The notes under the pieces: generated by a model
Told to the model about the DNA's origin: nothing
Databases searched by the model: none
What the model saw: the letters and a program-made list of their open reading frames with translations, nothing else
Shown: piece after piece, positions 1 through 64,000 of the stretch
How the letters are laid out: every line of letters begins with the position of its first letter
Position numbering within the stretch: position 1 is the first letter of the stretch
From: Verrucomicrobiia bacterium
GTDB lineage: Bacteria > Verrucomicrobiota > Verrucomicrobiia > Limisphaerales > JADLHS01
Direction: 5' to 3'
Assembly: GCA_026125285.1 (NCBI GenBank)
Contig: JAHCLO010000001.1
Coordinates: 124,001 to 188,000 of the forward strand
DNA: 64,000 nucleotides
Translations under genes and position numbers: made by a program

Positions 1-423
1 ATAGGTTTTGATCTGGCGTTTGCCCGCGTGTTCGAGTTCCACCAGCTTGAGCAGCTCCGCAATGCGCTTGTCCGCCTCTGCTCCGTTCAGCCCAAAAATG
101 CGCGCATAGAACCGCAACAATTCCTCGGCCGTCAGGAACTTGTAATAGTAGGTGTTCTCCGGCAGATACCCGATCCGCTGCCGGGCAATGGGCTGGCGCA
201 CGTCAATACCAAACAAACTCGCCGTCCCGCTGCTCGGCGGGACGAACCCCAGCAACACGTTCATCGTGGTGGTCTTGCCGGCACCGTTCGGACCCAAAAA
301 GCCAAACACCTCGCCCGCGTTGACTTGCAGGTCGAGGCCGGCGAGCGCCACCTTTGGGCCGTTCCGCGATTCCCGGTTCGGGTATTCCACCCGCAGCCGC
401 TCGGTTTTGACGATCACGCTCAT
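1..423 (-). CDS. ABC transporter ATP-binding protein, 5' part (runs off left edge)
   Basis: The first 141 residues of an ABC ATPase are present. The gene reads leftward from ATG at 423 and leaves the window before its signature motif and Walker B. Walker A is GPNGAGKTTT (residues 44-53), and GYLPEN (85-90) stands in the Q-loop region. That form is typical of the CcmA/NatA-like (COG1131) ATPases that drive ABC-2 type exporters. The protein would energise a membrane export permease from the cytoplasmic side; the permease gene should lie further left and is not visible. A promoter lies just upstream at 459-486. No clear Shine-Dalgarno sequence precedes the start. The substrate cannot be told from this piece. 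Confidence 0.93.
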   Translation of the reverse strand, partial: MSVIVKTERLRVEYPNRESRNGPKVALAGLDLQVNAGEVFGFLGPNGAGKTTTMNVLLGFVPPSSGTASLFGIDVRQPIARQRIGYLPENTYYYKFLTAEELLRFYARIFGLNGAEADKRIAELLKLVELEHAGKRQIKTY

Positions 424-458
424 GGTTCGCTGAACTAGTTGTTCACACTCACCTTACG

Positions 459-486
459 CCTATAGCAAATCGCTCGCCAAGGTCAA
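459..486 (-). promoter_or_regulatory. Sigma-70-type promoter for the ABC transporter gene
   Basis: Read on the minus strand, TTGACC (486-481) and TATAGG (464-459) are separated by 16 bases, close to the -35/-10 consensus. The predicted transcript would start near 452 and leave a leader of about 28 nt before the ATG at 423. The rest of 424-704 shows no convincing gene. Prediction by eye only. Confidence 0.55.
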
Positions 487-704
487 CTCCCCCAATCTAG
501 CTATTGGAAACCATGCTCAACCAAATTAGCGCGACTCTTGGACAGCAGTTCAATTCGAAGCACGACGAGGTCTCCACGCCAACCACCGCAGGCCGGTTTT
601 CGTCGGATGAAACCCAGGAATCAACAATGACGACTCTAAAGGCAGACAAGGGCATGAACACTCGTGCCCTTGCTTGGACTCGGCTTATCCGGCTGCAGGC
701 GTTA

Positions 705-1736
705 TTAAGCCCCCATGCCTTCCTCGAATGACCCCGCTGCCAACGGGAAGCACAAATGATCTCGCACGTAGGCCATACCGTTGGCGCTCGTCGCGTCAAG
801 ATCGCGATAGGCACTTTCGGCTTCCACAATCAACGGCGCGGTCTTGCAGTCCATCACCTGGCAATAGCGTTGCGGATAGCCCACGTTGATCAGCATCTCC
901 ACATAGCGCAGCATGTTCAGGTCGCCGGATGGGATGTCCACGAACTGCATCGCGCGATCCGGCCAGTTTGGCGCCATGGCGCGGAGCGGGAACCCGGGGC
1001 GAATGACGAAGTTCTTGACGTGGCAGGCGTAGATGCGCGGGCCGACTTTGCGGAAGCGCGTTTCCCAACTCTCGCCTTCCCAACAGTGCGAGGGGTCGGC
1101 GTTCACGGCGAGACATTTGTCGCCGGCACAGATTTGCACGAGCATGTTAAAGTCATCCGCGCACATGGCCGCCGTGCCTGGATGAATTTCATGAGCCAGA
1201 TACAAGCCGAGTTTGCGGGCGTGGGTGCGGAGTTTGCCGGTCTTCTTCACAAAACGATCCTGTCCCTCTTTCAGCAGGTCGTAATCCCCGCCCTTCCAGA
1301 AGCCCCACGGATATCCGGTCGCCATTTCCCAGCCAAACGCCACGCCCCAAAACATGGGCACAATCTTCACGCCAAGCTCGGCGCACAAATCGAGCAACCG
1401 CAGCAGGTAATCCTCCGTCCACTTCTCGATGTCGGCGGGCGACTTGCGCGCCACTTCTGGCGGCAGGAACGGACGAATGGTCGGGCTGCCCGTCCAAGCC
1501 GTCGTATGAACCCAAAACGGACAGTGCGCGGAGACTCCATCCAAGGTCATCTTGGCCTTGGCAAACGTGGCTTTGATCTCCTTGGCGGATTTGAAGCCCG
1601 CGCCGTCTTGCAGCATGTAATTGGATGGTTGCGCGCCGGACGCGCCGGATTTCTTCGCGTAGTCGAGGAATTGAGCGAGGTTCTTGGCGCCGTGTTGCGC
1701 GCCTTCGATGCTGGGGTGGAAACAGTTTTGCGCCAT
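705..1736 (-). CDS. Sugar phosphate isomerase/epimerase family protein (xylose isomerase-like TIM barrel)
   Basis: A 343-residue protein beginning MAQNCFHPS at 1736. The frame stays open upstream to 1886, but those residues are low-complexity and look untranslated. The sequence has features of the AP_endonuc_2/xylose isomerase-like TIM-barrel family: an acidic and histidine metal-site pattern with HEIHPGT, NADPSHCWEG and a late VEAES motif. Members isomerise or epimerise sugars and inositols in the cytoplasm using a divalent metal. There is no signal peptide. The gene is monocistronic between the ABC gene and the hic locus, so its substrate cannot be inferred from neighbours. Confidence 0.85.
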   Translation of the reverse strand: MAQNCFHPSIEGAQHGAKNLAQFLDYAKKSGASGAQPSNYMLQDGAGFKSAKEIKATFAKAKMTLDGVSAHCPFWVHTTAWTGSPTIRPFLPPEVARKSPADIEKWTEDYLLRLLDLCAELGVKIVPMFWGVAFGWEMATGYPWGFWKGGDYDLLKEGQDRFVKKTGKLRTHARKLGLYLAHEIHPGTAAMCADDFNMLVQICAGDKCLAVNADPSHCWEGESWETRFRKVGPRIYACHVKNFVIRPGFPLRAMAPNWPDRAMQFVDIPSGDLNMLRYVEMLINVGYPQRYCQVMDCKTAPLIVEAESAYRDLDATSANGMAYVRDHLCFPLAAGSFEEGMGA

Positions 1737-1899
1737 AACAAGTAAAAGTTGATTGTTCTTCCGACGCCATGAGAAATACCGATAGCCACCGCGAAATTCA
1801 ACAGTAAAGCATGGTCGAATCACAATCGGACCTGCCCCCGGGCGGGGATTCGGCTGAGGCAAACCCGGCGAACGGCGGACATGCACCCCCGGCCCGGCT

Positions 1900-2075
1900 T
1901 CAGTCGCTCAGTTTCCAGCGAACACTCCGAGCAAGAAACTCCTTGATCTCGCGATGCCGCGGGTGGGTTGGCACTGGTTGGTGCGCGGGTTCTGATACGA
2001 GTCGTGCTTCTCGCCATGCCGTATGAAAACGCACCTCTTCGCCGTCAATTTCTGGATGAGTTCGACACGCGTCAC
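1900..2075 (-). pseudogene. hicA: HicA-type mRNA interferase toxin, frameshifted
   Basis: The gene starts with GTG at 2075, overlapping the hicB stop by four bases (GTGA). It reads VTRVELIQKL then RHGEKHDSY, including the G-x-H region that holds the catalytic histidine of HicA toxins, and reaches NPRT. Near 1978-1985 the family sequence continues only in another frame (PVPTHPRHREIKEFLARSV), ending in TGA at 1900-1902. One base appears to be missing. The unshifted frame continues in unrelated residues and stops at 1908. HicA is a small double-stranded-RNA-binding-fold RNase that cleaves mRNA; this copy is probably inactive unless the shift is a sequence error or is bypassed. Confidence 0.75.
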
Positions 2076-2263
2076 GCCATCTGGAGTTCTGCCTGCCGCC
2101 GCACGTTGGGAATCGCGCCGCTCGTTAGATCCTTGCAGAGGTCCCGCAAATTGTCCTCCAACTCCGCGAGCGACACGCCCTGCGTCAGGTAATCGGGAAA
2201 TTCTTCCAGATAACCCAGCCATTTCTCGCCGTCTTGCCCATGGACATATCCGATGCTCTTCAT
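2072..2263 (-). CDS. hicB: HicB-family antitoxin
   Basis: A 63-residue protein starting MKSIGYVHGQ. The pattern W-x-G-Y-x-E-x-x-D-x-x-T-Q-G, then a helix with LAELEDNLRDL, matches the partially degraded RNase-H fold of HicB antitoxins, which bind and neutralise HicA. It is at the short end for the family and shows no DNA-binding domain. It precedes hicA with a four-base GTGA overlap, implying translational coupling. The inverted repeat CATGAC (2261-2266)/GTCATG (2275-2280) spans its start codon and might be an operator; that is speculative. The partner toxin is frameshifted, leaving an orphan antitoxin beside an insertion sequence. Confidence 0.78.
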   Translation of the reverse strand: MKSIGYVHGQDGEKWLGYLEEFPDYLTQGVSLAELEDNLRDLCKDLTSGAIPNVRRQAELQMA

Positions 2264-2546
2264 GACCGTAATCTGTCATGCCTCTCGCCAGCGGACGGCG
2301 ATGGGGCGATGACAGAACGCGATGGAACGAAACCCGATGATCTAAACCAACCACCAACCATCTTGCGTAGCACGGCTACGGCCTTTCGAGAAAACCGCGA
2401 ATTTTCAGTTCAGAGGCCAACCGAAGCAACAGGTGGACCCCATTCTTTGGACCACGGAACGCAGAATTTAAGTTAGCTTTCCGGGCTCTGTTGGGACTTG
2501 TTTGGGTTGGTTGTTTTGCTCTGCGTTCACACTGACTACACCCTCC

Positions 2547-2632
2547 GAGGCTGCGGCGTCCAGCCCGGAGTGAACCCCTTCGACCCGTCAGGGTCGAAGG
2601 GGTGAACGGAGGGATGGACGCCGGCGCAGCCT
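2547..2632. repeat. Long hairpin downstream of the IS3 orfB
   Basis: A perfect 12-bp stem, CCCCTTCGACCC (2575-2586) and GGGTCGAAGGGG (2591-2602) with loop GTCA, is nested inside imperfect outer arms. The outer arms are GAGGCTGCGGCGTCCA at 2547 and TGGACGCCGGCGCAGCCTC ending near 2632. It lies just after the orfB stop (2639) and inside the left end of the element. It may terminate transposase transcription or block read-through into the neighbouring genes. Confidence 0.7.
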
Positions 2633-2638
2633 CACCGC

Positions 2639-3520
2639 CTATCGCCACCGCCAGGCCGCGGGCTTGGCCCCATACGACTCGGGCGAATGATACAGCTCGC
2701 TGGGCGTCGCATAACCCAAGGCTTGGTGCGGGCGGAGGGTATTGTAATCGCCAAACCACCGTGCCAATCCCCGGTGCGCCGTCAACCCGTCGGCATAGTC
2801 CTGCAGGTAGATGTCCTCCTGCTTGACGCTGCGCCAGAGCCGCTCGATGAACCGGTTGTCGATCCAGCGTCCGCGACCATCCATGCTGACATCCACCCCA
2901 GCCGCCTCTACGGCCTCCAAGAACGCCTCGCTGGTGAATTGACTCCCTTGGTCGGTGTTGGAGATCAACGGTTGCCTTCCGGTCGCCAACCCGGCGGTCC
3001 ACGCCCGGATGCAGAACTCGCTGTCCAGCGTGTTGGACAGTTCCCACGCCACCACATACCGACTCCACCAGTCCATCAGTGCCACCAGATACAGGAAGCC
3101 ACTGGCCATCGGCACATAGGTGATGTCGCTGCACCACACCTGGTCCGGACCGCTGATTTCCAGCCCCTCCAAGAGGTAAGGGTAGATCCGATGCCCTTCG
3201 CCGGGCTGGCTCAAACAACGCTTCGGATAGATCGCCTCCACCCCCATCAAGCGCAACAGCCGCTGCACCCGCTTGCGGTTTACCCCCAACCCTTCCCGTT
3301 GCAACAGTGCCGTCAGCCGCCGACTCCCATACACCGGGCGTTCCAAGTGCAACTCGTCCAGCCGTCGCATCAGCGCCAGGTTCTCCGCACTCTCCGGCAC
3401 CGGCTCGTAGTAGAAGCCGCTGCGGGAGAGGCCCACCAGCTCGCACTGCCGTCGGATGCTCAGTTCGGGACATGGCGTGATGAATTCCTGCCGGGCCGTT
3501 ACAGACCCAACTGCCTGCAC
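2639..3520 (-). CDS. IS3-family transposase OrfB (DDE catalytic subunit)
   Basis: The 293-residue integrase-like part of the transposase. The DDE triad is visible as WCSDITYVP, SNTDQGSQF and the glutamate of RFIERLWRSVKQED, in the D-D-35-E layout of the IS3 family. An N-terminal HTH_21-like region (RRQCELVGLSRSGFYY) precedes it. The first in-frame start is GTG at 3520, but the family normally makes an OrfAB fusion by -1 frameshifting from orfA, and the slippery run at 3521-3528 supports that. It carries out strand cleavage and transfer at the element ends. The gene looks intact. Confidence 0.93.
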   Translation of the reverse strand: MQAVGSVTARQEFITPCPELSIRRQCELVGLSRSGFYYEPVPESAENLALMRRLDELHLERPVYGSRRLTALLQREGLGVNRKRVQRLLRLMGVEAIYPKRCLSQPGEGHRIYPYLLEGLEISGPDQVWCSDITYVPMASGFLYLVALMDWWSRYVVAWELSNTLDSEFCIRAWTAGLATGRQPLISNTDQGSQFTSEAFLEAVEAAGVDVSMDGRGRWIDNRFIERLWRSVKQEDIYLQDYADGLTAHRGLARWFGDYNTLRPHQALGYATPSELYHSPESYGAKPAAWRWR

Positions 3521-3792
3521 TTTTTTTTAAGCCAATCCACCTCCACGGTCAGTTGGCCGATCTTCTCGTGCAACTGGGCCACCAACTCCTGGCTGTCTTG
3601 ATTGCCTGTTCGTGGGGACTCGAACAGCTCCGGCAAGTGCTCCCGGATCACTCCCTTCCATTGGGTCACTTGCACCGGATGCACCTGGTATTCTCGGGCA
3701 ATCTGCCCGACCGTCTTGACGCCCATCAACGCTTCCAGTCCCACCTTGGCTTTGAAGGCGCCCGTGTATCGTTTCCGTTTGGTCTTGCTCAT
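3499..3792 (-). CDS. IS3-family transposase OrfA (helix-turn-helix subunit)
   Basis: A 97-residue protein starting MSKTKRKRYTGAFKAKVGLEAL. It has the HTH_Tnp_1 fold (VGQIAREYQVHPVQVTQWKG) and a C-terminal leucine-rich coiled segment (LVAQLHEKIGQLTVEVDWLKKK) used for dimerisation. It recognises the element's inverted repeats and, made alone, acts as a regulator. It overlaps orfB by 22 bases, and its last codons contain the A8 slippery run. The reading frame is intact. Confidence 0.92.
   Translation of the reverse strand: MSKTKRKRYTGAFKAKVGLEALMGVKTVGQIAREYQVHPVQVTQWKGVIREHLPELFESPRTGNQDSQELVAQLHEKIGQLTVEVDWLKKKCRQLGL
3520..3530 (-). promoter_or_regulatory. Programmed -1 frameshift site of the IS3 transposase
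   Basis: A run of eight A (T on the plus strand, 3521-3528) followed by G lies at the end of orfA, where the orfB frame is offset by -1. Slipping on AAAAAAG would make the OrfAB fusion that reads LKKK then VQAVGSVTARQ. The family is known to use this A-run signal. A stimulatory structure was not examined. Confidence 0.75.
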
Positions 3793-4098
3793 AGTCCTAC
3801 TGGCTTCTCATGCCCAGCAGAACTCGAAAAGTCTAACTTAGCTCGTGGTCCGAATTTCGGGGTCCACTTCTGCACGCGCCACCCGGCGCGGCTTGGTTGA
3901 ACTCTCTGAACGGGCGCTTCGCGGTGCCCCTCGAAAGGGTGCGATCAAGTTCGCGCCCTTTTATTTTCCGTAGGTCGTTGCTCGCCAGAGAAGGATTTTT
4001 GTAAGGGACCGTCTCCGCTGCCGTTTGTATAGGTCGGGGACTTAACGGCCTCGAAACAAAAAGCCAGAACACGGAAAAACAGAGAACCGCAAACCAGA

Positions 4099-5010
4099 AT
4101 GAAAATCACGAAACTCGGACTCTTGGCGGCCTTATTAACGGCGCTCACCTTCACCGCCAGCGCCCAAAGCTGGCTCACCAACGGCCTTGTCGCCTACTAC
4201 CCGTTCAACGGCGACGCCGACGATGCGAGTGGGAATGGGTACAATGCAAGCGTTCAAGGAACGTACCAGTATCTGTCGGATGGCACCCTGCACCTGATTG
4301 GTGATGGAGCACTTTTTTACAGTGGAGGCGGGTACGTATCGCTGCCCAACTACGGCAACTTGAACTCTGGTTTCACAATATCCATTTGGGTTGGGGGTGA
4401 AACTGACCACGGCAACAGCATCATGGCTGAATATTATGTTTGGTTCGATGATAATGCTGGACGTCACGTGTATATCCAGCAGCACGACTTTGGCGTTGGG
4501 GACCCAACCGCATACGTGAGTTTCCCACTGACAATTGCCGATTATACGCCGTGGAAACACATGGTTTTGGTCTATAGTCCGACTAACAGTGCGGCTTACC
4601 TCAATGGCATAATGACTGGTAGCACAAACAACGTCACTGTTAATCCGTTCCCTACTGTAAATTCCGCTATCGGGCGGCATTGGTGGGCCGGTGGGGCGAA
4701 TTCATCAGTTCGCATGACTATGAATGTTAAGAATTTCCGCGTTTACAACCGCGCCCTCTCTGCTTTCGAAGTTAACGAACTCCATACTATTGAATCCGGT
4801 CCCCGTGTGAACTTGATCAAGGCAGTCAAACCGTCGTTCAGCATTCTTACGCTCACCACGAATTATCAGTTGCAGGTTTCGGGTGACTTGAGCACTTGGA
4901 CCAACCATGGCACACCGTTTGCCGCCACGAACACCAGCATGGCGTATCCGCAGTACTGGAACGTGGACAACTGGGGCAGCCTGTTCTTCCGGCTGCAATC
5001 GGTGCCGTGA
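4099..5010 (+). CDS. Secreted LamG-domain protein with C-terminal YQLQ-type domain
   Basis: A 303-residue protein with a signal peptide (MKITKLGLLAALLTALTFTASAQ, cleavage about residue 22). Next comes a concanavalin A-like LamG domain at about residues 27-230, beginning GLVAYYPFNGDADDASGNGY and ending in the KNFRVYNRALSAFEV motif typical of LamG_3. The last 50 residues (YQLQVSGDLSTWTNHGTPF...NWGSLFFRLQSVP) form a small beta domain that recurs at the ends of two other secreted proteins in this window. It probably binds carbohydrate or sits at the cell surface. Codon use is more AT-rich than in neighbouring genes, which may point to transfer. It stands alone between the insertion sequence and the sigma factor gene. 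Confidence 0.85.
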   Translation: MKITKLGLLAALLTALTFTASAQSWLTNGLVAYYPFNGDADDASGNGYNASVQGTYQYLSDGTLHLIGDGALFYSGGGYVSLPNYGNLNSGFTISIWVGGETDHGNSIMAEYYVWFDDNAGRHVYIQQHDFGVGDPTAYVSFPLTIADYTPWKHMVLVYSPTNSAAYLNGIMTGSTNNVTVNPFPTVNSAIGRHWWAGGANSSVRMTMNVKNFRVYNRALSAFEVNELHTIESGPRVNLIKAVKPSFSILTLTTNYQLQVSGDLSTWTNHGTPFAATNTSMAYPQYWNVDNWGSLFFRLQSVP

Positions 5011-5179
5011 AGCTCATTTGACTGCAAACCAAGTGACGGGATGACGTTCTCCATACCGTCCCGCCCTTGGATGCCGGTTCAGTTGGTTGTCGTGGGTGGA
5101 ATCGTCTGGGTCGGGCGACCTTTGAACCGTGTTGCCCGTTGCCGCCCCCGTGAGCTACTGCCATCATCGACACCGTCGC

Positions 5180-5797
5180 ATGTTCAACGCCCAGACCACC
5201 GACCCGCGCTTGATTGAAGCCGTCAAGGATTGGCGGGACGACGCCAACTTGCGCGAGTTTTACGAACGCTACGCCGTCGCCATCCGGCGGCACGCCTGCG
5301 GCAGCGGCCTTTCCGAGACGGAGGTGGAGGATGTCTTGCAGGAAACGATGGTGAAGGTGGCGCGCTATCTGCCCAACTTCAAATACGACCGCACGGTCTG
5401 CAAGTTCCGCACTTGGCTCAACCAGATCATCAACCAGCGCATCTTCGAGGCGTTGCACCGGCGGCGGCGCGGCAGCTTCTCCGAAGCCGCGTTGGATGAA
5501 ATCCGGGAGTTGGTCCACGCGCCGGAAGCGCCGACCGGCGATCCGGTGGTTCAAGCCGAGATTCAGCATCGGTTGCTGGAGGCGTGTCTGGCCCGGGTGC
5601 GGGCGCGCGTGAAACCGCGGCATTGGCAGGTGTTTGAAGCGCACGCCTTGCACGGCCTGACCGCCGAGGAAACGGCCCGCCGACACGACACCACTGCGGC
5701 CAACGTGTGGGTGATCCGCCACCGCCTGCTCAAAGCCCTGCGCGCGGAGTGGCAGGAGTTGTTGAGCAAACCGTTCCCCGCGGGAGGCGAGACTTGA
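5180..5797 (+). CDS. ECF-type RNA polymerase sigma factor
   Basis: 205 residues from ATG at 5180 (MFNAQTTDPRL); an upstream in-frame start at 5129 is less likely. Sigma region 2 is seen in EVEDVLQETMVKVARYL...FRTWLNQIINQRIFEALHRRRR, and region 4 in HWQVFEAHALHGLTAEETARRH, the helix-turn-helix that reads the -35 box. It directs RNA polymerase to a small regulon. The kinase gene 103 bp downstream is the usual partner of such sigma factors in Verrucomicrobia and Planctomycetes, and a strong palindrome lies between the two. No anti-sigma gene is visible. Confidence 0.88.
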   Translation: MFNAQTTDPRLIEAVKDWRDDANLREFYERYAVAIRRHACGSGLSETEVEDVLQETMVKVARYLPNFKYDRTVCKFRTWLNQIINQRIFEALHRRRRGSFSEAALDEIRELVHAPEAPTGDPVVQAEIQHRLLEACLARVRARVKPRHWQVFEAHALHGLTAEETARRHDTTAANVWVIRHRLLKALRAEWQELLSKPFPAGGET

Positions 5798-5814
5798 ATG
5801 TGGCGGGCAACTCC

Positions 5815-5886
5815 GTAGCGGCGTCTCGGCAGAGCGCCGCAAACTCCGTTCCGGCAAATGGCGGCGCTCTGCCGAGACGCCGCTAC
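5815..5886. repeat. 26-bp perfect inverted repeat between sigma factor and kinase
   Basis: The left arm (5815-5840, beginning GTAGCGGCGTCTCGGC) is the exact reverse complement of the right arm (5861-5886), with a 20-base loop. The RNA would fold into a very stable hairpin. There is no U-tract after it, so it is not a simple intrinsic terminator. It could be a mobile palindromic repeat, or a structure limiting read-through from the sigma gene into the kinase gene. Confidence 0.85.
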
Positions 5887-5900
5887 GCTGGGACACAGTC

Positions 5901-6998
5901 ATGAAAACGGAAGACGCAAGTACAGGCGGCGCGCGGCCCTGGCCTGCAGACTACACAGTCCTGCGCCAACTTTCGGAAGGCGTGGGCGGGATCGTGGCCT
6001 TGGCTCAAAGGACCGATGGGCAGTTGGCCGCGCTGAAGTTGTTGCGCCTGGCGGCGGAAACCTCGCCCGACGAGGCGTTGAAGCGACACGTGCGACTACG
6101 CGAACTGACCCAGCAAGAAGGCTTGCTGCGCATCCGCGCCTGCGGACTGACGCGCGACCGGCTTTGGTTGTGGGAAGAATTGGAACTGGCCGATGATCTC
6201 GAAGGTCGCCCGCCACAGTTCGCGGAGGATTATCAACCGGCGACGATTCGCGCGGAGTTGATCGAACGCGGCCCCTTCACGGCCGAGGCGGTGGCTTCCA
6301 TCGGACTGTCCTTGTGCGACGCTTTGAACACGTTGCACTCCGCCGGGCTGGTGCATCGGGACGTGAAACCCGGCAATCTCTTTCGGGTGCGTGGCAGAGT
6401 GATCCTCGGTGATTACGGCCTGACGGCGCCGCCCGGCGCGCCGTTTGATTTCAAGGGCACGGAGGGATTTGTGCCCAGTGAAGGCACCGCAGATGCAGGG
6501 GCGGATTTATTCGCGCTGGGCAAGACGCTTTACGAACTCTGGACCGGTTGTGATCGGCTGGAGTTTCCCACGCTGCCCAAGCGAATTCTCGACGACCCGG
6601 ACTGGCTGAAGCGGGGCGCGGCGCTCAATGAACTGCTGCTGAAGGTGTGTTCCCCGCGGGCGCACGATCGGTATCACTCGGCCGCCAAACTGGCGACGGG
6701 TTTGCAGGCCGCTGCATCGGGACACTCGCGCCGGATCACGCGTCGGCAATGGCTGGCCGCAGGCGCGGTGACGGGACTGGCTGCCGCGGGGACTGGGCTG
6801 GGAATTCAGATCGCGCGCTGGCCGCCGGTGGCGCGCTGGCGGCAGCACAAGGCCTGGAACTACATCCCGGTGGAATGGGCGGAACAAATGCCGCTCCTCG
6901 ATGAACAGCGGAACTGCCTCTTCCATCTCCAATGCCGGCCGGGTGAAGCGGTATTGGGTCGGCTCGACCTTGAATCGTTTGAGTACCGGAAGCGGTAG
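5901..6998 (+). CDS. Membrane serine/threonine protein kinase-like protein, ends at in-frame TAG
   Basis: 365 residues. The kinase domain covers about residues 18-270: glycine-rich loop LSEGVGGIVAL (24-34), lysine in AALK (K46), catalytic loop HRDVKPGN (152-159) and DYG in place of DFG (171-173). A basic-flanked hydrophobic segment follows (RRITRRQWLAAGAVTGLAA, about 277-304), which is a membrane anchor with a Tat-like twin arginine. The remaining 60 residues already look like the first blade of a beta-propeller. The TAG at 6996-6998 is followed in the same frame by the Kelch-like gene at 7008, so the two probably descend from one 630-codon gene. It is likely the signalling partner of the sigma factor at 5180. 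Confidence 0.82.
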   Translation: MKTEDASTGGARPWPADYTVLRQLSEGVGGIVALAQRTDGQLAALKLLRLAAETSPDEALKRHVRLRELTQQEGLLRIRACGLTRDRLWLWEELELADDLEGRPPQFAEDYQPATIRAELIERGPFTAEAVASIGLSLCDALNTLHSAGLVHRDVKPGNLFRVRGRVILGDYGLTAPPGAPFDFKGTEGFVPSEGTADAGADLFALGKTLYELWTGCDRLEFPTLPKRILDDPDWLKRGAALNELLLKVCSPRAHDRYHSAAKLATGLQAAASGHSRRITRRQWLAAGAVTGLAAAGTGLGIQIARWPPVARWRQHKAWNYIPVEWAEQMPLLDEQRNCLFHLQCRPGEAVLGRLDLESFEYRKR

Positions 6999-7007
6999 AT
7001 TCAGGAA

Positions 7008-7793
7008 GTGACCAAGGAGCCGTTCATGCCGATTTTGCACGCAACGGAACGCACGCTTTGGTTCGCCGAGGCGGGCTTGGGACCGGTTTGGCGATTGGAC
7101 CCGGACACCGGCGAATTCACCCGCCTGCCGGGCGGCGAAGTGGCGGAATCCGATGCGGCGCGGAGTTTCCACAGCCTTGCATATTGGAATCCGGTCACCC
7201 AACGGCTGGGGAGCTTTGGCGGGTACGGCTGGTTTGCGGTGCGGAACTGGCGCTGGGAGTTCGATGCGTCAATCGGAGCGTGGTTGAACGTGGAGAAAGA
7301 CCAGCCGGGGCGCGAACCGCGCTGTCGCTCCGGGGGACGATTCCTGCCGATGGGCGACGGCCAGCGCATTCTGTTGTTCGGCGGGCACGGGAATCTCACA
7401 GGCAAAAAGGATGCGCGCGACCCCGGCGTGCCGCTCTATGACGGACGGTTTCATCGTTTGGGGAATCTCTGGTGTCTGAACCTGGTGACGAACAAGTGGA
7501 GTTGCCTGGTGCCCGTGCCGGGTCTCCAACTGCCGCAATTGTGGTCGGCCTGTTACCTGCCCGCCCTTCAGACTGTGGTGGTCATGCAAGCGCGCGCCAG
7601 CAGCGTCCCGTTCGGCACGCCGGCGGACGTCTTCATTCATCGCCTGGGTAAAGACCGTGGCTTTGTCCGTCTTTCCAGCCGAGGTGATGTGCCTAATGGC
7701 GCCGGCCCCGGATTCGTGACCGCTCTGCCATCCGGCCGGTCGTTGCTGACCTTTCAGAAGGCGGGAGTTTTTGAACTGGTCCTGAATCTTTGA
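7008..7793 (+). CDS. Kelch/galactose oxidase-like beta-propeller protein (same frame as upstream kinase)
   Basis: 261 residues if translation starts at GTG 7008. It contains repeated propeller strands such as LWFAEAGLGPVWRLDPDTGEF, LLFGGHGN and NLWCLNLVTNKWSCL, giving the Kelch-like alternation of G-G and W/Y blade motifs. There is no signal peptide, which makes sense only if it is the extracytoplasmic sensor end of the kinase protein, to which it is joined in frame across the TAG at 6996. It could be a separate cytoplasmic product re-initiated at GTG, or the dead 3' half of a nonsense-mutated gene. Confidence 0.7.
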   Translation: MTKEPFMPILHATERTLWFAEAGLGPVWRLDPDTGEFTRLPGGEVAESDAARSFHSLAYWNPVTQRLGSFGGYGWFAVRNWRWEFDASIGAWLNVEKDQPGREPRCRSGGRFLPMGDGQRILLFGGHGNLTGKKDARDPGVPLYDGRFHRLGNLWCLNLVTNKWSCLVPVPGLQLPQLWSACYLPALQTVVVMQARASSVPFGTPADVFIHRLGKDRGFVRLSSRGDVPNGAGPGFVTALPSGRSLLTFQKAGVFELVLNL

Positions 7794-7891
7794 ATCGGGA
7801 GGATTCCGAGTCGGTTGGAAAGTCGCGCAAACTTGCCAGCCATGAGGCGACCCTCCATCCTCTTCAAGAAAACCAACAGGACATTGTAGCC

Positions 7892-8713
7892 ATGTTCTTC
7901 GACACTCACGCTCACCTGGATTTTCCCGATTTCGCGGCCGACTTGCCACAGGTCATCGCGAGAGCGCAAGCCGCGGGCATCACCAAAATCATTTGCATCG
8001 GTACCGACGTGGACAGCAGCCGGCAGGCGATCCACCTAGCCGAACAGTATCCGTGTGTGTTGGCCGCCGTCGGCTGGCATCCTGGCCACGTGACCGCCGC
8101 GCCGGCAGACGTGCGCCCCGCGTTGCGCGCGCTGGCCCGCCATCCCAAGGTCGTGGCCATCGGCGAAACGGGGCTGGACTACTATCGCCTGCCCAGCACA
8201 CAGAACGCCGGGTCGCCGGCGGACGATGCCAGATATAAGGAACGACAGGCGGCGTTGTTTGAGCAGCACCTAGAAGTGGCAGCCGAGAGCGGCTTGAATT
8301 GTGTGATCCATCAGCGCGGTGATTGTCTCGCCGACACGCTCGCCCTGCTCACACCGTATGCCGACCGGGTGCGCGGTGTGTTTCACTGTTTTGCCGGAGA
8401 CGTGGACAACATGCGTCGCGTTCTGGCGCTGAATTCGATTGTCAGCTTCACCGGGATAGTGACTTTCAAGAATGCACAATCCGTCCGCGACACCGTTGCC
8501 GCCACACCGCTCGGCCAGTTCATGCTGGAAACCGATTCTCCATATCTCGCGCCCGTGCCCCACCGCGGCAAACGTTGCGAGCCGGCATACGTGAAGGAAA
8601 TAGCCGAAGTCGTGGCGAAGGTCAAAGGCTGCACCCGGGAGGAACTTAGTGCAGCGACTTGTGAAACGGCGGGGAATTTCTTCCACGGCTTGGGTGAAGG
8701 CGGGCGACGTTGA
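7892..8713 (+). CDS. tatD: TatD-family metal-dependent deoxyribonuclease/hydrolase
   Basis: 273 residues from ATG 7892 (MFFDTHAHLDF). The metal ligands of the TatD amidohydrolase-like TIM barrel are visible: H6 and H8 in THAH, glutamate in AIGETGLDYY, histidines in CVIHQRG and FHCFAG, and aspartate in LETDSPYLAP. TatD proteins act as magnesium-dependent 3'-5' exonucleases on DNA or RNA in the cytoplasm and take part in DNA fragmentation and repair. The length is normal for the family. An open frame extends to 7790, but only the start at 7892 gives the conserved N-terminus. It follows the kinase/Kelch region on the same strand. Confidence 0.93.
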   Translation: MFFDTHAHLDFPDFAADLPQVIARAQAAGITKIICIGTDVDSSRQAIHLAEQYPCVLAAVGWHPGHVTAAPADVRPALRALARHPKVVAIGETGLDYYRLPSTQNAGSPADDARYKERQAALFEQHLEVAAESGLNCVIHQRGDCLADTLALLTPYADRVRGVFHCFAGDVDNMRRVLALNSIVSFTGIVTFKNAQSVRDTVAATPLGQFMLETDSPYLAPVPHRGKRCEPAYVKEIAEVVAKVKGCTREELSAATCETAGNFFHGLGEGGRR

Positions 8714-8797
8714 GTACGAAGAAGTATCCAAGAATCAAACACCCAAGGGCGCAGTTCGAGGAGGCAAGCGTGTTGAGTGTCTGGGTCCTTGAATAAT

Positions 8798-11632
8798 TCA
8801 GCCTTCGTCCAGCGCCTCGGCCAGCACCTCAACCAGATGCTTGGGCCGCACTGGCGCGAGATGCTCGATCTGATGCCGGCAACTTGTGCCCGAGGCGACA
8901 ATGACGGTCCCAAACGGCTGCGCCCGGATTTTGTCAATCAATGGTTTCGCCACCTGAAGCGACAATTCGTACTTCGATTCCATCATGCCAAACGCGCCGG
9001 CCATGCCGCAGCAACCAGTATCGAGATAAGTGACTTTGCGCTCCGGCAACCGGGACACCAGTCGGTGTGTGTACGATGGATTCGTCAGCGCCTTGGCATG
9101 GCAATGCACATGAATGGCGACATTCACAGGTCGGGCTTTGAAGCGGAGCGAAGTCGGTTCGCAGCGCAGCAATTCGTCCAGGAATTGTTCGGCCAGAAAG
9201 CAGCGGCTGGCAATGCGCTCCGCGTCGGGCAGTTTCAATTCCCGATAATCCTCCAGGAACATTGAGAAGCACGACGGCTCCAGAAAGATGATGGGCGCAT
9301 GGTCCTCGTCTGCGGCCAACAAACTGAGATTGTGCCGACCAAGTCGCACCGCCTCGTCGAGGTTGCCCTGGCTGAACGCTGGCCGCCCGCAGCACAGGCG
9401 ACCCTGCGGCAGCGCCACCTCAAAACCCGCCGCCTCCAATAACTTCACCGCCGCGATGCCAAGGTGCGGATCGTGATAACGGACAAAAGTGTCATCCCAC
9501 AGAATCACCCGTCCTCGGGTGGGTGGGCGCGGGCGCTGATGCAGCGCAAACCAGCGATCGAACCGCTGTCGGGTGTAGCGAGGCAGCGGGCGCTCGGCAG
9601 TAATGCCGGTCAAACGCGCCAGCACCGTCCGCAACAATCCGAATTCGAGCAGCAGATTGGCGACGCGCGGCATCACGCACCCCAGGCGGCCGAGCCGATC
9701 CACTGAACTGAATAAACGTTGGTTGAACGTCAGCCCATCCCGGCGGATGCGCGCGTATTGGAGCTCCGCCTTCAGCAGCGAGAGATTCACGTTGGAAGGG
9801 CACTCGGTGGTGCAAGCCTTGCAGGAGAGACAGTGGCTCAACGCGGCATCCAGCTCCGCCGCCCGTAAGGGATCGCCGCTCTTGACGCCGCGCTGTTCCA
9901 ATGCGGCGCGAATTGCGTTCGCGCGCCCGCGCGTGGACATGATTTCCTCGCCGGTCACCACGAACGTGGGGCACATGGTAGGCGCACTTTTGCGACAGCC
10001 ACCGCAACCGTTGCACTGCTCCAGATTGCGGGTGAACGATTCGTCCTTGGCGGCAAACGCAAGCGTTGGCTCAAAGGGCAACTTCAAGGCGTAGCCCGCG
10101 CCCAAGCGCAGGTTCGTGTCCATGCGATAACGGCCATCATCAATCAGTTTGCCCGGATTGAACAGGTTGTGCGGGTCGAACGATTTCTTGATCTCGCGCA
10201 TGAGTTCATAAAGTTGCTCGCCCATCTGCTGTTTCAAGAACTCTGTGCGCGCGATTCCCACCCCGTGCTCGGCGGACAGGGATCCTTGGAACTGCCGTAC
10301 CAGCGCCGCGACTTCCTCGGACACTTGCCGAAACTTTTTCACGCCTTCTGCCGTATGCAAATCCAGCACCGGTCGCACGTGGAGCAACCCCGCCGCCGCG
10401 TGCCCATAGAACGAAGCCTGCAAACCCAACCGGGTCATCAACGTTTGCAGCCCCGCGTAATACGCCGGCAAATCCTGGGGTCGCACTGCCGCATCCTCGA
10501 TGCACGTGACCGGCTTGGCGTCACCCTTGCACCCCGTCAACACGGAAAGCCCCGCCTTGCGCAGGGCCCAGACCAGATTGATCTCGGCGAGCGTGTGCAT
10601 GATCCGCTTGCGGCGCCCCAGCGGTTTGCGCTCCATCGCGGCCAGTTTGTCCTCGACGTGGTCATAGAACTCCACGATTAACAGGGACTCGCACGGTTGG
10701 GCGTCGAGTTCGAGCAGGTCGCGCGCCTCGGCGAATTCCCGCTGCCCGCGCGTCTGATCGAGCAGCACGCGATCAATGTGCTCAATGGCCGCCGGCTTCA
10801 AATCCAACAACTCCACCGATGCCAGCATCGCCTCTGCGATCGAGTCAAAAAAGATCAACCCCAATCCAATTTCATCCGGTGTCGGCACCAGCTTTAGTTC
10901 CGCGGAGAGAATCCCCGCCAGCGTGCCTTCGCTGCCCGCGAGCACGTGGATCAGATTATCAGGCTCACGCACGACACGATCCAGGGCATAGCCGGGCCAG
11001 CGCTTGAGCAAACCCGGAGGGAATTCCTTCGCGATCTCGAGACTATTGAACGCAGCCATGTTGCCCATCAACTCCCGCTGCCGCGGCAACGAGTCGTGCC
11101 CTGGTCCCACCCGCAGCACCCGCCCGTCGCCCAGGACAATCTCCAGTTCATTTACGTGGTCCGCCGTGGTGCCGTAAATCGGAGTGCGTGCGCCGGAGGA
11201 ATTATTCGCAATCATGCCTCCGATCGTGGCCCGCGAACTCGTTGCCACGTCCGGGCCAAAGCACAAGCCTTCGGGCCGGAGGAATTGATTGAGTTGATCC
11301 AGCACCACGCCGGCACCCACCCGCACCGTCCGGAGTTCCGGATCAAAATCGGTGATCTGGCGGTTGTGCCGGGAAAAATCCAGCACCACGCCCTCGCCAA
11401 TGGCGCCGCCCACCAGGCCGGTGCCCGCGCCGCGGGGAATAACCGACACCCCGGCGTCCAAAGCGGCCACCAGGATCGCACTGGCCTCGCGCGGAACGCG
11501 TGGAAAGGCCACCGCCAGCGGTTCGATCTGATAATGCGAAGCGTCGGTGGCATAGAGCTGGCGCGTCAGATTGTCGAAAGCAATCGGACACTGCGCGGCC
11601 GCCAGCGCGGCGAGTTGTTGCGTGGGCGTCAT
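8798..11632 (-). CDS. FAD- and Fe-S-binding D-2-hydroxyacid dehydrogenase (GlcD-GlcF fusion type)
   Basis: 944 residues. An N-terminal FAD_binding_4 (PCMH) domain contains IPRGAGTGLVGGA and NNSSGART. It is followed by the FAD-oxidase C domain (RTEFLKQQMG), then two 4Fe-4S motifs, CNGCGGCRKSAPTMCP (about residue 535) and CLSCKACTTECPS (about 600). The end carries CCG-type cysteine-rich repeats (LCCGRPAF, DTGCCGMAGAFGM). This is the layout of D-lactate or glycolate dehydrogenases that pass electrons through Fe-S clusters to the quinone pool at the inner face of the membrane. All cofactor motifs are intact. The precise hydroxyacid cannot be told from the sequence. Confidence 0.92.
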   Translation of the reverse strand: MTPTQQLAALAAAQCPIAFDNLTRQLYATDASHYQIEPLAVAFPRVPREASAILVAALDAGVSVIPRGAGTGLVGGAIGEGVVLDFSRHNRQITDFDPELRTVRVGAGVVLDQLNQFLRPEGLCFGPDVATSSRATIGGMIANNSSGARTPIYGTTADHVNELEIVLGDGRVLRVGPGHDSLPRQRELMGNMAAFNSLEIAKEFPPGLLKRWPGYALDRVVREPDNLIHVLAGSEGTLAGILSAELKLVPTPDEIGLGLIFFDSIAEAMLASVELLDLKPAAIEHIDRVLLDQTRGQREFAEARDLLELDAQPCESLLIVEFYDHVEDKLAAMERKPLGRRKRIMHTLAEINLVWALRKAGLSVLTGCKGDAKPVTCIEDAAVRPQDLPAYYAGLQTLMTRLGLQASFYGHAAAGLLHVRPVLDLHTAEGVKKFRQVSEEVAALVRQFQGSLSAEHGVGIARTEFLKQQMGEQLYELMREIKKSFDPHNLFNPGKLIDDGRYRMDTNLRLGAGYALKLPFEPTLAFAAKDESFTRNLEQCNGCGGCRKSAPTMCPTFVVTGEEIMSTRGRANAIRAALEQRGVKSGDPLRAAELDAALSHCLSCKACTTECPSNVNLSLLKAELQYARIRRDGLTFNQRLFSSVDRLGRLGCVMPRVANLLLEFGLLRTVLARLTGITAERPLPRYTRQRFDRWFALHQRPRPPTRGRVILWDDTFVRYHDPHLGIAAVKLLEAAGFEVALPQGRLCCGRPAFSQGNLDEAVRLGRHNLSLLAADEDHAPIIFLEPSCFSMFLEDYRELKLPDAERIASRCFLAEQFLDELLRCEPTSLRFKARPVNVAIHVHCHAKALTNPSYTHRLVSRLPERKVTYLDTGCCGMAGAFGMMESKYELSLQVAKPLIDKIRAQPFGTVIVASGTSCRHQIEHLAPVRPKHLVEVLAEALDEG

Positions 11633-11836
11633 GCTCGTTGCGCGAGGCTGAATTTAGCGGTGCTCAATCGCGCTGACAATCTGGAATCCCGGGAACGAAT
11701 CCCGGGAACGTGTCCACCCGTGGACATGCATGCCAGTTACTGCGCTGAACCCTCTGCGCCGCTCCATGACCGCAGTGGGCTGGATAATCCGAGTCGCCAA
11801 CCGCGGCCATCCCACCGACAACACTTTGCGTGAACT

Positions 11837-12898
11837 CTACTTCGTCGAAAACGCAAAGATCGTGGTGCTTTCAAATCTCTCCCCGGGCCGCAGGATCGTC
11901 GAAGGAAAACTCGGATGGTTGATGGAATCAGGGTAGTGTTGTGTTTCCAGACAGAACGTGCCTTGTCGTCCAGTGTAGAGCTGCACGCCCGGTTCGGTGG
12001 TGCGGACTTCCATGACCCGGCCACTCCGGGGATCTCGGGCACGCGCGGCGGGCACGAGTGATTTTCCGCCGCTGTTGATGACGAAGTTGTGATCGTAAAC
12101 GGGCCTGGGTTTTAGGTCGTTGAGCCGCGCGCCAATCAGCGCCGGCGTGGTGAAATCCAACGGCGTGCCTTTGACCGGAGCGATCTCACCCGTGGGAATC
12201 AAGCTGGCGTCGGTGGGTGTGTAGTGATCCGCGTTGAGCCACAGTTCATGGCCAAGCACGTCGCCGCCGCCGGCCAGATTGAAGTAGGCGTGGTTGCAGA
12301 GGTTGACCAAGGTGGGTTTGTCCGTCGTCGCTGCGTAGTCCAGCCGCAATTCGTTGGCGTCCGTGAGGGTGTAGGTCACGCTGGCCGTGAGATTGCCCGG
12401 AAAGCCTTCTTCGCCATCCTGGCTCAAATAGGTGAGTCGCACAGCGGCGTGATCTTTCGCGACAGGGAGCGCTTGGGCCTGCCAGACCACATTGGCAAAG
12501 CCCTTTCGTCCGCCGTGAATGTGATTCGTGCCTGCGTTTGCTGTGATCTTGTATTCCACGCCGTCAATCGTGAACCGCGCGCCGGCGATGCGATTGGCCA
12601 CGCGCCCAATCACCGCCGCGGCAGGAACCGCGTTACGTCCGAGGTAACCGTCCATCGAATCCGCGCCGAGCAGCACGTTGGTAAACGCGCGCTGGCGATC
12701 CGGCACTTGCAGGTCGCTGATGATCGCGCCGTAAGTGATGATCTTGGCGGTCATGCCATTGGCGTTGCGCAGGATGAATTGCTGGATTTCCGTGCCGTCC
12801 TCGAGCGTGCCGAATACTCGCTCCTCCAATCGGGTAAGGGTCGTGGCGGCGGCGGTGGCGGCGCACAGCGTGACAACAAGGGCGAGCGAGCGTTTCAT
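11837..12898 (-). CDS. galM: Secreted aldose 1-epimerase (mutarotase)
   Basis: 353 residues with an N-terminal signal peptide (MKRSLALVVTLCAATAAATT). GalM motifs are clear: NAGTNHIHGG, the catalytic histidine region NHAYFNLAG, and the catalytic glutamate near GVQLYTGRQG/ETQHYPDSINHP. The enzyme interconverts alpha and beta anomers of aldoses, here probably in the periplasm on sugars freed from polysaccharides. It is divergent from the transporter gene at 13191 and stands alone. The 204 bp before the next gene contain a tandem CCCGGGAACG pair and a short hairpin (TGTCCAC/GTGGACA near 11710), possibly its terminator. Confidence 0.93.
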   Translation of the reverse strand: MKRSLALVVTLCAATAAATTLTRLEERVFGTLEDGTEIQQFILRNANGMTAKIITYGAIISDLQVPDRQRAFTNVLLGADSMDGYLGRNAVPAAAVIGRVANRIAGARFTIDGVEYKITANAGTNHIHGGRKGFANVVWQAQALPVAKDHAAVRLTYLSQDGEEGFPGNLTASVTYTLTDANELRLDYAATTDKPTLVNLCNHAYFNLAGGGDVLGHELWLNADHYTPTDASLIPTGEIAPVKGTPLDFTTPALIGARLNDLKPRPVYDHNFVINSGGKSLVPAARARDPRSGRVMEVRTTEPGVQLYTGRQGTFCLETQHYPDSINHPSFPSTILRPGERFESTTIFAFSTK

Positions 12899-13190
12899 TG
12901 GGTGTTCAATTGGAGACAGTTGTTCCGGTATCGCTGACGGCAGAGGTCAGAGCAGAAACTTGTGTCAAACGTTTCATCCGGTCGAACTGATCGCCGGCTG
13001 ATTTGACGTGCGGCACGTTCATGATGATGCACTCTGACTGAGCGGAACCCTGCCGGTCAAGCAATGGTGAACCAGGATTAATCAGGGCTGCAACCCAGGC
13101 GGGCAGCAGGCTGGCGCCAGCACTTGCGGGGCGGAATCACGATTTTCGATTTACGCTCCATTCGCTTCCCGGCATCTTCAGTCGCGCAGA

Positions 13191-14741
13191 ATGGAAAGCT
13201 CAACGCAACCTCCCATCCGTCCTCGTTGGTGGCACAACGAGGACTGGCTGGCCGTGATCGTAGGGGGGCTATTGATTGCCAGCGTGCTTGCTTTTTGGCG
13301 CCCGGCCCTGCCGCGGTTCCACTGGATGACCGCTTCCCACTTCGCCGCCGAAACCCGCGCCCTGCAAACACGCACGGCGGAATTGAGTGAATTGCAGGGG
13401 CTCGCCGCGCGAAGGGGAGAAGCCGCGTTAGCGGAAGCGCTCTCTGGACTCCATGGCGCGCTGGCGAGTGGGGACGTTCCGACAATTCGCCCGGCCCTCA
13501 AACAGGTTGAAGCGGTGGCCGCGCACGTAACGGCCTCGGATACGGGCAAGTCCGTGCAGAAGTTCATTGCTCCGCTGCAAAGCAAGCGCACCAGCCTGTT
13601 GAGTGACGTGGTCGGCGCCGAACAGTTACGGCGAACCTTGGTGCTGGGATTCATCTATCTGGTGATCGCCGCTCTCGCGGTACGCCTGCTGGGCGGGCGG
13701 GCGGCAGGATTCGCGGCTGGCTTTCCCGTGGTGTTTGCGTTGGCCTGGGGCGCGCAGTTGCTGGCAGGCAATGCCAGGATCAACGATTTCGGTTTGGAGT
13801 ACGTCATCTTCGCTCTCGGACTTGGGCTGTTGTTGAACCACGCGTTCCATCTGCCCGATTGGTTGCGCCAGGCCGTGCGCACGGAGTTTTACATCAAGAG
13901 CGGCCTCGTGATTCTCGGCACGGGCATCCTCTTTCAGGAAATCCTCCAGGCCGGCGTGCTCGGCCTCGCGCAAGCTGTGTTGGTGGTGACGGTGGTGTGG
14001 TATTTTTGCTTCTGGGTCGCGCGCCGATTGCGGGTGGATGACGAGTTTGCCGTGATGCTCTCAACGGCGGTTTCGATTTGTGGAGTCTCGGCGGCCATCG
14101 CGGCATGCGGGGCGATTCAGGGAGATCGCAAGAAACTCTCCTACGTCACGTCGTTGGTGCTCATCGTGGCATTACCAATGATGGTTCTCATGCCGTGGAT
14201 CGTGAAGCATTTTCAGATTCCTGAGATCGTCGCCGGCGCCTGGCTGGGGGGCACCCTGGACACCAGCGGTTCGGTGGTGGCCGCGGGCGCGTTGATCAGT
14301 GAACCGGCGATGAAGACCGGCGTGATCGTGAAGTTTTCGCAAAACGTGCTCCTCGGGGTGGCCGCGTTCGGACTGTCGGTCTGGTGGACGATCCGCCAGC
14401 GTGCCTCGGGCGGCCAGCGGCCCAGTGTGCGGTTGATTTGGGAACGGTTTCCCAAGTTCGTGCTTGGGTTCATCGTGGCGTCGCTGGTGTGTTCCTTTGC
14501 ACTGGATCCCGCGCTGGTGAAAGAAACCAAGGCTCTGCTAACCGGACTGCGGAATTTCTGGTTTGCGCTCGCGTTCGTATCCATCGGGTTGGAAACGAAG
14601 TTCACGGACCTGGTGCGAATGGAGGGAGGCCGACCGGCGTTCGCGTTCATCGGTGCGCAGGGCTTCAACGTCGTCTGGACGCTGATTCTTTCGTGGCTGT
14701 TGTTCGGAGGAGTTTTGGTCGCCGTGCCGGACATCAGGTAA
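13191..14741 (+). CDS. YeiH-type putative sulfate exporter family membrane protein
   Basis: 516 residues with about ten hydrophobic helices after residue 145. AVSICGVSAAIAACGAI and LGGTLDTSGSVVAAGA are hallmarks of the YeiH (UPF0324, Cons_hypoth698) family of putative anion exporters. Family members are about 340 residues. This one has an extra N-terminal part: one membrane helix (about 19-37) and a roughly 100-residue soluble, helix-rich segment (about 48-145) before the conserved core. The substrate is not known for most members. The gene is divergent from galM and convergent with the serine hydrolase gene, so it is probably monocistronic. Confidence 0.88.
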   Translation: MESSTQPPIRPRWWHNEDWLAVIVGGLLIASVLAFWRPALPRFHWMTASHFAAETRALQTRTAELSELQGLAARRGEAALAEALSGLHGALASGDVPTIRPALKQVEAVAAHVTASDTGKSVQKFIAPLQSKRTSLLSDVVGAEQLRRTLVLGFIYLVIAALAVRLLGGRAAGFAAGFPVVFALAWGAQLLAGNARINDFGLEYVIFALGLGLLLNHAFHLPDWLRQAVRTEFYIKSGLVILGTGILFQEILQAGVLGLAQAVLVVTVVWYFCFWVARRLRVDDEFAVMLSTAVSICGVSAAIAACGAIQGDRKKLSYVTSLVLIVALPMMVLMPWIVKHFQIPEIVAGAWLGGTLDTSGSVVAAGALISEPAMKTGVIVKFSQNVLLGVAAFGLSVWWTIRQRASGGQRPSVRLIWERFPKFVLGFIVASLVCSFALDPALVKETKALLTGLRNFWFALAFVSIGLETKFTDLVRMEGGRPAFAFIGAQGFNVVWTLILSWLLFGGVLVAVPDIR

Positions 14742-14806
14742 TCGGTCCGGCGGCGCGAGCCAAGCGAGGTCATGGTCCGACCAAATCCGGCGAGAAGTAA
14801 CGCGCG

Positions 14807-15985
14807 CTACCTTTGCCCGGCAGAAGCAACCGCAGCGTCGAACGCGGTGGTTACCGCAGCTATCAATTCTCCGCGCACGCGATTGATCCGGTTGTTGTCA
14901 CGGGTGGGATGAACGCGATTGGTCAGCAGCACGATGTAGAGTCTCCGCTCTGGGTCCAGCCACATCGAAGTGCCGGTGAAACCGGTGTGGGAAATCGCCG
15001 GACCAAAACTGCCGGAATCATTCTTCGTCAATCCCCAGCCCAAGGTGCGATGCGAACGACGATCAAAGTCCCGCTCGCGCAGAAAGTCCTCCATCACCGG
15101 TTTGGGAAACAACTGACTGCGGCCCTCCAAGCCGCGCAGCATTTCCGCGGCGAACTTACCCAGGTCTTCGGCCGTGGCGAACAAGCCGGCGTGGCCCGTG
15201 ATACCCTGCCCTGCCCGAGCGTTCTCGTCATGCACCACCCCGCGCACGAATTCACCGGTGTCCGGCAATCGTTCGGTAGGCGGAATTCGCGCATGCAGTC
15301 TCTCCGACGGATTGCGACAGGTGTTGGTCATCTGCAACGGGCCAAAAACCAACTCGCGTTCCAGTTGCACCAGCGGCTTGCCGCCGAGGCGCGCGGCGAT
15401 TTCACCGGCGAGAATCATGCCGGGATCACTGTAACGGTAGTTTCTTCCCGGCTCGCTCTCCAACGGCGTGGCGCAAATCGCCGCGAGCAGTTCGGCATAG
15501 GAAGTGGTGGATTTGTAGAAGGGCTTCCAGGAAACCAGTCCGGCGGTGTGCGTGAGCAGATGTTCCAGCGTGATTCTCTCGCGTCGGCCCTTCTCCTCGG
15601 CGGTGGCTGCGGTGGCGATAAATTCCGGCAGATGCCGGCCGACAGGCTCATCCAATTGCACCTTCTCCAGTGCTGCCAGGCGCATGTAAACGGCGGTAGT
15701 GCCCGCGACTTTTGTCACCGATGCGAGATCATAGATGGTCGTCTTCTCCACCGCCGCTCCGTCCGCGTAGTCAAACCTGCCGCACGCCGCGGACCAAAGG
15801 ACTTTGTCGCCGGTACCCACCGTCACCGTGCAACCGGGATACGCGCGGTCTTCGATTCCTTGTTCGAGAATCGTCTGCGCCGCGGTGAAATCGAGGGTTG
15901 CCGGTTCTCCCTGCGCCCAAGCTGGAGATGCGAGAAAGATCCCGCCCGAAAGGAGGCTCAGTTGAAATGTGTGTTGCCAGTTCAT
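14807..15985 (-). CDS. Secreted serine hydrolase of the beta-lactamase (class C)/DD-peptidase family
   Basis: 392 residues from ATG 15985, starting MNWQHTFQLSLLSGGIFLASPAWAQ, a signal peptide with cleavage after AWAQ. The active-site motifs are SVTK (S-x-x-K, in DLASVTKVAGTT), YSDPG (the Y-x-N-like element) and HTGFTGT (K/H-x-G). This set fits class C beta-lactamase-like esterases and peptidases rather than a proven antibiotic-resistance enzyme. It acts in the periplasm or at the surface, perhaps on peptidoglycan peptides or esters. Upstream residues open to 16135 are not homologous-looking. It converges with the YeiH gene. Confidence 0.9.
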   Translation of the reverse strand: MNWQHTFQLSLLSGGIFLASPAWAQGEPATLDFTAAQTILEQGIEDRAYPGCTVTVGTGDKVLWSAACGRFDYADGAAVEKTTIYDLASVTKVAGTTAVYMRLAALEKVQLDEPVGRHLPEFIATAATAEEKGRRERITLEHLLTHTAGLVSWKPFYKSTTSYAELLAAICATPLESEPGRNYRYSDPGMILAGEIAARLGGKPLVQLERELVFGPLQMTNTCRNPSERLHARIPPTERLPDTGEFVRGVVHDENARAGQGITGHAGLFATAEDLGKFAAEMLRGLEGRSQLFPKPVMEDFLRERDFDRRSHRTLGWGLTKNDSGSFGPAISHTGFTGTSMWLDPERRLYIVLLTNRVHPTRDNNRINRVRGELIAAVTTAFDAAVASAGQR

Positions 15986-16124
15986 GCGCAGCACTGATAC
16001 GCAATGCCCGGTGGTGGCGCACTGAAAATCTGCCTTTCGCAAGCGAGTGAGCGGCACCGCGCAATGGGTGCGTCCGCGACTGAAGGATTGTCCCCCGCAA
16101 AGCGGCGCGCTACAGTCTCCAGCG

Positions 16125-16400
16125 ATGAAGCGCAAGACGCGACAAGAGATTCTGGACCTTTACTTCCTGGATGCCCGCAGCCGGTTGATTGACCTGGCGG
16201 CGTTTCTCGACCGGGTGGAGCGGGCCTCGGGACCAGACGATTTCCGCCTGAAGACTTTTCGCAAAGCCCTCCACGAGCTTTCCGGCGCGAAGAAACAACG
16301 GGCCAGACGGGTGCTGCTCGCTTTCAGCGACCCCACCCGGCATCCCATCCCGGTGGCGACCACCAAAGCTGCCTGCGGCGCCTGGCCGGATGCGCGATGA
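16125..16400 (+). CDS. Small conserved-looking protein upstream of the EboB-like hydrolase
   Basis: 91 residues from ATG 16125 (MKRKTRQEILDLYFLDARS). It is highly charged and helical, with a FLDRVERA segment and a C-terminal SDPTRHPIPVATTKAACGAW. There is no signal peptide or membrane helix and no domain I can name. It lies 91 bp upstream of the TatD-like gene on the same strand, and I have an impression, not verifiable here, that such small proteins accompany EboB-like hydrolases in Verrucomicrobia. Function unknown. Confidence 0.65.
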   Translation: MKRKTRQEILDLYFLDARSRLIDLAAFLDRVERASGPDDFRLKTFRKALHELSGAKKQRARRVLLAFSDPTRHPIPVATTKAACGAWPDAR

Positions 16401-16491
16401 ATTCAAAGTGATGCAGCGCGACCGCGGGCAGAGTATGAGATTCAGATCAAGACCAGGATTAAGATCAATGGAAGCAAGGGACTGAGACAAC

Positions 16492-17301
16492 ATGAAGTAT
16501 ATTGAACCCCACGCTCACATGGTCAGCCGGGTCACGGACGATTACGTGAAAATGACCACGGCGGGTTGCGCGGCGGTGTGCGAGCCGGCGTTCTGGGCCG
16601 GCTTTGACCGCAGTTCGCCCGACGGCTTCCACGACTATTTTTGCCAGTTGACCGAGCACGAGCCGAAGCGCGCGGCAAAGTTCGGGCTGAAACATTTTTC
16701 CTGGCTCTGCATCAATCCCAAGGAGTCCGAGGATGTCAAACTCGCGGAGGAAGTTCTGGCCTTGATTCCGCAGTTTCTCGACCGGCCCAATGTGCTGGGC
16801 ATCGGAGAGATTGGTTTGAACAAGAATTCGCGCAACGAACTCAAGGTGCTCGAACGGCATGTGGACCTCGCCGCGCGCCACGATCAACTCATCCTAGTCC
16901 ACACGCCGCATCTCGAAGACAAACTCAAAGGCACGCGGCTGATTCTGGACGTGCTCAAGAGTGACCGGCGCATCAAGCCCGGGCGGGTGATCATTGATCA
17001 CGTCGAGGAACACACCGTGAAACTCGTGCTCAATACCGGCATGTGGGCGGGCATGACGCTTTACCCGGAAACCAAATGCACGCCGGCGCGCGCGATTGAC
17101 ATCCTGGAGAACTTCGGCCGCGAGCGGCTCTGGCTGAACAGCGCCTGCGATTGGGGCGTGAGCGATCCGCTGGCGGTGCCGCGCACCGCGTTGGAGATGA
17201 AACGCCGCGGGCATCGCGCACGCGCCATCGAGCGCGTGGTGTACCAGAATCCAATGACATTTCTGAGCCAGTGCCCGAAGTTCAAGCTAACCGAAGATTG
17301 A
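16492..17301 (+). CDS. TatD-like hydrolase resembling EboB
   Basis: 269 residues starting [18 protein letters not shown]. Metal ligands of the amidohydrolase barrel are present: PHAHM (H7, H9), glutamate in [10 protein letters not shown], histidines in LVHTPH and IDHVEEHT, and aspartate in [10 protein letters not shown]. The N-terminal EPHAHM-SRVTDDY and the phrase AVCEPAFW are characteristic of the EboB branch, part of the ebo metabolite-traffic cluster of cyanobacteria, Bacteroidetes and eustigmatophyte endosymbionts. None of the other ebo genes (A, C, D, E, F) lies in this window, so the assignment rests on sequence resemblance. The protein is cytoplasmic. Its substrate is unknown. Confidence 0.85.
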
Positions 17302-17551
17302 GTGTTGCTCGCCGTTTTGTCCCCCGAAGCGTGGCGTGGCAAACCGAACCCGCGCGGCGACACAAACATCCTTGTTTTTCATGCACCAGAGCCGCATCCT
17401 GCTGTCCGGTTCGTGCGTCCCATGTCAGATTATTCGCCAACCCAGCGCCCCTTGGCCGCCGCGCGGCTGCAACAGCGACCCGTGACCCGGCGGTGGCTGG
17501 TTGCCACGCGACGCCCGCCGCTTTTGTTGAGCTTGCGGACACCCTGTTGAA

Positions 17552-19156
17552 ATGAAAATGTCCATCTGGCAGCGCCTCAACACCACCCTGGCCCTCATGA
17601 TCCTCCTTTTGCTGGCCGGCTTCGCGCTGGCTTGGTGGATTGAACACACCCGGTCGGACACTGTGCGCTCGTCCAAACGCCTGGACAACGAATATACCCG
17701 GATTCGCCATGCCTTGGTTCAAATGAGCGACACCCTGCGCAGCGCCCTGCTTGATCCCCCCGCCGACGGCAGCGACGTGGAGCGCAAACAACTGCGTGAC
17801 GCCGAACTCGACCTGGTCACAACCTTCCAGACCATGAACGCCGGGGCGGGCAGCGTGCCGATCCTGGCCGACACCGTCCGCGCCCTGCGCGATTTCAGCC
17901 ACCGCACCTACGTTCCCTTTCATACGAACGCGTTCACCCGGTTGGCGAGCGACCCTTCCGCAGTGCGGGAACAATATCGTAAGGACTACCCCTCGCTGCT
18001 GAAGGAGCGCGACCAATTGCTCGCCGAAGTCCGCGCGCAAATGGACATCCTCCGTCACGCTGGCGACCAGCGCGCCACCCGCACCTCGGTCATCGGCTCA
18101 ATTCTCATTTTCGTCGTGGCCGTGGGCGCCCTCTTTGTCGCCCGTCTGCAATCCTCCGCCGTCACGGTTCCCCTCAACCACCTCGTCGCCGTACTGGAAC
18201 GCATGCGTGGCGGCGACTTTACCACGCGCGTCACCCTGGATCGGCAGGACGAATTCGGCGTGCTGGGTGACGGACTGAACCGGCTGGCGGATGAATTGTC
18301 GGTCCTGGTCGGCCAAGTGCAGCGCTCCGGCATCCAGGTGAACATGACTGCGACAGAAATCGCCGCCACTGCACGCGAGCAACAGAGCACCACCACGGAG
18401 ATTGCCGCGAACACCGCTGAGATTGGGGCCACCTCGCGCGAAATCTCCGCCACCTCGAAGGAATTGGACAGAACCATGACCGAAGTGCGGCAGGTGGCCG
18501 ATCACACCACGGACCTGGCCAATCAGGGCCAGACCGCCATTGCGCGGATGGAAACCAACATGCGCCAGATCATGGACGCCTCGCGCAGCATCAACAATAA
18601 ACTCGCGGTGCTGAACGAAAAGACCGCCAACATCAACACCGTGGTAACCACCATCACCAAGGTGGCGGACCAGACGAATCTCCTGTCGCTCAACGCGGCT
18701 ATCGAGGCGGAAAAAGCGGGCGAGTACGGCCTGGGCTTTGCGGTCGTCGCTTTGGAAATCCGGCGCCTGGCCGATCAGACCGCCGTGGCCACCTATGACA
18801 TTGAAAAGATGGTTAAGGAAATGCAGAGTGCCGTGGCCGCCGGCGTGATGAGCATGGACAAATTCTCCGAGGAAGTGCGGCGCGGCGTGGAGGAAATTCG
18901 ACAGGTGAGCACGCAGTTGGCGCAGATCATCCATCAAGTCCAAACCTTGACCCCACGATTCCAAACTGTGAGTGAAGGCATGCATGCCCAGGCAACGGGC
19001 GCCCAGCAGATCAGCGAAACCCTCACCCAACTGAGCGAAGCCGCGCATCAGACGGCCGACTCGTTGCGGCAATCGAATCTGGCCATCGAACAACTCAATG
19101 AAGCGGCCCGCGGCCTGCAAACCAGCGTGGCCCGCTTCAAACTGGAGGCCAAATGA
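17552..19156 (+). CDS. wspA: Methyl-accepting chemotaxis protein, WspA-like
   Basis: 534 residues. Membrane helices lie at about 11-30 and 179-198 and enclose a 4-helix-bundle periplasmic sensor region. A HAMP linker follows (about 199-255), then a long coiled signalling domain whose hairpin tip reads [20 protein letters not shown]. The EAEKAGEYG tip and the following [20 protein letters not shown] closely resemble WspA, the surface-contact receptor of the Pseudomonas Wsp system. It would control the WspE kinase gene product encoded four genes downstream. It opens a tightly packed operon; the next gene starts 4 bp after its stop. Confidence 0.93.
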
Positions 19157-19160
19157 GGCC

Positions 19161-19637
19161 ATGCTGTTCCTGCTTTTCCAACTTGGCCACGACCGTTACG
19201 CGCTGGACGCCGGACGTATCGTAGAAGTGGTGCCGTTCCTTGCGCTGAAGCGAGTTCCCCAATCGCCTCGCGGAATGGCAGGGCTGTTCGTGTATCGCGG
19301 ACGAGCCGTACCCGCGCTCGACTTGTGCGCGCTGACGTTCGACCGGCCCGCCCGCCAACTCCTCAGCACCCGCATCATTATCGTCAACTCCGGCGAAGCT
19401 CCCGAAGAGGAGCAATTGCTGGGGCTGATTGTCGAGCGGGCCACCGACACACTCCGCCGGGAGGCGAGTGATCTTGTTGAGGCCGGCATCAAGCTGGCCG
19501 GCACGCCATTTCTGGGGCCGGTGCTCATGGATGAACACGGTGTGATTCAGTTGATCCACGCGCACAAGCTCCTGACCGATCGCGTGCGGGCGCAGTTGTT
19601 TAACTCCTTGACCGAGGTTGGCCATGAAACGCATTGA
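19161..19637 (+). CDS. wspB: CheW-like coupling protein, WspB-like
   Basis: 158 residues from ATG 19161 (MLFLLFQLGHDRYALDAGRI). It is a CheW domain with the typical VYRGRAVPALDLCAL and LLGLIVERATD strands. It would dock the receptor to the CheA-type kinase in the cytoplasmic array. It begins 4 bp after wspA and overlaps the start of the methyltransferase gene by 14 bp, so the genes are translationally linked. Order and sequence match WspB. Alternative upstream starts within wspA are possible but lack homology. Confidence 0.9.
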   Translation: MLFLLFQLGHDRYALDAGRIVEVVPFLALKRVPQSPRGMAGLFVYRGRAVPALDLCALTFDRPARQLLSTRIIIVNSGEAPEEEQLLGLIVERATDTLRREASDLVEAGIKLAGTPFLGPVLMDEHGVIQLIHAHKLLTDRVRAQLFNSLTEVGHETH

Positions 19638-20880
19638 ACGCCTGCTACGCGCGGAAACCGGGCTGGACGCCGCCTTGATTGGCAGTGCGGTTCTGGATCG
19701 CATTGTCCGGCGGCGACTGAAGCTTCTGGGTTTAAGCGGGCTTCCGGAATTTCTGCGGCGGTTGGAAAACTCCCCGGCGGAACTGAAGGAGTTGATTGAA
19801 TCCGTGGTGGTCAAGGAAACCTGGTTCTTCCGGGACCGCGAACCGTTCCACGCGTTTGCCCGCATCGCGCGCGAATGGCTCGCGCAGCATCCGACCGGCA
19901 CGTTGCGGGCATTAAGCCTGCCCTGCGCCACCGGTGAAGAGCCTTATTCCATGGTAATGGCGCTACTCGACGCGCAAGTGCCGCCGAACCGGTTCGAGAT
20001 TGATGCCGCCGACATCAGCACGGACGCCCTCGCTCGCGCCCGGGAAGCCGTCTATCGGAAAAACTCGTTTCGGGGTGCAGACCTGAGCTTTCGGAACCGG
20101 TACTTTCAGTCCACTCATGCAGGCTATACGCTGCATCCTCAGGTGCGTGAGCGGGTGCGCTTTCACCACGCCAACCTGTTGGGTGAAGCCTTCACGCACC
20201 GCCAGTCACTTTATGACATCGTATTCTGCCGCAACCTGCTCATCTACTTCGACCGCGCCGCACAGGCCAAGGCCCTAACCCAACTCGCCGGCTTGCTCAC
20301 ACCGCACGGGTGGCTATTTGTCGGGCCTGCTGAAATGCCCCTGGCAACGGCCAATGGCTTTGTCGGCGCCAAATTGCCCATGGCCTTTGCGTGCCGGAGT
20401 GCGTCGCCGCGATCAGCCATCGGTCAGGGCGATCATGACCAGCGGTTGCCTGTCACTTCGATCAATTCCAATCGCGTGGACTGCCCTGCCAACCTGACGC
20501 TTGAGCCGGGCGACTCGCCGTCGCCTCCGAGTGCCGTTCACGCCGGTCCAGCGGTGCTGTCCGATCTGGAAGTCGCCCGCCAACTGGCCGACGCCGGGCG
20601 ACTGGCAGATTCCGTGGCCCTCTGCGAAGCCCACTTGCGCCAACAGGGTCCTTCCGCTGATGCTTATTACTTGCTGGGACTCGTGGGAGAGGCGCGCGGC
20701 GAAGCGCAGGCAATCAACTACTATCGCAAGGCGCTGTATTTGGAACCTAACCATTACGAAACCCTGCGGCACATAGCCCTGCTGCTGGAAAAGAATGGCG
20801 ACACCAACGCCGCGCGCACCTTCCGCCGCCGCGCCCAACGAGTTCAACCCGCCGAAGAGGGAGCGGGAAAACCAACGTGA
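19624..20880 (+). CDS. wspC: CheR-type receptor methyltransferase with TPR tail, WspC-like
   Basis: 418 residues from ATG 19624; a TTG at 19618 is an alternative start. The N-terminal CheR domain shows KETWFFRDREPF, the SAM-binding LSLPCATGEEPYS and IVFCRNLLIYFD. The C-terminus carries tetratricopeptide repeats at about residues 320-410 (DAYYLLGLVGEARGEAQAIN and the following YYRKALYLEPNHYETL), as in WspC. It methylates glutamates of the WspA-type receptor to adjust signalling. It starts inside wspB and is followed 7 bp later by the second CheW gene. Confidence 0.93.
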   Translation: MKRIERLLRAETGLDAALIGSAVLDRIVRRRLKLLGLSGLPEFLRRLENSPAELKELIESVVVKETWFFRDREPFHAFARIAREWLAQHPTGTLRALSLPCATGEEPYSMVMALLDAQVPPNRFEIDAADISTDALARAREAVYRKNSFRGADLSFRNRYFQSTHAGYTLHPQVRERVRFHHANLLGEAFTHRQSLYDIVFCRNLLIYFDRAAQAKALTQLAGLLTPHGWLFVGPAEMPLATANGFVGAKLPMAFACRSASPRSAIGQGDHDQRLPVTSINSNRVDCPANLTLEPGDSPSPPSAVHAGPAVLSDLEVARQLADAGRLADSVALCEAHLRQQGPSADAYYLLGLVGEARGEAQAINYYRKALYLEPNHYETLRHIALLLEKNGDTNAARTFRRRAQRVQPAEEGAGKPT

Positions 20881-20887
20881 TTGAACC

Positions 20888-21643
20888 GTGAACCCGCCAC
20901 CTCCAATCACCCCTTCCGAGGCTTCGCGCGCGGCCCGTTTACACGTAAACGCAACGGATGAGGAACATCCGGCGCTTGTTCACGATTGCTGGAATCAGAT
21001 TGGCGTGAGCGGGAACGGTCGTTGCCGGGAACTGCTCCGGTACGTGCATTGTCGCAACTGTCCGGTGTACTCGGCCGCCGCCGTGCAATTACTGGACCGT
21101 CCGGTGACGGAGGAACATCGGCGCGAGTGGACTGCCCGTTACGCCCACGCCCACCAAGTCTCCACTCCCGCGCGAATTTCCGTCGTGGTTTTTCAGGTGA
21201 GCGGCGAATGGCTGGCTTTGCCGACACCGGCCTTTCAGGAAGTGGCCGAGCGTCGCCGAATCCACAGTCTGCCCCACCGCCGCGAAGGCGTGGTGCTGGG
21301 GCTGGTGAACGTGCGCGGGGAATTGCTGGTGTGCGCCTCTTTGGGGCGGCTTTTGGGCCTTGAAGCCAAAGCGGCGAGACAACCAGCCAACAATACGAAT
21401 AGTTCAACCTCCAATTCGTCGCGATTACTGGTCACAATCTGGGAAGGCAAGCGGGTGGTCTTCCCAGTGGACGAGGTCCTTGGCATCCAACGGGTCAATG
21501 AAACGGAATTGCGCGAACCGCCGGCCACCGTGGCCCAAGCGGCCAATCGGTGCTGCCGCGGCGTGTTTGCCTGGCGTGAGCGCACCGTGGGCGTGTTGGA
21601 TGCGGAAGCTCTGTTTTCCACACTAAACCGAAAACTTGCGTGA
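20888..21643 (+). CDS. wspD: CheW-like coupling protein with N-terminal extension, WspD-like
   Basis: 251 residues from GTG 20888. An N-terminal extension holds a cysteine-containing segment, HDCWNQIGVSGNGRC then HCRNCPVYSAAAVQLLD, which is diagnostic of WspD and absent from ordinary CheW. The CheW domain follows (ISVVVFQVSGEWLALP to the end) with LGLVNVRGELLVCASLG. It would be the second coupling protein of the array. Its stop overlaps the GTG start of the next gene by four bases (GTGA), indicating coupled translation. Confidence 0.9.
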   Translation: MNPPPPITPSEASRAARLHVNATDEEHPALVHDCWNQIGVSGNGRCRELLRYVHCRNCPVYSAAAVQLLDRPVTEEHRREWTARYAHAHQVSTPARISVVVFQVSGEWLALPTPAFQEVAERRRIHSLPHRREGVVLGLVNVRGELLVCASLGRLLGLEAKAARQPANNTNSSTSNSSRLLVTIWEGKRVVFPVDEVLGIQRVNETELREPPATVAQAANRCCRGVFAWRERTVGVLDAEALFSTLNRKLA

Positions 21644-24099
21644 AGAAGCCGTCGCCAACCGAGTTTGAGAACCTCTCCATGCTGGAACTCTACCGTGTGG
21701 AGACGGAGAACCAGACCGCCATCCTGACGCACGGCTTGCTGCAACTGGAGCGTGGCCCGGCGGCGGCGACAGACTTGGAGGCCCTAATGCGGGCCGCCCA
21801 TTCGCTCAAAGGCGCCGCCCGGATCGTGAACCTCACTGCGGCGGTGCGCGTGGCGCACGCGATGGAGGATTGTTTCGTGGCGGCCCAGCGCGACCAACTG
21901 GAGTTAAGTCATCCCCAGATAGACGTCCTGCTGCGCGGCGTGGACCTCCTCCTCAACCTTGCCAAGCAGGGTGAGGCACACGATGACAGTGCCGCAGACA
22001 GTCATGCCGGTCAGATTGAGGACTTCCTCGCGGCCATTGCGGAGTTCATGCCGAATTCACATTCGGGGAAGCCCAAACCGAGGAAGCATGATCCGGAAGT
22101 GAGTAGCTCGTCCAGCAGTGGAGTCCCCGCAGCGGCACCGGAGTCAAAGCAAGGCGCCCCTCCGGAAAAGCCTTCTTCTCCTCCTCAATCGTTTCCCGCA
22201 ACGACCACGCATGAAGCATCTGCGCCCTCCGAAGACGCCGACCGGGTGCTGCGGTTGACGGCGGAAAATCTGAATCGGCTGCTGGCACTCGCGGGAGAGT
22301 CATTGGTGGAATCACGCTGGGTACGGCCATTCTCCGATTCGATGCAGCGTTTGCGGCGGATGCAGGCCGACTTGGAACGTACGCTCGAAGGTTTGCGCCA
22401 AGCACTCGAAGGAGAAGATTTATCGGAAGCCTCGCGGGCGCGGGTGAATGAACTGTTCCAGCAAAGCTCGGAACATCGGCAATATCTGGCTGAACGATTG
22501 GAGGAACTGGATTTGTACGACCGCCGGGCCGCGCATCTCTCCAATCGCCTGTATCTGGAGGTGCTGCGGACGCGGATGCGGCCCTTTGGGGAAGGCACAC
22601 AGCGATTTCCGCGAATGGTGCGCGATCTGGCCCGGTCGCTGGGCAAGCAGGTGCGGCTGGAGATAGTCGGCACGGACACGCCGGTGGACCGGGACATTCT
22701 GGACCGGCTGGAAACGCCATTGGCGCACTTACTCCGCAACGCTGTGGATCACGGGTGCGAGACCCCGGCTAAACGGGAGCAAGCGGGGAAACCGGCGGAG
22801 GCGGTGATCCGCTTGGAAGCACGGCATAGCGCGGGGATGCTGTCGGTAGTGGTGTCCGACGATGGCGCCGGCTTGGACCCGGAGCGCGTGCGGCGCGCGG
22901 TGGCAGCGCGCCGACTGGTGGCGCCGGGGCTGGCCGAGCGATTGCCGGAACCTGAACTGTTACAATTCCTGTTTCTTCCCGGTTTCACGGTGAAGGAGTC
23001 CGTCACGGAAATCTCGGGGCGCGGAGTGGGATTGGACATTGTGCAGAACATGGTGCGGGCGGTGCGCGGGAGTGTACGCGTCACATCGCAGCCGGGTCGC
23101 GGAATGAGTTTTCAGTTGCAGTTGCCGCTGACGTTATCGGTGTTACGGACCTTGCTGGTGGAGGTGGGGGGCGAGCCATACGCGTTTCCGCTGGCGCAGA
23201 TTCGCCAAGTGTTACGGGTGCCGCGGGAGCGGGTGGAGACGTTGGAGGGGTGTTATCACTTTCGGCTCAATGCGGCTTGCACCGCCTTCGAGGCGGGTCC
23301 GCCCGGGCGCGGCGCGCAGGCCCAGACTGGAGAACGGGATTCGCCACTGGCTGTTTCCGGCGGGTCTGGCCCTGGCTCAACCGGTGATCGGCAAATCGGG
23401 CTGTTGGCCGCGCATCAAGTTCTTGATACGGGCCCGGCGCACCTGCCGGGGACGGAATTGCCGGTGGTGGTGCTGGGCGACCACCGCACCTCGTATGGTT
23501 TGGTGGTGGACCGGTTTCTGGGCGAGCGGGAGTTGGTGGTGCAGCCGTTGGATGCGCGGCTGGGCAAGGTGAGTGACATTAGTGCGGCAGCGTTGATGGA
23601 AGACGGGACGCCGGTGTTGATCGTGGATGTGGATGATTTATTGGGTTCAATCGCGCGGTTGATCGGGAGTGGCGCGTTGGCCGACCTGCCGGAAGCTTCG
23701 GTCGCAACGGCAGTCCCCCAGCGTAAGCGCATCCTCGCCGTAGATGATTCGCTGACGGTGCGGGAACTTCAGCGGAAGTTGCTGCAGACCCGGGGATACC
23801 AGGCGGACGTGGCGGTGGATGGCATGGACGGCTGGAACGCCGTGCGAAGCGGGGTTTATGATTTGGTGATCACGGACGTGGACATGCCCCGGCTGGATGG
23901 GATAGAACTGGCCACGTTGATCAAGCAGGATCCGCAGTTGAAATCGCTGCCGGTTATGATCGTTTCCTACAAGGATCGCGAGGAAGACCGGCTGCGGGGT
24001 CTGGAAGCGGGGGCGGATTATTACCTCACGAAAGGCAGTTTCGAGGACGAAAGCCTGCTTCAAGCCGTCCAAGATCTCATTGGCGATCCGGAATCGTGA
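21640..24099 (+). CDS. wspE: Hybrid CheA histidine kinase-response regulator, WspE-like
   Basis: 819 residues from GTG 21640. The P1/HPt domain has its phosphorylatable histidine in AAHSLKGAAR (H54). A proline- and serine-rich linker follows (about 130-200), then a dimerisation region and the HATPase domain with LRNAVDHGCETPAKREQ, SDDGAGLD and GRGVGLDIVQN. A CheW-like P5 domain (PLTLSVLRTLLVEVGGEPYA) comes next, and a C-terminal receiver with ILAVDDSLTV, ITDVDMPRLDG and YYLTKG. This is the WspE layout. It phosphorylates its own receiver, the WspF methylesterase and probably the WspR-type receiver at 25237. It sits in the cytoplasmic array. Confidence 0.94.
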   Translation: MKKPSPTEFENLSMLELYRVETENQTAILTHGLLQLERGPAAATDLEALMRAAHSLKGAARIVNLTAAVRVAHAMEDCFVAAQRDQLELSHPQIDVLLRGVDLLLNLAKQGEAHDDSAADSHAGQIEDFLAAIAEFMPNSHSGKPKPRKHDPEVSSSSSSGVPAAAPESKQGAPPEKPSSPPQSFPATTTHEASAPSEDADRVLRLTAENLNRLLALAGESLVESRWVRPFSDSMQRLRRMQADLERTLEGLRQALEGEDLSEASRARVNELFQQSSEHRQYLAERLEELDLYDRRAAHLSNRLYLEVLRTRMRPFGEGTQRFPRMVRDLARSLGKQVRLEIVGTDTPVDRDILDRLETPLAHLLRNAVDHGCETPAKREQAGKPAEAVIRLEARHSAGMLSVVVSDDGAGLDPERVRRAVAARRLVAPGLAERLPEPELLQFLFLPGFTVKESVTEISGRGVGLDIVQNMVRAVRGSVRVTSQPGRGMSFQLQLPLTLSVLRTLLVEVGGEPYAFPLAQIRQVLRVPRERVETLEGCYHFRLNAACTAFEAGPPGRGAQAQTGERDSPLAVSGGSGPGSTGDRQIGLLAAHQVLDTGPAHLPGTELPVVVLGDHRTSYGLVVDRFLGERELVVQPLDARLGKVSDISAAALMEDGTPVLIVDVDDLLGSIARLIGSGALADLPEASVATAVPQRKRILAVDDSLTVRELQRKLLQTRGYQADVAVDGMDGWNAVRSGVYDLVITDVDMPRLDGIELATLIKQDPQLKSLPVMIVSYKDREEDRLRGLEAGADYYLTKGSFEDESLLQAVQDLIGDPES

Positions 24100-24205
24100 A
24101 ATCAGGAAACCGCAGGCGAAACGTTTCGCCGCTTGCATCAGGCTCAAGCTCAGACGGGAATGAACGCATCGCGCGTCCTAGGTTCGGTGGGTTGATTGGT
24201 GTTCG

Positions 24206-25237
24206 ATGAGAATTGCAATCGTCAATGACTTGTTTATGGCGGTGGAAGCCATGCGCCGCGTGCTGGCGAACGCGACCGGTCATCGCGTCGCCTGGATCGC
24301 GCGGGATGGGCTGGAGGCGGTGGAACGTTGCGCGCAAGACCGGCCGGATTTGATCCTGATGGATTTGATCATGCCTCGGATGGACGGGATTGAGGCCACG
24401 CGCCGCATCATGGCTAAAACGCCCTGCGCGATTGTTGTGGTTACGGCGAACATCGAGGAAACCACCTCCAGAGTATTTGAAGCCATGGGCGCGGGCGCCC
24501 TCGATGCGGTCAACACTCCGGTGCTCAGTGAACCGGGGAATCTCGCGGGGGCAAAGGCGTTGCTGGCCAAGATTGAAACCATCAGCCGGCTGATTGGGGA
24601 CACCGCAGGAGCGCGACGGGAATTCCCCGCTCTGCCCACCGCGCGGATTCCCGGTCCGCAGCCCAATTGCCTGGTGGCCATCGGGGCTTCCGCCGGCGGC
24701 CCCAGCGCGCTGGCCAAAGTGTTGGGCGCGCTGCCGGGGCATTTTCCCGCGGCGGTGGTGATCGTGCAGCACGTGGACGAACAATTCGCCGCCGGCCTGG
24801 GCAACTGGCTGCACAGTCAGACGGCTCTGCCCGTGCGCCTGGCGGAGTTCGGGGATCGCCCCCAAGCCGGCACGGTCTTTCTGGCGGCCAAATCGGACCA
24901 TTTGGTGCTGAACGACCGCGGCCAACTGGCTTACACCCGATTGCCGGACAACTGTTGGTATCGCCCATCGGTGGATGTTTTCTTCAAGAGCGTGGCCAAG
25001 CACTGGCAGGGCCCGGCGCTGGGTGTGCTCTTGACCGGCATGGGCCGGGATGGCGCCGAAGGTTTGAAGGCGTTGCGCGACCGGGGTTGCCTTACAATTG
25101 CCCAGGACGCCGCCTCGTGCGCGGTTTACGGCATGCCCAAAGCCGCCGCCGAACTGGACGCGGCCAGCGAAATTTTAACGCTGGACAAAATCGGTCCGCG
25201 CCTCACGAATATGTTTGCCCAACGAACGGCGACCTGA
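24206..25237 (+). CDS. wspF: CheB-type receptor methylesterase, WspF-like
   Basis: 343 residues. The N-terminal receiver ([20 protein letters not shown], phospho-acceptor in [13 protein letters not shown]) is joined to a CheB methylesterase domain with [11 protein letters not shown] (catalytic serine), QHVDEQFA (histidine) and [11 protein letters not shown] (aspartate). It removes methyl groups from the WspA-type receptor and resets the pathway; in Pseudomonas, loss of WspF locks the system on. A 106-bp gap separates it from wspE, the largest within the operon. Its TGA overlaps the next ATG by one base (TGATG). Confidence 0.94.
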
Positions 25238-27801
25238 TGGCTGAAAAACACCACAATCCAAATCTGCACGTGGACTCGGACACGTCCCAGCAACCACCCG
25301 AGTACCATGTCATGGTCTTGCTGGTGGACGATCAGGCCATGGTGTGCGAGGCCGTCCGGCGCGCGCTGGCGTCGGAGTCGGATATTGACTTTCACTACTG
25401 CGCCGACGCGCACAAGGCCATGGCGGTGGCCACGCAAATCCGGCCCACCGTGATTCTCCAGGACTTGGTGATGCCGGGCATTGACGGCTTGATCCTGGTA
25501 AACCAGTTCCGCGCCAATCCGGCCACAAGGGATATTCCCATCATTGTCCTCTCCACCAACGAGAATCCGCAGGTGAAGGGGGAGGCGTTTGCCAATGGGG
25601 CGAACGACTATCTGGTGAAGTTGCCGGATCGCATCGAGTTGATCGCGCGGATTCGGTATCACTCGCGGGCCTATTTGAACCAGGTGCAGCGCGATGCCGC
25701 GTATCGGGCGTTGCGGGAGAGCCAGCAGCAATTGATTGACAACAACGCGCAGTTGCTGGCGCTGAATCAGAAGCTGGAGGAGGCCACGGTGGCGAAGTCT
25801 GCGTTTCTGGCGAACATGAGCCACGAGATCCGCACGCCGATGAACGGGGTGCTGGGGATGGTTTCCTTATTGTTGGATACCGAACTGACGGATGAACAAC
25901 GGGAGTACGTGGAGGGCACACGGTCCAGTGCCGACGCGCTGCTGACCATCATCAATGACATTCTGGATTTCTCGAAGATCGAGGCGGGCAAGCTGGAACT
26001 GGAGCATCATCCGTTCGAGTTGCACACGTGCCTGGAGGAGGCGCTGGAGTTGTTGGCGCCCAAGGCGGCGGAAAAACGGCTGGACCTGGCGTATCACGTG
26101 GATGATTCGATCCCGAAGATTCTGGTGAGTGATGTAACGCGGTTGCGTCAGATTCTTGTGAATTTGATCAGTAACGCCGTGAAGTTCACGGCGGCGGGCG
26201 AGGTGGTGGTGGAGGTGACGCCCGCGGCGCACGGGTTGCGGGCGCTGGAGCCGGGGCATGACGCAGATACGGACTATGTCACGCATCCGGAGCAGTGGCT
26301 GCTGCATTTCGCCGTGCGGGATACGGGTATTGGAATCCCTCTCGAGAAGCAGCATCGGTTGTTCAAGTCGTTCCAACAGGTGGATGCCTCGACGACACGG
26401 CACTACGGCGGCACGGGGTTGGGGCTGGCCATTTGCAAGCGGTTGGTGGAGTTGATGGGGGGGCGCATCTGGGTGGACAGTGATTTGGCCAAGGGGGCGG
26501 TTTTTCACTTTACGGTATTGACGAAAGGGTCGGCCGCGTCGTCGCCGCCGGCATGGCAAGCGCCGCAGCCAGCGTTGGCCCGACGGCGGCTGCTGGTGGT
26601 GGAGGATAATGAAACAGTGCAACGGATCATCCGGCATCGGGCGGAGCAGTGGGGGATGCAGGTGGCGGCGGCAACGGACGGGCCAGCGGCATTGGCGCTG
26701 TTGGCACAGGAGGCATTTGACGTGGTGGTGGTGGATTTGCAGTTGCCAGCGATGGATGCGTTGGGACTGGCACAGGAGATTCGCCGGCTGCCGCGCGGGC
26801 ATACACTGCCGCTGGTGTTGCTGACTTCAGTACGGTTGCGGAGCGACGATCCGCGCCCGGCAGCGCTGGGGATTTCGCTGGCGGTACATAAACCCGTGCG
26901 TCCGGCACAGTTGTTGGAGGCGTTATGCCGGGCAATGAACGTGCAAGCGCAGCGGGAGAAGAAGTCGCCCGTGACGCCGACCCTGGACGTAAATCTGGCG
27001 AGCCGGATGCCGCTACGGGTGTTGTTGGCGGATGATAACGCGATCAATCAAAAGGTGGCATTGAGTGTGTTGCAGAGGTTGGGGTACCGGGCGGAGGTGG
27101 CCAACAACGGGTTGGAGGTGATACAGGCATTGGAGCAGCGGCCCTTTGACGTGTTGTTTCTGGATGTGCAGATGCCGGAGATGGATGGCTTGGAGTGTGC
27201 CCGGGCGATTTCGCAGCGATGGACGCGGGACAAGCGGCCGGTGATAGTGGCCATGACGGGGAATGCGCTGATGGGGGACCGGGAGAAGTGCCTGGCGGCC
27301 GGGATGGACGACTATATCTCGAAGCCCGTGCGAATTGTCGAGTTGCAGTCGGCGCTGGAACGATGGGGGCCGACGAAGTCGCGCAAACACGACACGGACT
27401 ATTTTCTGCGCCATCCGCAGTCTATTTCCGCAGGTTTGCTGGATGAGGCGGCGATTGAGGAGTTGCGCCAGATGCCGGCCAGCGAAGGGGTCAGCATGTT
27501 GACCGAGTTGATTGGGCTTTACCTGGACAGCGCGCCGGGACGAATCACGCAGATTCAAGAGTTCATCAACGATGCCCAGAAGCTGTCGTTCCATGCGCAC
27601 GCGCTGAAGAGCATGAGTTTGAATCTGGGCTGCAAACGGGTTATCGAGGTCGCGCAACAGTTGGAGGATTTGGGGCGCGCGGGAAATCTCAATGCCGCGC
27701 CGGACCTGCTGCGAGAACTCGAAACCTCCTTCACCCAGACCAAGGCTCAATTGACCATTCTCCGTGACGAGGAGGCAAGGCAGAGTGCGTTGGGTGGCTG
27801 A
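25237..27801 (+). CDS. Hybrid histidine kinase with WspR-like receiver (REC-HisKA-HATPase-REC-REC-HPt)
   Basis: 854 residues from ATG 25237. Residues 25-140 are a receiver (D76 in [11 protein letters not shown]128 in VKLPD) that closely matches the WspR receiver, and the WspR-like linker [14 protein letters not shown] follows at 158-170. Where WspR has GGDEF, this protein has HisKA (H196 in [14 protein letters not shown]) and HATPase_c (N313, [17 protein letters not shown]). It then has two receivers (D500/K552 and D643/K696) and an HPt domain (H788 in [14 protein letters not shown]). All phosphorelay residues are present. It is the last gene of the Wsp-like operon and its likely output, so the signal appears to feed a phosphorelay rather than cyclic-di-GMP synthesis. 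No DNA-binding domain is attached. Confidence 0.93.
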
Positions 27802-27853
27802 AGCGGCGTTGCCTCACAACCCGCAGCACCCGCCCGCCCCGGACACCAAAGTT

Positions 27854-28807
27854 ATGCTCATCCGCCCCAAACGGCTTTCACCCGGTGACACACTCGGGAT
27901 TGTGGCCCCTGCCAGCGCTCCGCCGGACCCGGCCTGTATTGATCGCGCGGTTGCCGTCCTTGAACGGCTGGGTTTCCGGACACGGTTGGCGCCCCGCGTC
28001 CGCCAACGCCGGGGTTACCTGGCGGGCACGGATCGCGAGCGAGCCAGCGATCTAATGCGGATGTTCACGGATCGGAGAGTCCAGGCGATTCTCTGTGTGC
28101 GCGGTGGTTACGGCACGGCGCGTTTGCTCCCGCTGCTCGACTATCGCGTCATTCGCGAACACGCCAAGATTCTCGTCGGTTACAGCGACATTACTTCGCT
28201 GCACTGCGCCTTGTTCACGCAGGCCAAAATGATTTCCTTCCACGGGCCGATGTTGAATTCGGATTTCGTTCAACACGCCATGCCTAAATTTACGCTCCAG
28301 AGTTTTCTCCGCACCCTCACGCAGGCCAGCGCACCCGGTGGGATTTCCCGAGGCTACCGTCGCAAGACGGTGAGGGTCCTGCAGCGTGGTGTTGCCCACG
28401 GCCAACTCATCGGCGGCAACCTCAGCCTGCTTTGCACGACCCTCGGCACGCCCTGGCAACCGCCCTTCCGGGGCCGCATTCTCTTCCTCGAAGACGTGGG
28501 GGAAGCGCCTTATCGCTTCGACCGGATGTTCACGCAACTTCTGAACTGCGGCCTGCTCCAACAAGTGGCCGGAGTCGCTATCGGCCTCAACGCCAATTGC
28601 AGAGACCCGCAAGCCGCCTGCACCAAGGAATACCGTCAAACCCTTGAGGACGTTCTGAAGGAGCGCCTGCTCAGGTTGAGAGTCCCCGTCCTCACCGGCC
28701 TGCCCTTCGGCCATCTGCCCCACAATGCGACGCTGCCAGTCGGCATTCCCGCCACTCTGGACGGCAACCGGGGCGAGTTGTTCCTCGACGAGCCGGCTGT
28801 CCGTTAA
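27854..28807 (+). CDS. LD-carboxypeptidase family protein (peptidase S66, LdcA/MccF-like)
   Basis: 317 residues from ATG 27854 (MLIRPKRLSPGDTLGIVAPAS). The S66 triad is recognisable: serine S111 in VGYSDITS, glutamate in LFLEDVGEAPYRFDRM and histidine in GLPFGHLPHN. CVRGGYGTARLL forms the oxyanion region. LdcA enzymes cut the terminal D-Ala from tetrapeptides during peptidoglycan recycling in the cytoplasm; MccF relatives cut microcin C. There is no signal peptide. It begins 52 bp after the Wsp-like operon on the same strand but is unlikely to belong to it functionally. Confidence 0.92.
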   Translation: MLIRPKRLSPGDTLGIVAPASAPPDPACIDRAVAVLERLGFRTRLAPRVRQRRGYLAGTDRERASDLMRMFTDRRVQAILCVRGGYGTARLLPLLDYRVIREHAKILVGYSDITSLHCALFTQAKMISFHGPMLNSDFVQHAMPKFTLQSFLRTLTQASAPGGISRGYRRKTVRVLQRGVAHGQLIGGNLSLLCTTLGTPWQPPFRGRILFLEDVGEAPYRFDRMFTQLLNCGLLQQVAGVAIGLNANCRDPQAACTKEYRQTLEDVLKERLLRLRVPVLTGLPFGHLPHNATLPVGIPATLDGNRGELFLDEPAVR

Positions 28808-28937
28808 GCCGCCTGCGCGCCGCAGTTCCCAGCTTGCTTCAAGCGAATAATCATTCGCCGTCACATTAGCCCGTCATCCAACCTGGGCGCGCGAAATGCT
28901 ACCACGGAAATGTGCTGATACGACAATCCATTTGCCC

Positions 28938-29117
28938 ATGAAGCCAGAGACGTTCATAAAGCTGTTTGAAGAGATGGTGGACATAAAGATCCAACTTCAA
29001 CTCGCGGCGAGCCTGAAACTCAATCCGGAGCTTTCCAAGATGCTGGCGGAAAAGCGGGAAACCGATCGCCGGCGACTGGAACAGATTCGCGCGGAACTCA
29101 TCCAATTCCTATCCTGA
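28938..29117 (+). CDS. Small hypothetical helical protein
   Basis: 59 residues from ATG 28938 (MKPETFIKLFEEMVDIKIQ). It is strongly amphipathic and charged, with heptad-like leucines (SKMLAEKRETDRRRLEQIRA), and is probably a short coiled coil. No domain recognised. It lies 59 bp upstream of the UvrD-like helicase gene on the same strand and could be co-transcribed with it. Codon pattern and a clean start support a real gene, but the evidence is modest. Confidence 0.55.
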   Translation: MKPETFIKLFEEMVDIKIQLQLAASLKLNPELSKMLAEKRETDRRRLEQIRAELIQFLS

Positions 29118-29176
29118 CCGGCTGGAAGGGCCAATCCGCTTGCCATTGCGCGGTGTGAACCTACACTCCGCGCCCG

Positions 29177-31210
29177 ATGTTGAACCTGAGCACGCTGAAT
29201 CCCCAGCAACGCCTGGCCGTTGAAACGATCAAAGGTCCGGTGCTCATTCTCGCGGGCGCCGGCACGGGCAAGACGCGCGTGATTACGTTTCGCATCGCCT
29301 ACCTCATCGCCAAGGGCGTCGCGCCGGAGAACATTCTGGGCGTGACCTTCACCAACAAAGCGGCGCGAGAGATGAGAGAGCGCGTGGCGAAGTTGATGCC
29401 CAAGAAATCAAGACACGGCGCTGCCAACTCTCTACCGACCGTCAGCACCTTCCATTCGCTCTGTGTGCGGATACTCCGTCAATACATTGACCGCCTCGGT
29501 TACAAACGGAATTTCGTCATTTACGACGAGTCCGATCAGCTTGGCGCGATCAAAAAGATTCTGGCCAGTATCTCGGCCAAGGGTGAGAAGACTGATCCCG
29601 CAGCCATTCTCGGGCTATTGAGCCGGTTCAAGAACGGTGGCGAACGCGCGGCGGTGTTTGGCGAACCCAGCGTGCGCGCCTTGGCCGAGCACATTCGCGC
29701 GCGTTACGAATCCGCCCTGCACGCCTGCAACGCCGTGGACTTTGATGATTTAATCCTGCTCACGCTCCGCCTGTTTTCCGAGCACGCGGACGTGCTGGCA
29801 GCCTGCCGCGCCCGGTATCGTTATGTGATGGTGGATGAGTATCAGGACACTAACGCCGCGCAGTTTCAATTGGTGAAGCTGCTCACCCAGGAACATCGCA
29901 ATCTATGTGTGGTGGGGGACGACGATCAGAGCATCTACGGCTGGCGCGGCGCGGAAATCGGCAATCTGCTCGACCTGGAAAAACATTTCCCCGAGGTCAA
30001 AGTCGTGAAGCTGGAACAGAATTACCGCTCCACCACCACCATCCTCACGGCCGCTAATGCCATCATCAAACACAACGTCCGCCGCCGCGCCAAACAGCTT
30101 TGGTCCAACAAAGGTCACGGCGCCAAGATTCTGTTGCGCGCCTTCCACGACGAGGAGGAAGAAGCCCGCAGCGTGGTGGAGCAGATTGAGTTCGGGCGAT
30201 TGACGCGCCGCGCCACCTGGCAGGACCATGCCATTCTGTTCCGCACCAATCAGCAATCGCGCCCGCTGGAAACCGCCCTGCGGCAGGCCGGGGTGCGCTA
30301 TCATCTCATCGGCGGCCAGAGCTTCTTTGACCGGCGCGAAGTCCGGGATTTCCTCGCCTACCTCAAGACGTTGCTCAATCCGCACGACGATGTCAGCCTG
30401 CTACGGATTGCCAATGTGCCGGCGCGCGGTTTGAGCGATGTGACCATGGAACGTTTGCTCGGCGCAAGCCACGAACGCAAAGCCTCCGTGTTTGCGACCA
30501 TGAAGAACCCGTCCGTGACCGCGACTTTCCCATCGCGGACTCGTGAAAGTGTCGAGGCCTTTGTGACCTTCATCGAACAAACGCGTCAGACTTTGCAGGC
30601 GGCCCCGGCCACCCCCGACCCACGCGGATTGCAGAATTGGGCGGATCAGATGCTCACGGCCTGCGGTTATTACGACGAACTACGCCGCGCGGAAAAGAAC
30701 CGTGAATCCGCCGAAAACCGTGTCCGGAACTTGAAGGAACTGGTGGCGACGCTGGACACCTACGCGCCCGCTTCGCCGCTGTGCGAGCGGCTGCAGAGTT
30801 TTCTGGAACAAATCTGCCTCGACTCTGACCGCGAGGATGAAGATGAAGCGCGTGGCGACGCCGTCACGTTGATCACGATGCACAGTTGCAAGGGCCTGGA
30901 ATTCCCGCACGTGCATATCGTCGGATTGGAGGACGGTTTGTTACCACATACCCGCTCCAAATCCGAAGGCACGCTCGATGAGGAACGGCGCCTGTTCTAT
31001 GTGGCGGTCACGCGCGCCATGCAGACGCTCACCATCAGTCATTGCGCTGGTCGGAAAAAGTACGGCCAAATGATGCCCTGCCATCCTTCGCCCTTTCTCA
31101 AGGAATTGCCACCAGAACTGGTGGAACACGAGGACGAAAAGGCGAAGCGCCCCGTGGCTGCCAACGCCGGACGCTCACTTTTTGCCGCCATGCGCGAGGC
31201 GGCGCAATAG
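29177..31210 (+). CDS. pcrA: UvrD/PcrA/Rep-type superfamily 1 DNA helicase
   Basis: 677 residues with the SF1A motif set: LILAGAGTGKTRVI (motif I), GVTFTNKAAREM (Ia), VDEYQDTNAAQ (II), GDDDQSIYGWRGA (III), EQNYRST (IV), LITMHSCKGLEFPHV (V) and FYVAVTRAMQ (VI). It unwinds DNA 3'-5' in repair and replication-fork clearance. It is slightly shorter than E. coli UvrD (720), with a reduced C-terminus. Whether it is the UvrD, PcrA or Rep equivalent cannot be fixed without a tree. The stop is TAG at 31208, showing that TAG serves as a normal stop in this genome. Confidence 0.94.
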   Translation: MLNLSTLNPQQRLAVETIKGPVLILAGAGTGKTRVITFRIAYLIAKGVAPENILGVTFTNKAAREMRERVAKLMPKKSRHGAANSLPTVSTFHSLCVRILRQYIDRLGYKRNFVIYDESDQLGAIKKILASISAKGEKTDPAAILGLLSRFKNGGERAAVFGEPSVRALAEHIRARYESALHACNAVDFDDLILLTLRLFSEHADVLAACRARYRYVMVDEYQDTNAAQFQLVKLLTQEHRNLCVVGDDDQSIYGWRGAEIGNLLDLEKHFPEVKVVKLEQNYRSTTTILTAANAIIKHNVRRRAKQLWSNKGHGAKILLRAFHDEEEEARSVVEQIEFGRLTRRATWQDHAILFRTNQQSRPLETALRQAGVRYHLIGGQSFFDRREVRDFLAYLKTLLNPHDDVSLLRIANVPARGLSDVTMERLLGASHERKASVFATMKNPSVTATFPSRTRESVEAFVTFIEQTRQTLQAAPATPDPRGLQNWADQMLTACGYYDELRRAEKNRESAENRVRNLKELVATLDTYAPASPLCERLQSFLEQICLDSDREDEDEARGDAVTLITMHSCKGLEFPHVHIVGLEDGLLPHTRSKSEGTLDEERRLFYVAVTRAMQTLTISHCAGRKKYGQMMPCHPSPFLKELPPELVEHEDEKAKRPVAANAGRSLFAAMREAAQ

Positions 31211-31424
31211 AATCTGGCACTTGGCTGTAGGAGAGATAAGCCCCAAGTTGACTCCTGTATTGATTCCACGAGTGGGTTTGCTTCTGCCGGGCGTCGTCGA
31301 GCCAGCCAAGGCGTATGATTCAGAAGTCGGGAGCAATGTGTTGCCCGCCATCGGGGAAACTGAGGATTGTTGTTCCTGGACTTTTCCCATTTACCATTGC
31401 CTCCCGTGGGCATAGGTTTGCGAC

Positions 31425-31565
31425 ATGAGTCGGGACAGACAGGGCTCGCTCGCTAAATTGGGCTGCATCAGAGGAGCAAGGCATTGCTCATCCCTGAAGG
31501 AGGGATTCACACCCATTGCACTCAACCAATCATGCATCACCCAAAACGAAAACCTGCCGTTATGA
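31425..31565 (+). CDS. Possible 46-residue leader peptide overlapping the aminotransferase start
   Basis: A short frame starts at ATG 31425 (MSRDRQGSLAKLGCIRGARH) and ends in TGA at 31563-31565, overlapping the ATG of the following gene (ATGA). Overlap of this kind often signals coupled translation. The peptide has no recognisable domain, and its content could be chance. The rest of the 351-bp gap (31211-31561) after the helicase shows no gene, terminator or promoter I can support. Confidence 0.3.
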   Translation: MSRDRQGSLAKLGCIRGARHCSSLKEGFTPIALNQSCITQNENLPL

Positions 31566-32917
31566 AACCTCCACACGCCATGCCTCCCCGTAGCGTCACA
31601 CGCCGGGAGTTTCTCAAGACCAGTTCCACCGCGGCTGCCGCCTTCGCCGTAGCCGCGCCAACGCTCGGTCAAACCCACACGGAAACGCTGGCCGCGGCCG
31701 GCGGCGCCAAATCCGTGACGTTCCCCAATGACCGCTTCAATGCGTTGGTTCGCTGGCCGCGCTACAGTGAACTGGAGAAGCAGGCGGTCGGCAATTTGCT
31801 CGACAGCAACCGGTTTTATCAGGAACTGCCGCTCTTCGAGCAGGAATGGAAGGATTATCTCCACGCGAACTTCGTCAAATCGCATATCAACGGAACGAGC
31901 GCGCTGACCGCCATGTTCTTCGCCCTGTCGCTCGACCTGCCACCAGGCAGCGAGATCATGGTACCGTCATACACCTTTTTCGCGACCATTGCGCCGATGC
32001 GATTCTTTGGCTTCGTGCCCATCTTCGTTGATCTGGATCCAAAGACGGCATGTTTCGATCTTGAGGACGCCAAACGCAAACTCACCCTCAACACGCGCGC
32101 GTTGGTGGCAATGCACTCCTGGGGCATGCCGTGTGAAATGGACCAGATCAACGATTGGGCCAAAGCGAAAGGTCTGATCGTCTGTGAGGACGCGGCGCAC
32201 GCGCATGGTGCGTCCGTCGGTGGAAAGAAGGTCGGCACCCTGAGCAGCATGGCCATTTACAGCTTTCAAGCGTCGAAAGTGATGCCCACGATTGAAGGGG
32301 GAGTGGGCATCTATGAAACGCGCGAGTATTACGAGCGGGCCGCGGCCTTCGGTCATTACGAAGCCCCGCCAACATTTCCCGCCGACAGCCCGTACCGGCA
32401 ATACGACGGCACCGGTTTTGGCCAGAAATACCGCATGCACCCGCTGTCCGCCGCGATCGGCCGGGTGCAACTTCGCGGTCTGGACGCGATGAATGAGGCC
32501 GTGAGCCACCGCGTGCGCCGCCTGAACGAGCGTCTGGTGCAATTGCCGGGTCTGAGCGAACCGTGGATTCGTCCCGACATGCAGCGGGTCTATTACGCGA
32601 TCAATATGCTCATGCTCGACGAAAAGAAAGCCGGGTTTACGCGCAACCAGGCGCTGAAGGCGCTTCAGGCCGAAGGGGTGAGATTCGGTGGATTCTCCGC
32701 GGGCTATCCAGAGCAGCACAGATTCAAGCTCTACTCGGAATCCAAGTGGTGGCATCACCCGATCAACATTCCCGCCTTGCTGCCGGGAACGGAGCAGGTG
32801 AACCGCACCGCCCTGCATCTCCCGTTGTTCTACGCGGACGCACCCGACCTGGAGGATCAGTACGTCAAAGCCTTTGAGAAGATCTGGGCTCGAAGAGGCG
32901 AACTGGCCCGGCTTTGA
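31562..32917 (+). CDS. Tat-exported DegT/DnrJ/EryC1/StrS-type PLP aminotransferase
   Basis: 451 residues from ATG 31562; ATG 31580 is also possible. The N-terminus carries a twin-arginine signal (SVTRREFLKTSSTAAAAFAV, cleavage near PTLGQ). The rest is a fold-type I DegT/StrS aminotransferase: NGTSALTAMFFAL, VPSYTFFAT, DAAHAHGA and the PLP lysine in FQASKVMPTIEGG. Family members usually transaminate keto-sugars in the cytoplasm. Export of a folded, cofactor-loaded member would fit the Tat route but is unusual. No sugar-nucleotide genes are adjacent. The 3-methyladenine glycosylase gene follows 75 bp downstream. Confidence 0.9.
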   Translation: MKPPHAMPPRSVTRREFLKTSSTAAAAFAVAAPTLGQTHTETLAAAGGAKSVTFPNDRFNALVRWPRYSELEKQAVGNLLDSNRFYQELPLFEQEWKDYLHANFVKSHINGTSALTAMFFALSLDLPPGSEIMVPSYTFFATIAPMRFFGFVPIFVDLDPKTACFDLEDAKRKLTLNTRALVAMHSWGMPCEMDQINDWAKAKGLIVCEDAAHAHGASVGGKKVGTLSSMAIYSFQASKVMPTIEGGVGIYETREYYERAAAFGHYEAPPTFPADSPYRQYDGTGFGQKYRMHPLSAAIGRVQLRGLDAMNEAVSHRVRRLNERLVQLPGLSEPWIRPDMQRVYYAINMLMLDEKKAGFTRNQALKALQAEGVRFGGFSAGYPEQHRFKLYSESKWWHHPINIPALLPGTEQVNRTALHLPLFYADAPDLEDQYVKAFEKIWARRGELARL

Positions 32918-32992
32918 GTCAGCAGTCTTCACACGCGGCGGCAAATCGCCAGGCGTCTTTGCATTACATGCCTTCTCTGGCAAGCTCGCGGC

Positions 32993-33544
32993 GTGCAAAA
33001 GTTGCCGCGTTCCTTTTACGACCGCGACACAGTGGTCGTTGCCCGCGAATTGCTGGGAATGCACCTCGTCCACTGGACCGACGGCGTGAGACGCATTGGG
33101 CGGATCGTCGAAGTGGAAGCGTATCTTGGCGCCCAAGACTTGGCGGCCCATTCCTCGAAGGGGGTGACCCCGCGCAACCGGGTCATGTTTGGCCCGCCCG
33201 GCCATGCGTATGTCTATTTCATCTACGGCATGTACCACTGCATGAATGTGGTCACCGAACGCGAAGGTCACGGTGCCGCGGTTCTGCTGCGCGGGCTGGA
33301 ACCCGTGGAGAACCTTCCCGGTCGGAGTTGCGGCCCGGGGTTGCTCTGCCGTGCCATGAACATTGACCGGCGTCTGAACGGTCACGATCTGCTCAACGAC
33401 GATTTTTTCATTGCCAAACCTGACCGAACCGAACCATTGAGAATTGTCAAGCGCCCACGCATCGGAGTGGATTACGCCAAGCACTGGGCGAAAAGACAGC
33501 TTCGGTTCTATCTCAAGGGCAATCCGTTCGTTTCCAAACCGTGA
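32993..33544 (+). CDS. mpg: DNA-3-methyladenine glycosylase (AAG/MPG family)
   Basis: 183 residues from GTG 32993 (QKLPRSFYDRDTVVVARELLG). It is the single-domain AAG fold: RIVEVEAYLG includes the catalytic glutamate, with the YGMYHCMNVVT strand and CGPGLLCRAMNI. It excises alkylated and deaminated purines to start base-excision repair, in the cytoplasm. The length is normal. The gene is followed 53 bp later by a release-factor-like gene on the same strand. Confidence 0.94.
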   Translation: MQKLPRSFYDRDTVVVARELLGMHLVHWTDGVRRIGRIVEVEAYLGAQDLAAHSSKGVTPRNRVMFGPPGHAYVYFIYGMYHCMNVVTEREGHGAAVLLRGLEPVENLPGRSCGPGLLCRAMNIDRRLNGHDLLNDDFFIAKPDRTEPLRIVKRPRIGVDYAKHWAKRQLRFYLKGNPFVSKP

Positions 33545-33597
33545 AGTGCCCGAACCCGCGATTTGCTTTCGCTGGGGAATAAGTTCAAGCTCCCGCC

Positions 33598-34011
33598 ATG
33601 AGCCTGGTTTTACCATCCGCCGACAAGATGGCCCAACTCGCGCAACGCATGGCTGCCTTGGGCGTGCAGGAGAGCGAGCTGGAGGAAACGTTCGTTCGTT
33701 CCGGGGGGGCAGGCGGGCAGAAAGTCAACAAGAGTTCGTCCTGCGTGATGCTTTTGCATCGGCCCAGCGGGTTGCGGGTGAAATGCCAGACCACCCGCTA
33801 CCAGGGCATGAACCGTTTTCTCGCGCGGCGGGTGTTGCTCGACAAACTTGAGGAAAAGCAGCGGGGCTACGTGGCCACCCAGCGCGCGGAGAGGGAGCGA
33901 GTCCGCCGCCAGAAGCGCAAACGCTCGCGCCGCGCCAAGGAACGCATCCTCGCGGCCAAGGCCCGTCAAAGCGAAAAGAAAAGCCTGCGCGGCAGGGTCA
34001 GCGCGGATTAG
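33598..34011 (+). CDS. Peptide chain release factor-like protein (GGQ domain only)
   Basis: 137 residues. The RF-1 catalytic domain has the GGQ motif in VRSGGAGGQKVNKSSSCVML (residues 33-52) and no codon-recognition domain. The C-terminus is very basic (RRQKRKRSRRAKERI), as in ArfB/YaeJ and the mitochondrial C12orf65 group, which hydrolyse peptidyl-tRNA on stalled ribosomes. It is therefore likely a ribosome-rescue factor. The exact subfamily is unresolved; the sequence is closer to the short family found beside repair genes than to classic ArfB. Confidence 0.88.
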   Translation: MSLVLPSADKMAQLAQRMAALGVQESELEETFVRSGGAGGQKVNKSSSCVMLLHRPSGLRVKCQTTRYQGMNRFLARRVLLDKLEEKQRGYVATQRAERERVRRQKRKRSRRAKERILAAKARQSEKKSLRGRVSAD

Positions 34012-34029
34012 CCGCCGGCTGTCCGCTGC

Positions 34030-34413
34030 CTACAATAACTCCCGTCCGCCGTAGCCCGCGTCCAAGTCGTGCCAGTGTTCAATGTTTTCCTCGTCCTGTT
34101 CCCAACAGAGAAAAACTTCGCGTCCGCCGATGATGGCGGGAAAATCCAGCAGCCCGCGTTCGAGGTCTTTGATGAAAATCTGGCGGGATTGAAATTCGCC
34201 GAGCACCTGCTGCGTGTCCGCCAGCGCCCGAATCCAGTTGTTCACCAACTCGCCGCCCACGTCGTGACCCGGATTCATCAGCCCGCTGAGACGTTTGTCG
34301 AATCGCTCCAGTTCGCGTCGCAGATGATTGAGTTGTTGCAGCCATTGGCGCACTTGGGGCAAAAGCGCCTGCGCTTCCTCCCGCGTGTAATGCTTTTCAA
34401 AACGGTACGCCAT
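34030..34413 (-). CDS. DUF2203 family protein
   Basis: 127 residues. The start MAYRFEKHYTREEAQALLPQ and the C-terminal FPAIIGGREVFLCWEQDEENIEHWHDLDAGYGGR are typical of DUF2203, a small cytoplasmic family of unknown function. The N-terminal half is helical and the conserved acidic WEQDEE...HWHD tail is complete. The gene is convergent with the release-factor-like gene. Confidence 0.9.
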   Translation of the reverse strand: MAYRFEKHYTREEAQALLPQVRQWLQQLNHLRRELERFDKRLSGLMNPGHDVGGELVNNWIRALADTQQVLGEFQSRQIFIKDLERGLLDFPAIIGGREVFLCWEQDEENIEHWHDLDAGYGGRELL

Positions 34414-34497
34414 GCGGTCACGGGCGGTGCCAGCCGGGAATTTCCCCTCGGCGCAAGGAGCGAGTCAGGTCATTTGCCGGGAGATACATATCGGGCT

Positions 34498-36216
34498 TCA
34501 TTCCACCTTGGTTGAATCCAATTTCTTCTGCACTGCTTCGTTCGCTTCCACGGCCAGGGATTTGCGCCAGGCTTCGCGCGCCTGCTCCGGCTCATCCAAA
34601 GCCGCGTAGATGTCCCCCAAATGATCAAAGACGGTGGCGTCCGGGTCCTCGGCGGCAGCCACGGCTTTGAGTATGTACTCCAGCGCCTCGCGGGGCTGAT
34701 TCAACTTGAACAACACCCAGGCCATGCTGTCGAGATACGCATCATTGTTTGGCTCCGCCGCCAGCGCCCGGGCAATGAGGTCACGGGCGCGCTCCAGATT
34801 TTCGCCCTGCTCGGCCCACATGTAACCCAGGTAATTCATGGCTTCGTGGAAGTCCGGCGCCAATTCGAGACACTTCTCAAAATATCGCGCCGCCTGCTCG
34901 CGGTCACCCTGACGCTCCAACGCGGCGCCGAGTTGAAAATAGAATCCCTGGTTGAGCCGGTTCGTGTCGGTAGCCAACGCAATGACCTCGGCGGCCGTGT
35001 AGTGTTGCACCGCTGCGGCATAGTTTTTCTCCCGGTTGTGGGCCACACCCAGGAGATACTCGACCACGAAGTTGGAGGAGAACTTGGCGCGGGCCTGCTC
35101 CAGCACCACCACGGCATCTTCGGCCTCCCCCAGGGCAATCTGCGCCGCCGCCAGATCATAATGCGCCTGTTCAAAGTTGGGATTGAACAAAACGACATTC
35201 TTGAAGCGCGCCACCGCGTCGGCCCAACGCTCCAACTCGTAAGCGATCCGGCCCAGTTGGTAGTGCGCCTGGGCATTCGAGGGTTCGTCCCGGAGAATTG
35301 ACTCCAGCAACTCGGCGGCGCGCGGACGATCGTTAGCGCGCAGGTAGAGATCTACCAGTTTGATACGGACCATCTCATGCAATGCGGGAAACTCACCTTC
35401 CGGCTGCAACAATTCGCGGTAAATCTCCGCCGCTGTGGCCGTGTCCCCAAACAGATTGAAGCCATCGCCAAGTTTGAGACGCTGTTGTGGCAATGGCAGG
35501 GATAGTTCCCGAACACGGTTCAAGACTTTCAACCCCCTGGCATGAACCGCTTCACGCTGCGTGGGGAATTGCATCGCATAATTGGCATACAACTCGGCCA
35601 CGGCCATCAGGAATTCCGGGTTGGTCGCCGGGCGTTGCGCCGCCTCGTCCAGCGTCTTCAACGCGGCTTCGGGCTGTTTGGACTGAAGATAACCCAGGAA
35701 TAGATTCTGGTAGCCCACCAGCGCATCGGGCATTTGCTCGACGGCTTTGCGGCTGGCCGCGACCGCCTGGGCATGCTGGCCAAGCTGGGCATGCACAAAA
35801 CCCAATCGCGCGAAGATCATGCCCGACGCATTGGACCGGGCGGCGGCGGACTGCAGCAACTCCAGCGCTTTCTCCGGCTGCTTGGTTTGGAGCAGCCGAC
35901 GAGAAACCTCCAACGTGAGATTCTCGTTGCCTGGATCCGCTTGCGCCGCCTGCGTGAATTCCGCCAGCGCCAGTTCCGGCTCCTCATTCAAATCGTGGAC
36001 CACGCCTGCCGCGTAATGCGCGTGGGCCTTTGCACGTTGCCGCAGTTCGTTTTCCGCCTCCCGGGCGGCCTTGCGCGAGTTTTCCTTTCGCGCGCTCTGT
36101 CGCACACCCTGGTCCGCACCCTCCGAAGCGTTGCCGGCAGGCACGGTGCGGCATCCGGTTATGAGCCAGATGCTCAAACCGAGAACGGCAATCGGGTGAA
36201 AACTGTGGCGACTCAT
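34498..36216 (-). CDS. TPR-repeat lipoprotein
   Basis: 572 residues from ATG 36216 (MSRHSFHPIAVLGLSIWLITGC). The lipobox LITGC puts the acylated cysteine at residue 22. The rest is built of about ten tetratricopeptide repeats, such as AQAHYQLGRIAYELERWADA, YLLGVAHNREKNYAAAVQHY and ARYFEKCLELAPDFHEAMNY. Such lipoproteins act as scaffolds in outer-membrane assembly, secretion or polysaccharide export. The partner is unknown. Downstream on the strand lies DUF2203; upstream, 78 bp away, is the mS38-like gene. Confidence 0.88.
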   Translation of the reverse strand: MSRHSFHPIAVLGLSIWLITGCRTVPAGNASEGADQGVRQSARKENSRKAAREAENELRQRAKAHAHYAAGVVHDLNEEPELALAEFTQAAQADPGNENLTLEVSRRLLQTKQPEKALELLQSAAARSNASGMIFARLGFVHAQLGQHAQAVAASRKAVEQMPDALVGYQNLFLGYLQSKQPEAALKTLDEAAQRPATNPEFLMAVAELYANYAMQFPTQREAVHARGLKVLNRVRELSLPLPQQRLKLGDGFNLFGDTATAAEIYRELLQPEGEFPALHEMVRIKLVDLYLRANDRPRAAELLESILRDEPSNAQAHYQLGRIAYELERWADAVARFKNVVLFNPNFEQAHYDLAAAQIALGEAEDAVVVLEQARAKFSSNFVVEYLLGVAHNREKNYAAAVQHYTAAEVIALATDTNRLNQGFYFQLGAALERQGDREQAARYFEKCLELAPDFHEAMNYLGYMWAEQGENLERARDLIARALAAEPNNDAYLDSMAWVLFKLNQPREALEYILKAVAAAEDPDATVFDHLGDIYAALDEPEQAREAWRKSLAVEANEAVQKKLDSTKVE

Positions 36217-36294
36217 ACCGTACAACAAACCACGCGCAGCGGCGGAAGCTTCCACCGCTGGCGTGGCAGGGTGTCGAACGCCCCGGCAGGAAAA

Positions 36295-36396
36295 CTACTT
36301 CTGCCAGGTGCGCTTCTTGTGACGATGCTGACGCAGCTTCTTGCGCCGTTTATGTTTGTTGATCTTCGCCTTGCGGCGCTTTTTCAGTGAACCCAT
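36295..36396 (-). CDS. 33-residue AURKAIP1/COX24 (mS38-like) basic protein
   Basis: ATG at 36396 gives MGSLKKRRKAKINKHKRRKK followed by LRQHRHKKRTWQK, ending in TAG at 36295-36297. This all-basic sequence matches the AURKAIP1/COX24 C-terminal domain (mitochondrial ribosomal protein mS38), also found as tiny stand-alone proteins in Bacteroidota and Verrucomicrobiota, where it presumably binds 16S rRNA in the small subunit. It is too short for routine gene calling. It lies between hisG (11 bp upstream) and the TPR lipoprotein gene on the same strand, so it is probably co-transcribed with hisG. Confidence 0.85.
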   Translation of the reverse strand: MGSLKKRRKAKINKHKRRKKLRQHRHKKRTWQK

Positions 36397-36407
36397 AGGT
36401 TTCGCGG

Positions 36408-37295
36408 TTAATATACTACTTTGTTCAGCGGATATTCAATAATTCCTTCTGCGCCGTGTGCCTTGAGTTGCGGAATCAAATGACGCACCACGGCTTCATC
36501 AATGATCGTCTCCACCGCCACCCAGCCCGGCTGGCTGAGTTGCGAGATGGTGGGATTCCGCAACGCCGGCAGATTGGCGAGCAGTTTCTGCAAATTCTTC
36601 TGCGCTATGTTCATTTTCAGACCGACCTTTGATTCCGCCTCCAGTGCCCCGCGCAACAACAACGCGAGGGTTTCGATCTTTTTGCGCTTCCACTTGTCTT
36701 TCCATACCCTGTGATTCGCGATCAAACGCGGCGAAGAGGTCAGCAGGGTTTCCACAATGCGCAGCTTGTTTGCGCGCAGTGACGAACCGGTTTCCGTCAC
36801 CTCGACGATGGCATCCACCATCTCATGCGCCTTCACCTCCGTGGCGCCCCAGGAGAATTCCACCTCGGCTTTCACGCCATGCTGCTTGAGCCAGCGTTGG
36901 GTCAGATTCACCACCTCGGTGGCAATGCGTTTGCCTTTGAGGTCTTTCACCGACCTGATGGGCGAATGCTCCGGCACTGCCAGCACCCACCGCGTGGGCT
37001 GGCGGCTTACCTTGCTGAAGATGAACTCGCCCACTTCGTGAACCTTGGAATTGTTTTCTATGATCCAATCGTGGCCGGTGATGCCCGCATCAAGCACGCC
37101 ATTCTCAACGTAACGGCTGATCTCCTGCGCGCGGATCAGGCGAATGGACAGTTCCTCGTCATCCACATAGGGCACGTAGGACCGGCTGCTCACGGAAACA
37201 TTCCAACCCGCCTTTGCCATTTTCTGGAGCGCGGACTCCTGCAAACTGCCCTTGGGCAGTCCAAACCTCAACACTTGCTTGCTCATCTTGTTCAA
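36408..37295 (-). CDS. hisG: ATP phosphoribosyltransferase, long form
   Basis: 295 residues (start [19 protein letters not shown]; a second ATG lies at 37286). It catalyses the first step of histidine synthesis, ATP + PRPP to phosphoribosyl-ATP. Visible family features are GLPKGSLQE, the [10 protein letters not shown] segment, and the PRPP-binding region ending in ATEVVNL. A C-terminal ACT-like regulatory domain (about 220-295, ending PLNKVVY) allows histidine feedback, as in the HisG-long form. No other his gene is near. It is divergent from the squalene-hopene cyclase gene. Confidence 0.94.
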
Positions 37296-37428
37296 TCGAA
37301 ACCGGCGGTCAGTTCACCGCGGGCCGCATGGTTTACCCGATTTATGGCATGTGAAGCGAACTTTTTTTGAACCTTAATGCACAACCACCGAATATCGCCT
37401 TTACACTTTTCGCTCAGAATTGCAGATT

Positions 37429-39489
37429 ATGAACGTGTCTGTTTCGACTGAACCCAGCCGGATCGGGAACCTGAGTCAACAACCCGAACTCGGAAACCAA
37501 CGCCAGTCCGCCCTGGAAACCGCCCTGCAGCGGTCCCAGAATTATTTGCTCGGCATTCAGCAACCCGAGGGCTACTGGCTGGGCGAATTGATGGTGGATT
37601 CCACGCTGGTTTCCGACATGCTGGCTTATCACCACTGGAACGGAAAGGTGGACCCGGAATGGCAGCGCAAGGCGGTGAACCATCTCTTCTCCATGCAGTT
37701 GGCCGATGGCGGCTGGAACATCTACTATGGCGGGCCGGCGGAAGTGAACGCCACCATCAAGGCTTATCTCGCCCTCAAACTGGCGGGCGTGCCCGTCACC
37801 GACCCCCGCCTGTTACGAGCGCGCAGTGTGGCGATGAATCTGGGCGGTGTGCCCCGGATGAACACTTTCTCCAAGCTCTACCTCGCGTTGCTCGGTCTGT
37901 TCCCGTGGGAATACGTGCCAACGATCCCATGTGAGGTGCTGCTCATCGGCAAATGGTTTCACGTGAATTTCTGGGACATGAGCAACTGGTCGCGCGCCAT
38001 GCTCGTGCCGCTGGCCATCATCAACCACTTCAAACCCACGCGCCCGCCAAAGAACCACGTCAACCTCGACGAACTCTATCCGCAAGGTTTCCACGAGCGC
38101 GACCTCGCCCTGCCGCCGGACCCGGATCGGTTGTCGTGGCGCAATTTTTTCCTCTGGCTTGACCGTCTGCACAAATTCGCCGAGTGGTTTGCTCAGAATG
38201 GAATCCATCCCTTTCGCAAACTCGCCTTGAAGAAGGCCGAGCACTGGATGCTGGAACGCTTCGAGGGCTCCGACGGCTTGGCGGCCATTTATCCCGCCAT
38301 GCTCAATTCACTGATCGCCCTCAAGGCCTTGGGCTATGCTGACGACCACCCGCAAGTGGTGCGCGCCGAGCGCGAGTTGAAGAAGTTGGAGCATGGAACC
38401 GAGGACAGCGTCCGGATTGAACCGTGCCTTTCGCCCGTCTGGGACACGGCGATTGTCACCATGTGCCTGCGTGAATCCGGCGTGCCCGAGGATCATCCGC
38501 AGATCAAACGGGCGGCGGAATGGCTCATGACCAAGGAAATTCGTTTCCGCGGCGACTGGCAGTACAAGAACCCGGTGGACGTCGAGCCCAGCGGCTGGGT
38601 GTTTGAATTTGAAAACAAGTGGAATCCCGACGTGGACGATACCGCCATGGTGCTGCTGGCCTTGCGCCAAATCCCGACCGACAATCCAGCCAGACGCGAC
38701 GAGTGTTTCCGCCGGGGATTGAACTGGATGATGGCCTTCCAGTGCAAGGACGGCGGCTGGGCGGCGTTCGACAAAGACTGCACGAACAACATCCTGGAGA
38801 AAGTGCCGTTCGCCGACCATAACGCCATGCTGGATCCCGAGTGCGCGGACATCACCGCGCGCATTCTGGAATTGCTCGGCTATGAAGGCTGGCAGGCGGA
38901 CCATCCGCAAGTGCAGAAAGCGCTGGATTATATCCGGGCGCAGCAGGAGGAGGATGGATCGTGGTATGGCCGCTGGGGCGTGAATTACATCTATGGCACC
39001 TGGCAGGTGTTGCGCGGCTTGCGCGCCTTGAACCTGGACATGAACCAACCGTGGTTGCTCCAGGCCCGCAACTGGCTCGAAAGCGTTCAGCATGCCGATG
39101 GCGGTTGGGGAGAGCGCTGCAACACCTACGATGATCCGGTGTTCAAGGGCCAGGGACCGAGCACCGCGTCTCAAACCGCTTGGGCCGTCATGGGGTTGTG
39201 TGCGTTTGATAATCCGGACCTGCCCAGCCTCCAGCGCGGCATCGAATATCTCATCCACACCCAGAACCCCGACGGTTCCTGGGCCGAAGACGAGATTACC
39301 GGTACCGGTTTTCCGAAGGTCTTTTACCTGAAGTACGACATGTATCGCAACGCGTGGCCCTTGTTGGCGTTGGCGACCTATCGGCAATTGCTGAAACGCG
39401 CCGCCGGCCAGATGCCGATGGTGAATGGTTGTCCGCGGGAAATCCACGAATCGGCCTCGCTCCGGCCTATCGCCAACCATCGCAACTAA
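37429..39489 (+). CDS. shc: Squalene-hopene cyclase
   Basis: 686 residues from ATG 37429 (TTG at 37420 is an alternative). The catalytic DVDDTAM motif (D-x-D-D, about residue 401) and several QW repeats (QLADGGWNIY, QCKDGGWAAFD, QHADGGWGERC, QNPDGSWAEDE) identify a class II triterpene cyclase. It cyclises squalene to hopene and diplopterol at the inner membrane, giving hopanoids that stiffen membranes. The length is typical (about 630-720). No hpn genes are adjacent. A divergent 133-bp region separates it from hisG. Confidence 0.95.
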   Translation: MNVSVSTEPSRIGNLSQQPELGNQRQSALETALQRSQNYLLGIQQPEGYWLGELMVDSTLVSDMLAYHHWNGKVDPEWQRKAVNHLFSMQLADGGWNIYYGGPAEVNATIKAYLALKLAGVPVTDPRLLRARSVAMNLGGVPRMNTFSKLYLALLGLFPWEYVPTIPCEVLLIGKWFHVNFWDMSNWSRAMLVPLAIINHFKPTRPPKNHVNLDELYPQGFHERDLALPPDPDRLSWRNFFLWLDRLHKFAEWFAQNGIHPFRKLALKKAEHWMLERFEGSDGLAAIYPAMLNSLIALKALGYADDHPQVVRAERELKKLEHGTEDSVRIEPCLSPVWDTAIVTMCLRESGVPEDHPQIKRAAEWLMTKEIRFRGDWQYKNPVDVEPSGWVFEFENKWNPDVDDTAMVLLALRQIPTDNPARRDECFRRGLNWMMAFQCKDGGWAAFDKDCTNNILEKVPFADHNAMLDPECADITARILELLGYEGWQADHPQVQKALDYIRAQQEEDGSWYGRWGVNYIYGTWQVLRGLRALNLDMNQPWLLQARNWLESVQHADGGWGERCNTYDDPVFKGQGPSTASQTAWAVMGLCAFDNPDLPSLQRGIEYLIHTQNPDGSWAEDEITGTGFPKVFYLKYDMYRNAWPLLALATYRQLLKRAAGQMPMVNGCPREIHESASLRPIANHRN

Positions 39490-39560
39490 CGCGACGCTCG
39501 CCAGTTCGCGGTGCGGATAGTTGACAGCGCCGAGCCTGCTCACCATGCTCCCCCGCGCAA

Positions 39561-40346
39561 ATGGTCGAGCAAACCGTCAACATCGTCTCCAATGAACGCG
39601 CCACGGACCTTTACTTTCGACTCGTGGTCCGCGCTCCCCAGATCGCTCCGCTGGTTCAACCCGGCCAGTTTGCCCACGTGCGCATCCTGCCGCTGAGGGA
39701 CGCGTTGCTGAGACGACCGTTCAGCATCTTCCAGGTTGAAGGCGACACCTTCGCGATTCTCTACAAGTCGGTTGGCAAAGGCACGGAAGTGCTCTCTCGC
39801 ATGCGTCCTGGAGAGGAGCTTAACGCCATTGGCCCGCTCGGACACGGGTTCACGGTCCCGCAACCCGGCGGCGAAACTCCACTGCTGGTTGCGGGCGGAT
39901 ACGGCATGGCAGCCATGCACTTGCTGGCCCAGCGCTCCCCGCAAACAGGCATCGTGTTCGTTGGCGGCCGGCGGCGCGTGGACATCTTGTGCGAGGAGGA
40001 ATTTCGCGCCCTCGGCTGGGAAGTTCGCGCCACCACCGAAGACGGCAGTCACGGAGAGAAAGGCCTGGTGACCCAGCCTTTGATCGCCGAACTGAAGCGC
40101 ACCACCGCGGGACGCAAGTTGTTCGCCTGCGGCCCCACGCCCATGCTCAAAGCCGTTGGCCGATTGGCCGAGGAATTCAACGTGCCGGCGGAACTCTCCA
40201 TGGATGAACACATGTGTTGCGGCGTCGGTGTGTGCCTCACCTGCGTGATCCCGGTGAAGGCAGGCGATGCCTGGGAATACCAGCGCACCTGCACGGAAGG
40301 ACCGGTGTTTGATTCGCGCGAGGTCGTGTGGGAGGTGACGAGATGA
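39561..40346 (+). CDS. pyrK: Dihydroorotate dehydrogenase electron transfer subunit
   Basis: 261 residues of the ferredoxin-NADP reductase type. The FAD site RRPFSIFQV, the NAD-side GGYGMAAMHLLA, and a C-terminal 2Fe-2S cysteine set in HMCCGVGVCLTCVIP plus a later cysteine (YQRTCTEGP) are present. It passes electrons from dihydroorotate, oxidised by PyrD, to NAD. Its last codon overlaps the pyrD start (ATGA), so the two subunits are made together, as in type 1B enzymes. Confidence 0.94.
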   Translation: MVEQTVNIVSNERATDLYFRLVVRAPQIAPLVQPGQFAHVRILPLRDALLRRPFSIFQVEGDTFAILYKSVGKGTEVLSRMRPGEELNAIGPLGHGFTVPQPGGETPLLVAGGYGMAAMHLLAQRSPQTGIVFVGGRRRVDILCEEEFRALGWEVRATTEDGSHGEKGLVTQPLIAELKRTTAGRKLFACGPTPMLKAVGRLAEEFNVPAELSMDEHMCCGVGVCLTCVIPVKAGDAWEYQRTCTEGPVFDSREVVWEVTR

Positions 40347-41311
40347 AATCCGAAATCCGAAACCCGATGTCTGAAGCCGCCAATGACGCTCGCGCGACGG
40401 ACCTGTCCGTGCAGATTGGCTCACTGCGGATGCAGAACCCGGTCACAGTTGCCTCCGGCACCTTCGGCTACGGGGTCGAATACGCGGAACTCCTCGACCT
40501 CAATCAACTTGGGGCCGTCGTGGTAAAAGGCATCCGGCTCACTCCCGTCCGCGGCAATCCCACTCCACGCACGGTTGAGGTCGCCAGCGGCTTGATCAAC
40601 GCCATCGGCCTGCAAGGGCCGGGGGTGGATGGCTTCATCCAGAAGTATTGGCCTTTCCTCAAAGGACTGAAGGTGCCCACGATCATCAACATTTGGGGCA
40701 CGACCGTTGAGGAATACGCCGAGGTCGCGCGCCGATTCGATGGGCTCGGCGGTGTCGGCGCTTTGGAACTCAATGTGTCCTGCCCCAACATCAAGGAAGG
40801 CGGCGCGCAATTCGGCACGGACGCCAGACTTCTCAGCCAGGTCGTGGCTGCCTGCCGCAAGGCAACGCGCCTTCCGTTGATCACGAAAATGAGTCCCAAC
40901 GTCGTGAGCATCGCGCCTTACGCCAAAGCTGCCGAAGACGCCGGCAGTGACGCGCTGGCCGTGACCAACAGTTACCCGGCAATGGCGATTGATATCGAAA
41001 CTCGCCGACCCAAACTCGCCAACGTGACCGGCGGCCTGACCGGACCGTGCATCAAACCCATCGCCATCAAACTGGTCTGGGAAGCCGCGAAGGCCGTGAA
41101 AATTCCGATCATTGGCATGGGCGGCATTCAGAACGCGGCGGACGCCCTAGAGTTCATCATGGCTGGCGCAACGGCGGTGGCGGTGGGCACGGCAAATTTT
41201 TATGAACCACAAACGGCCCTGCACGTGATCGAAGGAATTCGCGACTTCATGCAGCGCAAGGATATTCGTGATGTCCGGGAGATTGTCGGAAGCGTGCAAC
41301 TCCCGAAATAA
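40343..41311 (+). CDS. pyrD: Dihydroorotate dehydrogenase, class 1B catalytic subunit
   Basis: 322 residues from ATG 40343, overlapping the pyrK stop by four bases. It is an FMN TIM barrel with TVASGTFGYG, the active-site cysteine in LELNVSCPNIKEGG, ITKMSPNV and GMGGIQNAADALEFIMAGA. It oxidises dihydroorotate to orotate in pyrimidine synthesis. Cysteine as the base plus the adjacent PyrK mark the NAD-dependent 1B class. A folded dispersed repeat starts 21 bp after the stop. Confidence 0.95.
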   Translation: MKSEIRNPMSEAANDARATDLSVQIGSLRMQNPVTVASGTFGYGVEYAELLDLNQLGAVVVKGIRLTPVRGNPTPRTVEVASGLINAIGLQGPGVDGFIQKYWPFLKGLKVPTIINIWGTTVEEYAEVARRFDGLGGVGALELNVSCPNIKEGGAQFGTDARLLSQVVAACRKATRLPLITKMSPNVVSIAPYAKAAEDAGSDALAVTNSYPAMAIDIETRRPKLANVTGGLTGPCIKPIAIKLVWEAAKAVKIPIIGMGGIQNAADALEFIMAGATAVAVGTANFYEPQTALHVIEGIRDFMQRKDIRDVREIVGSVQLPK

Positions 41312-41332
41312 TTTCCCTTAGCCTTGGGTAGC

Positions 41333-41473
41333 GCACGCGCCCTCGCGTGCGGCGGTTGACGCCCTCGTCAACCGCACGGGCGCGCCTCCGCGCCTGATTC
41401 AACGCGCGATGGCGCGCGTCGTCCCGGCTGCGAGGCGCAGCCGGGTCGCACGCGAGGGCGCGTGTGCTCCCCA
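41333..41473. repeat. Folded dispersed repeat, copy 1
   Basis: About 140 bp that could fold into a cloverleaf. It has outer arms (GCACGCGCCCTCGCGTGC near 41333 against GCACGCGAGGGCGCGTG near 41448). The first perfect hairpin is GCGGTTGACG/CGTCAACCGC (41352-41375, loop CCCT). A middle GC-rich arm follows, then hairpin CCCGGCTGCG/CGCAGCCGGG (41423-41445, loop AGG). A second copy lies at 59915-60050. Both end in GCTCCCCA. It sits in the first half of the 575-bp gap after pyrD. Confidence 0.85.
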
Positions 41474-41886
41474 ATGCTAGAAAAAGTGATATGCCCCCAA
41501 CGGCAAAATCCGTCCTTGCTGAACCTTGACGCTCCGCGCGGCTTGTGGTTGAGTGGAGGCGCAAGCGAGCCGCAAATCAGCGAGTGTCCTTACCGAGCTT
41601 GCTCCTTTGAGCCCCTGACTCCCTTGGCCGTTTGGGATATGAATCCGGCTAGGCATCTGGTGGAGCAGGAAGCAACGGAATCCGGGCAATCCAGCCTTCC
41701 GCTGCTGCGGGGAGACTTTGGTTGGATTGCGTCCCGCCTTCTCGTACCCGCAGTCCAAAGCCGGTCTTCCAATGGATTCGCAACGGCCCAGGCTGCGACG
41801 GTTCCTTGGCCCGACAACATCTCAAACCTTCTGCCCGGTCACTCAGCGCCACGGTTGGCGACTCCCCGGGTAGACTCTCCCTGCCT
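41474..41886. other. Non-coding stretch before the second sigma-factor gene
   Basis: About 410 bp with open frames on several strands but no start, codon pattern or domain I can support. The phrase around 41520-41580 (CTCCGCGCGGCTTGTGGTTG) and later GC-rich text show no hairpin stronger than background. It may contain the promoter of the sigma factor gene; I could not pick one with confidence. Confidence 0.4.
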
Positions 41887-42612
41887 ATGACCGCGCTCCG
41901 GGCCCAGGTGTTTCCGTCCACCCACTGGAGTGTGGTGTTGGCGGCGCATGCAAACGACCCAGCTCGCGCCCGGGAGGCGCTGGAAAAACTCTGCTCCGTT
42001 TATTGGTATCCGCTCTACGCCTTCCTGCGTCGGCGCGGTCATCAGCCCGCCGACGCCGAGGACCTTGTGCAAGGGTTCATCGCCCACCTGCTGGCGCGGG
42101 AGTTTTTTCGGGTGGCCGATCCCGACAAGGGCCGCTTCCGCTCTTACCTGCTCGCCTCGCTGAACCATTTCGTGGCGGACGCTGCGGAACGGTCCGGACG
42201 GCTGAAACGCGGCGCGGGCCATCCGCTGCTGTCGCTGGACGCGACGCTGGCGGAGCAACGCTACGCCCAGTAGCCAGCCGATCCCAGCGACCCGGCGCAA
42301 CTCTTCGAGCGCCGCTGGGCGCTGACGTTGTTGGACACCGTGTTGCAGCGGTTGGAGACGGAGGCGGCCGAGAGTGGCCGGGCCAGCTTGTTCCGTCAGA
42401 TCAAGGACGTGTTGCTCGGCGACCGCAGTGGCGTGCGTTACGCCGAACTCGCCCCGCAACTGAGCCTGAGCGAAGCCGCCCTCACCATGACGGTGCAACG
42501 ATTGCGCCGGCGCTATCGGGAGCTGGTTCGCGAGGAGATCGCCCACACCGTGAACCAACCGGTCGAGGTCGAAGCGGAAATGCGTCACCTGTTCCAGGTG
42601 TTGGGTGGGTGA
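41887..42612 (+). pseudogene. ECF-type sigma factor interrupted by an in-frame TAG
   Basis: One continuous frame of 241 sense-plus-stop codons from ATG 41887 (MTALRAQVFPSTHWSVVLAA). Sigma region 2 (KLCSVYWYPLYAFLRRRGHQ, DAEDLVQGFIAHLLAREFF) is intact. Codon 129 is TAG (42271-42273), and the frame continues PADPSDPAQLFERRWALTLL to region 4 (QLSLSEAALTMTVQRLRRRY) and TGA at 42610. Relatives usually read YALEPAD here, so GAG to TAG is the simplest change. It belongs to the sigma family paired with serine/threonine kinases in Verrucomicrobia and Planctomycetes; the partner follows at 42675. As written, only the first 128 residues would be made. Confidence 0.82.
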
Positions 42613-42674
42613 ATGTCAAAAGCGCCGGTTAGATTTTGGTGCCGATGCCGTAGTAACAGTTGAGGGACCATAAT

Positions 42675-45600
42675 GTGAATGATGCCAAGGCCAGTGAAGT
42701 GTTGGCGACGAAATGCCCCGTGTGCGGCGCGGTGCTGGCTGCGGACGCACCACTGGGGCTGTGCCCTCGCTGTCTCATGCGCGAAGCTCTCGGGGAAGGC
42801 GAGCCGGCGGAACAGTCCGAAGCGCTGCCGTTGGGGGGGCTTTGGCGATTACGAGTTTCTGGAAGAACTCGGGCTTGGCGGCATGGGCGTGGTGTACAAG
42901 GCCCGCCAACGCAGCCTGCATCGTGTGGTCGCGCTCAAGATGCTCCTCGGCGGCCAGTTTGCCGGCAAGGTCGCCTTGGGCCGCTTTCGCGCGGAAGCCG
43001 AACCGGCGGCTCAACTCCAGCACCCGAACATCGTCGCCATTCACGAAATCGGAGAACAGGACGGCTTGCCCTATTTCACGATGGACTTCGTCCCGGGCCG
43101 CAGCCTGGTGGATCTGGTGCGCGACCATCCGTTGCCTGCCCGTGCGGCGGCCGGTTAGGTGCAGACCATTGCCCGGGCCATCCATTACGCGCACGAACAA
43201 GGCGTGCTCCATCGCGACCTGAAATCATCGAACATCCTCATTGATGCCTTCGATCAACCGCGCATCACCGACTTCGGTCTGGCCAAGCGTCTCACCGGCT
43301 CGACTTCGGAGCTGACGGTTTCGGGGCAGGCCCTGGGCTCGCCCAACTTCATGCCGCCCGAGCAGGCGGCCGGGAAACACAAGACCAGCGGCCCGACCAG
43401 CGACATCTACGGCTTGGGCGCGATCCTTTACTACCTGATTACCGGTCGCCCACCGTTCATGGCGGAGAACGTGAGCGCCGCCGTGCGCCAGGTGTTGGAA
43501 AACGAACCAGTATCGCCCCGCGTCCTGAACCCGGGCGTCCCGCGCGATCTCGAAACCCTCTGTCTGAAATGACTCCAGAAGGAGGCGAAACAGCGTTACG
43601 CCTCGGCGGCAGAAGTGGCGGACGAACTGGGATGCTTCCTGCGGGGTGAACCGATCCTGGCCCGGCCCGTGAGCACTGCCACGCACATCTGGCGTTGGTG
43701 CCGTCGCAAACCCGCGTTGGCGACTTTGGCGGTGGCGGTGACGGCCCTGGCGGTGATTTCCACCATGACGGTCGCGCGCATGAAGCTGGCGCAGGCAGGC
43801 CGCGAGCAGGAGCGTTACCGGGCAAACATCCAACTGGCGGCGGCGCACATTGAGAATGGCGATGTGGATGAGGCGCTCGAATCCCTGCTGCAATGTCCGC
43901 CGCATTTGCGCCATTGGGAATGGGGTCATCTGGTTGGCGAATGTCATCGCGAGGTGCTCGCCCTCGACCACGCTCACGATTCCCTCACGAATTCTGTCTA
44001 CCAAATCAAGCCTCCGGAGTGGAAGTGCGGATTCAGCGCCGACGGTCGGCGCGTCGGAACCGTCCATCCCAGCGGCCTCGTGCAGGTTTGGGAACTGCCC
44101 TCGGGCAGGCCGCTGTGGAGTCTGCGCGCAACGAATGAAATCGCAGCGGGAATTCACTGGCTGCCTGACTGGTCGGGTGTGGTTCTGGCCCGCGGCAACC
44201 TGGTCGAGCTGGTTCCCGTCGCCAGTGCAGCGCCCCGGCTTCAACTTGAAGGTCACCTCCATGCGGTGCGGCGGCTTGCGGTAAGTCCGGATGGGCAACG
44301 CATCGCGGCCCTGGCGGCGGACGACACCTTGCGCATTTGGAATGCGACCCGTGGCCAGCCGTTGGCACAGTTTCCGGCTATTCCCGGCGGCCAGCAGGTT
44401 TTCTTCACCGTAGATGACCGCCTGGTGGTAGCGGCGGCGGATCAAGCCGTCGCTTACGACACTGATCGCGGAAGTGTGTTGGTGCGCATGGCCGTTGCCG
44501 CGCAAGACACCTTAGCCGTCCTGCCGGATTCGGCAGCGGAACGGTTTGTGAGCATTGCGGTGGGCTCGCGTTTCCCCGGCCACCGCTACCGGCTCATGAC
44601 CACCAACGGCTTGATTCGGGATTTGGGTGAAATTCCGCAGCGGCACTATAAAGAAACGGCGTTCAGCCCCGACCGACGCGCCTTTTGGACCAGCGGAATC
44701 GAGGCCACTGCCGCCGTTTATGATGCCCGGACCGGTCAGGGGATCATGACCCTCCCCACCCGTGTAATCCACGGATGTTTCAGTCCGGATGGACAACGAT
44801 TGGCCACCCGCGGAGGAACTTCGACAATTCATATTTGGGACCTGGCCACCCGTCGTGAACTGCTGAAACTGCGGGGACATCGCGAGCCGGTGCATGATCT
44901 GGCTTTCAGCCCGGACGGTCGTCTGCTGGTTTCCGTGAGTGCGAACGGCGGCGTCAAGGTATGGAGCGCTCAACCGGGCCGGGAAATCTCAGATCAGGTC
45001 GGTCTGCCTTGGGGGATTAGTTTTACCTCCGATGGCCGCCGGTTCGCTTACGCGCACCTGCCGGATTGGATTACCGTCCGGGACACCCAGAGTGGCCGCC
45101 CGGTTGTGCGGCTGCGGCGGCTTCACCGTATGTGTCTGGCGCTGGCCTTGCGTGCGGACGGCCGCCAGTTGGCCACCGGCGATGGCTTCGGTGAAACGGC
45201 CATTTGGGATGTTGAAACCGGGCGCCTGGAGCAGGTCCTTCGAGGGCATGGCCACACGAAAAGCCGGGTGCTGTACAGCGAGGATGGCACCAGATCGATC
45301 ACCAGCAGTGCGGACGGCACCGTTCGCGAATGGAACATCGAGTCCGGCCAGCAATTGCGGGTTCTGGCACAGTCAACCAACATGTTTTGGGCTGTAAACC
45401 CCAGTCCGGATGACCGGCTGATTGTGGCGACCGAATGCGGCGCCGCCAAATACGGCGCCGCCAGCGTTTGGAGGGTGGACTCTGGTCAATGCGAATACCA
45501 TCTGTGGACCGGTCCAGGTTGGGCGTATTACGCCGCGTTCACTCCTGACAACCGGCGCGTGGCGGCCGCGGGTGAGGACCGCGCGCTGCGATTCTGGGAT

Positions 45601-46653
45601 TTACAGTCTGGTCGGCTGCAATATAGCTGGTTCCTCCGCGGGATTTGCTCCACGTTTGCTTTCAGCCCCGATGGCCGACGCGCAGCCCTGCGGATTTCCC
45701 AGGGGGTGTGTTACGCCACGGACGCCCCCACCATGGAGATTTGGGATGTTGAAGCCGGGCGTCAACTCCTGGCCTTTCGCGGATCCATGGAGATCGGCAA
45801 TGTTGCTGGTTTTTCGCCGGATGGCCGACGTCTCGTCACGGATTGGTGGGATTCCAAGGTGCGTCTGTGGGAAGCTTTTCCTTGGACGGAAGCGGAATAC
45901 CCAGGCTCAGACAACCAGCCGCTTCGGGAACGGATGCGCCTTTATGCCGACCAATACTGGCGGGAACGGCTGGCCGCCGAGCGCGAAGCGGACGATACCA
46001 ACGCCACGATCACGGTCGAACTGCCCTTTGAGCGCTCCAAGCTCCCGGTCCGTGATCCCGCCACGCCGCCCAACCTCCTTGACCTCACGGCGCACTACAC
46101 CGGCGTCCTGAACGAATGTAGCTACCTTGATCCGTTAGCGGATTACATGGGGATTGACTTGCGGAACGCACCGCAGGGCTTGGTGCATTTTCAGAACGTG
46201 CCCTTTGACATGCGTGGGGTCATCCAACTGACTCACGCTTCCAGGGATCCTTCATGGTGGGATTACCCGCCGACGGTCGAACAGATCAAGCTCAGGCAGC
46301 GAGTACGCACGTTGCACGCGATCATGGGCAGCGTTGGTCGCGTGCGGGAAGGCAAGGCCATCGGCGCACTGGTCCTGCATTATGCCGATGGCACCCGGCA
46401 GGAGTGCGAAATCCTCTATGGCCGCCATGTTCGCCATTGGTGGACGCACGCGGATACCCGAACCGACACTGACCTCGCCCAAGTGGCGTGGGAAGGGCCG
46501 CACACCTTCCCGAAGATTCACCCCACGCGGCTGCGTATCTTCCACAGCTCCTGGGAAAACCCGCACCCGGACAAAACCGTCGTGAGTTTTGATTTCGTGT
46601 CGCGGATGACCACCACCGCCGCTCCCTTCCTGATCGCCGTCACGGTGGAATGA
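42675..46653 (+). pseudogene. Serine/threonine kinase with WD40 sensor, broken by a frameshift and two stops
   Basis: GTG 42675 starts a zinc-ribbon (CPVCGAVL...LCPRC). A run of seven G (42833-42839) then puts the kinase in another frame; six G would restore [20 protein letters not shown]. The kinase domain has VVYKARQ, ALKM, HRDLKSSN and DFGLAKR. It is cut by TAG at 43156-43158 (relatives have Tyr: AYVQTIA) and TGA at 43570-43572 (relatives have Cys: CLKCLQK). After that the frame is open to 46653. It has a membrane helix (LATLAVAVTALAVISTM, about 43713-43764), about ten WD40 repeats (FSPDGRRLV-type), and a C-terminal jelly-roll-like domain. It was once the partner of the sigma factor at 41887. 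Confidence 0.85.
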
Positions 46654-46690
46654 AACCTAAAAACCACAGATAAACCAAATGAACACAGAA
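46629..46690. repeat. Direct repeat left of the pseudopilin gene
   Basis: The segment TGATCGCCGTCACGGTGGAA onward to AACCACAGATAAACC and ATGAACACAGAAAA recurs in diverged form at 47638-47697. It covers the last codons of the kinase-WD40 gene (IAVTVE, stop) and the proposed ATG of the pseudopilin gene at 46679. The AACCACAGAT/ATGAACACAGA part resembles short dispersed repeats known from several bacterial phyla. Confidence 0.75.
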
Positions 46691-47596
46691 AAGTTCTTGA
46701 GCAAGAAATTCGGCTTTGGTCCTTCAGCAGTTGGTCGAAGCGCCCCGCCGATTGACCGGTTGCACAACCGCACGCATCCGTGGACAGTTCCGCACCGGCG
46801 ACGGAGCGAGCGCGGCGGTCGTCTGGTTGCAGCGCCGGGCGCTCCAGCCGCATTTACCTTGATCGAACTCCTGACGGTGATTGCGATCATCGCCATACTG
46901 GCAGCACTTTTGCTCCCCGCCATTTCGAAGGCCAAAGCCAAAGGGCAGGCAGTGACTTGCCTGAGCAACTACCGGCAACTCCAGTTCGCTTGGCAAATGT
47001 ACGCTGACGATCACCGTGGCATCATGCCGGTTAATCGCATCAACAACAGCTCTCCTGCCAGGTCGATTCCCGGATCCTGGGTCGTGGGCAACGCCAAACT
47101 GGACGTTTCTCCGACTACTATCACCAGCGGCGTCCTATACCCTTACCACCAATCCTTCGGAATCTACCATTGTCCGACGGACCAATCTACCTTCGCCGGC
47201 CCGCTCCGTTTGCCGCGCTTACGAAGTTGCATGCTGAATGTTTTCCTCAACGGTAGCGTGCAGGTGGGCAGCGTAGATTCCACGCGCATCAAGGTTAACA
47301 CCGCCGCTCTCCTTCGTCCCGCAGGCATCTTTACGTTCATGGATATGTCCGATTGGACGATCAACGACGGCGGGTTTTTCACCCGTTGGCCTGGCATGAC
47401 CGAAGGGGACCAGACCTGGAACGATTACCCGACGGATCGCCACAATCAGGGAGCGACCCTTTGCTTTGCCGACGGTCACGCCGAAAGATGGAAGTGGCGC
47501 TGCCCCAAAAGTGCGCGAACCATGTTCACGCCCGCTGTAAACGCAACGGACCTGCAGGATTTGCGGCGGCTGCAAGCGGCACTCCCGGCCCCTTGA
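46679..47596 (+). CDS. Type II secretion/type IV pilus-like pseudopilin with H-X9-DG motif
   Basis: 305 residues as drawn. The prepilin motif AFTLIELLTVIAIIAILAAL (about residues 58-77) is followed by a lysine-rich helix. The C-terminal RHNQGATLCFADGHAERWKW is the H-X9-DG motif of the DUF1559-type pseudopilins abundant in Planctomycetes, Verrucomicrobia and Lentisphaerae. A prepilin peptidase would cut before FTLIE and the protein would sit in the inner membrane. The 58-residue basic leader is far too long, and the ATG lies inside a repeat, so the true start is probably nearer to 46850; no ATG is available there. The gene is flanked by direct repeats. Confidence 0.8.
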   Translation: MNTEKFLSKKFGFGPSAVGRSAPPIDRLHNRTHPWTVPHRRRSERGGRLVAAPGAPAAFTLIELLTVIAIIAILAALLLPAISKAKAKGQAVTCLSNYRQLQFAWQMYADDHRGIMPVNRINNSSPARSIPGSWVVGNAKLDVSPTTITSGVLYPYHQSFGIYHCPTDQSTFAGPLRLPRLRSCMLNVFLNGSVQVGSVDSTRIKVNTAALLRPAGIFTFMDMSDWTINDGGFFTRWPGMTEGDQTWNDYPTDRHNQGATLCFADGHAERWKWRCPKSARTMFTPAVNATDLQDLRRLQAALPAP

Positions 47597-47637
47597 AGCG
47601 CGGCGATTCAAAGCTGCAACTCTCGCCTTCTCGTTCG

Positions 47638-47697
47638 TGATCGCCGTGACGGTGGAATAACCTTTGAACCGCAGATCAACGCAGATGAACGCACAAA
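47638..47697. repeat. Direct repeat right of the pseudopilin gene
   Basis: GTGATCGCCGTGACGGTGGA followed by ATAACCTTTGAACCGCAGATC and ATGAACGCACAAAA aligns along its length with 46629-46690, with scattered substitutions and small gaps. The two copies lie about 1.0 kb apart in the same orientation with the pseudopilin gene between them. Confidence 0.72.
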
Positions 47698-47878
47698 AAT
47701 AACCGAAGCCGAAGACGGCCTCTCCAGAGCAAGCTCTCACTAAACCAGAAAGATGCGCACGGCTTGCATCAGGAGCGCGGGTGGGGCCGGAGGATCACCC
47801 GCAGCACGCGCGAAAGTGATAGTGCGCGACTCCAATGCTGCGACTGGTGCCTGGCACCCGGTCAAGCTCCGGGGAATC

Positions 47879-47906
47879 TGCGTGCATCTGCGTTGATCTG
47901 CGGTTC
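47879..47906. repeat. Inverted copy of the AACCGCAGAT repeat core
   Basis: Read on the minus strand this gives GAACCGCAGATCAACGCAGA then TG, identical to the core at 47667-47688. The pair forms a roughly 210-bp spaced inverted repeat. The unit AACGCAGAT is repeated at 10-11 bp spacing within each copy. Confidence 0.65.
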
Positions 47907-47960
47907 AGGCTTCCCGGTCTCCGTTTCTTTGCGGCACCAGCCGTTCGCAACGCCTCGTTT

Positions 47961-47992
47961 GCCTTTCGTGATCTTTCGGGTGTTTCGTGGTT
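47961..47992. repeat. 10-bp periodic CTTTCGTG repeat, array 1
   Basis: GCCTTTCGTG, ATCTTTCGGG and TGTTTCGTGG follow one another at exact 10-bp spacing. A similar single unit occurs near 48008-48017, and a cleaner array lies at 48325-48355. The spacing equals one helical turn, which could suit a protein binding one DNA face, or it may simply be a decaying short tandem repeat. Confidence 0.6.
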
Positions 47993-48023
47993 CGCGACGC
48001 CTCATCTTCCTTTCGTGTCGTAT

Positions 48024-48110
48024 TACAATGACGCGACATCGCGCAATAACGGCAAGCATCCCAGTGATCGCCTCCCGGCTGTCTCTCTCTCCCAGCCGGA
48101 GAGGGATCAA
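48024..48110. repeat. Dispersed repeat with TCGCGCAATAACG core, copy 1
   Basis: The segment containing TCGCGCAATAACGGCAAGCA, TCCCAGTG and CCGGCTGTCTCTCTC aligns over nearly 90 bp with 51002-51087, about three quarters identical by eye. No coding potential is seen in either copy. Confidence 0.7.
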
Positions 48111-48324
48111 GGGAGAGGGAGAATGCTCTGGATTACAGCCTTGTTTGATTCACCTGGCAAACGCCACGCCTTTGACGCGCTCTCCCTCACCCCCACGCTC
48201 TCCCGCTGGGAGAGGGAGCGACTTCCGCCGGTTTCGTGAGAAATCGCGGGATGCTCATCCCCTGACGCCGGCCTTGCCTCCGACTGCCAGGGTGAGCCAC
48301 CAGCCACCCGCGACGTCTCGTCTT

Positions 48325-48355
48325 CCTTTCGTGTCCTTTCGTGTGCTTCGTGGTT
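48325..48355. repeat. 10-bp periodic CTTTCGTG repeat, array 2
   Basis: Two exact units CCTTTCGTGT are followed by GCTTCGTGGT at 10-bp spacing, a cleaner version of the array at 47961-47992. It lies 120 bp upstream of the VCBS/UnbV gene. It is not known whether it affects expression. Confidence 0.6.
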
Positions 48356-48471
48356 CCAAGCCTCGCCAAACTTTTCTTTCATTCGCGCGTTAGGTTTTCC
48401 AGCAGATGCCGTAGTACCCAATGAACCCCCCGTGTGGGGTGAATCCGCACGGGACCAAACCCAATGGACCT

Positions 48472-50505
48472 ATGAAAACCAGACTCAAACTGAACCAACT
48501 GTTCCTCAACTACTTCAGCGCAAGCTCGTGGCGGATATGCCGGGCCGGCCCCGTTCTCGCCGTCGGCCTCTTTGGATCGCTCCTGACCGCCCAGGGCCAG
48601 GACCCGAAGATTAACCCCTACACCTATCCCATGGACACCAACGCCAGTTTAGGCGCCACCGTGAGTTTCCGGGTTTATGCCACCTCCACCAACCCGCCGA
48701 TAACTTACCAGTGGCTCCATGAAGGAACAAACGTGCCTGGCGCCACAAGCCAAAATTTGGTGCTCACCAACCTCACTGTGGCCCATGCCGGCGGCTACAT
48801 GGCCATGGTTTCGAACGCCAGTGGCGACTTCACCAACAGCCGCACGGCCATGCTCACGGTGGACCCCACGTTTATTCTAGCCAACCGCGCCAGGCTGGGC
48901 GACGACGGTTTTCTAAAGGTAGGCTCCGACGGTCCACTCCCGTATTGGTTGGATTACAATGGCGATGGCTGGCTTGACGTGATGTTAGTGCGCGGGTGGA
49001 CCGGCGGAGCATTGCAGAACGAGCTTTACCGAAACAACCAAGACGGCACATTTACCCGGATCACCAACATGTTGACCCAGGTCGCCGGCCACTGGAATGG
49101 CTTGGTCGGCGGGGACTTCGACGGCGATGGCGACGTGGATTATTTCATGGCGGTGAAGCGACCGGGAACGGGCACCCTGTTCGTCAATGAGCGAAACCAA
49201 GGCCGGGAAGACTTCGTGGCGGTGCCTCACCCTTCAGCCACGGGCGAATATGCCGCTTGCGCGGATTTCAACGGCGACGGTTGGATGGACCTCGCGCTCA
49301 CTTCATGGGGCACTCTCGGCAGCGGAAGTGTCGGCACGAACCTCCTGCTAAAAAACGTGTACGGACAGTTCGAAATCGTCAGGGATACCCCGTTTGCCCT
49401 GAAGAACGAGTTCATCGAGTGGCATCACTGGGTGGACATTGACGGAGACGGGGACGTTGACTTCTTCGGTGCCACCAGTCCTTTCGGCGCCAACGCCCGC
49501 CGGGATGTGCTGTTCGAGAATCAGGGCGCGAGTGGGTTGCTCAGGATCACGGACAACGTTTTGGTCAACCAGACCACACCGAATGTCATGGCTGGCTTTG
49601 CAGACTACGACAACGACGGCGATCAGGATGTTTTCCTTCCCTACGCTGACAGCATTCTCAGCGTGCTTTACCGAAACATTGGCGGGTGGGCGTTTGAGCA
49701 AGACCTTGATGCGCCCTCATTGGATCCTACCCAGGCGCCGCTCTGTCCGACCTGGGTTGACTATGACAATGACGGCGACCTGGATCTTTTCGTGACACAC
49801 GACAAAGCTCGCTGCCGCCTCTTCAACAACGACGGCGGGGGCAAGCTCAATGAGGTCTGGGTGGGAAATCCAACCAGCGGTGGTGCGGCCTATCACGGCC
49901 AATGGGAGGACTACAACAACGACGGCTTCCCGGATCTATTGCTGGGCAGGTTGACCAGCCAACATTTCCTGTTTCTCAACAATCTGCCCCAAACGGGAAA
50001 CCGGAATCATTGGCTCAAAATCCGGCTGGTGGGCAAGGCATCCAACCCCAACGGCGTTGGGGCAAAGGTGCGCGTGCAGGCGAACATTGGCGGCAAAACG
50101 GTCGAGCAAATGCGCCAGTTGGGCATCCTTCCGATGGCTAATGTGGGATTTGCCCACTTCGGCCTCGGCGACGCGACGAGTGTCACGACGTTGCGCATTG
50201 AATGGCCCTCCGGGATCGTGCAGGAAATCCCGAATGTCGCCCCCGACCAGTTCCTCACGGTGGTGGAATGTCAGGGTTACACCAACGCCTGCCCGTCCTT
50301 CACCGGCGCGACGCCGGACACCAGCGGCCTGCAACTCACGTTCACCGAACCTGAGGCCGGGTTTCGCTATGTGATCGAAGCGTCCAGCGACCTGGTGCAT
50401 TGGACCAAGCTGAAAGCCTGCACCAGCACCGGCGGCACGGCGCAATTCACCGACCCTGTCACCGCGAATCGAACGCAGCGCTTCTACCGGCTGCAAGTGC
50501 CATAA
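48472..50505 (+). CDS. Secreted Ig/VCBS (FG-GAP)/UnbV protein, CRTAC1-like
   Basis: 677 residues from ATG 48472 (MKTRLKLNQLFLN), with a signal-type hydrophobic stretch (AVGLFGSLLTAQGQ). An immunoglobulin-like domain lies at about 40-125 (TYQWLHEGTNVPGAT). Repeated VCBS/FG-GAP calcium loops follow (DYNGDGWLD, DFDGDGDVDYF, DFNGDGWMDL, DIDGDGDVDFF, DYDNDGDQDV, DYDNDGDLDLF), then an ASPIC/UnbV domain (NPNGVGAKVRV...LRIEWPSGIVQ). The last 45 residues (YVIEASSDLVHWTKL...QRFYRLQVP) repeat the C-terminal domain seen at 4099 and 63806. It is likely a calcium-binding, surface-attached beta-propeller protein with a role in adhesion or carbohydrate recognition. Confidence 0.92.
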   Translation: MKTRLKLNQLFLNYFSASSWRICRAGPVLAVGLFGSLLTAQGQDPKINPYTYPMDTNASLGATVSFRVYATSTNPPITYQWLHEGTNVPGATSQNLVLTNLTVAHAGGYMAMVSNASGDFTNSRTAMLTVDPTFILANRARLGDDGFLKVGSDGPLPYWLDYNGDGWLDVMLVRGWTGGALQNELYRNNQDGTFTRITNMLTQVAGHWNGLVGGDFDGDGDVDYFMAVKRPGTGTLFVNERNQGREDFVAVPHPSATGEYAACADFNGDGWMDLALTSWGTLGSGSVGTNLLLKNVYGQFEIVRDTPFALKNEFIEWHHWVDIDGDGDVDFFGATSPFGANARRDVLFENQGASGLLRITDNVLVNQTTPNVMAGFADYDNDGDQDVFLPYADSILSVLYRNIGGWAFEQDLDAPSLDPTQAPLCPTWVDYDNDGDLDLFVTHDKARCRLFNNDGGGKLNEVWVGNPTSGGAAYHGQWEDYNNDGFPDLLLGRLTSQHFLFLNNLPQTGNRNHWLKIRLVGKASNPNGVGAKVRVQANIGGKTVEQMRQLGILPMANVGFAHFGLGDATSVTTLRIEWPSGIVQEIPNVAPDQFLTVVECQGYTNACPSFTGATPDTSGLQLTFTEPEAGFRYVIEASSDLVHWTKLKACTSTGGTAQFTDPVTANRTQRFYRLQVP

Positions 50506-50588
50506 CCCATGAAGCGCACGAACCTCATTCCACGTGGTAGGCTGCGGGTTTTGGGGGTGAACGCCGAGTGTCCGCCAAAACCCGCTGA

Positions 50589-50951
50589 ATGGAAAATATC
50601 AAGACCAAAGGCGCGGTAATGACCGTCATCGCCTTGCTGGCCGGTGCCGGCAGCCCCGCTCTGGCCGGGCCGGCCAATGATAATCTTGCAGACCATATCC
50701 CCTTGGCCGGCGTGCGCGTGACGCTCACCGCGACCAACACCGACGCCACGCGCGAGCCGGGCGAGCCAGGCGAAGGCACCTTCCAGCAGCCGCCAATCCT
50801 CCGGACGGTTTGGTGGTCGTGGGTTGCGTCGGCTGATGGCGTCCTGGGCGTGAGCACAATCGGCAGCGACTTCTACGCACTCCTGGATGTCCACACAGGC
50901 ACGGCTTTGGAGAATCTGCAATCCGTATCCGGGTGTTCCACGATTTCGTAG
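50589..50951 (+). pseudogene. Truncated N-terminal part of a secreted protein
   Basis: 120 residues. A signal peptide (MTVIALLAGAGSPALA) is followed by GPANDNLADHIPLAGVRVT, ATREPGEPGE and TVWWSWVASADGVLGVSTIG. This is a module common at the start of large Verrucomicrobial secreted proteins: a P-x-N-D-x-F-like start, E-P-G-E-P, W-W-x-W-x-A and a TxxSxFD-like strand. Where relatives go on into long repeat or LRR regions, this frame ends at TAG 50949, and repeat sequence begins within about 50 bp. It is likely the remnant of a deleted gene. It follows the VCBS protein gene by 83 bp. Confidence 0.7.
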
Positions 50952-51001
50952 GCGTGCGCCATCAACCGCTCGCGACACGTGGAGTGGGTCTTGGATCGTG
51001 T

Positions 51002-51087
51002 CACAACGACGCGGTTTCGCGCAATAACGACAAGTATCCCAGTGCTTGCCTGCCGGCTGTCTCCCTCACCCGGCGGGAGGGATCAAT
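51002..51087. repeat. Dispersed repeat with TCGCGCAATAACG core, copy 2
   Basis: The second copy of the repeat at 48024-48110, in the same orientation, sharing TTCGCGCAATAACGACAAGT, ATCCCAGTG and GCCGGCTGTCTCCCTC. It directly precedes the 184-bp tandem repeats. Confidence 0.7.
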
Positions 51088-51093
51088 GGTGAA

Positions 51094-51455
51094 AATTGCC
51101 CGAACAGGTTCGCGCTTGGAACCCTTGAACCGGCGAAGCGACAATCCCGCGCGAAGGGCGGCGCTGAAGACGCACGCTCTCCAGACGCTTCGCGACCTTT
51201 CAGCGTCAACATACCTCGCGAAGCGTCTGGAGTGCGGCTGATTCATCGCCGCTTTGGGCACAGCGGTTCACTGGGAGAATTGCCCGAACCGGTTCGCGCT
51301 TTGAACCCTTGAACCGGCGAAGCGTCAGTCCCGCGCGAAGAGCGACGCTGAAGACGCACGCACTCCAGGCGCTTCGCGACCTTCCAATGTCAACATACCT
51401 CGCGAAGCGTCTGGAGTGCGGCTGATTTATCGCCCCTTTGGGTACTGGGTTCAGG
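51094..51455. repeat. Two tandem 184-bp repeats, each with a strong internal hairpin
   Basis: Unit A (51094-51277) and unit B (51278-51455) share AATTGCCCGAACNGGTTCGC, GAACCCTTGAACCGGCGAAG, TCCCGCGCGAAG and a terminal TCGCGAAGCGTCTGGAGTGC. In unit B, GCACTCCAGGCGCTTCGCGA (51360-51379) pairs with TCGCGAAGCGTCTGGAGTGC (51400-51419) at 19 of 20 positions. There is no credible protein in either strand. Together with 50952-51093 and 51456-51558 they fill a 607-bp gap. Confidence 0.85.
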
Positions 51456-51558
51456 GGAAGGGAGAGGCATTCGCCCGTTTTCCAGTGTCGTGCGTCGGCA
51501 GTGGCAGAGTGTGTATGCGAGGGGACGGGCGTGGAAGGGGCCAGAAGGCGTGGCGCAA

Positions 51559-53916
51559 TTACTCCTCGGCGTGGGCCATGCGCTCCTCCTCGCCACGGCG
51601 CATCTGGAAGGGCGCGCTGCGGGCAATCTCCAACACTAACCCGGATAACCGGTAGCGGTGGCGAGAGAGATTCTTCGTTATCTGGTCCACGGCGCATTTG
51701 TCGTAGTACTCCAGGCCGCGACCCAGGGCATAAGTGAGCATCTTCTCAGTCAGGCAGCGGACGAAGTCATCGCGCTTCTGTTTGAGCAGAATGTGTTTGA
51801 ATTCCGCCGCGCCATTGAACGATTCGCCGCTCACAAGTTTGCCGGAAGCATCAATGGCGTGGCCGCCGTCTTGTTCCCGCCAGGCGCCAATCGCGTTGAA
51901 ATGCTCGAAGCCAAAGCCAATCGGGTCCATGCGCGCGTGACAGGAAGCGCAATTGGGATTGTCGCGATGCTGCTCCATGCGCTGGCGCAAGGTGCCGGTG
52001 AGGGCGGTTTCGTTGTCCTCCTCCAGTTCCGGCACATCCGGCGGCGGCGGCGGCGGCGGGGTGCCAAGGATGTTGTCGAGCACCCATTTGCCCCGCTTCA
52101 CCGGCGACGTGCGCGTGGGGTTCGAGGTAATCGTGAGGATGCCGGCCTGCGTCAGCAATCCGCCGCGTCCCGTTCCCTTCAACGAAACCCGCTGGAACGC
52201 TTCGCCTTCGATGCCCTTGAGTCCGTAGAGCCGGGCGAGTGGTTCGTTCACGAAGGTGTAATCCGCGTCCAGCAATTCGAACAGGCTGCGATCATTTTGC
52301 AGCACGGCCGTGAAGAACAATTCTGTCTCGCGCTGCATGGCCCGGCGTAATTCGTCGTTGAAGTCGGGAAACTGCTTCGCATCCGGCGCGACGAGGGCCA
52401 GGTTGCGCAATTGGAGCCACTGGCCGGCGAAGTTCTCCGTCAAGGCCGTGGCCCGGGCATCCTTCAACATGCGTTTGACCTGCGCTTCGAGATTACGCCG
52501 CAGCGTGCGGCGTTCGGCGTGGCGGAAGAGTTCGTCGTCGGGCATGGAACTCCACAGGAAGTAGGACAGCCGCGAGGCAAGCGCGTATTCGTCAATCGGG
52601 TGAATGTGTTGGGGATTGCCCGGCTCGGGCTGAAGCTCTCCGCGAAACAGAAAGTGCGGCGACACCAGCACCGCCTGCAACGTAAGTCCGATGGTTGCCT
52701 CAAAACTACCATCCTCAGCCTCTAGCGCGCGGTAAAGTCTCATCAGCCGGTCGGTTTCCTCACTCGAAACGGGTCGCCGAAAAGCGCGGCGGGCGAAATT
52801 GGTGATGATCTGCCGGGCGCAAGCCTCCGGGTCGTTCCCGGGTTTGCAGACAAAGATGCGCCGATGCGACTCCGGCAACGGCTGCGGTTCAATCGGGCCA
52901 ACGATCTCCAGGTAATCAACGATGAGATTGCGGTCGCGGTTGTCGGGATTTGGGTCGTTGCGATTGACGAAGTTGTTGATGTAAGCGGCGGCAAAGTGTT
53001 TTTCGCCGGCGGGCAGGCGCAGGCGCAGTTCATAAACTTCCGGCGAACGCTCGAGCGCGTTCACGTCAAAGACCACCAACGGCTCATTGTCCAGCCGGAA
53101 TTCCATGCGCGGAGGTTCGTCTCCGGCACGCTGTCCGAACGCGCGGGCACGCAGGACATACTCCCCGGCCTTGGCGAATGGCGCCGTGGTGAACACCTCG
53201 CCTTCGCGGCCCATCATCAGTGCCGTGTCGTCGAACAAGCCGCCCGGCGCGGTGGATTCCAGCTTCTCCGCTTCGAACCGTTGCACCGGGCCGTGGGTGG
53301 AATCGTCGGTCACAATTGCGGCCTCGAGGATTTTTTCCGCCGCGCTCAGATACTTTTCCAGCAGCACCGTCGAGAGCGAGAGCGCATCACCGATGTTGTC
53401 GAACCCATAACCGGTGTCGTCCTCGGGAAAATCCGCCGCAGGCTGGAAGTTGACGCCGACGAGGTCGCGGATGGTGTTGTTGTATTCGGCGCGGTTGAGC
53501 CGGCGAATGGTTACGCGACCAGGATCGGGATTCGTGCAGTCGAACTGGAAGAAGCGGTGGTTGATCCAGGTCATGATCAATTCCCGTTCCGCGAGGGTGG
53601 GTTGCGGTTTGTTCTCGGGCGGCATTTCGTGCGTGCGAAGGTTGTTGAGAACCTTCTCGAAAAGCTCGCGATGTCCCTCGGTGGAGGGCTCATCCGCAAA
53701 CGCCCGCAGATCAAGTTCCGCTCGCTTTCGCACTCCGTGACATTCGTAGCAGAAGCGTTCTAATAGCGGTCTCACTTCCGTGAGATAATTCGGCCCGGGA
53801 GTGTTGGCCTGGGAACTCGTTGCCGGCTTGTGGCGGTCAGCTTGGCGCGCAGCGGCGGTGGCAAGGTTCATCCCTCCCAACCACAAACAAACGATCATGA
53901 CTTGAACTCGGAACAT
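51559..53916 (-). CDS. Planctomycete-type cytochrome protein with DUF1587/1592/1588/1585 domains
   Basis: 785 residues with a signal peptide (MFRVQVMIVCLWLGGMNLATAAA). The heme-binding CYECHG follows at about residue 56 (PSCyt1). Then come DUF1587 (RLNRAEYNNTIRDLVGVNFQ), a carbohydrate-binding-like middle, DUF1595 (IITNFARRAFRRPVSSEE), DUF1592 (LTLQAVLVSPHFLFRGE), DUF1588 (TRTSPVKRGKWVLDNILG; NCASCHARMDPIGFGFEHF) and DUF1585 (TEKMLTYALGRGLEYYD). The order is complete. This family is abundant in Planctomycetes and Verrucomicrobia, is periplasmic, and probably carries electrons for an unknown oxidation. A DUF1552 gene usually follows it but does not here; repeats lie downstream instead. Confidence 0.92.
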   Translation of the reverse strand: MFRVQVMIVCLWLGGMNLATAAARQADRHKPATSSQANTPGPNYLTEVRPLLERFCYECHGVRKRAELDLRAFADEPSTEGHRELFEKVLNNLRTHEMPPENKPQPTLAERELIMTWINHRFFQFDCTNPDPGRVTIRRLNRAEYNNTIRDLVGVNFQPAADFPEDDTGYGFDNIGDALSLSTVLLEKYLSAAEKILEAAIVTDDSTHGPVQRFEAEKLESTAPGGLFDDTALMMGREGEVFTTAPFAKAGEYVLRARAFGQRAGDEPPRMEFRLDNEPLVVFDVNALERSPEVYELRLRLPAGEKHFAAAYINNFVNRNDPNPDNRDRNLIVDYLEIVGPIEPQPLPESHRRIFVCKPGNDPEACARQIITNFARRAFRRPVSSEETDRLMRLYRALEAEDGSFEATIGLTLQAVLVSPHFLFRGELQPEPGNPQHIHPIDEYALASRLSYFLWSSMPDDELFRHAERRTLRRNLEAQVKRMLKDARATALTENFAGQWLQLRNLALVAPDAKQFPDFNDELRRAMQRETELFFTAVLQNDRSLFELLDADYTFVNEPLARLYGLKGIEGEAFQRVSLKGTGRGGLLTQAGILTITSNPTRTSPVKRGKWVLDNILGTPPPPPPPDVPELEEDNETALTGTLRQRMEQHRDNPNCASCHARMDPIGFGFEHFNAIGAWREQDGGHAIDASGKLVSGESFNGAAEFKHILLKQKRDDFVRCLTEKMLTYALGRGLEYYDKCAVDQITKNLSRHRYRLSGLVLEIARSAPFQMRRGEEERMAHAEE

Positions 53917-54011
53917 AAACTCGACTTTGGATTAAGCTGCTTTGACGTTTCTGTCGAACGTTTATTTCGAGAATATTATAGCCGAGGGCCGTCGCCCGGG
54001 AGCCAGCAATT

Positions 54012-55037
54012 TCACTCAAGTTCCCAGCCCGGTTGAATATCGTCATCACCGCCGTCGCCCTCCGGGTGACGGATCAGCTTCCGCTCGGCGAGAATGCCGA
54101 CCATGGCGGCGTTGTCGGTGCATAGGCTTTGCTCCGCCAGATGCAACGAAAGCCCCGTGCGGGCACAGGCACCAGCCAGTTCGCGGCGCAAGGTGCGATT
54201 GCAGGTCACACCGCCCGATGCCGTCACGCAACGCACGCCGAGGCGCTTGGCCGCGCGCACGGTTTTAGTCACCAGCACCTCCACAATCGCCGCCTGAATG
54301 CTGGCGCAGAGGTCGCGGATTTGTTGTGGGCTCTCCAGCAATCCCGGGTGGTCCCGCAGAAAATAGCGCACCGAGGTCTTCAGGCCGCTGAAACTAAAAT
54401 CGTCACTGGCGTCGTTGAGCAATGGACGCGGGAAATCGAACGCACCGGGATTTCCCTGCTCGGCCAGCCGGTCAATCTCCGGGCCGGCGGGATACGCCAG
54501 GCCCATCAATTTTCCCGCCTTGTCAAAACATTCACCGGCGGCGTCGTCCATGGTCGAGCCCAGCACACGATGCTGCAATTCCGCCGCCACGTGGACGAGC
54601 AGCGTATGGCCGCCGCTGACGATGAGCGAAACGTTGGGTTGGAAGCGGTCAAAACCGGCGCGGGGCGGCGTGCCGGAAATCCACGGCGAATACAAATGCG
54701 CCTCGTGATGATGAACGCCGATGAAGGGCTTGCGCAGCGCGAAGGCCATGCCTTGCCCGGCTTTCAGGCCCACCATCAACGCGCCCGGCAGACCGGGCCC
54801 CTGCGTGGCGGCAATGGCATCCAAATGCCCGGGGGACACGCCTGCTTCACGCAAGGCAGCGTGTGCGACCGGCAGGAGATTGCGCAGATGTTCGCGCACG
54901 GCGAGTTCGGGTACCACACCTCCGTACTCTTCGTGTAGTTTGATTTGCGAGGAAACCACGCTGGACAAGACTTTGCCGGAACGCACGACGGCTACACTGG
55001 TTTCGTCACAAGAAGTCTCAAAGGCGAGCAGGGTCAT
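54012..55037 (-). CDS. tsaD: tRNA N6-adenosine threonylcarbamoyltransferase
   Basis: 341 residues (MTLLAFETSCDETSVAVV). ASKHA-type motifs are clear: the metal-binding HHHEAHLYS (109-117), VSGGHTLL, the DDAAGECFDKAG loop and the C-terminal TASGGVTCN. TsaD transfers the threonylcarbamoyl group to A37 of tRNAs reading ANN codons. It is an essential housekeeping enzyme. It lies 78 bp downstream of the ctp protease gene and 95 bp upstream of the cytochrome gene on the same strand. Confidence 0.96.
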   Translation of the reverse strand: MTLLAFETSCDETSVAVVRSGKVLSSVVSSQIKLHEEYGGVVPELAVREHLRNLLPVAHAALREAGVSPGHLDAIAATQGPGLPGALMVGLKAGQGMAFALRKPFIGVHHHEAHLYSPWISGTPPRAGFDRFQPNVSLIVSGGHTLLVHVAAELQHRVLGSTMDDAAGECFDKAGKLMGLAYPAGPEIDRLAEQGNPGAFDFPRPLLNDASDDFSFSGLKTSVRYFLRDHPGLLESPQQIRDLCASIQAAIVEVLVTKTVRAAKRLGVRCVTASGGVTCNRTLRRELAGACARTGLSLHLAEQSLCTDNAAMVGILAERKLIRHPEGDGGDDDIQPGWELE

Positions 55038-55115
55038 GGATTAGTGAAGCGATGAACTGATGGAGTCCTGGCAATCATCCTTCCCCAGATGCGCCGATCT
55101 GCCCATCGCCTGAAC

Positions 55116-56468
55116 TCACTTGGACGCGACTCTTTCCGGACGCTGGCCGGACGGAGATTCGTCTGCCGGGGCGCGTTCGGTGAAAAGCATGATCCCCTTG
55201 AGCAAGTCCATGGCACGGTCCAATTGCGGATCGCGCATGGCCCGAACGCGCTCACGGTCCTTTTCCTCCAGTGATTCAATGCCTCCGGGAGCGCGTTGCA
55301 GGAGAATGGCGCTTTCCTCTTCGTCGGTCATGGTCACGATGAAGTCCGGCGTGATGCCTTCCTCGTGAATGACCTTGTGGCTGGGCGTGTAGTATTTGGC
55401 CGTGGTCAGGCGCAATGCCGAGGCGCCGTCGGGTAACGGTATGATGCTCTGGACCGACCCTTTGCCGAAGGTCTTTTCACCCACCACCATGGCTTTGCAC
55501 ACGCCCAGCGCGGCGCAGTCCTGCAGGCAGCCCGCCACAATCTCCGACGCGCTGGCACTGCCGTAGTTGACGAGCACCACCACCGGTAGATTGCGAAATT
55601 CACCGCTGCGACCCGTGACGTTGCGCACGGAACTCTGGCCCGCCGTGGCGCCCTCGGTGGTGACGACCAGTTGGCCGCGGGGCAGAAATTTTTCGCACAC
55701 GGCCACCGCTTGATCGAGCAGACCGCCGGGATTCCAGCGCAAATCGAGAATTAGCGCCTGCATGCCTTGGTTTTTAAGTTTGCGCAGGGCGGCGTCGAGA
55801 TCGCCGCTGGTCTTCTCGCCGAATTGCGTTACCCGCACGTAACCAATCTTCGAGTCATCCAGCGGAAACTCTTTCTTTCCGTTGATGTCCTTGACCATCT
55901 CGACCTTGATGATCGCGCGGGTGAGTTGGTGGTCCTTGCTCTGGTTGGAGGAGGGACGAAAAGTGGTGATCGAAACCTCCGTTCCCGGTTCGCCCCGCAA
56001 CAGCTTCACGGCGTCCGGCAACGTCATCTTCTCGGTGCTCCTGCCGTCAATCTTCACGATGCGGTCGCCGGCCAGAATTCCCGCTCGAAAGCCCGGTGTG
56101 TCTTCGATGGGCGCCACCACCGTCACATAGTTGTCCCGCATCTGCACCACGATGCCCAATCCACCGAACTGGCCTTGTGTGTCACCTTGCAGTTCCTTGA
56201 ACTTGTCGGCATCGAGAAATTCACTGTGCGGGTCCAACTGGCCCACCATGCCGCGCAGCGCGTTGTGAACCAATTCCCGATACGTGAGCTTCTGGCCGTC
56301 CACGTACTCCTTGCGCACCTTCTCCATGACGTAGGAAAAGAGTTCGAGGTTGGGATAAACCGAATCCTGCTCGGCGGCGGCGGCGGAAGTCAGATAAAGA
56401 CGCGCCCCGACGGCGAGGTTGATGGCCAACAACACCGTCACCAGACTGTAAACCATGCTTCGTTTCAT
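55116..56468 (-). CDS. ctp: C-terminal processing peptidase, S41 family
   Basis: 450 residues from ATG 56468 (MKRSMVYSLVTVLLAINLAVG), an N-terminal anchor or signal. A PDZ domain (GLGIVVQMRDNYVTVV...GDRIVKIDGRS) is followed by the S41 protease domain, with the serine in VNYGSASASEIVAG and the lysine in GEKTFGKGSVQ. It acts in the periplasm, trimming or degrading proteins at hydrophobic C-termini. The length is typical. The frame is open to 56594, but upstream residues lack homology. It is probably co-transcribed with tsaD. Confidence 0.95.
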   Translation of the reverse strand: MKRSMVYSLVTVLLAINLAVGARLYLTSAAAAEQDSVYPNLELFSYVMEKVRKEYVDGQKLTYRELVHNALRGMVGQLDPHSEFLDADKFKELQGDTQGQFGGLGIVVQMRDNYVTVVAPIEDTPGFRAGILAGDRIVKIDGRSTEKMTLPDAVKLLRGEPGTEVSITTFRPSSNQSKDHQLTRAIIKVEMVKDINGKKEFPLDDSKIGYVRVTQFGEKTSGDLDAALRKLKNQGMQALILDLRWNPGGLLDQAVAVCEKFLPRGQLVVTTEGATAGQSSVRNVTGRSGEFRNLPVVVLVNYGSASASEIVAGCLQDCAALGVCKAMVVGEKTFGKGSVQSIIPLPDGASALRLTTAKYYTPSHKVIHEEGITPDFIVTMTDEEESAILLQRAPGGIESLEEKDRERVRAMRDPQLDRAMDLLKGIMLFTERAPADESPSGQRPERVASK

Positions 56469-56599
56469 AGCTGCATCATGCTTGCTCAGGCTGAAAATAG
56501 AAGGCATCGGCTTAATTGGCAAGAAATGCGTTGGCTGATGGCCAGCCGGGCACAATCTGTCGCCTCCTCGCCGCGCCTCCGATCGCCAGCCCATTCAGT

Positions 56600-57847
56600 T
56601 CAGCGCGATTTGACCTCGACGCGAACCTCCGGCGGATGCGCGTAATCATGCCACAGCCGGTCCAGTTCCGCGCGATCCGGCGGGCCATCGGCCACGACGA
56701 AGCGATAACGCGAAACATACGGCTGGCCGGGAACGATCTCCCAATCGCCGAGTTGTGAAGGCGCAAAACAAATGAACGGTTCCGTCGGATGCAACCGCAA
56801 TGGCTGTGGGGCGCGAAAGTTGTCCGGGTGGCCCAGAATCGCCACGCCCGACAACTCGCCGCCCAGGTCACCGCTGAGGTGAACCCAACGCGCGCGCGTT
56901 TCGTTGCCCGTCACCCGGTTGGTCTCGCCTTCTGAAGTCAGAAAGAACGCCTTGCCTTTGCCATTCCAATCCCAGTGCCCGCGGAAACCTAGGCCACCGT
57001 AATAATACTGCGGCAATTTTAGCGGACTTGCGGACGCGCACTCCTGGGTGGAAATCAGATCGAACATCCAAAACCGTCGCCCCGCGCCGGCTGGCAAAGC
57101 ATAGACCCGCACCTCCCATTCCTCAGTGAGCGCAGTCTTCTCCTCGGTCGCCGTCATGTCCACAAACCGGTGACGCGTCCGGAACGCGCCAAACACAGGC
57201 CCGGTCCAATAAGTGAGCGAGCCGGCATATTCCACCCGACCGGAGCCTTGTCCCATGTTCCAGAAATCCGGCGTGCGCCCCTCGAACTCGGTTTTGGTCC
57301 AGGGAAACCAGATGCCGTGATGGTGGGCATGATTGGATGGATAATCGTCCGTCACCGCGCGACCAGAGGGACTGAAGACTGGATGAATGTAACCGCCGCG
57401 CGCGAGAATGGGTTTGATGTCCGGCCGCGGCAATTCGCCGGGCTGCATCTGGTAATCCAACACCGGTTTGCCTCCGCTTGTAATCTTTAGTTTCTTTCCG
57501 TCGCGACGGATTTCCACCCCGCCGCCGGATTCAGGTATAGGCGGCGCGCCAGCCAACAGTTCAAACATCGCCGTCTGATGCTTCGTCAGCTTCGAGAGCA
57601 CAAAACTCGCGCGCCCGTCCAAATCAATTTGCACAGGAATCAGCCGGCCTTGGCCGTCGCGCAACTGCCAGTCCGTTTGCTTTGACTTTGGCGGCGTAAA
57701 ATCAACGATGGTTTGCGCGCGATCGAAGTCCCCAGCCGCCACCACAACACGCGCTTCTTCTCCCGGAGCCACCGTGATCCATCCCGCCGCGAGCGTTGCG
57801 ACCACCAAGGCAGGATTGAATCGGCGAAGTTGGCTGGCAGATTTCAT
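56600..57847 (-). CDS. DUF6807 (PmoA-like family) secreted protein
   Basis: 415 residues from ATG 57847 (MKSASQLRRFNPALVVATLA), with a signal-type N-terminus. The conserved middle includes RGGYIHPVFSPSGRAVTDDY and PSNHAHHHGIWFPWTKTEFEG, then YGGLGFRGHWDWNGKG and GHPDNFRAPQPLRLHP, matching the PF14100/DUF6807 family. Despite the name, this family is not a methane monooxygenase subunit; its enzyme activity is unproven and a histidine-rich site suggests carbohydrate-linked chemistry. It is probably periplasmic. It lies 131 bp upstream of ctp. Confidence 0.88.
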   Translation of the reverse strand: MKSASQLRRFNPALVVATLAAGWITVAPGEEARVVVAAGDFDRAQTIVDFTPPKSKQTDWQLRDGQGRLIPVQIDLDGRASFVLSKLTKHQTAMFELLAGAPPIPESGGGVEIRRDGKKLKITSGGKPVLDYQMQPGELPRPDIKPILARGGYIHPVFSPSGRAVTDDYPSNHAHHHGIWFPWTKTEFEGRTPDFWNMGQGSGRVEYAGSLTYWTGPVFGAFRTRHRFVDMTATEEKTALTEEWEVRVYALPAGAGRRFWMFDLISTQECASASPLKLPQYYYGGLGFRGHWDWNGKGKAFFLTSEGETNRVTGNETRARWVHLSGDLGGELSGVAILGHPDNFRAPQPLRLHPTEPFICFAPSQLGDWEIVPGQPYVSRYRFVVADGPPDRAELDRLWHDYAHPPEVRVEVKSR

Positions 57848-58351
57848 AATTAGTGGCGTCGTGGCCGGGAAACAATAAAAGCGCGGCGAGCCGTTGGCAA
57901 GCGGCGCCCGCAGGTGGGAATTTGCGCGCGAAGCCTTGGCGACCTGCGCCAGGGCTTCACCGGTAGAGTGAAATAGGAGCGCCGAAAAGTTGTTCCCAAC
58001 TGACCTGCCAGCATGGCTTGGCTGGAATTCGGTAGTGGCGATTATCATCGGACTTTGCTTTATGCTGGCGCATGAGATTGTCTCGCACAGGCAAGCGTGG
58101 CGAGCAGCGAAGCACGGGGACCCTGTGAGTTTGTGATGGCGAGCGTAATGCCAGATCTCTGGAGCGAACTGAGCCCCGCCGGGCGGCCAGACGGTTTGAA
58201 TGATTTGTCAGTGACTGTTGCAGCCGTCCGGGGCTTGCGTTCCCAACACCACCACAATACCGTTGTTCGACTTTCAGTTCTGCGCTCCGCGGTCTGTGGC
58301 CCGGAGCGCGGTCGTGGTTCTGGACGTACGGTTTAGTCGTCCTGTTCGCGA
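57848..58351. other. Non-coding stretch between divergent genes
   Basis: 504 bp between the start of the DUF6807 gene (minus) and the hypothetical membrane protein (plus). Short open frames exist but lack codon structure. An 8-bp hairpin GCGCTCCG/CGGAGCGC occurs near 58280-58310. No promoter could be picked with confidence. Confidence 0.45.
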
Positions 58352-58918
58352 ATGGAGACCAATTCAAAAAATGGAAGCAGACTGTCGCCTGGGTCCGTAA
58401 CAGCGCTCTTCGTGCTTTTTGTCCTGGTCGCTCCATTCGCTCTGCTCTGGCTTTCTCAGTGCGATTTCATCTACTACCGGCATTACAACCGTATCAAGGC
58501 GTTGGTAGAGAAACTGCCAGACGCCAAAATCACTGATACCTGGCTGCACAGGGACATCACGCTTGAGGACTTCGGATTCGATGTGCAGGTTCGCCAATGC
58601 GAGCCCATCCGGCTGAATTTCTATGAAGGAGGCGACTGGTATCGCGATTTCGGGACAATTGATGGGATCATCTTCTCAAAACCATACAACCCTGCAACCA
58701 ACGATTATGAGATTACGATGGTCTCTTGCGATGAGCTTGCTCGGGCAGGAATACGTGTTCGCAATCTTGCGGACACAATCTCTCAACTGGAGGCCGTCTT
58801 GGCCTACCTCAAGAGCTGGCCCGACAATCAGTCTGACACACCTCGAGGCGGAGCGTATTACATTCTCATTTATTACGATTTGAATGCATACAAGCAGACC
58901 CAGAGTGCCACCTCCTGA
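58352..58918 (+). CDS. Hypothetical membrane-anchored protein
   Basis: 188 residues (METNSKNGSRLSPGSV). One membrane helix (TALFVLFVLVAPFALLWLS, about 17-35) is followed by a soluble domain, probably periplasmic, with a tyrosine-rich end (GGAYYILIYYDLNAY). No known family recognised. Its composition is less GC-rich than the neighbours. It stands alone; after it, 58919-59118 holds only a small hairpin (GGTCCCGC/GCGGGAC near 59023-59062). Confidence 0.65.
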   Translation: METNSKNGSRLSPGSVTALFVLFVLVAPFALLWLSQCDFIYYRHYNRIKALVEKLPDAKITDTWLHRDITLEDFGFDVQVRQCEPIRLNFYEGGDWYRDFGTIDGIIFSKPYNPATNDYEITMVSCDELARAGIRVRNLADTISQLEAVLAYLKSWPDNQSDTPRGGAYYILIYYDLNAYKQTQSATS

Positions 58919-59118
58919 TAAGCCGACGCAAATCATTGAGCGGGTACGAGTCTAAGGCTGGGGCAAGGTGGTGCTGTGCAGGCAGGCGCTTTTTTGCGCC
59001 ACACTCTTTCCTTCCACTTGTCGGTCCCGCAACCGAGGTTGCTGGCGGGACGGTCACGAAGCCGCTTAAAGCAGGACAACGTAGTCTGGCACTTTGCTCC
59101 AGGCACCACCCATCTTTG

Positions 59119-59823
59119 CTACCTTTGGTTCCCTGTGTTGGCCGCCAAGCCCGCGAGCAGCGCCGCGATGTAAGGGATATCCGCCGGCACAGTGACTTTG
59201 GGATTGGGCGCATCGCCACGCACCAATCGCACGGGTTGACCGATCAGCTCGCACGCCGCCGTGTCATCGGTCACCGTAAGTCCGCGCCGGCGCACGGCTT
59301 CCAATGCACGGCGGATGATTTCCACGCGAAAGGTCTGTGGCGTTTGCACCGACCACAACCGCGCGCGATCCACGGTGCGCAAGATCGTCTGACCGTCCGC
59401 GGATTCCTTGATGGTATCGCTCACGGGCTGCGCGGCGACGGCGGCACCCGTTTCGCCCGCGGCCTGAACAGTTGCCTGGATCAAGGTTTCGCTCGTGCAA
59501 GGCCGGGCGGCATCCTGGATGGCAATGATCTGCGCGTGCGATGAAATGGCCGCCAATCCGTTCCACACCGAGACCTGACGTTCAACCCCGCCCGCGACGA
59601 GACGATGTGGCTTGCGAAAGTTAAAGCGCACGGCCAGTTCCTGAAAAGCCGTCTGCTTGCCCTCGCGCACCACGAGGATAATTTCATCAATGCACTTCGC
59701 GTCCTCGTACCGCTGCCACGTGTGGGCGACCACGGGCCGACCCGCCACCTGGAGGAAAAGCTTGTCCACGTCCGCACCCATGCGGGTGCCTTTGCCGGCC
59801 GCGACGATGATGGCGCTGTTCAT
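59119..59823 (-). CDS. ispD: 2-C-methyl-D-erythritol 4-phosphate cytidylyltransferase
   Basis: 234 residues from ATG 59823 (MNSAIIVAAGKGTRMGADVD). The CTP-binding loop AAGKGTRMG, IAIQDAARPCTSE, and the late TDDTAACELIGQPVRLVRGD segment are standard. It couples CTP to methylerythritol phosphate in the non-mevalonate isoprenoid pathway, whose products feed the squalene-hopene cyclase encoded elsewhere in this window. It is monocistronic. The frame remains open upstream to 59961 without homology. Confidence 0.95.
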   Translation of the reverse strand: MNSAIIVAAGKGTRMGADVDKLFLQVAGRPVVAHTWQRYEDAKCIDEIILVVREGKQTAFQELAVRFNFRKPHRLVAGGVERQVSVWNGLAAISSHAQIIAIQDAARPCTSETLIQATVQAAGETGAAVAAQPVSDTIKESADGQTILRTVDRARLWSVQTPQTFRVEIIRRALEAVRRRGLTVTDDTAACELIGQPVRLVRGDAPNPKVTVPADIPYIAALLAGLAANTGNQR

Positions 59824-59914
59824 GGGCGGCAGGCTATGGACTGCCAATGGAAGTCTAAAGTCCAAAACACCGGCAACCCCGGCCTCGGCGCAATTCAGGT
59901 TTTTGTGACGGTGA

Positions 59915-60050
59915 ACGCACGCGCCTTCGCGTGCGGCGGTTGACGCCCTCGTCAACCGCACGGGCGCGCCTCCGCGCTCGTTTCGACGCGTGAGGGCGCG
60001 CGTCGTTTCGGCTGCGCGGCGCAGCCGAAATCACGCGCGTGCGCTCCCCA
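59915..60050. repeat. Folded dispersed repeat, copy 2
   Basis: About 136 bp matching 41333-41473 in the same orientation. The first hairpin GCGGTTGACG/CGTCAACCGC is identical. The last hairpin is TTTCGGCTGCG/CGCAGCCGAAA (60006-60030, loop CGG), where copy 1 has CCCGGCTGCG/CGCAGCCGGG; the two changed stem positions are compensated on the other arm. The right outer arm is shortened. It lies in the 410-bp gap between divergent ispD and the sugar dehydrogenase gene. Confidence 0.85.
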
Positions 60051-60233
60051 CGCATGCGAGTTGCAACAGACTTGCCTTGCGGACAGAAGCGATGCCAGGG
60101 AATTGAAGCGTGCAGGAACTGTCGGTCTGCCGAAACATTTGCTGAAACATTTGCTTCCCTCCCCTGCCCGCTTCTGGCTTCATGGCCGGCAAAGCATGAA
60201 TCCACCCGTCGATTTCGTCGTCAAGTTGAGCCG

Positions 60234-61511
60234 ATGAACCATAAATCCATGTATTCTGCAAAACTCAAGCCCTGGGCTTGCGCGGCGAACGTTTCTCTCC
60301 TGCTGTCCCTCGGCGCATCGGGACTCACCGCCGCCGAGGGTCCGCCCGCGATCGAACTGAAAGACGCCTATCCGTTGCTGACCTTCGAGCGCCCGCTGTG
60401 GTTGGAGGATGCGCCAGATGACTCGAACCGCCGAATCGTCATCGAACAGGCGGGCCGCATTTGGTTGCTGCCGCAGGACCGGAATGGCGTCGAACGGAAG
60501 CTTTTCCTCGACATCTCGCATCGTCGGCCCTTTGTGCAGAATGAAGAAGGTCTGCTGGCGTTTGCGTTCCATCCGCAGTTTAAGACCAACGGAAAGTTCT
60601 ACCTCTACTACACGCAACAAAGCCCCAAGCGCAACGTGCTCAGCGAAGTGCGGGTTTCCGAGTCCGATCCCAATCGCGCCGATCTGACCACGGAGCGCGT
60701 GCTCATGGAGATTGAGCAACCGTATTGGAATCACGATGGCAGCACAGTGATTTTCGGGCCGGACGGTTATCTCTACTTCAGCACCGGCGACGGCGGCAGC
60801 GGTGGCGACCCACACAACGTCGGACAGAGCGGCCATCATTTGCTCGGCAAAATCCTGCGCATAGACGTCAACTCGCGCACGGGGCGGCTGGCGTACGGCG
60901 TGCCCAAGGACAATCCCTTCGTGGGCCGCGACCGGGACGGCACACTCAAGGAAGACCCGTTTGACACCCGCCCCGAAGGTGTGCGCCCTGAAATCTGGGC
61001 CTACGGCTTGCGCAACGTGTGGCGCATGAGTTTCGATCGCGAAACCGGCGAACTGTGGGCCGCCGACGTGGGCCAGGACAAATGGGAAGAAGTCAACCTC
61101 ATCGTCAAGGGTGGCAATTACGGCTGGAGCGCCCGCGAAGGTTTCCATCCGTACAAGGATCAGCGCGTGCGCGGCAGGTTGATTGATCCAATTCTGGAAT
61201 ATCCGCACAAACCCGAGTTCGCCGCGGAGAGCAAGTTTGCGGATCACAGCGTGGGCCTGAGCATCACCGGCGGTTACGTGTATCGCGGCCAGAAGTTTCC
61301 CGCACTTCGTGGCGTGTATGTCTATGCCGATTTCCAATACGGCACCATCTTCGGATTGCGCTACGAGAACGGCGAGGTCACCACTTACGGCGAATTGTCC
61401 AAGCCCAACCCCACGCGGCTGGTGGCCAGCTTCGGCGAGGATCGCGACGGCGAACTCTACATGCTGGCGTTTGACGGAAAGATTTACGAGATCGTCGCGC
61501 CGGGAAAATAG
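60234..61511 (+). CDS. PQQ-type sugar dehydrogenase (glucose/sorbosone dehydrogenase family)
   Basis: 425 residues from ATG 60234 (MNHKSMYSAKLKPWACAANV; ATG 60249 also possible), with a signal peptide ending near LTAAE. A six-bladed propeller with GLLAFAFHPQF, NHDGSTVIFGPDGYLYFSTG, EIWAYGLRNVWRMSFD and GGNYGWSAREGF matches the GSDH family. It oxidises sugars in the periplasm with PQQ or as a non-enzymatic sugar-binding propeller. The gene is followed 14 bp later by the Tat-exported protein gene at 61526, so the two are likely one operon acting on the same substrate. Confidence 0.92.
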   Translation: MNHKSMYSAKLKPWACAANVSLLLSLGASGLTAAEGPPAIELKDAYPLLTFERPLWLEDAPDDSNRRIVIEQAGRIWLLPQDRNGVERKLFLDISHRRPFVQNEEGLLAFAFHPQFKTNGKFYLYYTQQSPKRNVLSEVRVSESDPNRADLTTERVLMEIEQPYWNHDGSTVIFGPDGYLYFSTGDGGSGGDPHNVGQSGHHLLGKILRIDVNSRTGRLAYGVPKDNPFVGRDRDGTLKEDPFDTRPEGVRPEIWAYGLRNVWRMSFDRETGELWAADVGQDKWEEVNLIVKGGNYGWSAREGFHPYKDQRVRGRLIDPILEYPHKPEFAAESKFADHSVGLSITGGYVYRGQKFPALRGVYVYADFQYGTIFGLRYENGEVTTYGELSKPNPTRLVASFGEDRDGELYMLAFDGKIYEIVAPGK

Positions 61512-61525
61512 CCGCTTACGGCCCG

Positions 61526-63670
61526 ATGTATTCCCGCCGCCGATTTCTTCAGACCAGCGCCGCCCTGGCGGCCAGTGTGGGGGCGACCTGGAGCGGGTTT
61601 GCACAGGAACAGGCGGAATTCGCCTTCGAACCGGAACGCGCGCTGATTCCGGCTCCGCGTGATCCGTCCGCCTGGCCGGCGTTCCGAAAACAACTCGCCG
61701 ATTGGCGCGCGCAGAAGCGGTGGTCGCTGAATTACTCCAACGCGCTCTATCACCGCCCGGACTTTGCCTGGGTGCAACGCTGTTTCTCGTGCTGCTTCCT
61801 GATGATGTGCGACCAGACGTTCTACGATCCGAAACGCGGCGATTATACCGTCAAGGCGTTTCTCGATCACGGTGAGCGGGAGTTTGGTGGTTACGATGGC
61901 GTCGTGTTGTGGCACGCTTATCCGCGAATCGGTTTTGACCAGCGCAACCAGTTCGATTTCTACCGCGACATGCCCGGCGGCCTCCGGGGCCTGCGTAGAA
62001 TCGTGCGCGCGCTCCAGCGGCGTGACGTGAAGGTGTTCATCAATTACAACCCGTGGGACACCGGCACGCGCCGCGAAGGCAAGGACGACCTCGACGCACT
62101 CGTGGAAATTGTCCAAGCCATCGGGGCCGACGGCATTTTCCTCGATACGATGGACAAGGCGGCCACCGAATTTCGCACGAAGCTGGACGCGGTGCGTCCC
62201 GGCGTGGCTCTGGAAAGCGAACTGGCGTTGCCGCTGGAGCGGATTCACGATCATCATCTGAGCTGGGCGCAATGGTTCGCCGACAGCGCAGCGCCGGGCG
62301 TCTTGCGCAATAAATGGTTCGAGCGCCGTCATCAACAACATCAGATCAAGCGATGGGATCGGGAGCACAGTGGCGAACTCCACACGGCCTGGATGAACGG
62401 CAGTGGGATGATGGTCTGGGAAAACGTCTTCGGCTCGTGGGTGGGCTGGAACGCGCGCGACCGATCCCTCTTGCGCGCCATGCTGCCCATCCAACGCCGC
62501 TTTGCGCGACTATTCACCGGTGAACACTGGACTCCGCTGGTACCCACCCTGGAACCGAATGTCTATGCCAGTGAATGGAGCGCCGAAGGCCTGCGGCTGT
62601 GGACTCTGATCAATCGCTCGACGCAGACCGTCCGTGGCCCGTTGTTGAAAGTATTGGCAAGCGGCGAACAGTTTCTTGATTTGATCGCTGGGAACGAAGC
62701 TACCGCCAAACAAACAACCGATGGCGTGGAACTGCACGGGTACATACCGCCACGCGGGATCGGTTGTTTCCTGGCTTTGCGTCCTGACCAAGCAACGAAG
62801 CGCAGCCTTCGCAACTTTCTGGCGAACCAACGCGCCCTGGCTGATCGCGCTGAGTGGCACACCGAATTTCCAACGCGGCAAACGCGCGCAATCATCACAC
62901 CGTCCACCGCCAAACGGCCACACGCGCCTCCCGGCATGGTCGAAATCCCGGCGGCTCGTTATACCCAATCCGTGGAATTGCGCGTTCGCGAGTGCGGCTT
63001 TTATGAGTCCTCGCCGGAACGGGGTCTCGTCGGCAATGACCTGCACAAGATGCGAACGTTCACCCGCGAGATCACCTTGTCTCGTTATGCCATGGACCTC
63101 ACTCCGGTAACGAATGGGCAGTTCGCGGAGTTCCTGAAGGCCAGTCGCTACCGTCCGCGCCATGCCGAGAATTTGCTGCGGCACTGGGTCAACCATGCGC
63201 CACCGCCGGGGCAGGAAGATCATCCGGTGGTGTATGTGGACCTCGACGATGCCCGCGCTTACGCGCGCTGGGCCGGCAAACGGTTGCCCACCGAAGAAGA
63301 ATGGCAATACGCCGCCGAAGGACCCGATCAAAACCGATTTCCCTGGGGCAACGAAATGCGCCCCAATGTGTGCAACGACGGAAGTCGCGGCGACACTACG
63401 GGCGTGATGAGGTTTCCCGCCGGCCGGTCAGCGTTCGGGTGTTACGACCTCTGCGGCAATGTCTGGCACTGGACGGAAAGCGAGCGATCCGACGGCCGGA
63501 CGCGATTCTGCATGCTCAAGGGCGGAAGCTGGTTCCAGGCACAAGGCTCGGCCTGGTACGCCGACGGCGGCCCGCAACCCTGCCAGTTCGCCGCCAAGTT
63601 CCTGCTGCTGTGGCCCGGATTGGATCGCTGCTCCACCATCGGCTTCCGCTGCGTGGCGGACCTGACCTAG
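61526..63670 (+). CDS. Tat-exported glycosidase-like plus sulfatase-modifying-factor-domain protein
   Basis: 714 residues. A Tat signal (MYSRRRFLQTSAALAASVGA) precedes a TIM-barrel-like domain (about 40-330) with DVKVFINYNPWDTG and GADGIFLDTMDKA, like glycosidase-related families. A C-terminal FGE-sulfatase/SUMF1 domain covers about 470-714, with MDLTPVTNGQFAEFLKASRY, GKRLPTEEEWQYAAEG, FPWGNE and CYDLCGNVWHWTES. The usual copper-site cysteines after GGSW are missing (here GGSWFQAQGSAW), so formylglycine synthesis is doubtful. It ends in tandem stops TAG TGA. It probably acts outside the cytoplasm on carbohydrate, with the sugar dehydrogenase. Confidence 0.9.
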   Translation: MYSRRRFLQTSAALAASVGATWSGFAQEQAEFAFEPERALIPAPRDPSAWPAFRKQLADWRAQKRWSLNYSNALYHRPDFAWVQRCFSCCFLMMCDQTFYDPKRGDYTVKAFLDHGEREFGGYDGVVLWHAYPRIGFDQRNQFDFYRDMPGGLRGLRRIVRALQRRDVKVFINYNPWDTGTRREGKDDLDALVEIVQAIGADGIFLDTMDKAATEFRTKLDAVRPGVALESELALPLERIHDHHLSWAQWFADSAAPGVLRNKWFERRHQQHQIKRWDREHSGELHTAWMNGSGMMVWENVFGSWVGWNARDRSLLRAMLPIQRRFARLFTGEHWTPLVPTLEPNVYASEWSAEGLRLWTLINRSTQTVRGPLLKVLASGEQFLDLIAGNEATAKQTTDGVELHGYIPPRGIGCFLALRPDQATKRSLRNFLANQRALADRAEWHTEFPTRQTRAIITPSTAKRPHAPPGMVEIPAARYTQSVELRVRECGFYESSPERGLVGNDLHKMRTFTREITLSRYAMDLTPVTNGQFAEFLKASRYRPRHAENLLRHWVNHAPPPGQEDHPVVYVDLDDARAYARWAGKRLPTEEEWQYAAEGPDQNRFPWGNEMRPNVCNDGSRGDTTGVMRFPAGRSAFGCYDLCGNVWHWTESERSDGRTRFCMLKGGSWFQAQGSAWYADGGPQPCQFAAKFLLLWPGLDRCSTIGFRCVADLT

Positions 63671-63702
63671 TGATGAGCCGAAGGCCATCTGGCCGAGAAT
63701 GT

Positions 63703-63780
63703 AGGAGACGAGATCAGGAGTCTCTGGCAGACCTTCGCGAAATCGCGAGAATCGCGGACTCGTTGCCACGTCTCCTACGC
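63703..63780. repeat. Imperfect palindrome with GTAGGAGACG arms
   Basis: GTAGGAGACG at 63703-63712 pairs with CGTCTCCTAC at 63771-63780. GAGTC (63719-63723) and GACTC (63759-63763) extend the match, with mismatches between. The centre is TCGCGA-rich. It lies between convergent genes, 33 bp after the stop at 63670, and may be a bidirectional terminator or a mobile palindrome. Confidence 0.7.
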
Positions 63781-63805
63781 AAGGAGGCAGTCCCTTGCCC
63801 GGCTG

Positions 63806-64000
63806 CTAAGGAAGTTCAGCGACAACCAGAAACTTCTGAGATGCAGACCCGACGCCATTGGTGAACCAAAGCACTGTGCCCGTTGCCGTCCGAGGTAAAC
63901 CACTCGGCAGCCATCCCGCGTCGTTAAGGCTGGTCTTCTCGTAGAGCTGGTATTGGCGACCCAGGAGTGTTGCGGCCAGCAAGTGTATCTGCTGATTGTT
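63806..64000 (-). CDS. C-terminal end of a secreted protein (runs off right edge)
   Basis: The last 64 residues and TAG (63806-63808) of a gene whose start lies beyond the window. The sequence has RQYQLYEKTSLNDAGWLPSG, ATGTVLWFTNG and QKFLVVAELP. This fits the same C-terminal domain as the proteins at 4099 and 48472: Y-Q-L, a T-S-L strand, W, a T-G-T strand, then QKF/RFY and a final proline. It is therefore probably the end of another large exported protein. Confidence 0.75.
   Translation of the reverse strand, partial: NNQQIHLLAATLLGRQYQLYEKTSLNDAGWLPSGLPRTATGTVLWFTNGVGSASQKFLVVAELP

Follow-up and report, generated by a model that had tools for sequence, protein, structure and literature searches.

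A kinase and a propeller in one reading frame

The window analysed here, the whole stretch of 64,000 nucleotides, comes from an uncultured Verrucomicrobia-type bacterium whose draft genome amounts to 7.16 Mb in 79 contigs. On the forward strand, a frame running from ATG 5901 to a TAG at 6996-6998 (5901-6998, 365 aa) encodes a Ser/Thr (Hanks-type) kinase domain, a twin-arginine membrane anchor and blade 1 of a propeller. After the TAG, which stands between blades 1 and 2, the same frame goes on unbroken through IQEV and GTG 7008 to a stop at 7791-7793 (261 aa), and this part (6999-7793, forward strand) encodes Kelch propeller blades 2-6, with GTG 7008 or ATG 7026 as possible starts. Frame reading confirmed the first-pass annotation in placing the kinase, the TAG and the propeller in one frame. 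This sharing of a frame is more than chance, since relatives of the gene are single frames and the alignment crosses the TAG without a gap. No second copy of the propeller was found in the 7.16-Mb draft genome.

Upstream of the TAG, Pkinase (PF00069) is matched with E=1.5e-15 and 57.8 bits against a cut-off of 31.7, the catalytic motifs HRDVKPGN and GDYG (DFG-like) are present, and in the homologue alignment 42 of 43 conserved columns are kept in the kinase and 6 of 6 in the anchor. Downstream of it Kelch_3 (PF13415; E=1.4e-8, 35.1 bits, cut-off 22), Kelch_4 (PF13418; E=6.3e-7, 29.7 bits, cut-off 21.6) and Kelch_1 are matched. It had also been claimed that propeller-like sequence begins before the stop, and this was borne out by a 13-row alignment that runs on through VARWR..LDEQRNCLFHLQC..LDLESF, the first of about six propeller repeats. 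The TAG is thus preceded by one blade and followed by about five, as read from repeats in the alignment and not from structure. AlphaFold models of an intact homologue, L008 (4 rows, mean pLDDT 41), and of its propeller alone (3 rows, mean pLDDT 38) were poor and were set aside.

The anchor (RRITRRQWLAAGAVTGLAAAGTGLG, 6729-6815, forward strand) consists of a twin arginine and a weakly hydrophobic segment in the interior of the protein. The two arginines stand directly before this segment in 20/20 aligned homologues, in the pattern [STN]RR, which is absent at the anchor of all other kinases scored in the host genome; with a hydropathy of 1.40 the segment is also the lowest among them. The NCBI Tat model TIGR01409 gives it 13.8 bits, below its cut-off of 16.7, and TatC is encoded in the host genome. 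Judged by its sequence, the anchor resembles an internal Tat signal, by which the propeller would be exported in folded form; we regard this as a lead. No report of a kinase with an internal Tat signal emerged from a literature search, and kinases are not mentioned in a survey of Sec-Tat membrane proteins.

The partner gene of the kinase, upstream on the same strand (5129-5797), encodes an ECF-type sigma-70 factor (Pfam Sigma70_r2, 1.2e-9; TIGR02937, 9.3e-19), although the start listed for it, GTG 5129, possibly lies too far upstream. Between the sigma and kinase genes lies a palindromic repeat element with two inverted 26-bp arms (5815-5886) that is present in about 50 copies in the genome; the arm is matched 99 times in G000 at no more than 3 mismatches, against 0 matches for the reversed control. 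Beside the pair, also on the forward strand, a secreted LamG protein is encoded (4099-5010; Laminin_G_3, 3.3e-13). It is likely part of the same cassette, and related proteins adjoin the sigma/kinase pair in four other genomes (G005, G014, G017 and G141). A block of about 6 kb (~1809-7894), comprising an IS3-like transposase, the LamG protein, sigma and the kinase-propeller, is missing from a genome of the same genus, G001, where its two flanks stand 112 bp apart, and is therefore accessory DNA.

Fused relatives and the origin of the stop

The search took in 57 relatives and then, with a profile of anchor and propeller, 320 genomes of the order, of which 26 gave matches; in the counting of places only rows covering nearly the whole profile were taken in. 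In the 320-genome search 22 places carry kinase, anchor and propeller in a single open frame, about 615-700 codons long; in two further places (L013 and L014) the junction is open and the kinase damaged. L003, L004 and L005 were each read from end to end; L003 and L004 are close relatives and intact. The relatives therefore uphold the idea of a membrane kinase and its propeller outside as parts of a single protein, while the opposite case, homologues that are always two separate genes, does not hold. The host gene is homologous to this family over kinase, anchor and propeller, and it lacks the single frame through all three because of the TAG.

The likeness extends to the surroundings. Intact homologues (L003/G005, L004/G014, L012/G017 and others) have the same gene order of sigma, kinase, twin-arginine anchor and Kelch propeller; L008, which is the same gene as L003, is 56% identical to the host gene over its full length, and the sigma factor upstream of the intact G005 copy is 84% identical to that of the host. 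The intact copies differ from the host copy in having one open frame and a kinase start that overlaps the sigma stop or comes very close to it. The distance from sigma stop to kinase start is -4 to +16 nt in relatives; 17 of them show an ATGA/GTGA overlap or a gap no wider than 16 nt, and so, by frame reading, does L016. In the host sigma is present as well, but the distance is 103 nt, owing to the repeat element inserted between the two genes. Among 24 loci, a tight sigma-kinase junction is lacking in six, three of which are broken, and present in 18, one of which is broken; a hypergeometric p of about 0.035, calculated by hand, has to be read with the rows not being independent.

Two of the relatives deserve mention for their own arrangement. 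L013 (G281:C47, 682-2532), also of this family, is frameshifted within its kinase domain, and its kinase also begins at an ATGA overlap with sigma. The genome G269 (C255, C264 and C78; L030, L036) holds six kinase-propeller copies, some in tandem, and no sigma match was found upstream of L030 and L036, the two copies examined.

A cut at the junction was found in only two copies in the 320-genome search, the TAG copy described here and L009/G141, a Verrucomicrobia bacterium from a groundwater metagenome whose kinase and propeller are in different frames. A third candidate, G141:C151, was dropped, as it is the same contig as L009, present in two collections. The frameshift lies within about 8 codons of the TAG position, in the same linker between blades 1 and 2, and sigma is likewise separated from the kinase, by a gap of 1.8 kb; the difference is that the frame is shifted there instead of being closed by a stop codon. 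None of the relatives in this search has an in-frame stop at the TAG position, nor a clean two-gene arrangement of kinase and propeller with a start of its own for the latter.

At the stop itself, host LDLESFEYRKR*IQEVTKEPFMPILHATERTLW aligns with L003 IDLESFKVAGLDLDMGKVSGWKAILHPTERTLW and L004 IDLRSWEHSMKHFKLPEVAAFGAILHPTERTLW. The column of the TAG is ungapped, so that one substitution explains the stop, and it holds D in L003 and H in L004. This column and the fused relatives together indicate that the fused form came first and that the TAG arose later, as a nonsense mutation.

Of 28 near-invariant propeller columns the downstream half retains 25 (25 of 27 in a second alignment count); three are lost in the host copy against 0-2 in others. 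Terminal branch lengths for the host are 0.27 in the kinase and 0.42 in the propeller, while those of L003 are 0.18 and 0.24, and a Tajima-style relative-rate test depends on the outgroup, with opposite signs (56 vs 19 changes with L004, 25 vs 31 with L009); the nearest relative is 49% identical in the propeller. The propeller branch is only mildly longer, and the downstream half is not strongly accelerated. Such slight extra change at most means either that the stop is recent or that the downstream half is still used. Since this half has kept the look of a propeller under constraint, we take the event to be recent.

Broken receptor, read-through or two products

The first-pass annotation had left the choice between a recent nonsense mutation, read-through and re-initiation. 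The first is best supported, read-through is without support, and re-initiation is physically possible. We estimate at roughly 0.77 the probability that a recent nonsense mutation broke a fused sensor kinase and left a membrane kinase without its sensor, with control of sigma probably lost. The ancestor would have been a fused protein with a cytoplasmic Hanks-type kinase, one twin-arginine anchor and a Kelch propeller of about six blades outside. By analogy with known pairs, the propeller of the intact system would sense a ligand, the kinase would phosphorylate sigma, and sigma would drive its genes; that sigma is probably phosphorylated by the neighbouring kinase is suggested by the gene pairing. 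A point mutation, whose derived state is read from the homologues, would then have created the TAG between blades 1 and 2, and the product as written would be a membrane kinase bearing blade 1 alone and no working sensor. With the sensor lost, signal-dependent control of sigma is probably lost as well, and the truncated kinase may be either freed from its sensor or inactive. The repeat element separates sigma from the kinase start, and for this reason the whole pair may be decaying.

A single sequence of the locus is available from the host, so a base error or a mixture of strains in the assembly is possible at the TAG, in which case 6996-6998 would be a mistake or a minority variant and the real gene intact. 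The single substitution, the 79-contig draft and the functional look of most of the gene are in accordance with this. Substitution errors are however rare in deep short-read assemblies, and three near-invariant propeller positions are changed too in an operon that is disturbed by the repeat element, which makes this explanation improbable.

Far less probable still is programmed read-through of the stop, by which a kinase-only and a full-length form would both be made. Both halves are in frame and conserved, as it would require, but no relative in the 320-genome search shares the stop, and TAG is an ordinary stop here: of the window's 38 long frames that do not overlap, 9 end in it, and PylS is matched at best with 23 bits against a cut-off of 178, so that no pyrrolysine system was found. 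The ATT CAG that follows the TAG is not known to act as a read-through signal.

The other alternative is a functional fission of the gene, where the TAG ends a short kinase and the propeller is made separately from ATG 7026 or GTG 7008. The best start after the TAG is ATG 7026 and not GTG 7008. It stands 27 nt after the stop with AAGGAG six bases upstream (AAGGAG-CCGTTC-ATG, 7014-7028, forward strand), a possible ribosome binding site and start whose duplex energy of -7.5 kcal/mol is stronger than that of GTG 7008 (-4.8) and of the kinase's own ATG (-3.9). An equally well served ATG stands within 14 codons of 0.6% of in-frame positions, a share that rises to 3.7% when GTG/TTG are allowed. A separate downstream product is therefore possible, and the conservation of the downstream half would agree with its use. 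However, translational coupling all but disappears by a distance of about 20 nt (PMC10666635), and re-initiation at +27 nt, though physically possible, lies beyond the distance of measured coupling. As its sequence stands, a product from ATG 7026 would have neither anchor, blade 1 nor export signal; blades 2-6 would stay in the cytoplasm and probably be unable to close into a propeller. The absence of a clean two-gene arrangement among the relatives also speaks against fission, which we consider unlikely. The break of a second lineage, L009/G141, in the same linker hints that separation there may be tolerated, but for both breaks to fall within about 8 of 630 codons is a coincidence of only about 2-3%. 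It seems slightly more doubtful again that a split in the linker between blades 1 and 2 is generally tolerated, with a kinase and a separately started propeller in at least two lineages; if true, what was a membrane receptor would now consist of two parts, one of them a propeller free in the cytoplasm.

The sigma/kinase family and known systems

For annotation it follows that kinase and propeller are not to be listed as two genes. Beyond this a single broken gene is of little import, though if the kinase has indeed escaped its sensor, nature would here have provided a deletion of the receptor part. The locus also points to a family in this order in which an ECF sigma factor, in most members overlapping the kinase gene or within 16 nt upstream of it, is joined to a kinase with a Kelch propeller sensor, an invariant twin-arginine anchor and secreted neighbours. 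The latter (LamG, Kelch/Ig and similar proteins) are candidates for sigma targets. In G005 the gene directly upstream of sigma (L045, 7739-10084) encodes a secreted protein that combines an Ig-like domain with a propeller related to the sensor of the kinase. We found no description in the literature of a family of ECF sigma factors with twin-arginine-anchored Kelch-propeller kinases in this order.

Pairing of an ECF sigma factor with a Hanks-type kinase is also seen in ECF59, 61, 62, 217 and 283, and the ECF43 pairs include EcfP/PknT of Vibrio parahaemolyticus and EcfK/PknS of Xanthomonas citri (PMC13147305, PMC8999054). As here, in ECF43-type pairs the sigma gene adjoins that of a transmembrane Ser/Thr kinase, whose extracytoplasmic domain can restrain it (PMC13147305, PMC8999054). 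PknS without its periplasmic domain was phosphorylated, and function was not restored (PMC13147305). In ECF43 sigma factors the acidic DAED motif of region 2.2 is lost, with Thr instead (PMC8999054, PMC13147305). Region 2.2 reads EVEDVLQE in the host and DAEDVLQE (DAED in L003) or EAEDVVQE in relatives; the acidic motif is thus kept, and the sigma factor is not of the ECF43 type. The host system further differs from ECF43-type pairs in its Kelch propeller sensor and in a kinase that is cut by a TAG.
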